DNA of 33,314 nt from Pseudomonadota bacterium (GTDB lineage: Bacteria; Pseudomonadota; Gammaproteobacteria; Pseudomonadales; Moraxellaceae). Made by a program: the position numbers and the translations under genes. The notes beneath the pieces were generated by a model. The model was given only the letters and a program-made list of their open reading frames with translations, was not told the origin of the DNA and ran no database searches. The stretch is from positions 1 to 33,314 of the forward strand of contig CAUJHL010000011.1 in assembly GCA_963204705.1 (NCBI GenBank), given 5' to 3'. Numbering within the stretch: the stretch's first letter is position 1; each line of letters starts with the position of its first letter. Below, one piece after another: positions 1 through 33,314 of the stretch.

Positions 1-2
1 CC

Positions 3-998
3 TATGACAAACCCGATTATGTCTGGCAATCCACCTCGGCCAGTGCCGATTTTGAATCCAAACTGTCTCTGGTGCCGCTGACCTTTGGCACCCTGAAGGC
101 CGCGTTCTGGGCAATGTTACTGGCGGCTCCCCTGGGTATCGCGGGCGCCATGTACACAGCGGCGTTCATGTCGCCGGCCTTGCGCACCAAAATCAAGCCC
201 GCGATAGAGATGATGCAGGCATTACCCACGGTTATTCTGGGCTTTCTCGCCGGTCTGTGGCTGGCACCGCTCGTCAGTCAATACCTGCCGGCGATTTTTA
301 GTCTGGTCATCATTGTCCCGATCGTGATTCTGATATGTGGCTTCCTCTGGGTGCAAATTCCTCTGGAAAAGCGCAACCGCATTCCTGCCGGCATTGCGCC
401 ACTGGTGCTGATCCTGCCGTTGGTGCTGGCCATTGGTATCGCCTTTGCCTTGTCGCAACCCTTCGAGCAGGCGGTTTTTTCGAGCCATGGGGGTTCGATG
501 GTGAGCTGGCTGCGCAGTGAAGGCATTGATTATCAATCACAAAATGCGCTGATCATTGGTCTGATCATGGGCTTTGCCGTCATCGCACCGATTTTCTCGA
601 TTTCAGAAGATGCCCTGTTTGCGGTGCCCAGCCATTTGGTCAACGGTTCACTGGCTCTGGGAGCGACTCCCTGGCAGACCCTGACCCGGGTGGTGTTGCC
701 AACCGCGTCTCCAGGGATATTTTCCGCGCTGATGATCGGTCTGGGACGCGCTGTGGGTGAAACCATGATCGTGCTGATGGCTACGGGTAATACGCCAATC
801 ATTGACCTGAGTCTGTTCAACGGCATGCGTACCCTGTCGGCCAACGTCGCGGTGGAAATGGGCGAGGCGGAGGTTGGCTCAACCCATTTCCGTGTGCTGT
901 TCCTCTCGGCGCTGGTGCTGTTTGTGATGACCTTTATCCTCAATACTGCCGCAGAAGTCGTCCGTTCGCGACTGCGCAAGAAATACGGCTCACTCTGA
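3..998 (+). CDS. pstC: Phosphate ABC transporter permease PstC, 3' part (5' end outside window)
   Basis: Inner-membrane permease subunit of the high-affinity phosphate importer PstSCAB. The reading frame is already open at base 3 and runs about 331 codons to a TGA at 996-998, so the start lies upstream; the GTG at 72 is internal. Several hydrophobic membrane segments are visible. Near the C-terminus is the cytoplasmic EAA-type loop that contacts the ATPase ([13 protein letters not shown], then GRAVGE). The part seen is already longer than the core permease domain, which suits the long PstC form of Pseudomonas and Acinetobacter relatives. pstA starts 11 bases after the stop, so the two are surely co-transcribed. 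Promoter and any Pho box would lie outside the window. Family assignment rests on the loop motif and on the pstA-pstB-phoU neighbours. Confidence 0.95.
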   Translation, partial: YDKPDYVWQSTSASADFESKLSLVPLTFGTLKAAFWAMLLAAPLGIAGAMYTAAFMSPALRTKIKPAIEMMQALPTVILGFLAGLWLAPLVSQYLPAIFSLVIIVPIVILICGFLWVQIPLEKRNRIPAGIAPLVLILPLVLAIGIAFALSQPFEQAVFSSHGGSMVSWLRSEGIDYQSQNALIIGLIMGFAVIAPIFSISEDALFAVPSHLVNGSLALGATPWQTLTRVVLPTASPGIFSALMIGLGRAVGETMIVLMATGNTPIIDLSLFNGMRTLSANVAVEMGEAEVGSTHFRVLFLSALVLFVMTFILNTAAEVVRSRLRKKYGSL

Positions 999-1009
999 GG
1001 TCTGCTCTG

Positions 1010-2674
1010 ATGAATCTGAAAACCTATTTTCGCACCGGTGAAGCCTATGTCTGGCTGAATGCAGGCGCTGTGACCCTGTGTCTGATGATGATCGTGGGCA
1101 TTTTGGGACTGATTGCCGTGCGGGGCATGAGCCATTTTTGGCCTGCCAATGTGATGGAAGCGACCTATCATTCCCCGGATGGCACGGTTCAAACACTGAT
1201 CGGTGAGCTGTACGATGAAAAAACCGATCCCGCTTCCCGTCTGACCGAAGCTGGTTTGCCGGTACCTGAGGGCATTGCGCCGACTGAGCCGGTCACACGA
1301 TGGTCGATCAAACAGGGCAATAAGGACATCAGTGGTCAGGATTTCGTCTGGGTCACCCGGCCTTTTATGAGTGCTGTGTCTTATCCGAATGATCTGGTGC
1401 GTCTGGAACGTCTGGAGTACGGCAATTTTTATGGCCGCCTGCAGTCGGTGACGGTCAAAGGGCGCACGACCACGGGTAATTATGCATTCGCTGCGCTGGA
1501 GCAGGGAATTGACCGTAGCAATGATTTGCATGCTGCCATGCACGCCCTCGAAAAGGGTCGCATGAGCACCATTAACTACGAGCTGGAGCGTCTGCGCCTG
1601 AAAGAGCGCAAACTGCAACTGGAAGGCAAACTATCGGATGCTACCCAGCAACAGATCAGCCAGCAGCGAACCCAGCTACAAAGCGATTTTGAAAAAGAGC
1701 GCGTCAAACTTGAAGCACTCACTGCGGATCTGAATCGGGACTCTGCAACATTTACCACGGCGGATGGCGTCAGCAAGACCCTCGCGCTGGGTCAGATTTT
1801 GCACGCGAGCCAGCCGAATACCCTGAGTGCGCTGGAAAAGCTGGGGGCTTTCTTTAGCAATATCTGGCACTTCCTGTCGGAAGATCCCCGTGAGGCCAAT
1901 ACCGAAGGCGGTGTGTTTCCGGCCATCTTTGGTACCGTGCTGATGGTGTTTCTGATGACGCTGATTGTCACTCCGCTGGGTGTGGTGGCCGCGATTTATC
2001 TGCGTGAATACGCCAAACAGGGTCTGCTGACCCAGATCGTGCGGATTGCGGTAAACAATCTGGCTGGCGTGCCCTCGATTGTGTATGGGGTGTTTGGACT
2101 GGGCTTCTTTGTCTATGTGGTTGGCGGCAGTATCGATCAGCTGTTTTATCCTGAATCTGCGCCGCAGCCCGTGTTTGGCACTCCCGGCCTGCTATGGGCG
2201 TCAATCACCCTGGCCTTGTTGACGCTGCCGGTGGTGATTGTAGCGACGGAGGAGGGCTTGTCCCGTATTCCCCGTTCCCTCAAGGAAGGCTCGCTGGCGC
2301 TGGGGGCGACCAAGGTGGAAACCCTGTGGAAAGTGGTTTTGCCGATGGCGGCACCCTCCATCATGACCGGAGTGATTCTGGCGATTGCCCGTGCGGCGGG
2401 GGAAGTGGCGCCCCTGATGCTGGTGGGGGTAGTCAAGCTGGCACCAGAGCTACCGCTGGACTTTAATGCACCCTTTCTGCACATGGACCGCAAATTCATG
2501 CACCTGGGTTTTCATATCTACGACGTAGGCTTCCAAAGCCCCAATGTTGAAGCCGCCCGTCCGCTGGTCTATGCCACTGCGCTGCTGCTGGTGCTGGTAG
2601 TCGCTATTCTGAATTTATCCGCGATTGCCCTGCGCAACCGTTTGCGTGAACGTTATAAAGCCCTGGAACACTAA
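1010..2674 (+). CDS. pstA: Phosphate ABC transporter permease PstA, long form
   Basis: Second inner-membrane permease of the Pst phosphate importer, 554 residues, almost twice the length of E. coli PstA. A first membrane segment lies around residues 15-40. A long region follows, probably periplasmic, with a charged heptad-like stretch at about residues 180-246 (rich in Leu, Glu, Lys and Gln) that looks like a coiled coil. The conserved permease domain occupies roughly residues 295-550, with the EAA-type loop [13 protein letters not shown] and the [10 protein letters not shown] motif. The ATG at 1010 has a GAGG at 997-1000 overlapping the pstC stop. Long PstA proteins of this kind are known in Pseudomonadales. 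The role of the extra region is not known to me. Confidence 0.95.
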
Positions 2675-2718
2675 GCCCATTAGTCACTAGCGCTATCCAT
2701 TTGATAGGAAAAGATGCC

Positions 2719-3600
2719 ATGATGAATGTTACGACTGAGCCTGTGCGTCAAGCCAAAAGTCACCCTGCGAGCCTTGAAATGACTGATTTGCCTGCACTGA
2801 AAACTGAATCCAAGCACATTCCCCAGCCTGCTGATCTTGGGGGCGCGGAGATTTGCCTTGAAACCAGCAATCTGAATTTGTTCTATGGTGCCAAACAGGC
2901 GCTGTTTGACGTCAATATGCTGATTCCACGTAAAAAAGTGACTGCGTTTATTGGGCCGTCCGGCTGTGGCAAGTCCACGCTGCTGCGTACCTTTAACCGG
3001 ATGAACGATCTGGTGGATGGCTGTACGATTAAGGGCAAAATCTTGCTGGATCAGCAGGATATCTTTGATCCCAGTGTCGATATTACCAGTTTGCGCCGCC
3101 GGGTAGGCATGGTGTTTCAAAAGCCGAATCCTTTCCCCAAGTCCATTTATGAAAATGTGTGTTATGGCTTGCGCTTGCAGGGTGTCAAAAACAAGAACGT
3201 GCTGGATGAAGCCGTCGAAACTTCCTTGCGTGGCGCGGCGCTGTGGGATGAAGTCAAGGATCGCCTGAATGAGTCCGCGCTGGGCTTGTCGGGTGGCCAG
3301 CAGCAACGGCTGGTGATTGCCCGGGCGATTGCTGTGCAACCGGAAGTCCTGTTACTGGATGAGCCCTGTTCGGCGCTGGACCCCTTGTCCACCCTGCGGG
3401 TAGAGGAGCTGATTCACCAGCTGAAAGAGCAGTACACCATTCTCATCGTTACCCATAACATGCAACAGGCTGCCCGCGTTTCGGACTACACCGCCTTTAT
3501 GTATCTGGGCAAATTGATCGAGCACACCGACACCAACACGATTTTCACCAATCCCCACCACAAACAAACCGAAGATTACATCACTGGCCGGTATGGCTAA
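2719..3600 (+). CDS. pstB: Phosphate ABC transporter ATP-binding protein PstB
   Basis: Cytoplasmic ATPase that drives phosphate import through PstC/PstA. The frame opens upstream at a TTG (2701), but the ATG at 2719 is preferred because AGGAAAAG lies about 8 bases before it; this gives 293 residues. Walker A (GPSGCGKST) is at residues 79-87, the ABC signature LSGGQ at 190-194, and Walker B with its catalytic Glu (LLLDEP) around 211-216. The first 50 or so residues form an N-terminal tail longer than in E. coli PstB (257 residues). The gene follows pstA after 44 bases and precedes phoU by 11, so it is part of one operon. Expression is expected to respond to phosphate through PhoB, but no evidence for that lies in this window. 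Confidence 0.97.
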
Positions 3601-3611
3601 GGGAGCACACC

Positions 3612-4328
3612 ATGTCGAATCAGGATATGCATTTTCATCATATTTCCCAACAGTTTAATCAGGACCTGGAAGAAGTCCGTACCCTGTTTCTAAGCATGGG
3701 TGGTCTGGTCGAGGAACAGGTGACCAACGCCACACACGCCCTGCTGGAAACCGATGCCAAAATGGCACTGACGGTGCAACACACCGACCAGCGCGTCAAC
3801 AGCATGGAAACCCAGATTGATGAAGCGCTGGTGCGTATTCTTGCCCGCCGGCAGCCTGCGGCCAGCGATCTGCGGATGGTGATTGCCATCAGCAAAGCCA
3901 ACACCGATCTGGAACGCATTGGCGATGAAGCGGTCAAGATTGCCCGTATTGCACAGTCACTGAGTGAAGAAGGGGAGTCTCCGCGCGGCTATACCGAAGC
4001 TCGCCATATTGGCAATCAGGTTCGTCTGATGATCCGTGATGCGCTGGATGCCTTTGCCCGTATGGATGCCGCACAGGCGCTGCGCGTGATGCAGGCTGAT
4101 GCCGATATTGACCGCGAATATCAGTCGACCACCCGTGCCCTGATGACGTATATGATGGAAGATCCTCGCCATATCAGTCGGGTCATCAACGTGATGTGGG
4201 TACTGCGTGCGCTGGAGCGGATGGGTGACCATGCCCGCAACATTTCGGAGCAGGTGATCTATATGGTCAAGGGCGAGGACGTGCGTCACACCAGTTATGA
4301 TGTGATTGAAAAAAATATTAGTGAGTAA
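3612..4328 (+). CDS. phoU: Phosphate signalling regulator PhoU
   Basis: PhoU couples the Pst transporter to the PhoR/PhoB two-component system and holds the Pho regulon off when phosphate is plentiful. The 238-residue length is typical. The all-helical protein has the two PhoU repeats: NTDLERIGDEAVKIA in the first half and ALERMGDHARNISE in the second. These are the acidic metal-cluster motifs of the family. GGGAG at 3601-3605 is a good ribosome binding site 6 bases before the ATG. It is the last gene of the pst operon; a terminator hairpin follows at 4387-4434. The order pstC-pstA-pstB-phoU is the usual one. Confidence 0.97.
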   Translation: MSNQDMHFHHISQQFNQDLEEVRTLFLSMGGLVEEQVTNATHALLETDAKMALTVQHTDQRVNSMETQIDEALVRILARRQPAASDLRMVIAISKANTDLERIGDEAVKIARIAQSLSEEGESPRGYTEARHIGNQVRLMIRDALDAFARMDAAQALRVMQADADIDREYQSTTRALMTYMMEDPRHISRVINVMWVLRALERMGDHARNISEQVIYMVKGEDVRHTSYDVIEKNISE

Positions 4329-4386
4329 GCGCGTTGACGGCAGGCTACGGCAAGGCAATGGGTGTCTTGCAAGTAGCCACTTTGGA

Positions 4387-4434
4387 CTGGACTCCTGAAC
4401 CGGCGCTGTTCGGGAGGTGATCCAGTTTGTTTTG
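4387..4434 (+). terminator. Rho-independent terminator after phoU
   Basis: CTCCTGAAC (4392-4400) pairs with GTTCGGGAG (4408-4416), with one G-U pair, around a 7-base loop. CTGGA (4387-4391) can pair with TCCAG (4421-4425) to extend the stem. A T-rich run, TTTGTTTT, follows immediately. It ends the pst-phoU transcript and separates it from the large exported protein downstream. Confidence 0.7.
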
Positions 4435-4539
4435 TCGGATTCATTTTATAAAAAACTCAAAATAAGCCTATTCTTGATGCTGTATAACCCATAATACGGC
4501 ATTACTGTCGATGATAGCCGCGCACTACAAGGAAATTTC

Positions 4540-7500
4540 ATGCAGCCCCAGGCCAAGCTGAGCAACCATCCTATGCAGTCTGTATGGCTCTGTGTGTTTG
4601 TCTGTTTGCTGGTGATGCAGGTTTTTAGTCCGGCTCATGCCTATCAGCGCAGCTATCTGAATCTTGGCTTTGAACAGCCAGTTATTGATAGCAGGGCTCC
4701 CTGTCGAGTGTATCTTGCTAATACCAGGGTGCCGGGATGGCTGACAACGCACCCTTTCTGGGCTGAGGCAGCCTCTTCAGAGTGTTCGACTAGCCATATT
4801 GCTACTACTGGCACCGGTCAGATCATTGAAATCTGGCAAGGTCCCCGCGACATTGCCGGTGGTGCAAATACCACCAATCGCATGCCAGCACGTGAAGGTA
4901 ATCAATTCGTAGAACTCAACGCCGAAGCTGTTTCTGAGCTTCAGCAAAACATTTGCCTGGTGAATGGCGAGCCGGTCAGCTGGCGCTTTAGTCATAATGG
5001 CCGGAACACAACCAATGACACAATGGTTTTCCGTGCAGGCACTCAGCCTATTGTAAATGTCTCTACTAGCACCACCGGCTCGGGTGCTGTTACCAATTGC
5101 TATGCAGGCACTTGTACAGTTAATTCTTCCATGATGACACAAGATGGTGTGACGCGCTGGGCGGACTATTCAGGTACGTTTAACTATACGGGCGCATCAG
5201 GCCAGACAGTTATTGGGTTTCAGTCAACCTCCGGCTCATCCACAAGTGGTAACTTTCTGGATGGTGTTCAGATCACTGTCAAGCCTATCGTCGAATTTAC
5301 ATCGGCCAACTACTCTACTCCCGAAAATAATGGCTCACCCCAGCCGGTACAGGTGGTGGTGGCCGGTATCGTCCCGACAGGGGGACTAACGCTAACCTTT
5401 AATGTAACAGGTGGCACGGCAGTTTTGGGCGGGGACTATACGATCAACGGTGGCTCTGCCAGCACCTTTAATGTGACATTGCCTGCAGGAGATTATGGGC
5501 AAGGCACTCCACTCATTATTAATGTCCCCGTTAGCATCGTTGATGACGCAGTCAGTGAACCGGATGAAACCTTTTCAGTTAGCTTGCAACCCAACAGTAA
5601 TTATCACTTGATGTCCACCAGTGTGTGTGGCGCATCCGGCAATGGCTCGGCAACTTATACCATCATTGATAATGATGCTCCGACTGATATGGATCTGCGA
5701 ATAGTCAAATCCCAGCGCGCAGGGAACAGCGGGACATTTCAGACCACACCACTGACGGTGACTGGCGGTACATTTCAATATCGGCTAGTGGTAAGCAATC
5801 AGGGCGTTACAACACTGACCTCAGGGACGCCAGCTGCCTTTAGCGATGCAGTGCCTGCAAATTTCACGGGCATGAGTGTGATTAGTGCTAACACTGGCGC
5901 AGGTGCGACCAGCTGTTCTGCCAGTTTCACGGGAAATACCCTGAATGGGTTGTTCAGCGGGCCGCCGGGCGCCACCTGTACTGTTACGGTGGAGGGAACG
6001 GCAGCGACCAGCGGCACAATTAATAATACTGCGACAGTGACAGTGCCAGCGGGTAATAATGAAATTTATCCTATGGACAACACCAGCACGGTCACCACCA
6101 CCATTGCCCGTGCCCGTCTGAATCTTTATAAAATCTCTAATGGTGACACTGGGACTTTTACTTTTACCCTGACCAACACCACGCAAAATTCAGGTAATAC
6201 GGTTACCACCAGTTTTCCGGGGGTGCCGGAACAGGTAGATGGTGTCTCAGCTACGGCGGGAACGCAGGCGTTCATCATTAGTACCAGTGGGGCGATCACC
6301 ATACAGGAAAGCAGTATTCCTGCTGGCTGGACCCTAAACGGAGCGACCTGTACTAATAGCTCGGGGGCAACGGTCGGGACATTCACCAATCCGACTTATA
6401 CGATTCCGAACGCTAGCAATACGGCGGGTCAGGTATTTGACTGTTACTTTCTAAATAACAAAAATCCCACAATAAAGGTTGAAAAAACTTCCTATGGCGG
6501 TACAGCGGGTTTTACTTTTGCAGATACCAATTTAACAGGCGCTGTAGGGACCTTGACGACGACGAGTTCCGGAACGCCAGTGCAATCTGCCAATTTGCCG
6601 GTTACGGTGGCTGGAACCAATGTCACTATTACCGAGACTCCTACTGCAGGTTATACCCTGACGTCAGCCAGTTGTGTGGATGATAACAGTGCGTTTACTG
6701 GAAATTTGGGAACCTTTGGCTCATTGACCGGCTCGGTGCTGACGGTCCCAAGCTCTAATTTCGTGTTGGGTGCGGACATTCGGTGTACTTTCAGCAATCG
6801 ACGAAGTACAACCCTGACCCTACGTAAAACATGGGCTGCTGGAAGTACGGCTGGGCATACGGCTACGGTAGCCAGCTCCGGTTTCATCAATACGGCAACT
6901 TCGGGCCCTTCAACCGCGACGGCTGCAGGCAATACAACAACAGGCACTCCTACAACAGTATATGTGGGTGAGTCAGGCACTATAGGTGAATTATTTGGTG
7001 GAGGCGCACAGGGTGCTGATTATGCCGCGACCCTGTCCTGTACCGGGACCAATGGCACACTGAGTGGTAATACACTAACGGTAACTTCTGCTGCTGGATC
7101 AGCGATAGTTTGTACTGAAACCAATACCAAATTGCCTAAAATAACCCTGACCAAAATCAGTAATGGCGGGGTAGGGGGATTTAGTTTTAGTGGCAATAAT
7201 GGCTTTGCCAATCAAACCATCACCACTGTAACACCAGGAGTTTCGGTTGCTGGCACTACCCAGACCCTCTCTGCTGCTTCTGTAGCTACCGTGATTACTG
7301 AGACAATTCCAGCGGGATATGTGGTTAGCAGTATTGCCTGTTCAGGGTTGGGGGCTGGAGGAACAGCGACAACGAATCTCAACACAGGTACGGTATCTCT
7401 GGATGCCGCAGCGACCGCACCGGGTGCCGTCATAGCCTGTACTTTTACCAATGCCAAAATCCCAACCGTAAAAGTGCAAAAAATCACCAATAATGGTTTT

Positions 7501-10239
7501 GGTGGACCGTTTAGTTTTGCTCAAACCAATTTGTCAGGCGCGCCTGCCGCTATTACAACCACCGCTACTAACACGGCAACGCCTGCCTCACCTACTGCAA
7601 TTGAGGTTACTGCTATTGGCACAGCCATCACCCTCACCGAAACGCCCGCGACGAATTTTGCGTTAAGCAGTGCCAGTTGTACCGATGCAAACAGCGCAGT
7701 CACTGGAAATACGGGTGCGCTTGGTACGCTGGCGGGAAATGTATTAACGTTGGCTGCGGGAGTCGTTAAGGCAGGGGCGGATTTTAATTGTGTTTTTACC
7801 AATCAGAAGACCACAACCATTACGCTGAAGAAAACCTGGTCAGCAGGCTCTGCAGCCAGTGATACCGCCACGGTCAGCTTAAAGCGTGGAGCGACCTCGG
7901 TAGACAGTTTAAGTTCCACTGCTACGGCAGCGGGCAATACCGACACTGACAGCACCCCGTTTACTGCCAATGTTGGCGAAACCCTAAACCTGAGCGAAAC
8001 GCTTGGTGGAAGTAATGCGGGTCAATACACCGCCACCCTGTCCTGTGACAACTCGGTGACAGTAAGTGGTACCGGTGACTTTACGGTTCCTGCTACGGCC
8101 ACCAACTGTACGGTGACCAATACTCGCAAAACCACCACCATCACCCTGAAAAAGGCGTGGTCTTCGGCTGCGATTAATGACACGGCTACGGTGACTCTCA
8201 AACGCGGTGCTACCAGCGTCGATTCACTGGCATCTACAGCTAATACAGCGACTGAAACCGACACCGACAGCACCCCGTTTACTGCCAACGTGGGCGAAAC
8301 TCTAAACCTGAGTGAAACCCTTGGCGGCAGCAATGCCGGTCAATACACCGCCACCCTGTCCTGTGACAACGCGGTGACTTTTAATGGCAGTGGCGACTTT
8401 ACGGTTCCTGCTACGGCCACCAACTGTACGGTGACCAACACCCGCAAGACGGCCACCATCACCCTGAAAAAGGCGTGGTCTTCGGCTGCGATTAATGACA
8501 CGGCTACGGTGACTCTCAAACGCGGTGCTACCAGCGTCGATTCACTGGCATCTACAGCTAATACAGCGACGGAAACCGACACTGACAGCACCCCGTTTAC
8601 TGCCAACGTGGGCGAAACCCTGAACCTTAGCGAAACGCTTGGTGGAAGTAATGCGGGTCAATACACCGCCACACTGTCCTGTGACAACTCGGTGACTATT
8701 AATGGCAGTGGTGACTTTACGGTTCCAGCCACGGCCACCAACTGTACGGTGACCAACACCCGCAAGACGGCCACCATCACCCTGAAAAAGGCGTGGTCTT
8801 CTGCTGCAATTAATGACACGGCTACGGTGACTCTCAAACGCGGTGCTACCAGCGTCGATTCATTGGCATCTACAGCTAATACAGCGACTGAAACCGACAC
8901 TGACAGCACCCCGTTTACTGCCAACGTGGGCGAAACGCTAAACCTGAGCGAAACCCTTGGCGGCAGCAATGCCGGTCAATACACCGCCACCCTGTCCTGT
9001 GACAACTCGGTGACTATTAATGGCAGTGGTGACTTTACGGTTCCAGCCACGGCCACCAACTGTACGGTGACCAATACTCGTAACGTGGCAACCACCACGA
9101 CCATTTCGGGCCGTGTCTTTAATGACAATAGTGGCACCACTGGCACTGCCAGCAATGCCTACAATGGCACGCAGCAAACCGGTGAAAACGGTATCGCTGG
9201 GGTCACCATCAATTTGACCAATTGCGCTTCCACCATGCTTGCTACCACGCAGACTGATGCCGCAGGGGATTATCAATTCACTGTACTCGGCAGTAGCTTG
9301 CCAGCAGGGAATGTCTGTATTGTTGAAAGCAACCCATCTGGGTACAGCTCGGTAAGTGGTGGCATCAACGGCAGCACTGGCTATAACCGTACAACAGACA
9401 CCATCACGGTAGCGCTGACAGGGGCGAGTAGCTACGCAGCCAATAATTTTGGTGATGCGATACTCGGCATTATTCTGACCAGCGATGGCCAGCAAACCAT
9501 TCCCGCCGGCCAAACCGCCAGTTACACACACCAATTAACGGTGATGGCACCAGAAACCGTAAATGGCCTGAGCTTTAGCCAAACAGCATCCCCTACCGGA
9601 TTAAACTGGACACAGGTACTGTATCGCGATAGCAACTGTAATGGCATGGTAGATAGCAGCGAAGGAGTAGCGGCGAGCCCAGGGTTGATCCTGCCGGGAC
9701 AAACGGTGTGCCTGGCAGTGGTCGTGAACTCACCAGCCAATGCCAGCACCGGAGCCCAACTGGTGAGCAGCCTACAAGCAAGCTATAGCGTCACGGTGCA
9801 AGATGGCAGTGTATTGACCGGCAACAGCCAGCTTCGTACAGACACCACCCTGATTGGCAGTGCCGGCCTTCAGATGGTTAAGCAAGTGCGTACTGTCAGC
9901 AGTTGTCCCTCGACAGCCGCTGACATAGCCGCCTTTGGCCAGAGCAACACTGCACGGAATGGGGATTATCTCGAGTACGAAATTATTTACCGTAACCGCA
10001 CCAGCAGTACGCTGGGGCAGGTGGTGATCAAGGATGAGGTGCCAGCGGGTACCCTGTTCCGTAGCGCAAGTTGTGAGGTTGTACCTACAGGCAATAGCTG
10101 TGTGGTTGAACTGCAGCCGGCGGCCAATGGCAGTGGACCGTTGCGCTGGAAAACAATCAGCGCAATCCCCTCACAGGGCGAAGGCCGGGTGCGCTTTTGT
10201 GTACAGGTTCCTGCATTGGCTGAGGCGCCCTTACGCTGA
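4540..10239 (+). CDS. Very large exported protein with Calx-beta-like, DUF11-like and nine CnaB/SpaA-like domains
   Basis: This 1899-residue protein begins with a Sec signal peptide (hydrophobic WLCVFVCLLVMQVF, cleavage likely after AHA near residue 34). AAGGAA at 4529-4534 supports the ATG. Domains I read: a Gly/Thr-rich N-terminal domain (about 35-247); a Calx-beta-like domain with the DDAVSEPDETFSV signature (about 248-383); a DUF11-like domain (about 384-524); nine consecutive domains of 106-118 residues (525-642, 643-756, 757-864, 865-973, 974-1090, 1091-1197, 1198-1303, 1304-1409, 1410-1515); an SdrD B-like domain (1516-1640); and a DUF11-like C-terminus. Most of the nine begin with a T-x-x-K strand, have a mid-domain TET or SET and end C-x-x-TN, the Lys/Glu/Asn layout of CnaB/SpaA folds that form internal isopeptide bonds. 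Most also carry a Cys pair. I see no LPXTG, lipobox, beta-barrel or C-terminal membrane anchor. Surface or extracellular structural or adhesive role is inferred; substrate and exporter are unknown. Confidence 0.85.
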   Translation: MQPQAKLSNHPMQSVWLCVFVCLLVMQVFSPAHAYQRSYLNLGFEQPVIDSRAPCRVYLANTRVPGWLTTHPFWAEAASSECSTSHIATTGTGQIIEIWQGPRDIAGGANTTNRMPAREGNQFVELNAEAVSELQQNICLVNGEPVSWRFSHNGRNTTNDTMVFRAGTQPIVNVSTSTTGSGAVTNCYAGTCTVNSSMMTQDGVTRWADYSGTFNYTGASGQTVIGFQSTSGSSTSGNFLDGVQITVKPIVEFTSANYSTPENNGSPQPVQVVVAGIVPTGGLTLTFNVTGGTAVLGGDYTINGGSASTFNVTLPAGDYGQGTPLIINVPVSIVDDAVSEPDETFSVSLQPNSNYHLMSTSVCGASGNGSATYTIIDNDAPTDMDLRIVKSQRAGNSGTFQTTPLTVTGGTFQYRLVVSNQGVTTLTSGTPAAFSDAVPANFTGMSVISANTGAGATSCSASFTGNTLNGLFSGPPGATCTVTVEGTAATSGTINNTATVTVPAGNNEIYPMDNTSTVTTTIARARLNLYKISNGDTGTFTFTLTNTTQNSGNTVTTSFPGVPEQVDGVSATAGTQAFIISTSGAITIQESSIPAGWTLNGATCTNSSGATVGTFTNPTYTIPNASNTAGQVFDCYFLNNKNPTIKVEKTSYGGTAGFTFADTNLTGAVGTLTTTSSGTPVQSANLPVTVAGTNVTITETPTAGYTLTSASCVDDNSAFTGNLGTFGSLTGSVLTVPSSNFVLGADIRCTFSNRRSTTLTLRKTWAAGSTAGHTATVASSGFINTATSGPSTATAAGNTTTGTPTTVYVGESGTIGELFGGGAQGADYAATLSCTGTNGTLSGNTLTVTSAAGSAIVCTETNTKLPKITLTKISNGGVGGFSFSGNNGFANQTITTVTPGVSVAGTTQTLSAASVATVITETIPAGYVVSSIACSGLGAGGTATTNLNTGTVSLDAAATAPGAVIACTFTNAKIPTVKVQKITNNGFGGPFSFAQTNLSGAPAAITTTATNTATPASPTAIEVTAIGTAITLTETPATNFALSSASCTDANSAVTGNTGALGTLAGNVLTLAAGVVKAGADFNCVFTNQKTTTITLKKTWSAGSAASDTATVSLKRGATSVDSLSSTATAAGNTDTDSTPFTANVGETLNLSETLGGSNAGQYTATLSCDNSVTVSGTGDFTVPATATNCTVTNTRKTTTITLKKAWSSAAINDTATVTLKRGATSVDSLASTANTATETDTDSTPFTANVGETLNLSETLGGSNAGQYTATLSCDNAVTFNGSGDFTVPATATNCTVTNTRKTATITLKKAWSSAAINDTATVTLKRGATSVDSLASTANTATETDTDSTPFTANVGETLNLSETLGGSNAGQYTATLSCDNSVTINGSGDFTVPATATNCTVTNTRKTATITLKKAWSSAAINDTATVTLKRGATSVDSLASTANTATETDTDSTPFTANVGETLNLSETLGGSNAGQYTATLSCDNSVTINGSGDFTVPATATNCTVTNTRNVATTTTISGRVFNDNSGTTGTASNAYNGTQQTGENGIAGVTINLTNCASTMLATTQTDAAGDYQFTVLGSSLPAGNVCIVESNPSGYSSVSGGINGSTGYNRTTDTITVALTGASSYAANNFGDAILGIILTSDGQQTIPAGQTASYTHQLTVMAPETVNGLSFSQTASPTGLNWTQVLYRDSNCNGMVDSSEGVAASPGLILPGQTVCLAVVVNSPANASTGAQLVSSLQASYSVTVQDGSVLTGNSQLRTDTTLIGSAGLQMVKQVRTVSSCPSTAADIAAFGQSNTARNGDYLEYEIIYRNRTSSTLGQVVIKDEVPAGTLFRSASCEVVPTGNSCVVELQPAANGSGPLRWKTISAIPSQGEGRVRFCVQVPALAEAPLR
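7810..9084 (+). repeat. Four tandem intragenic repeats, 321 + 3 x 318 bp
   Basis: Units lie at 7810-8130 (321 bp), 8131-8448, 8449-8766 and 8767-9084 (318 bp each), all in frame, each encoding one CnaB-like domain of 106 or 107 residues. The last three are nearly identical at the DNA level; the first differs mainly in its 5' third. Small differences are shared in mosaic fashion: units 1 and 3 share the variant GGTGGAAGTAATGCG where units 2 and 4 have GGCGGCAGCAATGCC, while units 3 and 4 share GTTCCAGCC where units 1 and 2 have GTTCCTGCT. This suggests recent duplication and recombination, and probable copy-number variation. Confidence 0.95.
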
Positions 10240-10253
10240 GGGTGTTTGCCTAT

Positions 10254-10290
10254 AAAAAAGGGGCACAGTGATGAACTGGCCCCTTTTTTT
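10254..10290. terminator. Bidirectional terminator between the large exported protein and yggX
   Basis: AAAAAAGGGGC (10254-10264) pairs with GCCCCTTTTTT (10279-10289) around a loop of about 14 bases. The A-tract on one side and T-tract on the other make it work on both strands. It sits between two convergent genes, 15 bases after the large protein's stop and about 50 bases past the end of yggX. Confidence 0.88.
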
Positions 10291-10341
10291 ATACCTGATT
10301 TTACTGCCTGATTTTAATGACCAGTGTTTATGGCTGGGTGC

Positions 10342-10611
10342 TTATTTTGGGGCGACCCAGCCCTCGGCTTTTTCTACCTCGGCATTGGACAGAAATTTTT
10401 CCCGTTGCTCATCCAGATACGTCTTGGTAGATGGCTCCAGCACGTTCAGCCGCTTTTCATTGATGAGGGTGGTCTGGTGTTGCAACCATTCCTGCCAGGC
10501 CTGGCGGGACACACTGTCAAAAATGGCCTGCCCCTTGGCACCGGGGAAAGGCGCGCGTTCCATACCTTCCAGTTCCTGTTGATATTTACGGCAAAATACA
10601 GTACGTGTCAT
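10342..10611 (-). CDS. yggX: YggX-family iron-trafficking / oxidative damage protection protein
   Basis: An 89-residue cytoplasmic protein of the YggX family, linked in enteric bacteria to Fe(II) handling and protection of iron-sulfur clusters from oxidation. The start [10 protein letters not shown] has the conserved Cys at position 7, and the length (about 90) is normal. On the minus strand GGGAGA (10626-10621) is placed 9 bases before the ATG. The gene lies 26 bases after argH on the same strand and is probably transcribed with it. In E. coli yggX sits beside mutY, so this argH-yggX linkage is lineage-specific. The bidirectional terminator at 10254-10290 ends the transcript. Confidence 0.95.
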
Positions 10612-10637
10612 GGCGGCTTTTCTCCCGAAGCTGACGA

Positions 10638-12107
10638 TTAAGATGACGGCAGTTGCAGCGTGGCGAGGCGATTATGCGCACGCTCAATGGCTGCCCGAAC
10701 CTGCGCGGGTGCTGTTCCACCCAGATGATTGCGGGCCGCGACCGATCCTTCCAGCGTCAGCACACTGTAGACGTCATCGCCAATCAGGGTAGAAAACTGC
10801 TGAAGTTGCGCCAAGGAGAGTTCGGACAGGTCTTTTTCCTCTGCAACACCCAGGGCAACGGCCTTGCCGACCACTTCATGCGCATCCCGGAATGGCAGGC
10901 CCTTTTTCACCAGATAGTCCGCCAGATCGGTGGCGGTGGAAAAACCACGGAACGCCGCTTCCCGCATCACAGCGAGGTTGGGTTGCAGCGCAGGAACCAT
11001 GTCGGCAAAGGCCAGCAGGCAGTTGCGGACGGTGTCGATGGCATCAAACAGGGGCTCTTTGTCTTCCTGATTGTCCTTGTTGTAGGCCAGTGGCTGCGCT
11101 TTCATCAGCGTCAGCAGGCCCATCAGGTCGCCGAAAACCCGGCCACTTTTCCCGCGAACCAGTTCCGGTACATCCGGGTTTTTCTTTTGCGGCATGATCG
11201 AGGAGCCCGTGCAAAAGCGATCGGGAATCTGCACAAACCGAAATTGTGCCGACGTCCACAGGATCAGCTCTTCGCTCATGCGCGACAGGTGCATCATGAT
11301 CAGCGATGCAGCGCTGCAAAATTCAATGGCAAAGTCGCGGTCAGAGACGGCATCCAGCGAATTTTCACAAACACCGTCAAAGCCCAGCAAGGTCGCCGTC
11401 AGCCGTCGATCGATCGGATAGGTGGTTCCGGCAAGTGCCGCCGCCCCCAGAGGCATGCGGTTAACGCGCTGGCGACAATCGATCAGGCGTTCGGCATCCC
11501 GCACCAGCATTTCAAACCAGGCCAGCAGATGATGGCCAAAGGTCACCGGCTGGGCGGTTTGCAAATGCGTAAAACCAGGCATGATGGTATCGGTATGCTG
11601 AGCGGCAAGCGTGAGCAGGCCAGAGGTCAGACGATGGAGAATTTTCAGGATGTCGTCGATTTCATCGCGCAGGTATAAGCGTATGTCGGTTGCTACTTGG
11701 TCATTTCGGCTGCGTCCGGTATGAAGTTTCTTACCCACTGTGCCAACACGTTCGGTCAGTCGCGCCTCGATATTCATGTGCACATCTTCGAGGTCAATCC
11801 GCCACTCAAAACGGCCCTGTTCGATGTCGTCCTGTATGGCCTTGAGTCCATTGACAATGGTGTCACGCTCGGTTTCAGTCAGGACGCCAACCTGGGCGAG
11901 CATGGTGGCATGGGCGATAGAGCCGGCAATATCCTGCCGGTAAAGCCGTTGGTCAAACTGGACGGATGCCGTAAATTCTGCGACAAATGCCGTTGTGGCT
12001 TCACTGAACCGACCGCCCCACATTCCGGAGGCGGCTGCAGTACCTGAGTTGGCTGGCGTTAAGGGTGAGCGCTGGGCTGGATCGGGGGAGTAGGAAGATG
12101 TCGTCAT
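10638..12107 (-). CDS. argH: Argininosuccinate lyase
   Basis: Last enzyme of arginine synthesis: it splits argininosuccinate into arginine and fumarate in the cytoplasm. The 489 residues are somewhat longer than the usual 455-465 because of a Ser/Thr/Pro/Ala-rich N-terminal tail of about 28 residues before the conserved MWGGRF. Family motifs seen are [13 protein letters not shown], the TxxHxQ-type segment [15 protein letters not shown], and the mobile catalytic loop [12 protein letters not shown] starting at residue 301. The start at 12107 is chosen because Acinetobacter-type ArgH, as I recall it, has a similar tail. No clear ribosome binding site is visible before either this ATG or the internal one before WGGRF. 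The 5' end overlaps the 5' end of the divergent kinase gene by about 10 bases. Confidence 0.95.
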
Positions 12108-13198
12108 CGCAGTTCAACAAAATAAAAGCCAGTATAGCAAATAAGGACCGTGTTCGCGGGCTGAGCGAATCGGCTTTTTTCCTGCCGCGATTCTCCGATA
12201 TTCAGGTATTGGCGGAACTGTTGATTGTGGCCAATTTGATGGGGCTCTTTCTCACCATCGTGCCCATCACGGACTTGCAGCAATTTTCATTATCGGTACT
12301 GGGGCAAACGCTCTTTTTTGTCAATTGGGTGACCATTAGTTTTGCCGTACTGGCGGATTCGCTGCGCTCCCAGCTCGCCCGCTTGCCAAGGCGCTGGGCG
12401 GTATTGACTGCTGTAGGTCTCTTTGATCTGACGGTGGCAGCCTGCACACTGGGTGCTGCGCTGGTGTTGAGCAGCATTCACGTCATGTCCTGGAATACGA
12501 CGATTTTTTTGCAGGCGCTTGGCCATCATCTGATTCTGGGTACACTGATCGCCTGGCTCATGATGCATTATTTGTATGTACGTGAGCAGCTGGTGTTGCA
12601 GCATCAATCTGAGCTAATGGCGCGGGTACAGGTGCTGCAACTGCGTATGCGCCCCCATTTTTTGTTCAATGCCATGAATACCTTGCTGGATCTGGTGGAA
12701 ACTGGTAGCCCCAAAGCGCCCAAGGTGATTGAGGACATGGCTTCGCTGTTTCGCGCAAGTTTGAACGCCAATGGTGAAGTGTCATTACTGGATGAAATTC
12801 GCCTGTGCCAGCGCTATCTGGACATTGAAAAAATCCGGCTGGGTGACCGTTTGCAGGTGGACTGGCGAATTCCTGATGACGATACCCTCTACGATTGCAT
12901 GATACCGGCAATGACCCTGCAGCCTTTGCTGGAAAATGCGGTTTTCCATGGGGTTGAAAGCTGCGCCGTACCGAGTATGATCAGCATACTGGTCGAATGC
13001 AGTCATGATGAAGTCCAAATCATCGTCACGAATGCATTTCAGAAGAGTGTTACTGGCCGACGTGGAAATAAAATTGCTCTGGGCAATATTGCAGAGCGTC
13101 TGAGGATGTATTATGGGCCTCAATCCCGCCTGATTACGCATCAATCGGAAGGGGTCTATACGGTTTACCTGTCCTATCCCTTTGATATGGATGCCTAA
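12098..13198 (+). CDS. algZ: AlgZ/FimS-like membrane sensor histidine kinase
   Basis: Membrane-bound histidine kinase of the LytS/AlgZ type, the presumed partner of the LytTR response regulator encoded next. The ATG at 12098 is preferred because GGGGGAG at 12084-12090 lies 7 bases before it; a GTG at 12065 would add 11 residues. That gives 366 residues. Four to five hydrophobic segments fill roughly residues 38-160. The phospho-acceptor region [12 protein letters not shown] has its His at residue 187, and the N-box [12 protein letters not shown] follows. The usual Gly-rich ATP lid is weak here ([13 protein letters not shown]). In Pseudomonas aeruginosa the homologous AlgZ/FimS-AlgR pair controls alginate and type IV pili. 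The signal sensed is unknown, and targets in this organism cannot be read from the window. Confidence 0.9.
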
Positions 13199-13281
13199 CA
13201 ACAACTTGCCCCGATGAGGGTTACAGTCCGGTTTTTCTGGCCTGAAGTTTGCTTGTCTGTCATGCCCACAAGGAGTCGCGC

Positions 13282-14019
13282 ATGAATATACTGGTCTGTG
13301 ATGATGAGCCACTGGCTCGCGAGCGCCTCAGTCGCCTCGTTCTGGCGACTGGCCATCGCGTGGTGGGTCAGGCCTGCAACGGGCTGGAAGCGCTCGACAT
13401 GGTGCGGCAACATCAGCCAGATATTGTATTCCTAGACATTCGCATGCCTGAAATGGACGGCATTCAGTGCGCAGAACAATTAACGCAGCTGGACAATCCT
13501 CCGGCAGTCATTTTCGTGACCGCTTTTGACCAGCATGCCATTGATGCGTTCCGTACCCATGCCATTGGCTATCTGCTCAAGCCAGTTTCCCGAGAAGACC
13601 TGTCGGCGGTTTTGCAACGTGCTGCCCGCTTGAATGCCGCACAAATCAGTCACTTGCGGGTACTCGATAATCCCGGCGCCAAACCCGTTCGTAATCACAT
13701 CGCTGCCCGTACCCATCGTGGCGTTGAGCTGATTCCCATTGATTCCATTTATTATTTTCTTGCCGACCAAAAATACGTGACCATCCGGCATGCTGGCGGT
13801 ACGGTATTGATTGATGAGACGCTGAAAGAGCTGGAAACCGAATTTGGTGCTCGCTTTATCCGGATTCACCGTAATGCCTTACTGGCGATACCGTATCTGG
13901 AAGGACTGGAAATGGTAGCCACTGGCCAGTACCAGGTGCGATTCCGCGGGATTCCTGAGCGACTGGCCGTCAGTCGCCGCCATTTGCCCCAGTTACGTGA
14001 AAAAATGCAGACCCTGTAA
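13282..14019 (+). CDS. algR: AlgR-like LytTR-family response regulator
   Basis: Cytoplasmic response regulator of 245 residues. Residues 1-120 form a receiver domain: acidic pocket DDE at 7-9, phospho-acceptor Asp at 52 within FLDIRMPEMDG, and the Lys of YLLKPVS. Residues of about 140-245 form a LytTR DNA-binding domain (IYYFLADQKYVTIRH, FIRIHRNALL). The frame extends upstream to 13249, but AAGGAG at 13270-13275, 6 bases before the ATG at 13282, fixes the start. It follows the AlgZ-like kinase by 83 bases and precedes hemC, the same order as in Pseudomonas. AlgR-type regulators bind as dimers to repeated boxes. Confidence 0.95.
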   Translation: MNILVCDDEPLARERLSRLVLATGHRVVGQACNGLEALDMVRQHQPDIVFLDIRMPEMDGIQCAEQLTQLDNPPAVIFVTAFDQHAIDAFRTHAIGYLLKPVSREDLSAVLQRAARLNAAQISHLRVLDNPGAKPVRNHIAARTHRGVELIPIDSIYYFLADQKYVTIRHAGGTVLIDETLKELETEFGARFIRIHRNALLAIPYLEGLEMVATGQYQVRFRGIPERLAVSRRHLPQLREKMQTL

Positions 14020-14328
14020 CGATCAATCAAATTTCAATGACACTAGAAATGACATGAGCAATGACATTCAGTAAGAACGATGACGAAACACAGAGATAAG
14101 TCGCAGGGTAATGCAGGATGCCAGCCAAACGGATCACATACTGAAGCCATAGATGAGCCAATAATAGTCACCGATACTGACGGATTGCGTCACTTTTTGT
14201 CATAAACCTATCCTCCTGACGGCATTGCCCGTGGCGGGAGTCTCTGATCAACGTGATACACTGGCGCACTCTGGTGCAGTGTTGTTGAGGCACCGGATTC
14301 CGTCAGTTGGTATTTCCGAGTTGAAGTC
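14020..14328. other. Intergenic region algR-hemC
   Basis: These 309 bases hold no convincing gene. They contain three AATGACA direct repeats at the left end, listed separately, and a further TGTCAT at 14198-14203. A weak promoter-like pair is TTGCGT (14185-14190) with TATCCT (14209-14214), spacer 18. The long gap suggests that hemC has its own promoter and is not only read through from algZ-algR. Confidence 0.5.
14036..14066. repeat. Three AATGACA direct repeats, 12-bp period
   Basis: AATGACA occurs at 14036-14042, 14048-14054 and 14060-14066, exactly 12 bases apart, just after the algR stop. Read on the other strand the repeats are TGTCATT, similar to the half-sites of a PhoB box, though those are spaced 11 bases apart. 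A regulator-binding role is inference. Confidence 0.6.
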
Positions 14329-15342
14329 ATGAGTCAGCCCAGCGCATCCCCATTACCAGCCATTCTTCGGATCGCGACGCGTCAAAGCCCGCTGGCCCTT
14401 TGGCAAGCAGAGCATATCCGGCACCAGCTACTGGCTTTGTACCCCCAGATGGATGTTGAGCTGGTGACCTTTGTGACTCAGGGAGACCGCATTCTGGATA
14501 CGCCTCTGGCCAAAATTGGTGGAAAAGGGCTGTTTGTGAAAGAGCTGGAAGCTGCGTTGCTGGATGGCCGTGCAGACTTGGCGGTTCACTCCATGAAAGA
14601 CGTTCCGATGGCGCTGCCGGAAGGGCTGGCACTGGAGGTGATTTGTGAGCGTGAAGATCCCAGTGATGCCTTTGTGAGTGTTCGGTTTGAATCGCTGGCT
14701 TCCTTGCCGCACGGTGCGGTGGTGGGGACTTCCAGCCTCCGCCGTCAGTGCCAGTTACGCGCAATTCGCCCGGATCTGCAGATTCGGGATCTGCGTGGCA
14801 ACGTGGGTACGCGGCTGAAAAAACTGGATGCCGGGGAATACGATGCCATTATTCTGGCAAGCGCAGGGTTGCGGCGGCTGGGATTGGCCGAGCGGATTCG
14901 TCATGCGCTATCTTATGCAGTGTGTTTGCCTGCTGTTGGGCAGGGTGCACTGGGTCTGGAGTGCCGGGAGCAGGATACGGTCGTACAGGCGCTGATTCGC
15001 CCCTTGGCAGATGCGGCAACCGATGTGTGTGTGCGGGCTGAACGGGCCTTTAATCAGCGACTGATGGGCGGCTGCCAGGTACCGATTGCGGGTTTTGCCG
15101 AGCTGGATGCGATGGGGCAGATACATCTGGAGGGTCGCGTCGGCGGTGTTCCCCAGCCAGGCCAGCCGGTCGTTTTATTGCGTGAACAGGTCACAGGCCC
15201 AGCCGCACAGGCGGAAATACTGGGCAGGCAGCTGGCCGAGAGCCTGCTGGCACAGGGCGCTGCTGAAGTGTTACAGGGATGGGAAAGTCATTCAGTCACT
15301 GCGGCACCTCCCGTAGACTCTGCAGCTGGCAGGGCATCCTGA
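14329..15342 (+). CDS. hemC: Hydroxymethylbilane synthase (porphobilinogen deaminase)
   Basis: Cytoplasmic enzyme that joins four porphobilinogen units into the linear tetrapyrrole hydroxymethylbilane, an early step to haem. It has 337 residues, slightly longer than E. coli HemC (313). Conserved stretches are [14 protein letters not shown] at the N-terminus, the DxVHS-like segment [11 protein letters not shown], the arginine-rich substrate-binding region [10 protein letters not shown] with [10 protein letters not shown], and the dipyrromethane cofactor Cys in GGCQVPIA at residue 249. The product is used by HemD, encoded downstream after an unusual 190-base gap. The C-terminal 20 or so residues are low in recognisable motif. 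No strong ribosome binding site is seen before the ATG. Confidence 0.97.
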
Positions 15343-15406
15343 GAGAGGGAGTGTCTATGCATCTGGGTCAGAACCTGTGCCAAAACCTATAGTTAGTAAT
15401 TTATTT

Positions 15407-15481
15407 TTTATTAACGAGCTATTTATTAATGTGCTGTTTATTAATGTGCTGTTTATTAATGAGCTTTTGATTAAGTGATTG
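15407..15481. repeat. AT-rich 15-bp tandem repeat array between hemC and hemD
   Basis: Five consecutive 15-bp units: TTTATTAACGAGCTA (15407), two exact TTTATTAATGTGCTG (15422, 15437), TTTATTAATGAGCTT (15452) and a decayed TTGATTAAGTGATTG (15467). The array is far more AT-rich than the surrounding genes and lies between the hemC stop (15342) and the hemD start (15533). It is probably prone to slippage. No function is known to me. Confidence 0.92.
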
Positions 15482-15532
15482 TATGAAATAGCCCTAAAAA
15501 CAATCAGATACATGAGTCACTGAAGTGAGCAA

Positions 15533-16360
15533 ATGAACATGTACGTACTCAATACCCGACCTTGCGATAGTTTCCAGCCTTTGTCCGAGGCCCTTGCTGA
15601 TGCCGGCATGCCGTGTGTGCATTTGCCGCTGCTGGATATCGAGCCCATGGCTGTTGATGCGGAGATGATGCAAAAGCTGCAGGCAATTCCCCAAATGAAC
15701 GCGATTGTCGTGCTCAGTCCGAGGGCGGCTGAGCTGGGGCTGGCGTATGTGCAGTCCTCCCGGGTTCGGCTTGCTGACGATCTCCAGTGGTTTGCCATCG
15801 GAACCTCAACGGCGCGCGTTCTGCAACAGGCAGGTTTCACTGTAACCACTCCAGCGCTGGAAACCAGTGAGGGAGCGTTGCAATTAGCTGAATTAACCGG
15901 AATGGCCGCTGGCACACAGGTGATGATCTGGCGGGGACGGGGCGGACGACAAGTGCTGGCAAGACACCTGGAAAATCAGGGGGTTATCCTCACGGAAGTC
16001 GTGTGGTACGAACGTCGTCAGCCTTCGCAACTTGCCGCACGCTGGCACGCGTTGCTCAGTCGGGATGGCTGGCCGGACAGGGTGCTCATCAGTAGTGGCG
16101 AAAGCTGGCAACAATGGCGGGAGCTTACCCAGCACGATTCCATACGGCCAGAACTCTGGGTGCTGGGCGAGCGAGTGAGTGAGCAAATTCGGGGCGAAGC
16201 CCATGCCCTCCACTGGGGTACGCCACACATCAGAACAGTGAACCGCCTGAACCCGGCGTATTTGCTCGAACTGGGACTGACAGTGCCGCCCTGTGCATCG
16301 ATGACCGGCGGTGTGCATCATCCGTCCTCGTCTGCTGGTCTGATCGGGCAAACGCAATGA
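15533..16360 (+). CDS. hemD: Uroporphyrinogen-III synthase
   Basis: Cyclises hydroxymethylbilane, with inversion of ring D, to uroporphyrinogen III. It has 275 residues, near the family norm of 250-260 plus a C-terminal tail. Sequence is poorly conserved in this family. Recognition rests on the N-terminal VLNTRPCDSFQPL, on VVLSPRAAELGL, on the conserved VLISSGESWQQW segment and on position after hemC. The ATG at 15533 is taken, though one at 15539 is also possible; the ribosome binding site is weak (GTGAG just upstream). hemX starts inside its stop codon (ATGA overlap at 16357-16360), so hemD, hemX and hemY form a translationally coupled set. The last 25 or so residues are Pro/Ser/Gly-rich. 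Confidence 0.93.
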   Translation: MNMYVLNTRPCDSFQPLSEALADAGMPCVHLPLLDIEPMAVDAEMMQKLQAIPQMNAIVVLSPRAAELGLAYVQSSRVRLADDLQWFAIGTSTARVLQQAGFTVTTPALETSEGALQLAELTGMAAGTQVMIWRGRGGRQVLARHLENQGVILTEVVWYERRQPSQLAARWHALLSRDGWPDRVLISSGESWQQWRELTQHDSIRPELWVLGERVSEQIRGEAHALHWGTPHIRTVNRLNPAYLLELGLTVPPCASMTGGVHHPSSSAGLIGQTQ

Positions 16361-17244
16361 CGCTGAGCAGCGTACAGCGCCATCGGCCCGGAATTCTGGG
16401 GATTGTATTGGTGGGTGGGCTCATCCTGCTGGGTGGTTTGCATTACCGCAAGGATCTGGAGGCAGAGCAGCGCTATCAGGCTCAACAGCAACAGTTTCAG
16501 CAGCAATTGTCAGATCTGAATGATCGGCTTGCGGTACTCGCACGTCAGCAGCGTGAAGGGCCTGACATGGGCAAAATCACGGAGCCGGCCACTCTTGAGG
16601 CAAGTCGCCAGCACGAATGGCTATTGCAAAGTCTGATGCTGGCACAGCAGGCACTGGACCAGCAGCGTCCTGCAATCGCTCAGGAGGTGTTGACCAGTCT
16701 CCTTGCCACCTGGGCGCAATCCCAGTGGGTACCGGCAAAGCAAGACAGCGGACTACTGGCCACCGTCCACGCCCAAATCGAGCAGGAGCAGCGCATTCTC
16801 AGTCAGCGCATTGTTACCGAACAGGCCGCACTACATGCGATTGACCGGGCACTGGATGTGTTGCAACAGCAGCTGGCCCAGATCGCCCTGCAGCCACCCC
16901 GCCTGCCGATGAGCTCACAACATGCGCTGCTCGGCGGGCTGGTTCAGCTGGACGTGGCAGATCGCAAGTCAGAAGCACGAATGGCCATGAGGCCTTTTAA
17001 TGCCAACAATGTACGTTTGACACTGGGGCTGGCACGCCGGGCTTTGGCGGCGGGAGATCGGGTTGGCTATCAGGATATGCTGCAGCAGGCTCAGCAGGAG
17101 CTCGGTTTGCTGGTCTCGGCAGAATTTCGGCCGATCCAGCGAGCGGTAGGGCAATTGCTCAACCATCCCTTGCCGCCGCCTCTGGCGTTGACTTCCTTAA
17201 CGACCTTGCGTGCGGTGAGCGCTGCGGAGCCAGCACAGCCATGA
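16357..17244 (+). CDS. hemX: HemX-like inner-membrane protein
   Basis: A 295-residue protein with a single membrane segment near residues 9-25 (ILGIVLVGGLILLGG), followed by a Gln-rich predicted coiled coil at about 30-65 and a helical periplasmic domain. HemX proteins are often labelled uroporphyrinogen-III C-methyltransferase, but nothing here resembles that enzyme, whose glycine-rich SAM motifs are absent. Expected family length is about 370-390, so this one is rather short. It overlaps hemD at its start and hemY at its end by 4 bases each (ATGA), pointing to translational coupling. Its exact role in haem synthesis is not established. Confidence 0.88.
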   Translation: MTLSSVQRHRPGILGIVLVGGLILLGGLHYRKDLEAEQRYQAQQQQFQQQLSDLNDRLAVLARQQREGPDMGKITEPATLEASRQHEWLLQSLMLAQQALDQQRPAIAQEVLTSLLATWAQSQWVPAKQDSGLLATVHAQIEQEQRILSQRIVTEQAALHAIDRALDVLQQQLAQIALQPPRLPMSSQHALLGGLVQLDVADRKSEARMAMRPFNANNVRLTLGLARRALAAGDRVGYQDMLQQAQQELGLLVSAEFRPIQRAVGQLLNHPLPPPLALTSLTTLRAVSAAEPAQP

Positions 17245-18302
17245 GACGGGATTTGCTGCTGCTCTTTGCCCTGCTCCTGATCGTGGGCTGGGCCGGTGCC
17301 TGGCTGGGCATGTCGCTGATTGGCGATAAGGGCTATGTTCTGATGGTGTGGCAGGGCTGGCAAATGCAGACCTCGCTGGCGGTCGCGCTGTTACTGGTCG
17401 CGCTTGGGGGGCTGGTATTGCTGGGCGGGCTTTGGTTGCTGCTGGGCCTGATTCGTTTTCCCTTGCAATATCGCTTGCGCCAGCGCGCAGAGCTGGGAAG
17501 GCGCAACGCCCGCCTGCTACGTGAAGCGGGGACGTACTGGCTGCTGGGGCAACAGGATCAGGCCAATGAACGGGTGGCGCAAGTAGTGCGCCAGCCTCGT
17601 GATGCGCTGTTCAGGGCGGCCCTGTATCGAGCCGCTGGCCAGTTTGAGCAGGCAGAACAGCAGCTGGCGGTATTGCCTGCCGATCAGGTGGAGTGGATGC
17701 TGCTGGAAAAAGCCCAGATTGCGCTGGCTCGCCAGCAGCCTCAGCTAGCGTATCAGTGTCTGCAACACCTGCGTGATCCAGCGCATCAGCTGGAGCGCCA
17801 GCACTGGCAACCTGGCTTTGACCGTCATCTGGCCCATCTTTGGGCACTCTGTGCAACACAGCTTCCAGTAGAGGCACTCAGCTGGCAGGATCGGCCTGCC
17901 GCGATGACGCAAGCAGACTGGCAAGGCTGGTTAGAGGCGCTGGGCAAGGTCACACTGGACGATGCCGTTCATCCTCAGCTGGCTGCGCTGTATCAAGGGG
18001 TGCCCGAGCGCCTGCGCCTGCGTGATATCCGGTTCTGGCTACCCCTCTTGGCACAATTTCCACTAGGTTCTTCGATACGGCAGGAGGCTGGCCGAAACGT
18101 GCAACAGGCCCTGCGCGGACCGTTTGATGCGAGCCTGATTGGGCTTTGGCTGCGCTATCAGGAGCAGCAGGCTGCCGGAGGTGTCCAGGTGGAGGCGGAG
18201 GTAAGTCAGGTGCTTATGGAACTTGAGCAGCGTTTTCCGGGCAATCCGGTCATAGCCAACGCCCGTCAGGATTGGCTAAACTTCCACCCAGACGGTGCCT
18301 GA
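17241..18302 (+). CDS. hemY: HemY-like TPR-containing inner-membrane protein
   Basis: A 353-residue inner-membrane protein. Two hydrophobic segments lie at about residues 5-25 and 40-72 (very Leu/Gly-rich). An Arg-rich stretch follows, then helical repeats rich in Gln, Ala and Leu that resemble tetratricopeptide repeats. This is the gammaproteobacterial HemY family (HemY N-terminal domain plus TPR), encoded after hemX in Pseudomonas and E. coli. It is unrelated to the protoporphyrinogen oxidase also called HemY in Bacillus. Its start overlaps the hemX stop (ATGA). A role in haem synthesis or assembly is inferred from its position only. Confidence 0.9.
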   Translation: MRRDLLLLFALLLIVGWAGAWLGMSLIGDKGYVLMVWQGWQMQTSLAVALLLVALGGLVLLGGLWLLLGLIRFPLQYRLRQRAELGRRNARLLREAGTYWLLGQQDQANERVAQVVRQPRDALFRAALYRAAGQFEQAEQQLAVLPADQVEWMLLEKAQIALARQQPQLAYQCLQHLRDPAHQLERQHWQPGFDRHLAHLWALCATQLPVEALSWQDRPAAMTQADWQGWLEALGKVTLDDAVHPQLAALYQGVPERLRLRDIRFWLPLLAQFPLGSSIRQEAGRNVQQALRGPFDASLIGLWLRYQEQQAAGGVQVEAEVSQVLMELEQRFPGNPVIANARQDWLNFHPDGA

Positions 18303-18401
18303 TCCCGGACTGTGCCCAGTAAACGGGGCTTCAGGAAGCGTCTCGACGTTCTACTTTTTTCACCGCTTATTTTTTACCGCTCTGTGGCCGAAGGTACTGA
18401 C

Positions 18402-18923
18402 ATGACTTCAATCAAGGAATGCCCCATTGTCCATCATCAGCCCGTTGCCTGGGGCGATATGGATGCGTTTGGCCATCTGAACAATGTGCAGTACTACCGT
18501 TACATGGAGAGTGCCCGAATCGAATACCTGACGCAGATTGATGCGTTTGGCATGGGACTGGTCACCGTGATTGCTTCCAGTAGCTGCCGGTATTATCGCC
18601 CTGTGTTTTATCCGGATTTATTGAAAATTGGTGTGCGTGTGGTCGAGCTGCGCAATTCGGGTTTCCGCATGGTGTATGTGCTGTATAGCAACCAGCAGGC
18701 CCAGATGGTCGCGACAGGCGAGTCGATCGTGGTGCTGGTGGATGCCAATACCCATGAAAAAACCGCGCTGCCACTGGCGCTCAAACAGCGTATCGCCAAA
18801 CTGGAAGCCAGTGCCGGCCATGAGCTGCCCTTGTCGGAGCCAACGGACAAACTCCGCTTGAGCGGACTGGGTCGGGCCCTGATGGAAAATCTCGATCAGA
18901 TCGTGCCTAAAATTGGTAAGTAA
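18402..18923 (+). CDS. Hotdog-fold acyl-CoA thioesterase (4-hydroxybenzoyl-CoA thioesterase/YbgC type)
   Basis: A 173-residue cytoplasmic thioesterase. The frame is open from a GTG at 18312, but the ATG at 18402, preceded by GAAGGTA about 6 bases upstream, matches the family start better. The motif WGDMDAFGHLNNVQYYRYME near residues 17-36 holds the catalytic Asp of the 4HBT/YbgC group, with the later conserved Tyr-rich strand (SSCRYYRPVFYPD). The last 30 residues are an extra tail. It probably hydrolyses a short or aromatic acyl-CoA; the substrate cannot be told. It lies 99 bases after hemY and converges on hisF. Confidence 0.88.
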   Translation: MTSIKECPIVHHQPVAWGDMDAFGHLNNVQYYRYMESARIEYLTQIDAFGMGLVTVIASSSCRYYRPVFYPDLLKIGVRVVELRNSGFRMVYVLYSNQQAQMVATGESIVVLVDANTHEKTALPLALKQRIAKLEASAGHELPLSEPTDKLRLSGLGRALMENLDQIVPKIGK

Positions 18924-18943
18924 TTGGCAAGTGATTGGCCAAT
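18911..18943. repeat. Three imperfect 11-bp tandem repeats over the thioesterase stop codon
   Basis: AATTGGTAAGT (18911), AATTGGCAAGT (18922) and GATTGGCCAAT (18933) follow one another without spacing. The thioesterase stop TAA lies at 18921-18923, within the repeat. The third unit holds the palindrome ATTGGCCAAT. It may be a chance slippage product. Confidence 0.6.
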
Positions 18944-18987
18944 AAGCAGGGTAAAAAAGGGTCAGCCCAGCGCCTAATTTCGTTTTC

Positions 18988-19758
18988 TTAGAGTGATTCA
19001 TCCAGCCGCATGACGATGCCCTGATTGGCCAGATAGCGCTTGGCTTCAGGAATCGTATGCTGGCCAAAATGAAAAATACTGGCTGCCAGCACCGCGTCAG
19101 CACCGCCAAGCTGAATACCATCGGCCAGATGCTGCAGATTGCCCACGCCACCCGATGCAATCACCGGAATGCTCACCGAATCGGTAATGCGTTTCATCAG
19201 GCCCAGATCGTAGCCCGCCCGTGTCCCATCGGCATCCATGCTGGTGACCAGCAGTTCTCCAGCGCCGAGTCCGGCCATTTTTTGTGACCATTCAATCGCA
19301 TCAATGCCGGTTTCCTTGCGGCCGCCATGGGTAAAGATTTCCCAGCGCTCTGGCCCGACTTTTTTGGCGTCAATGGCCACCACAATACACTGCGCTCCAA
19401 ACCGCGCCGAGGCTTCTCCGACAAATTCCGGAGTAAATACCGCAGCGGAATTGATCGACACTTTATCCGCACCGGCGTTCAGTAGCTGGCGGATATCCTC
19501 CAGCTTGCGCACGCCACCACCGACCGTAAGCGGTACAAATACCGTTTCTGCCATGCGTTCCACGGTACGAAAGGTCGTATCACGGCCATGATGCGTCGCC
19601 GTAATATCGAGAAAGGTGATTTCATCGGCGCCCTGCTCGTTATAGCGCCGCGCCACCTCAACAGGATCCCCGGCATCGCGAATGTCCAGAAACTGAACGC
19701 CTTTGACCACGCGGCCATTATCAACATCAAGGCAAGGAATGATACGTTTGGCAAGCAT
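18988..19758 (-). CDS. hisF: Imidazole glycerol phosphate synthase, cyclase subunit
   Basis: HisF takes ammonia from its partner HisH and converts PRFAR to imidazole glycerol phosphate and AICAR, linking histidine and purine synthesis. It has 256 residues, the standard length, as one (beta/alpha)8 barrel. Both catalytic aspartates are present: Asp11 ([14 protein letters not shown]) and Asp130 (VVAIDAKK). Phosphate-binding glycine loops ([21 protein letters not shown]) are also clear. HisH and the other his genes are not in this window. It is transcribed away from thrB and converges with the thioesterase gene. No clear terminator was seen between them. Confidence 0.98.
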
Positions 19759-19914
19759 GGTGGATACCGAAAAAACAGGGGCTGGAGTGAGGTGTCTATG
19801 TGATCGCTAGTGTAGCAAAGAATCGTCCTGACCATCGTATTCTGGTGGCTGTACGAGAGTGAACTGACCGTGTTAGTGATGATGAAACCATGATAAACCG
19901 AGGAAACACGTCGC

Positions 19915-20889
19915 ATGTCTGTGTATACCACGCTAAGCCCTGCTGAAATCGCTGCGTTTATGGCAGGGTATGGGCTCACCCTGCAGGCCAGTCAGCCCAT
20001 TTTATCCGGTATTGAGAACAGCAACTGGTTTGTCAGCGATCGTGCGGGCAGGCAATACGTCCTCACCCTGTTTGAACATCGCGGCATGACGGAAGTTCAG
20101 CAATTGGCGCAGCTGATGCACCAATTGGCGAGGCAAGGTATTCCCGTGGCCGAACCCTTGAGCACTGCACTTGGGATTACCATTCATTCCTTACAGGGCA
20201 AGCCTGCCCAATTGGCGCCCCGTCTGAAAGGCAGTCATCCACAGACGCCAGAGAACGCGATCTGCAGACAGATGGGCGCAAGCCTCGCAGCACTGCATCT
20301 GGCCTTTGATCGCATCGAGCAAGAAGGCCAGTTAACCGTGATTCCGGATGGCGGGCTGCAATGGGATGGTCTTGCCCAACGGATGCACACATGCGTGTCG
20401 CAAGACGATCGGGAGTTGCTGATGCAGGTATTCGACCACTGGCGGCCAAATGCAGATTTGCCACTGGGGATAGTGCACAGCGACCTGTTTCGGGACAACG
20501 TGCTGTTTGATCAGGGAAAACTTTCGGGCATTCTGGATTTCAGCGAGTGGGGCAGGGACATTCGGCTGCTGGATTGTGCGGTGGCGATCAATGATTTTTG
20601 CAGTGAGTGGCCCGCCGTAGGATTGAATCCCCAAAAATTCTCTGCGTTTTGTGAGGGTTATCAGAACCTTTTACCATGGACTGCCGAGGAAAATACTGCT
20701 CTGCCTGCTGCACTGGCGGTGGCGGCGGCCCGTTTCTGGCTCTCCCGTCTGGCCATTCAGCTGGCCATTCAGGTGGGCAGTCAACCGAACAATCAACATG
20801 TTACTAGCGATCAGAATCCAGAAACCATTTTGCGCAAGGATCCCGAAGAAATGCGTGCCATGGTCGTGTCACGGCTGGCTGGTCATTGA
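19915..20889 (+). CDS. thrB: Homoserine kinase, APH-fold type
   Basis: Phosphorylates L-homoserine for threonine synthesis. The 324-residue protein belongs to the aminoglycoside-phosphotransferase-fold ThrB group of Pseudomonas and relatives, not the GHMP-fold ThrB of E. coli. Evidence: N-terminal GIENSNWFV and a VLTLFE nucleotide-binding strand, the catalytic loop HSDLFRDNVLF with the Asp at residue 190, and the metal-binding GILDFSEWG. AGGAA at 19901-19905 lies 9 bases before the ATG. The gene stands alone, divergent from hisF with 156 bases between; thrA and thrC are not nearby. The C-terminal tail after residue 285 is polar and variable. Confidence 0.95.
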   Translation: MSVYTTLSPAEIAAFMAGYGLTLQASQPILSGIENSNWFVSDRAGRQYVLTLFEHRGMTEVQQLAQLMHQLARQGIPVAEPLSTALGITIHSLQGKPAQLAPRLKGSHPQTPENAICRQMGASLAALHLAFDRIEQEGQLTVIPDGGLQWDGLAQRMHTCVSQDDRELLMQVFDHWRPNADLPLGIVHSDLFRDNVLFDQGKLSGILDFSEWGRDIRLLDCAVAINDFCSEWPAVGLNPQKFSAFCEGYQNLLPWTAEENTALPAALAVAAARFWLSRLAIQLAIQVGSQPNNQHVTSDQNPETILRKDPEEMRAMVVSRLAGH

Positions 20890-21021
20890 GCTCTGCGTGA
20901 CTGAAACGGTGACAGACCCCAGCTAAAAACACTGAGGCAACGCAAATTCACGCCAGTTCTGTGCAGTGGATGGCAGACGGGCGGGCTGGATTTTGCCTAG
21001 ACTAGCTGGCTGATATGTTTA

Positions 21022-21084
21022 GATCACATCATCAGATCATACGATTACACTTTACGATCAGGCTATACGATCAGAACAGGATCA
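21022..21084. repeat. Cluster of five GATCA motifs upstream of the SEC-C gene
   Basis: GATCA occurs at 21022, 21035, 21056, 21069 and 21080 (starts), five copies in 63 bases. TACGATCAG is repeated with small changes. The block lies 64 bases before the next start codon. Each copy includes a GATC site, the target of Dam-type methylases. Confidence 0.75.
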
Positions 21085-21147
21085 AAAAATCACACGACGC
21101 GACTTTGCCCGGGAGGGTAGCGCGGCCAGCATCGACTGTTTAGCTCC

Positions 21148-22524
21148 ATGAGTGCGCATATGACATCTACTTCTTCCAATTCGCCAGACATGGGCCCACT
21201 GCAGCCACTGCATGACCTGTTAACTCCTGTTTTTTTTGCGCTTGAACCTGGTGATGGCTGTTTTCTGACAGCAGATGCCATTCCTGCCGCCTTGTCAGGA
21301 ATCGGGGGAAAGGCAGAATTGGTGGTTCGCTGCGGGCAAAATCTGATTCTAATTCATGCGGATAGCGATGTAATGGCTCGCGCCCCGACGGAGCTGGACG
21401 CTGCGCGGATTGCCTTGCAGGGTCTGCTGTGGCGGTTGCAGCGCCATGAAAAAGCCCTCATCACGCTGCTCAGTCAGGAAGGTCGCAGTCCTGATGGGCC
21501 ACTGGCGGGGGTTGAACGCGTGTATCGGCTGGTCATGACTCCGGAAGTCAGGGAACAGGGTCAGGTTCAGGGCTTGCTGGAAAGTGCCCATGCCTATCTG
21601 TCGGATCAGGAGTCCTCGCTGCGGATGGCTGTGCTGATAATGGGGTCACTATCGAGCTGGCTTTCTGTTTTGGGGCAGCTGGGTACGGCGCACGATGTGC
21701 TGGATTTTCTGGAATATGCAAATGATCAGGCCGCCGCTGTTAGTCAGCGAACGGGACGCGGAGCCCTGATTGAGGTGGTCGCGCTCTATCGTCAGTATCT
21801 GGACAATGGCCAGCCCTTTGCCCGGGCACGCCGGCTGGAACAATACTGGCTCGATGAAGGCCTCAAGCTGCAGCCTTCACACTGGCTGAGCGACAGTCTG
21901 AATTCGTCTCTGGAAACCTTTCGCCGATTGCAGCCCGCTGCAACGCAGTGGCACAACCTAATCCAGCACTATTGCGATCAGGTAAAGCGTTTGCCGATCG
22001 CGGAACAGGCTGGCCATCATCCCCTGGTAACAGCCTTGTTGACGGAATCGCGGGTGGCACAGGCGCATCTGGGGGATGCTTTGGGCAATTCCGCTGCACT
22101 GGACGCGGCAGAGAGCGGTGAAGCCTATGTGATGCACTTGCGCTCGTATCACCACTCGGGTCGGCATTATTTGCTGGTGTTTTATGGTCAGGGCAGTCGT
22201 TCCAAGCTGGGCAGGGCGCAGCTGTTGCCCCAGTTACCGATGTTGGCTGCACAAATTAATGAACGCCAGCAGCAGCCCTTGCTGGATGACATTGTCGTGA
22301 TTGGTCTCAGCTCACAGGGCCGAATGCTTGAGGCAGCCGATTTTGCCTATCAGGTAGGGATGCCCGTTCTCCAATCGGTGGAATCCGAAGTCCAGCCTGC
22401 ACCGCCAGCCTTACCCGTCGAGCAATCTGCTTCCACCCAGGCTCCAGCGACGCCAGCACGCAATGCGCCTTGCCCTTGTGGTTCCGGCCAGCGCTACAAA
22501 AATTGCTGCGGAAAAATGGCTTAA
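21148..22524 (+). CDS. SEC-C motif protein of unknown function
   Basis: A 458-residue soluble protein. Only the C-terminus is recognisable: PCPCGSGQRYKNCCG, a SEC-C zinc-binding motif with Cys at 442, 444, 453 and 454, as at the end of SecA and of many unrelated proteins. The preceding 430 residues are mainly helical and match nothing I know. A Pro/Ala/Thr-rich linker at about 412-438 separates them from the zinc motif. There is no signal peptide or membrane segment. The start is uncertain: ATG at 21148 or 21160, neither with a good ribosome binding site. It stands alone between thrB and an OmpA-domain gene. A SecB-binding or ribosome-linked role is possible by analogy only. Confidence 0.85.
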   Translation: MSAHMTSTSSNSPDMGPLQPLHDLLTPVFFALEPGDGCFLTADAIPAALSGIGGKAELVVRCGQNLILIHADSDVMARAPTELDAARIALQGLLWRLQRHEKALITLLSQEGRSPDGPLAGVERVYRLVMTPEVREQGQVQGLLESAHAYLSDQESSLRMAVLIMGSLSSWLSVLGQLGTAHDVLDFLEYANDQAAAVSQRTGRGALIEVVALYRQYLDNGQPFARARRLEQYWLDEGLKLQPSHWLSDSLNSSLETFRRLQPAATQWHNLIQHYCDQVKRLPIAEQAGHHPLVTALLTESRVAQAHLGDALGNSAALDAAESGEAYVMHLRSYHHSGRHYLLVFYGQGSRSKLGRAQLLPQLPMLAAQINERQQQPLLDDIVVIGLSSQGRMLEAADFAYQVGMPVLQSVESEVQPAPPALPVEQSASTQAPATPARNAPCPCGSGQRYKNCCGKMA

Positions 22525-22862
22525 AACAAATCCAGGCACTCGCCAGTAAAATTGCCAACCAGATCAAACTCTTTTTGAGTATTTGTCAGGGTATGTAGCC
22601 AAGCGTAACGATGGTTTTCAGCTGTGTTGGAGAGATGAATTTTTACTTGAGTGTGGTCAGTGGCTGGCGTAAAGCTATTTGGGCATTCGGGCAATCCACC
22701 TACATTAACTCAGGAATCATGGCCCTGAATACGACAACCACTCGTGTGGCCAACCAATCCGAAATACGGTGTGCGGAAGTGAATATTCGTGCCAGAAACG
22801 CAGCCAGCCGACACAGTATTTCAGCCTAAAGCCCTTAAGTACCGACCCCTCTGGAGACTGTC
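22525..22862. other. Intergenic region SEC-C gene to OmpA-domain gene
   Basis: A 338-base gap. An ATG at 22635, with GGAGAG directly against it, opens a 65-codon frame to 22829, but the spacing is wrong for initiation and the peptide resembles nothing known, so I do not call it. No strong terminator or promoter was found. Confidence 0.5.
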
Positions 22863-24398
22863 ATGGCGCTTACTCCCATTGAATTGCTGGAGCAGGAAGT
22901 CACCCCGCGCGTGATTCCTGTACCGGATCCACAGGGTGCCCATACGGCAGCCTTATCCCATTTGTATGCATTTTTTCTGGCCTTGCTTAGCCGTAACCCC
23001 GGCCTGGCAAGCACTCTGAGCACAGCGGGGGGTAATGGCTGGACGCAATTGCTGGATCATCCCGAAGCACGACAGCAGCTGGTTCAGGAACTGGCGCGTC
23101 ATCATAATTTGCCAACCGGCGAAATATCCCGTCTTGCTTCCGATGCCTTGCCGCTGGCGATTCCCCTGCTGATTCAACAGGCTGGTGCCACAGGCCTGGG
23201 TCCTTTTTTAATGGAGCACAAGGCTTCCATCGTCTCCCGCTTACCGGCCTGGGCGGCGCCCATTCTGGCCCTGTTGGGGCTGGGTGATTGGGTGGGACGC
23301 ACCTCGCAGGCTGCCGTTACTGCGCCTTCAGCACCTAACCGCGTCGTAGTGCAGGATCGCGCTGCACCACCGTGGCTACCCTGGGTGGGATTGTTGCTAT
23401 TGGGCCTTTTGACCATGCTGGGATGGAAGGCCTGCCACCATGAAACCGTGGCTCCTGTTGCCTCTGTGCCGGTCGCACCACCGGCTCCCGTTCAGGCTGC
23501 CTCCACGGTGCCCGCTTCCCTGCTGATGACGACTGGTACTGGCAATGAAGTCTTTGCCTGTCGGGCCATGGTGGGAACCGAGGCACTGCGTACACAGCTC
23601 ATGGCGGCGATTGCCAAGGTATTCAGCGGCTATAACCAGTGCCATATTGAGGTGGATAGTAGCTATGGCAACAATTTGCCCACAGATGCACGGCTGGAAC
23701 ACATCCTGTCACTGGTCAAGGGGACTCCCAATGCCAGCTTGCAGCTGCAAAATGGCGAGCTGATGATCAACGCTCCCGATACCGCCCAGCGGGATTTGCT
23801 GATTGGTCGCCTCAAAGCCCTGCAAACCGATCTGAGCATCATTCCTGCGCCAGCGCTGAATGTGGAGCAGTCCGTCCACGACAGTATTCAATCCGCCAGC
23901 ACTGCCTTGCAGGCACTCGATGCAGCCACCGCCAAACCTTCGGATGTGGCGCGTGCCCTGAATTTGCAAATCATTAATTTTGCCAGTGACAGTGCGAACA
24001 TTCCCGAGATCAACAAGCCGGTATTGATCAAGGCAGCGGAGTTGATCAATAAAGTCTCCAATGTGCAGCTGACCATTCAGGGCCATACCGATTCCACTGG
24101 AGACGTTGCGCATAACAAGGATCTTTCCCAGCGCCGCGCCCAGTCGGTAAAAGACTTTCTGGTTGCGCAGGGCGTGGATCAGGCAAAACTTGGCACCGAA
24201 GGGTATGGTTCCGAGCAGCCGATTGCCGACAACGTGACCGAACTGGGCAAGTTTAAAAACCGTCGCATTGAGTTTGTAGTACTGAATACCGCCACCGGAA
24301 CCGTGCGCCACGTCGATGAAGTTTCCAGTCAATCGGGCGTCATTGAGGGCGTGCATCAGGATGGCAGTGTGGAGCACAACACGATGGGTACGCCCTGA
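22863..24398 (+). CDS. Inner-membrane-anchored OmpA-family peptidoglycan-binding protein
   Basis: A 511-residue protein. Residues 1-165 are helical with no signal peptide and are probably cytoplasmic. One membrane segment lies at 171-187 (Leu-rich, after PPWLPW), followed by a Pro/Ala/Val linker. A middle domain around 235-335 resembles a divergent BON-type fold. The C-terminal OmpA domain, about 370-475, contains INFASDSANIPE, the diaminopimelate-binding IQGHTDSTGD and FKNRRIEFVV. That layout would pin the inner membrane to peptidoglycan from the periplasmic side. GGAG at 22853-22856 supports the ATG. The gene is monocistronic with a strong terminator after it. I do not recognise the N-terminal domain. 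Confidence 0.88.
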   Translation: MALTPIELLEQEVTPRVIPVPDPQGAHTAALSHLYAFFLALLSRNPGLASTLSTAGGNGWTQLLDHPEARQQLVQELARHHNLPTGEISRLASDALPLAIPLLIQQAGATGLGPFLMEHKASIVSRLPAWAAPILALLGLGDWVGRTSQAAVTAPSAPNRVVVQDRAAPPWLPWVGLLLLGLLTMLGWKACHHETVAPVASVPVAPPAPVQAASTVPASLLMTTGTGNEVFACRAMVGTEALRTQLMAAIAKVFSGYNQCHIEVDSSYGNNLPTDARLEHILSLVKGTPNASLQLQNGELMINAPDTAQRDLLIGRLKALQTDLSIIPAPALNVEQSVHDSIQSASTALQALDAATAKPSDVARALNLQIINFASDSANIPEINKPVLIKAAELINKVSNVQLTIQGHTDSTGDVAHNKDLSQRRAQSVKDFLVAQGVDQAKLGTEGYGSEQPIADNVTELGKFKNRRIEFVVLNTATGTVRHVDEVSSQSGVIEGVHQDGSVEHNTMGTP

Positions 24399-24419
24399 TT
24401 GCCCTGATCGCCTCACTTC

Positions 24420-24450
24420 CCAAAAACCGGTCATTGTGCCGGTTTTTTGG
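24420..24450. terminator. Bidirectional terminator after the OmpA-domain gene
   Basis: CCAAAAACCGG (24420-24430) pairs with CCGGTTTTTTGG (24439-24450) around an 8-base loop; the T-run is part of the stem. It lies 22 bases after the stop and separates the OmpA-domain gene from the two-component pair. Confidence 0.87.
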
Positions 24451-24635
24451 TTGAAAAATTCACAGTTACTGCGTGTTTGGCTCGAATCTGGCAGTCTGGA
24501 TACACGGCATCAGTACCGAAAGGCGCTGGCTATGGCACACTGGCTCATCTCCTTTCTTTGTGCGGATCGCTGCCTTAAACGACTGTCCCTTGCCAGATAA
24601 GGGTAGCGAAAGGATTTTTTGCCCAGAGGTTGTTC

Positions 24636-26450
24636 ATGTTCCGATTGTCCATCACCGTTCGGCTGTTCATTGCCGTATTGCTGACCGCCACTTTGGTCAG
24701 TGGTGCTGGATTGATGTTGCTGCACCGAAACATGCAGGAAGGCTTCACCAGTTATGTGGCCAAAGTTGAGCTCAGCAAACTGGATGGCGTCGTCAAACAA
24801 TTGACCGGCTATTATGCCTATCACCATGCCTGGCCAGAGGGCAGTCCGGAACAGCAACAACGCTGGCTGCGTGAAATCTGGGCCAGCAGTCGGTTTCAGG
24901 AGCGCTGGCGCCGGGAACAGCTGCGTGAAATGGCAGATCATTCGCTTTCCACGGCCTGGGATTTTAGTGCGGCGGATGGCAATGCGGATACTGGCCCAGC
25001 CAATCCCAATGACCTGAATGGGGGAGTGAACGGCGGAGTGACTGGAAAGCGCTCATCGTCGCTGACAGGCTCCCATTCCCATCGGCATCATTCCGTACCT
25101 GCCCTTCCGGCAGATAAACAACACAACCGAGAAAATCAGGCTGTGACGTCGGCTCAGAATCTTTCTGCTCCTGCCGGTGCTGCGACTAACGGTGCTGCTG
25201 CCGAGAGCCTGCCATCGCTGCTGTCGCCAGAAACTACCGTGCCCCAGGTCATTGCGGCTTCTGAGCTTCCACCGTATAAACCGCCATCCTCCAATGGCTC
25301 TGCGCCCTTGGACCCACCGCCTCCCGTGGTATTAAAAGGACCCGATACGGACGCCGATCGCCTGGGTCTGGGGAGTCGTCTGGGCTTGCTGGATGTGAAT
25401 GGCAACCCAATCGCCGGCCGTACCGCGATTAAAGAGGCGCCTCGCCGGCCGATACTGCTGAATAAACAGATCATTGGCTACCTGACGCTGATCCCCGCGG
25501 CGGATCCGCAGGACTCATTGTCTGCGGCATTTTTTAGCGATCAGGCCGAGCAGCTGGTCTGGATTGGCCTGTTTAGCATTCTGGTCAGTGCGCTGGCGGC
25601 ACTGGTACTGGCCACTCATTTTCGGGCGCCGATCCGCTTGCTGGTTCAGGCCGCGCGGCGGCTGACTACTGGCAAATTTGACACCCATGTGGATGTGCAC
25701 CGTAGCGATGAGCTGGGAACGCTGGCGGATGCCATGAATCAGCTGGCACAAATGCTCGATCAGCATGAAACCTCTCGACGACAATGGGTTGCGGACACCT
25801 CCCATGAATTGCGGACACCCGTGGCGGTGTTGCAGGCACAAATCGAAGCCATGCAGGATGGCGTCCGGCCTACCACGGCGGACAATCTTGAAGCGCTCAA
25901 ACGGCAGGTCTTGGGGCTGAGCAAACTAATCAATGACTTGCATCTGCTTTCCCGTGCCGATCTGGGGCAATTGCCCGTGCATCATCAACTGGTGGCGGTG
26001 GATGACATGGTGCGTGACCGGGTCGAGCGTTTCAGTGAGCGCTTTGCCCAAAAACCACTCACACTCACTCTGTGTAGTGACATGAGCGCGAATGAACTGG
26101 TGACTGACCCGCAACGGCTGGGGCAAGTGATTGATAATATGCTGGAAAACAGTTTTCGCTACACCGATGCTCCAGGGGAAGTTCGCCTCAGTATCCAGTG
26201 GACTGCGACATCCTGGGTGTTGCTACTGGAAGATTCTCCCCCGGGGGTTCCAGCCGAGATGATTCCCCGGCTGGGCGAGCGCTTTTACCGGGTGGATGTG
26301 TCGCGAAACCGCTCTAGCGGCGGCACCGGCCTCGGTCTTGCCCTGTGTCGTCAGCTTTCGGTGGCATTGGGGGGTAGTCTGGAATTTGCGCCTTCACGGC
26401 TAGGTGGATTACAAACACGCCTTGAATTACCACGAGTTTTAGCACAGTAA
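24636..26450 (+). CDS. baeS: BaeS-like sensor histidine kinase with enlarged sensor region
   Basis: Inner-membrane histidine kinase, 604 residues from the ATG at 24636 (AGAGG at 24625-24629; the upstream TTG at 24630 is not preferred). First membrane segment about 4-26, second about 306-328, then a HAMP linker. The phospho-acceptor motif DTSHELRTP has its His at 390, followed by N-box DNMLENSFRYTD and G-box GGTGLGLALCRQL. E. coli BaeS has 467 residues; the excess is mostly a low-complexity stretch at about 108-236, rich in Gly, Asn, Pro, Ser and Ala, with a SHSHRHH patch. BaeS/BaeR senses envelope stress in E. coli and Acinetobacter. The baeS name is by closest resemblance. The regulator gene follows after 109 bases. 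Confidence 0.88.
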   Translation: MFRLSITVRLFIAVLLTATLVSGAGLMLLHRNMQEGFTSYVAKVELSKLDGVVKQLTGYYAYHHAWPEGSPEQQQRWLREIWASSRFQERWRREQLREMADHSLSTAWDFSAADGNADTGPANPNDLNGGVNGGVTGKRSSSLTGSHSHRHHSVPALPADKQHNRENQAVTSAQNLSAPAGAATNGAAAESLPSLLSPETTVPQVIAASELPPYKPPSSNGSAPLDPPPPVVLKGPDTDADRLGLGSRLGLLDVNGNPIAGRTAIKEAPRRPILLNKQIIGYLTLIPAADPQDSLSAAFFSDQAEQLVWIGLFSILVSALAALVLATHFRAPIRLLVQAARRLTTGKFDTHVDVHRSDELGTLADAMNQLAQMLDQHETSRRQWVADTSHELRTPVAVLQAQIEAMQDGVRPTTADNLEALKRQVLGLSKLINDLHLLSRADLGQLPVHHQLVAVDDMVRDRVERFSERFAQKPLTLTLCSDMSANELVTDPQRLGQVIDNMLENSFRYTDAPGEVRLSIQWTATSWVLLLEDSPPGVPAEMIPRLGERFYRVDVSRNRSSGGTGLGLALCRQLSVALGGSLEFAPSRLGGLQTRLELPRVLAQ

Positions 26451-26559
26451 TATCAGATAATTGCCGCAGTTGAGGTGATGCCGATGCGGCCAAAACCCAA
26501 CGAGTTGACTGTCATCACTCTCGAATTTACATGCACAGCGCTATGTCAGGAGTTTCACC

Positions 26560-27303
26560 ATGGCCTTTACCCCGCAAAATTCCCTGATGCCCTCATCCCA
26601 TGGGCGGAACACCAGTGGTGACGAGCCCACACCCACCATCATGGTTATTGAGGATGAGATCGAGCTGGCCTCCTTGGTACAGGATTATCTTTTGCAGTCG
26701 GGCTATCAGGTCAAATGCTTTCATAATGGCAAGGAAGCCTGGGAAGCCTTTGAGCTGGTCAAACCGTCACTCGTTGTGCTCGATTTGATGTTGCCCGGCA
26801 TGGACGGCTTGGCACTCTGTCAGGCAATTCGGCGTGTTTCAGCGGTACCGATCATTATGGTCACAGCGCGTAGCGATGAAATTGACCGATTACTGGGCCT
26901 TGAGCTGGGCGCTGACGATTATGTCTGCAAGCCATTCAGCCCAAGGGAGCTGGTTGCCCGCGTTAAAACGGTACTACGCCGTGCGCCACCCACCGCGCAG
27001 GATCAACCGGCCCTGCAAATCCACAGTAACGAACAACGTGCCAGCCTGCATGGGCATTTATTGAACCTGACTCCCTCAGAATATCGTTTGCTCGCGCTCA
27101 TGTACGCCCATCCGGGTCAGGTGTATAGCCGTAGCCAGCTGCTGGATCACCTGAATCCCGAAGGTCTTGACGTGACAGACCGCGTGATTGATAGCCATAT
27201 CAAGAATTTACGTAAAAAAATCGCCGAGACCGCCAAACCGACCGATCATGAATGGGTACAATCCGTTTATGGCGTAGGCTACCGGCTGGAATTGCAGGGC
27301 TGA
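26560..27303 (+). CDS. baeR: OmpR-family response regulator, BaeR-like
   Basis: Cytoplasmic DNA-binding regulator of 247 residues and probable partner of the kinase upstream. After a Ser/Pro-rich leader of about 25 residues comes the receiver domain: IEDE acidic pocket (30-33), phospho-acceptor Asp75 in LDLMLPGMDG, Thr102 in MVTARS and Lys124 in YVCKPFSPREL. The C-terminal winged helix (about 150-245) has LTPSEYRLLALM and VIDSHIKNLRKKI. An AGGAG at about 26548-26552 supports the ATG at 26560. The 109-base gap after the kinase could hold a separate promoter. Targets, classically RND efflux genes for BaeR, are not in the window. Confidence 0.92.
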   Translation: MAFTPQNSLMPSSHGRNTSGDEPTPTIMVIEDEIELASLVQDYLLQSGYQVKCFHNGKEAWEAFELVKPSLVVLDLMLPGMDGLALCQAIRRVSAVPIIMVTARSDEIDRLLGLELGADDYVCKPFSPRELVARVKTVLRRAPPTAQDQPALQIHSNEQRASLHGHLLNLTPSEYRLLALMYAHPGQVYSRSQLLDHLNPEGLDVTDRVIDSHIKNLRKKIAETAKPTDHEWVQSVYGVGYRLELQG

Positions 27304-27331
27304 CCCATTATTCATAAGCCAGGAGAGCAGC

Positions 27332-27868
27332 ATGCTTAGCCCCCAACAGCAACAACTGGTTCAAGCGATCGTCCAACTGGATAGCCAGCAGGTCACGCAT
27401 CTGCTGTCCAGTGGGCTAGACCCGAATTTTCTGACGCCCGACGGCGGCCCGCCCATCAGCCTGATCTGTGATCAGCTCTACAGCTGGTGGGAACAGGTGT
27501 GTGAAGCCCATGAAAACAACCGGCCCCTGACACCCGAGCTCAAGCAATCACTGCTCAACCCTTATCAGTCGATCATTGACGCCCTGATTCATGCCAAAGC
27601 CAATTTGCATCTGTGGGATGCCGAGGAGTTTTACGGGCCCTTATGGGATGCGGCCAGCGCTGCCTGTGTGCCCGTGGTGCTGCGCTTGCTGGATGAAGGC
27701 GTCGATCCCAATCGGCTGGACGATGAAGGACTGACCATTTTGTCCTCAATCAGCCAGCTTTGGTTTGATTGTGATTATGACCAGATTGACTGGTCTGAAG
27801 CCTGGCCGGAGGAAAGGGAAACACTGGAGTTACTGCGCGAACGTGGTGCCAAAATGACCGGTGAATAG
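27332..27868 (+). CDS. Small ankyrin-repeat-like protein
   Basis: A 178-residue soluble acidic protein with two ankyrin-like segments: VTHLLSSGLDPNFLTPDG near the N-terminus and VLRLLDEGVDPNRLDDEGLT near residue 120. Between them is a Trp-rich stretch unlike a standard repeat. No signal peptide or membrane segment. AGGAGAGC about 6 bases before the ATG is a strong ribosome binding site. The gene follows the response regulator by only 28 bases and precedes a terminator, so it is probably in the same operon. Ankyrin repeats suggest protein binding; the partner is unknown. Confidence 0.85.
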   Translation: MLSPQQQQLVQAIVQLDSQQVTHLLSSGLDPNFLTPDGGPPISLICDQLYSWWEQVCEAHENNRPLTPELKQSLLNPYQSIIDALIHAKANLHLWDAEEFYGPLWDAASAACVPVVLRLLDEGVDPNRLDDEGLTILSSISQLWFDCDYDQIDWSEAWPEERETLELLRERGAKMTGE

Positions 27869-27916
27869 CCCCGTCATTCCTTCTTTGCCAATAGAATGAA
27901 AGGCATCATCAGACTT

Positions 27917-27960
27917 AAAAAAGAATGGCTTCGGTATTCTGACGAGCCACTCTTTTTCTT
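27917..27960. terminator. Bidirectional terminator after the ankyrin-like gene
   Basis: AAAAGA plus TGGCT (27917-27930) pairs with AGCCA plus TCTTTTT (27945-27957), with one A-C mismatch, around a 14-base loop. The A- and T-tracts allow it to serve both the ankyrin-like gene and the convergent lipase-like gene that ends at 28035. Confidence 0.65.
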
Positions 27961-28034
27961 AAGAATCTAGGTTCAGAATCCAGATATTGGTTTTCGGCAT
28001 TAAGGCTGATCCACACGCCTAAGATGACGACGGA

Positions 28035-29354
28035 TTAAAATCCGGCCGCCATTTCTTCAGGATCGACTGATTCGATGCGTTTGTAGCGGGGCGGCGGTAC
28101 ATGCGCACCTGGCACCAGCCAGGCAATCACCTGATCACGAACCCGCGGGTGATACTGCACTTCAAAATGGTTCATTCCGTAAAAAACCGCCTTGTGATCT
28201 TCCGGCACACGCAGTTGATAATCGGGGTTATCGTGTTCGCCCAACGCGCTGCGAATGCTGACCAGATAGTCGCCAATCGCTTCCATTGCCTTGGAAGTAC
28301 TGGGTTTGTCTTCAATCGTGGCGGCGACCATATAGGCGTTGATGTGGGAAGGAATTGGTGCGGGTTTGCGGCAATCATTGTACTGCCCATTACGCTGTTC
28401 CTGATGTTCCCAGTCATCATCGCGCACACTGCCATGACGCAAATCAATCACCCCGGCACTGCGGATTTCACCCAGCCGCGCCAGCGCACCAGCAAAGGGA
28501 ATACGCCCCAGTTTGTCGAGAAATAAAAAGCCCAGCCGTTCCAGTACAGCACCATGATGTGGCGAGCCCAGGCAGACAAGGTTATCGGCTTTGCTGAGCC
28601 AGCTATGGCCCATTTGTTTGCCATAAAACAGTGCGCTTCGGGACACCAGACCGCCCATGCTATGACCAATAAAATCAAGCTCGGTGATGTCGGGATTTTT
28701 GGTGACCAGTTCTTCCAGCAAACGGGCAAAACTTCGGCCATTCTGGGAAATCCGGCGACCGGTATTGTAGTTCAGGTAAAGGATGGTGCTCTTGGGCTGA
28801 CGGTACAGCAGTTGCTCACCCAGCCCAACGCTTTCGGTAGGATCCCAGCTCAGGTGGCTCAGGCAGAGGCCATGCACCATGATCACCACACGGCCCCGCA
28901 CTTCGCCCCGTTGCGGTTGGGCGTAGCGATCGTAAAACATCATATTGAGCGCCAGCGGGTTTTGCAGGCGCACCAGATGATCACCGGCGACACCATTGAG
29001 TACCCCAACCAAAAAATGCTGAAACGGCAGCAGTGGCTTGCGTTTATGGTACGGAGTCAAAAAGTTCCAGGTTCGCAGCCCCATTGCAACGCCCGTACCC
29101 GAGTGATGCATCACGTCTTTGACCGTATCATAAACACGCGAGGTCAGACCTTTGGACCACCAGCGCTGACCCTTGGAGTCATACAGGCCCAGAGGTCGCA
29201 AGACGATTTCACGATGAATCGCCTGCACCAGTTCGGTAATTTCGTTCAGTCCGCTCGTTGCCAGCTGTGCCAGACCCTCCACCAGATCCCCCTGATTAAC
29301 GGGTTCCTTGCTCAGGGTACAAAACGGTTCGTGCAAATGGGTCAGGCGCGTCAT
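28035..29354 (-). CDS. Alpha/beta hydrolase, lipase-like
   Basis: A 439-residue hydrolase. The frame opens at 29462, but the ATG at 29354 is chosen because GGAG (29365-29362, minus strand) sits 7 bases before it; the extra 36 residues of the longer form look untranslated. The fold is shown by the oxyanion strand VVIMVHGLCLSHLSW, the nucleophile elbow IGHSMGG with Ser at 232, and LVCLGSPHHGAVLER, as in triacylglycerol lipases and PGAP1-like esterases. NHFEVQYHP near the C-terminus may give the catalytic His. No signal peptide is evident, so it is probably intracellular. Substrate unknown; similar proteins are common in Acinetobacter relatives. It ends against the terminator at 27917-27960. Confidence 0.85.
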   Translation of the reverse strand: MTRLTHLHEPFCTLSKEPVNQGDLVEGLAQLATSGLNEITELVQAIHREIVLRPLGLYDSKGQRWWSKGLTSRVYDTVKDVMHHSGTGVAMGLRTWNFLTPYHKRKPLLPFQHFLVGVLNGVAGDHLVRLQNPLALNMMFYDRYAQPQRGEVRGRVVIMVHGLCLSHLSWDPTESVGLGEQLLYRQPKSTILYLNYNTGRRISQNGRSFARLLEELVTKNPDITELDFIGHSMGGLVSRSALFYGKQMGHSWLSKADNLVCLGSPHHGAVLERLGFLFLDKLGRIPFAGALARLGEIRSAGVIDLRHGSVRDDDWEHQEQRNGQYNDCRKPAPIPSHINAYMVAATIEDKPSTSKAMEAIGDYLVSIRSALGEHDNPDYQLRVPEDHKAVFYGMNHFEVQYHPRVRDQVIAWLVPGAHVPPPRYKRIESVDPEEMAAGF

Positions 29355-29800
29355 TGCGAAACTCCGGTGGTATATCCTTGCCAGTCCCTTTATCCGCCTG
29401 GATATCGGTATAACGGCTGGCGCTTTTGACACAATCAATGCAGACAAGTGACAAAAAGGCACAAATCCTTGCCCGATTGTGTAAAAAATTCACATTCCTG
29501 GTGAACTGATACGCCATTCAACGATAGGTGTCAATCCATACCGTAGATATAACTGAAGTCTTCCCGATCATTTTCAGGTTTTGTCCGACATCTGGTGCAG
29601 AACTCGATGGTTTTTTCGTCACGGCCAGTAACTAAGGAGGCCAGACAGTTATTTCCCCGTAAAAAACTTCCCTGTATGCACGCTGTATATATCTGCTGTT
29701 AAACGCTTGTGTTGCTACAGTGACAAGGCGTTTTCCACTGGTTTCAGTGGTGGCGATTCCGCTAAAGTAGCGCTCCAGACTCAACGGCGAGAACGATAGG
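29355..29800. other. Intergenic region between the lipase-like gene and yqiA
   Basis: 446 bases between divergent genes. I see no gene. A perfect AAGGAGG (29634-29640) is not followed by a usable start codon. A 6-bp stem-loop, CCACTG-gttt-CAGTGG, is at 29735-29750. TA-rich TGTATATATC around 29683 may be part of a promoter, but no matching -35 could be fixed. Confidence 0.5.
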
Positions 29801-30379
29801 ATGCAACTTATTTATATCCATGGATTGTCTGCGGATCATCACTCCGTCAAAGGTCAATGGCTGCAGGACTGGTGTGCCCAGCACCGGCCTGACATAGTGG
29901 TTCAGCGCCCCAATCTTAACCTTCCTCCCAGTGAGGTGATGGCGACTCTTGAGCAGCTGATCGCACACGATGCCCATACCGCACTTGTCGGTAGCAGTCT
30001 AGGTGGATTTTATGCGACAGCCTGTGTCGCGAAATGGGGACTTAGGGCTGCCTTGTTGAACCCCAGTGTGCGACCCTTTGATTCCATGCAGCGATTTTTT
30101 CAGCACGGTGAAACCCGCCATGCGACTGAAACGGGCTGGGTCATTACGCCCGACCAGTTAGACGACCTGAAGCAGCTGTATCGGCCGGTGCCGGTGCATG
30201 CGGAGCGTTTGATGGTTCTGTTGAAAGAAGGCGATGAAGTGCTGGATTATCAGATGGCTCTCTCGCATTACAGCCAGAAGGGTGCCCAGAGCATTATGTA
30301 TGTTGAACCCGGTGGCGATCATTTTTACCGGGACTTGCAAGACAAAATCCCGTTGATCATGGCGTTTTTATTCTCTTGA
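29801..30379 (+). CDS. yqiA: YqiA/YcfP-family esterase
   Basis: A 192-residue cytoplasmic alpha/beta hydrolase of the YqiA family, which in E. coli has esterase activity on short acyl and palmitoyl-CoA-type substrates. E. coli YqiA has 193 residues. The triad is visible: nucleophile Ser66 in GSSLGG, Asp145 in KEGDEVLDY and His174 in GGDHFYRD. The YIHGLSADHHS segment forms the oxyanion region. As in E. coli, it lies directly upstream of parE (about 100 bases), which strengthens the call. Confidence 0.93.
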   Translation: MQLIYIHGLSADHHSVKGQWLQDWCAQHRPDIVVQRPNLNLPPSEVMATLEQLIAHDAHTALVGSSLGGFYATACVAKWGLRAALLNPSVRPFDSMQRFFQHGETRHATETGWVITPDQLDDLKQLYRPVPVHAERLMVLLKEGDEVLDYQMALSHYSQKGAQSIMYVEPGGDHFYRDLQDKIPLIMAFLFS

Positions 30380-30483
30380 TGCTGTTTAAGTTGACACTTT
30401 TTTCCTGAGTGTGAGAGCGCAGTTGGCAACTTGTATCTGCCAGGCTCTTGCCGATATGGCCCATTTGCCGGAACTCTTTGCCG

Positions 30484-32361
30484 ATGTCTGTGTATACCGC
30501 TCAATCCCTCGAAGTCCTGACTGGCCTGGATCCGGTCAAACGCCGTCCCGGCATGTACACCGACACCAGCCGGCCTAACCATCTGGCCCAGGAAGTCATT
30601 GATAATGCCGTTGATGAGGCACTGGCTGGTCATGCCACTCAGGTCAGTGTGATGGTGCATGGCGACGGCTCCCTGTCGGTGCGGGACAATGGCCGGGGCA
30701 TGCCGGTGGACATTCATCCCGAGTACGGCCAAAGCGGTATTGAGCTCATCATGACGCGGCTGCATGCAGGAGGAAAATTTTCGACCGACAATTACCAGTT
30801 TTCCGGTGGTTTGCACGGCGTGGGTATTTCCGTGGTCAATGCGCTGTCCACCCGGGTTGAAGTCACGGTCTGGCGCTCCGGCAAACAGTACCGTATGAAT
30901 TTTGAGCACGGCGAACGGGTCAGCGACCTCGAAATCACCGATAGCCAGCCGAAACGGCAGACCGGTACGCTCGTGCGTTTCTGGCCGGATGCCCGCTATT
31001 TTGATCAGCCGCGTTTTGCGCTCAGGGCACTCAAGCATCTGCTCAAGGCCAAAGCAGTGCTGTGTGCGGGCCTGACGGTTTATTTTGAAGATCAGGACGC
31101 CAAGGAATCGCTGCAATGGCAATTTGACAATGGACTGGTGGATTATTTGCGGGAAGAAGTCGGCGAGCGCGACTGCGTACCCGCCGAGCCATTTTTTGCC
31201 CAGGGCAAAGCTGAGCGCGCTGCCTGTGAATTTGCCCTGTGCTGGCTCACCGAAGGCGGCGAAACGATCCAGGAAAGCTACGTCAACCTTATTCCCACTG
31301 CGCAGGGTGGCACACACGTCAATGGCCTGCGCACGGGAGCGACCGATGCCTTGCGTGAATTTTGTGAATTGCGCAATTTACTGCCCCGCAACCTGAAACT
31401 TTCCGCCGATGATGTCTGGGAAGGCGTGTGCTACGTCATTTCCCTCAAATTTCAGGAGCCGCAGTTTTCCGGCCAGACCAAGGAGCGCCTGTCGAGTCGT
31501 GAGGCCGCTCCCATCGTACAAACCATTGCCAAGGATGCCTTTAGCCTCTGGCTCAATCAGCACCCCGAGCTGGGCCAGCAACTGGCAGAAATGGCGATTG
31601 AACGCGCAGGTCGCCGACTGAAAGCCGCGAAAAAGGTCGAGCGCAAAAAAATCGTTTCCGGCCCGGCCCTGCCCGGAAAGCTGGCGGATTGCAGTGGTGA
31701 ATCGCGTGAGTCGACCGAGCTGTTTTTGGTTGAAGGGGATTCTGCGGGGGGCTCAGCCAAACAGGCCCGTAACCGGACGTTTCAGGCGATCATGCCGCTT
31801 CGGGGCAAAATCCTGAATACCTGGGAGGTCTCTGCGGACGAAGTGCTTGCATCGCAGGAAGTCCACGATATTGCCATTGCGATTGGCGTGGATCCCGGCA
31901 GTGATGACCTGTCCGAACTGCGTTATGGCAAAATTTGCATACTGGCGGATGCCGATTCGGACGGCCTGCACATTGCCACATTGCTGTGTGCCTTGTTTGT
32001 ACGGCATTTTCCTGCCCTGATTGAGCACGGCCATCTCTTTGTTGCCATGCCGCCGCTGTTCCGCATTGATGCTGGCAAGGAAGTGCACTACGCACTGGAC
32101 GAAGCGGAGCTGCAAGCTATTCTCAAGAAAATCAAACAGAAGAACCCTCAAATCACCCGCTTTAAGGGCTTGGGAGAAATGAATCCCCTGCAATTGCGGG
32201 AAACCACCATGGATCCAGATACTCGCCGGCTGGTGCAGCTTGATCTTGACGATCATCAGCATGCCGACCAATTACTGGATAAATTATTGGCAAAAAAACG
32301 CGCTTCCGATCGCAAATACTGGCTGGAAAGTAAAGGCGATCTGGCGGATATCGGAAACTAA
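30484..32361 (+). CDS. parE: DNA topoisomerase IV subunit B
   Basis: ATPase subunit of topoisomerase IV, which with ParC unlinks daughter chromosomes. The frame is open from 30448, but the ATG at 30484 (MSVYTAQSLEVL) matches family starts and gives 625 residues (E. coli 630). The GHKL ATPase shows RRPGMYTDTSRPNHL, the N-box VIDNAVDEALAG, DNGRGMPVD and GGLHGVGISVVNALS. The TOPRIM domain shows FLVEGDSAGGSAKQARNRT, PLRGKILN and LADADSDGLHI with its metal-binding acidic residues. The C-terminal FKGLGEMNPLQL is intact. The quinolone-resistance region is complete; no comment on resistance can be made without a reference. parC is not in the window. Confidence 0.98.
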   Translation: MSVYTAQSLEVLTGLDPVKRRPGMYTDTSRPNHLAQEVIDNAVDEALAGHATQVSVMVHGDGSLSVRDNGRGMPVDIHPEYGQSGIELIMTRLHAGGKFSTDNYQFSGGLHGVGISVVNALSTRVEVTVWRSGKQYRMNFEHGERVSDLEITDSQPKRQTGTLVRFWPDARYFDQPRFALRALKHLLKAKAVLCAGLTVYFEDQDAKESLQWQFDNGLVDYLREEVGERDCVPAEPFFAQGKAERAACEFALCWLTEGGETIQESYVNLIPTAQGGTHVNGLRTGATDALREFCELRNLLPRNLKLSADDVWEGVCYVISLKFQEPQFSGQTKERLSSREAAPIVQTIAKDAFSLWLNQHPELGQQLAEMAIERAGRRLKAAKKVERKKIVSGPALPGKLADCSGESRESTELFLVEGDSAGGSAKQARNRTFQAIMPLRGKILNTWEVSADEVLASQEVHDIAIAIGVDPGSDDLSELRYGKICILADADSDGLHIATLLCALFVRHFPALIEHGHLFVAMPPLFRIDAGKEVHYALDEAELQAILKKIKQKNPQITRFKGLGEMNPLQLRETTMDPDTRRLVQLDLDDHQHADQLLDKLLAKKRASDRKYWLESKGDLADIGN

Positions 32362-32526
32362 CCATGGAGAACCGTGGCTTCGTTGAAAGCATGTAGTCAA
32401 GGCTTGACGCACAGCACTAAAACAGGCATTTATCACTATAGTGTTGTACACATTTGCCAAAAAAGCACGCTGCCGGAGTGAAGGAATCGCCCGGCCACAT
32501 CCTTTCCAGTCACAGAGGTTTGTTTG

Positions 32527-32880
32527 ATGAATATACAGGTCCGTCATGACAATCATATCGAAGGGGGCGCTCGCCTGATCGAGTACGTCAACCAGCGACT
32601 CACACAGGAATTTGATCGACAGCATGACCGCATCACGCATTTTGAAGTCCATTTCAGTGATGAAAATTCAGCCAAACATGGCGATCACGAAAAAAAGTGC
32701 ATGATTGAAGCACGTGCTGGAGGGCTAAAGCCTATTGCAGTGACCTGCAAGAATGACACCATCGAGCAAGCGTTTGATGGTGCCATTGAAAAACTGCATC
32801 ACGCACTGGAGCATCAGATTGCCCGAAACTCAGGTTCCAAGCACAATGATCTCAAGCATCAGGAAGTCGAACTGGACTGA
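32527..32880 (+). CDS. HPF/RaiA-family ribosome-associated protein (short form)
   Basis: A 117-residue protein of the sigma-54-modulation/S30EA family, which binds the small ribosomal subunit and promotes dormancy or dimerisation. The beta-alpha-beta-beta-beta-alpha layout is visible, with IEYVNQRL, ITHFEVHFSDENS, CMIEARAGGLKPIAVT and EQAFDGAIEKLHHAL. It lacks the C-terminal dimerisation domain of long HPF. The ATG at 32527 follows AGAGG (32514-32518) by 8 bases; an in-frame TTG at 32524 is not preferred. It has its own leader of about 165 bases after parE. A TTGACG at 32404-32409 could be a -35 but has no matching -10 at normal spacing. A strong terminator follows. Confidence 0.85.
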   Translation: MNIQVRHDNHIEGGARLIEYVNQRLTQEFDRQHDRITHFEVHFSDENSAKHGDHEKKCMIEARAGGLKPIAVTCKNDTIEQAFDGAIEKLHHALEHQIARNSGSKHNDLKHQEVELD

Positions 32881-32938
32881 GATTCACTTACATTCAGTGT
32901 AATTGAGTACGGCTGGTTCATCAGCTGGGTTCGTGACC

Positions 32939-32965
32939 AAAAAGGCAGCCGGAGCTGCCTTTTTT
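32939..32965 (+). terminator. Rho-independent terminator after the HPF-like gene
   Basis: AAAAAGGCAGC (32939-32949), loop CGGA, then GCTGCCTTTTTT (32954-32965): a perfect 11-bp stem ending in T-run. It isolates the HPF-like gene from whatever is transcribed by the promoters further right. Confidence 0.92.
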
Positions 32966-33093
32966 ACATAAGGGGCAACACTCCCCCGAAATCCATAAAA
33001 AAAGTGCATGGCATCAACTCAAGTAAAAACAGTCTGCTAGAGCACTCATAGTATAAAAAGCATGCGAACAGATCGAAACCCTGAATAAAACAC

Positions 33094-33121
33094 TTGCCAC
33101 CCGTTCAGGATTCTCTATAAT
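33094..33121 (+). promoter_or_regulatory. Sigma-70 promoter upstream of probable stable-RNA operon
   Basis: TTGCCA (33094-33099), a 16-base spacer, and a perfect TATAAT (33116-33121). An AT-rich stretch lies upstream (TATAAAAAG near 33052 and GAATAAAAC near 33083), as for an UP element. No start codon with a ribosome binding site follows within the window, so the transcript is probably non-coding at its start. Confidence 0.65.
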
Positions 33122-33288
33122 GCACAACCACGGCGCTGCTGCCACTGAAAACCTTGTTGATAAACAAGCACTTATGAGATAAGTGACCTTAAAACGGTGT
33201 GATCAGGTGGTGGTTAAGCTGGGTGTATTGGATTGATGAGTAAGTTGGGTTGAGCTCCGGGATTTTGGCGGAAACGTTAAAAAAGGGC

Positions 33289-33314
33289 TTGACGAACTGA
33301 AAGGGATCTGTAGA
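33289..33314 (+). promoter_or_regulatory. Second promoter, cut by the window edge
   Basis: TTGACG (33289-33294) with a 16-base spacer, then TAGA at 33311-33314, the first four bases of a likely -10 such as TAGAAT. It lies about 195 bases after the first promoter. The downstream bases are missing, so the -10 cannot be confirmed. Confidence 0.5.

What the first reader, a model, noticed from the sequence alone, without database searches (positions are those of the whole stretch)
6112..9084. Nine consecutive CnaB/SpaA-like domains in a Gram-negative exported protein
Residues 525-1515 read as nine domains of 106-118 residues, most starting with a T-x-x-K strand, with Glu in a mid-domain TET or SET, and ending C-x-x-TN. 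Lys-Glu-Asn in those places is the layout of CnaB/SpaA folds that form spontaneous internal isopeptide bonds in Gram-positive pili and adhesins. Most also carry a Cys pair near the end, which would allow a disulfide in the oxidising periplasm or outside the cell. If both bonds form, this would be an unusually stable extracellular rod. Domain naming is from pattern reading only.
Basis: partly seen in the sequence, partly recalled or inferred. Interest (0 to 1): 0.62.

Follow-up and report, generated by a model that had tools for sequence, protein, structure and literature searches.

The report
Isopeptide-stapled stalk of a Moraxellaceae adhesin

Summary
The 1899-aa ORF (4540-10239, +) has nine tandem domains at residues 525-1515. 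They are CnaB-like. D1, 2, 4 and 5 match Pfam SpaA_4; D6 matches SpaA_3; D3 is sub-threshold; D7-9 match nothing alone but are about 86% identical to D6. Across 75 domain copies from relatives, Lys, Glu, Asn and two Cys are invariant, also after redundancy removal. All nine window domains, not just most, carry the Cys pair. In the matching domains Lys and Asn fall on the model positions expected from the published isopeptide exemplars. AlphaFold2 of D5-D6 gives two beta-sandwiches (pLDDT 87.8), and the 19 best solved-structure matches are Gram-positive pilins or pilus adhesins. Bond geometry was not measured (no coordinates). A preceding DUF11 domain has a Lys-Asp-Asn triad and may hold a tenth bond. 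Such domains, and their disulfides, are already published for Pseudomonadota (PMC12617251): a new member of a known kind. Most likely it is the stalk of a fibrillar adhesin with a variable N-terminal tip. The less familiar part is the constant C-terminal module, which ends in a truncated DUF11 and is usually encoded near a putative outer-membrane barrel protein and an OmpA-family protein.

The parts
4540..4641 (+). Sec signal peptide, residues 1-34 (cleavage after AHA)
   Evidence: Sequence shows a hydrophobic core and AHA|Y; a 4626-aa relative keeps ...VHA|YQRSYLNLGFE
4642..5280 (+). N-terminal region, residues 35-247, candidate adhesive tip
   Evidence: No Pfam family. With residues up to 384 it is found in only two of the relatives examined, while other relatives carry different N-termini
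5281..5676 (+). Calx-beta-like domain, residues 248-379
   Evidence: Pfam PF03160, E 5.7e-06 but just below the curated cut-off
5686..6111 (+). DUF11 (CLIPPER) domain, residues 383-524, with candidate triad K390, D436, N514
   Evidence: Pfam PF01345; residues read from sequence against the published DUF11 triad K715/D748/N806
6112..6465 (+). Domain D1, SpaA_4 type: K531, E590, N639; Cys 604/635
   Evidence: Pfam SpaA_4 E 2.4e-22
6466..6801 (+). Domain D2, SpaA_4 type: K649, E699, N753; Cys 712/749
   Evidence: Pfam SpaA_4 E 5e-26
6802..7134 (+). Domain D3, SpaA_3-like: K763, E817, N862; Cys 834/858
   Evidence: SpaA_3 sub-threshold, 16 bits against 24; 50% identical to D6
7135..7461 (+). Domain D4, SpaA_4 type: K872, E921, N971; Cys 934/967
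   Evidence: Pfam SpaA_4 E 6e-31
7462..7809 (+). Domain D5, SpaA_4 type: K981, E1034, N1088; Cys 1047/1084
   Evidence: Pfam SpaA_4 E 3.3e-25; AlphaFold2 beta-sandwich
7810..8130 (+). Domain D6, SpaA_3 type: K1098, E1153, N1194; Cys 1169/1190
   Evidence: Pfam SpaA_3, 27.9 bits against 24; AlphaFold2 beta-sandwich
8131..8448 (+). Domain D7, as D6: K1205, E1259, N1300; Cys 1275/1296
   Evidence: 86% identical to D6; tandem array of 318 bp
8449..8766 (+). Domain D8, as D6: K1311, E1365, N1406; Cys 1381/1402
   Evidence: 86% identical to D6, 97% to D7
8767..9084 (+). Domain D9, as D6: K1417, E1471, N1512; Cys 1487/1508
   Evidence: 85% identical to D6, 99% to D8
9085..9459 (+). SdrD_B-like domain, residues 1516-1640; no Lys in the first strand, so no isopeptide bond predicted
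   Evidence: Pfam PF17210 E 3.5e-11; sequence
9469..9855 (+). Middle beta-sandwich of the C-terminal module, residues 1644-1772
   Evidence: AlphaFold2 strands; conserved in 13 aligned sequences
9868..10236 (+). C-terminal truncated DUF11, residues 1777-1899; lacks the final strand(s) and the acceptor Asn
   Evidence: DUF11 profile 10-53 of 114; all 13 aligned sequences end at the same strand, GxVxF
10253..10290 (+). Intrinsic terminator just after the gene
   Evidence: GC stem followed by seven T; 61-nt stretch folds at -25 kcal/mol, z -4.17

Best explanation
The protein is a Sec-exported surface fibrillar adhesin of a Moraxellaceae bacterium. Its nine CnaB-like domains form a stiff stalk. 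In each domain the Lys of the first strand and the Asn of the last strand probably react, helped by the Glu of a central strand, to form an internal isopeptide bond with loss of ammonia. The two Cys probably form a disulfide that ties the last strand to a neighbouring strand; the periplasm is oxidising. The DUF11 domain before them may add a tenth isopeptide bond. The stalk holds a variable N-terminal region, the likely binding part, away from the cell. The constant C-terminal module probably docks it at the outer membrane. Shown: sequence, domain families, invariant residues, predicted fold, repeat-number variation. Inferred: bond formation, surface exposure, adhesion, anchoring.
For: Pfam SpaA_4 on four domains and SpaA_3 on one. 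In the SpaA_4 matches Lys falls on model position 5 and Asn on 105 of 107 in all four; in D6 they fall on positions 6 and 119 of 121 of SpaA_3. By position within the family boundaries these agree with the published exemplars (K704/N814 in 700-816, K298/N409 in 293-411). K, E, N and both Cys invariant in 75 copies. AlphaFold2 of D5-D6: pLDDT 87.8, pTM 0.81, with K7 in the first strand, E60 in a middle strand, and N114 and K124 on one long strand joining the two domains. All 19 Foldseek matches at E <= 0.001 are Gram-positive pilins or pilus adhesins (Spy0128 and relatives, PitB, PitA, SpaA, SpaC). Relatives keep the C-terminal end but vary the stalk: 9 domains here, 24 in G004, 0 to 5 in the named Moraxellaceae loci. 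A signal peptide is present; codon usage and GC fit the neighbours.
Against: No coordinates were released, so Lys-Asn-Glu distances were not measured. Foldseek TM-scores over the two-domain model are low (0.22-0.37), as expected if inter-domain angles differ but not proof of that. D7-9 match no Pfam family alone. No known adhesive domain and no known outer-membrane anchor was recognised in the protein.
Confidence: 0.76

Rival explanations
1. CnaB-like fold in which Lys, Glu and Asn stay unlinked and only the disulfide staples the domain.
For: The Cys pair is as invariant as the triad, and bond geometry was not measured. PMC12617251 notes for DUF11 that the bond-forming residues are not universally conserved.
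Against: Strict conservation of Lys, Glu and Asn together has no other obvious reason, and families SpaA_3 and SpaA_4 are listed with predicted isopeptide bonds.
Confidence: 0.09
2. A sortase-assembled pilin, as the Gram-positive proteins that fold the same way.
For: Best structural matches are Gram-positive pilins, which sortases assemble (established knowledge).
Against: No LPxTG-like motif or membrane tail at the C-terminus (sequence); the chain ends in a truncated DUF11. The protein is 1899 aa with its own N-terminal region and stalk, unlike a pilin subunit.
Confidence: 0.03
3. A secreted matrix or surface-layer-like protein that coats cells or holds aggregates together rather than a single-molecule adhesin.
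For: DUF11 proteins of archaea are linked to cell aggregates and surface layers (PMC12617251); no binding domain was recognised at the N-terminus.
Against: Variable N-terminus, repeat-variable stalk and constant C-terminus are the layout of fibrillar adhesins.
Confidence: 0.12

Closest known systems
SpaA_4 (PF24514) and SpaA_3 (PF20674), prealbumin-like CnaB-type isopeptide domains
   Same: D1, 2, 4 and 5 (SpaA_4) and D6 (SpaA_3) score above the curated cut-offs; Lys and Asn on the same model positions; disulfides reported as prevalent in both families
   Different: D3 is below the cut-off and D7-9 match no family alone, so the B-type is a divergent branch; Cys pair invariant here
Acinetobacter silvestris fibrillar adhesin B9T28_05395 (PMC12617251; CLIPPER/DUF11 structure 9IFR)
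   Same: Same family Moraxellaceae, adhesin with several isopeptide domains, DUF11 domains present
   Different: The characterised domain there is CnaA-like DUF11 with a CTTC disulfide; the stalk here is mainly CnaB-like. The two proteins were not aligned here
Spy0128, major pilin of Streptococcus pyogenes (PDB 3b2m)
   Same: Best Foldseek match; Lys-Asn bonds with a helping Glu (established knowledge)
   Different: Gram-positive, sortase-polymerised two-domain pilin subunit rather than a long single-chain stalk
Mfa5 of Porphyromonas gingivalis
   Same: Gram-negative surface protein with an intramolecular isopeptide bond (PMC7835359)
   Different: Ancillary tip protein of type V fimbriae with a von Willebrand domain; not a long tandem stalk

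Membership tests
SpaA_4 / SpaA_3 domain families | Score above the curated Pfam cut-off | tested here: met
   Met by D1, 2, 4, 5 (SpaA_4) and D6 (SpaA_3); not met by D3 or by D7-9 alone, which are placed by identity to D6
CnaB-type isopeptide domain | Lys in first strand, Glu in central strand, Asn in last strand | tested here: met
   All nine domains have the residues; invariant in 75 copies; strand positions from AlphaFold2 for D5-D6 only
CnaB-type isopeptide domain | Prealbumin-like beta-sandwich fold | tested here: met
   AlphaFold2 pLDDT 87.8; 19 of 19 matches at E <= 0.001 are Gram-positive pilins or pilus adhesins
CnaB-type isopeptide domain | Lys NZ to Asn CG within bonding distance, with Glu beside them | not testable with these tools
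   Model coordinates were not released
CnaB-type isopeptide domain | Covalent bond with loss of 17 Da | not testable with these tools
   Needs mass spectrometry
Fibrillar adhesin | Long protein with signal peptide and repetitive stalk | tested here: met
   1899 aa, signal peptide by sequence, nine tandem domains; 24 in a relative
Fibrillar adhesin | Adhesive domain | tested here: inconclusive
   N-terminal region matches no known family; no binding test
Fibrillar adhesin | Cell-surface anchor | tested here: inconclusive
   No known anchor; constant C-terminal module linked to barrel-type and OmpA-family genes
Sortase-assembled pilin | C-terminal LPxTG-like motif, hydrophobic stretch and basic tail | tested here: not met
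   C-terminus ends ...RVRFCVQVPALAEAPLR

The most novel reading that the evidence does not exclude
The constant C-terminal module, ending in a DUF11 that lacks its last strand, is a docking signal for a dedicated outer-membrane apparatus made of a DUF11/SdrD_B protein with a C-terminal barrel and an OmpA-family protein, which displays stapled adhesins of many kinds, perhaps by strand complementation of the open last domain.
Probability: 0.25. Interest if true: 0.65.

Novelty: new member of a known kind. Interest (0 to 1): 0.33.

Why it matters
It is a clean example that Gram-negative bacteria use isopeptide-plus-disulfide stalks, until recently thought of as a Gram-positive design, and that copy number of the stapled domain varies widely among close relatives. 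The open question it makes testable is how such proteins are carried across and held at the outer membrane without a sortase or a recognised secretion signal beyond Sec; the conserved barrel-type and OmpA-family neighbours give a concrete candidate.

Tried and rejected
Sequence search of the PDB with the protein or the domain profile found no meaningful match; the fold search did. Pfam matches to ADAMTS_spacer1, AARP2CN, Kv2channel and others are weak and below cut-off, taken as composition effects of a Thr-rich repeat. A first genome-contig scan with the whole protein found nothing; a scan with the C-terminal module worked. Contamination by foreign DNA was considered and rejected: GC 52.6% against 54.4% for the window, codon usage correlation 0.86 with neighbours, and gene neighbours are ordinary proteobacterial ones. 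Collapse of tandem copies by assembly was considered: D7-D9 differ at 17-19 of 318 bases pairwise, so they are separate copies, but the exact number in a 169-contig draft is not certain. A PDB profile search with the barrel-type region found nothing, and strand alternation there is only weakly above shuffles (z 2.7), so 'barrel' stays a reading of the sequence. Type 11 secretion was looked up and gave no link. The best Foldseek matches of the C-terminal module are integrin leg domains, sialidases and pilins with low TM-scores, taken as generic beta-sandwich similarity.

Full report
Observation. The ORF at 4540-10239 (+) encodes 1899 aa. Nine tandem domains of 106-118 residues fill residues 525-1515, exactly 6112-9084. 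Four are one type (A: D1, 2, 4, 5) and five another (B: D3, 6-9). D6-D9 are 85-99% identical to each other, a 318-bp tandem array; D8 and D9 differ at 17 nucleotides but only 1 amino acid.

Families. D1, 2, 4 and 5 match Pfam SpaA_4 at E 2e-22 to 6e-31, D6 matches SpaA_3 at 27.9 bits (cut-off 24), D3 is sub-threshold for SpaA_3, and D7-9 match nothing credible alone. The rest of the protein is a signal peptide, an unassigned N-terminal region, a Calx-beta-like domain just below cut-off, DUF11, then SdrD_B, an unassigned beta-sandwich and a truncated DUF11.

Residues. From relatives 26 A-type and 49 B-type copies, window included, were aligned. Lys, Glu, Asn and two Cys are invariant in all untruncated copies; a few other columns (Phe in A; Tyr, Leu, Thr, Gly in B) are also invariant in the reduced sets. 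In the Pfam matches Lys falls on model position 5 and Asn on 105 of 107 in all four SpaA_4 domains, and on 6 and 119 of 121 in D6 (worked out from the end points of the matches). By position within the family boundaries this agrees with the exemplars of PMC12617251, K704/E766/N814 and K298/E353/N409.

Fold. AlphaFold2 on D5-D6 with 24 aligned sequences gave pLDDT 87.8 and pTM 0.81. All 19 Foldseek matches with E <= 0.001 in the PDB are Gram-positive pilins or pilus adhesins: Spy0128 and relatives, PitB, PitA, SpaA and SpaC.

Host. They are in the window's family, hence Moraxellaceae, Gram-negative. SpaA_4 was found in 10 of 398 genomes drawn from the phylum.

Known or new. PMC12617251 (2025) surveyed isopeptide bonds in predicted structures, lists SpaA_3, SpaA_4, SdrD_B and DUF11 as such families, finds a significant number in Pseudomonadota, and reports disulfides as prevalent in SpaA_3 and SpaA_4. 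The finding is therefore a new member of a known kind.

Stalk and ends. Stalk length varies: 24 domains in a 4626-aa relative, 9 here, none to five in the named Moraxellaceae loci. The N-terminal region is shared with only two of the relatives examined. The C-terminal module of 384 residues is constant (13 sequences, 50% mean column identity), also in two partial paralogous pieces of the own genome, one of which follows a DUF11 stalk. It ends at the same strand in all 13, before the part of DUF11 that carries the acceptor Asn.

Neighbours. In relative G016 the adhesin gene directly follows a 2140-aa DUF11/SdrD_B protein and a 368-aa OmpA-family protein. The window's genome has homologues of both side by side on contig C29, not beside the adhesin, whose own neighbours are a phosphate-transport-type cluster with phoU and, beyond it, a haem cluster. 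Of 58 genomes, 10 of 11 with the C-terminal module also have the barrel-type region, against 6 of the other 47 (Fisher p 1.5e-6, not corrected for relatedness). Of 27 named loci, 17 have it within the fetched flank of up to 10 kb. The gene order barrel, OmpA, adhesin is seen in Pelobacter and Alcanivorax too. That the region is a barrel is a reading of its sequence, weakly supported.

Verdict. Interest is moderate to low because the class was published; the linked display genes are the part worth following.

Noticed in passing
G000:C29 (L066) 1525-7131 and 7110-8375: A DUF11/SdrD_B protein of 1869 aa with a barrel-like C-terminus, overlapping an OmpA-family gene; homologues of the barrel-type region lie near genes with the adhesin C-terminal module in 17 of 27 named loci. 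Candidate outer-membrane display apparatus.
   Followed up: partly
9868-10236; also C-termini of DUF11 proteins in L046-L049: The last DUF11 of the adhesin lacks its final strand(s), and neighbouring DUF11 proteins in relatives end at a similar point. May be a sorting or docking signal.
   Followed up: partly
G000:C116 end (L057) and G000:C129 start (L056): Two partial paralogous pieces with the same C-terminal module; the C116 piece has eight DUF11 matches instead of SpaA domains. Their overlapping ends are 84% identical over 337 bases, so they are two genes or two diverged copies.
   Followed up: partly
L045 (G004:C4), ORF of 4626 aa: Relative with at least 24 SpaA-like domains; 71% identical to the window protein over residues 23-1010.
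   Followed up: partly
15407-15474: Short tandem repeat of a 15-bp unit (TTTATTAATGAGCTG, 4.5 copies) between the porphobilinogen deaminase and uroporphyrinogen-III synthase genes.
   Followed up: no
22863-24398: Another OmpA-family protein (511 aa) in the window, weakly similar to the OmpA-family partner.
   Followed up: no
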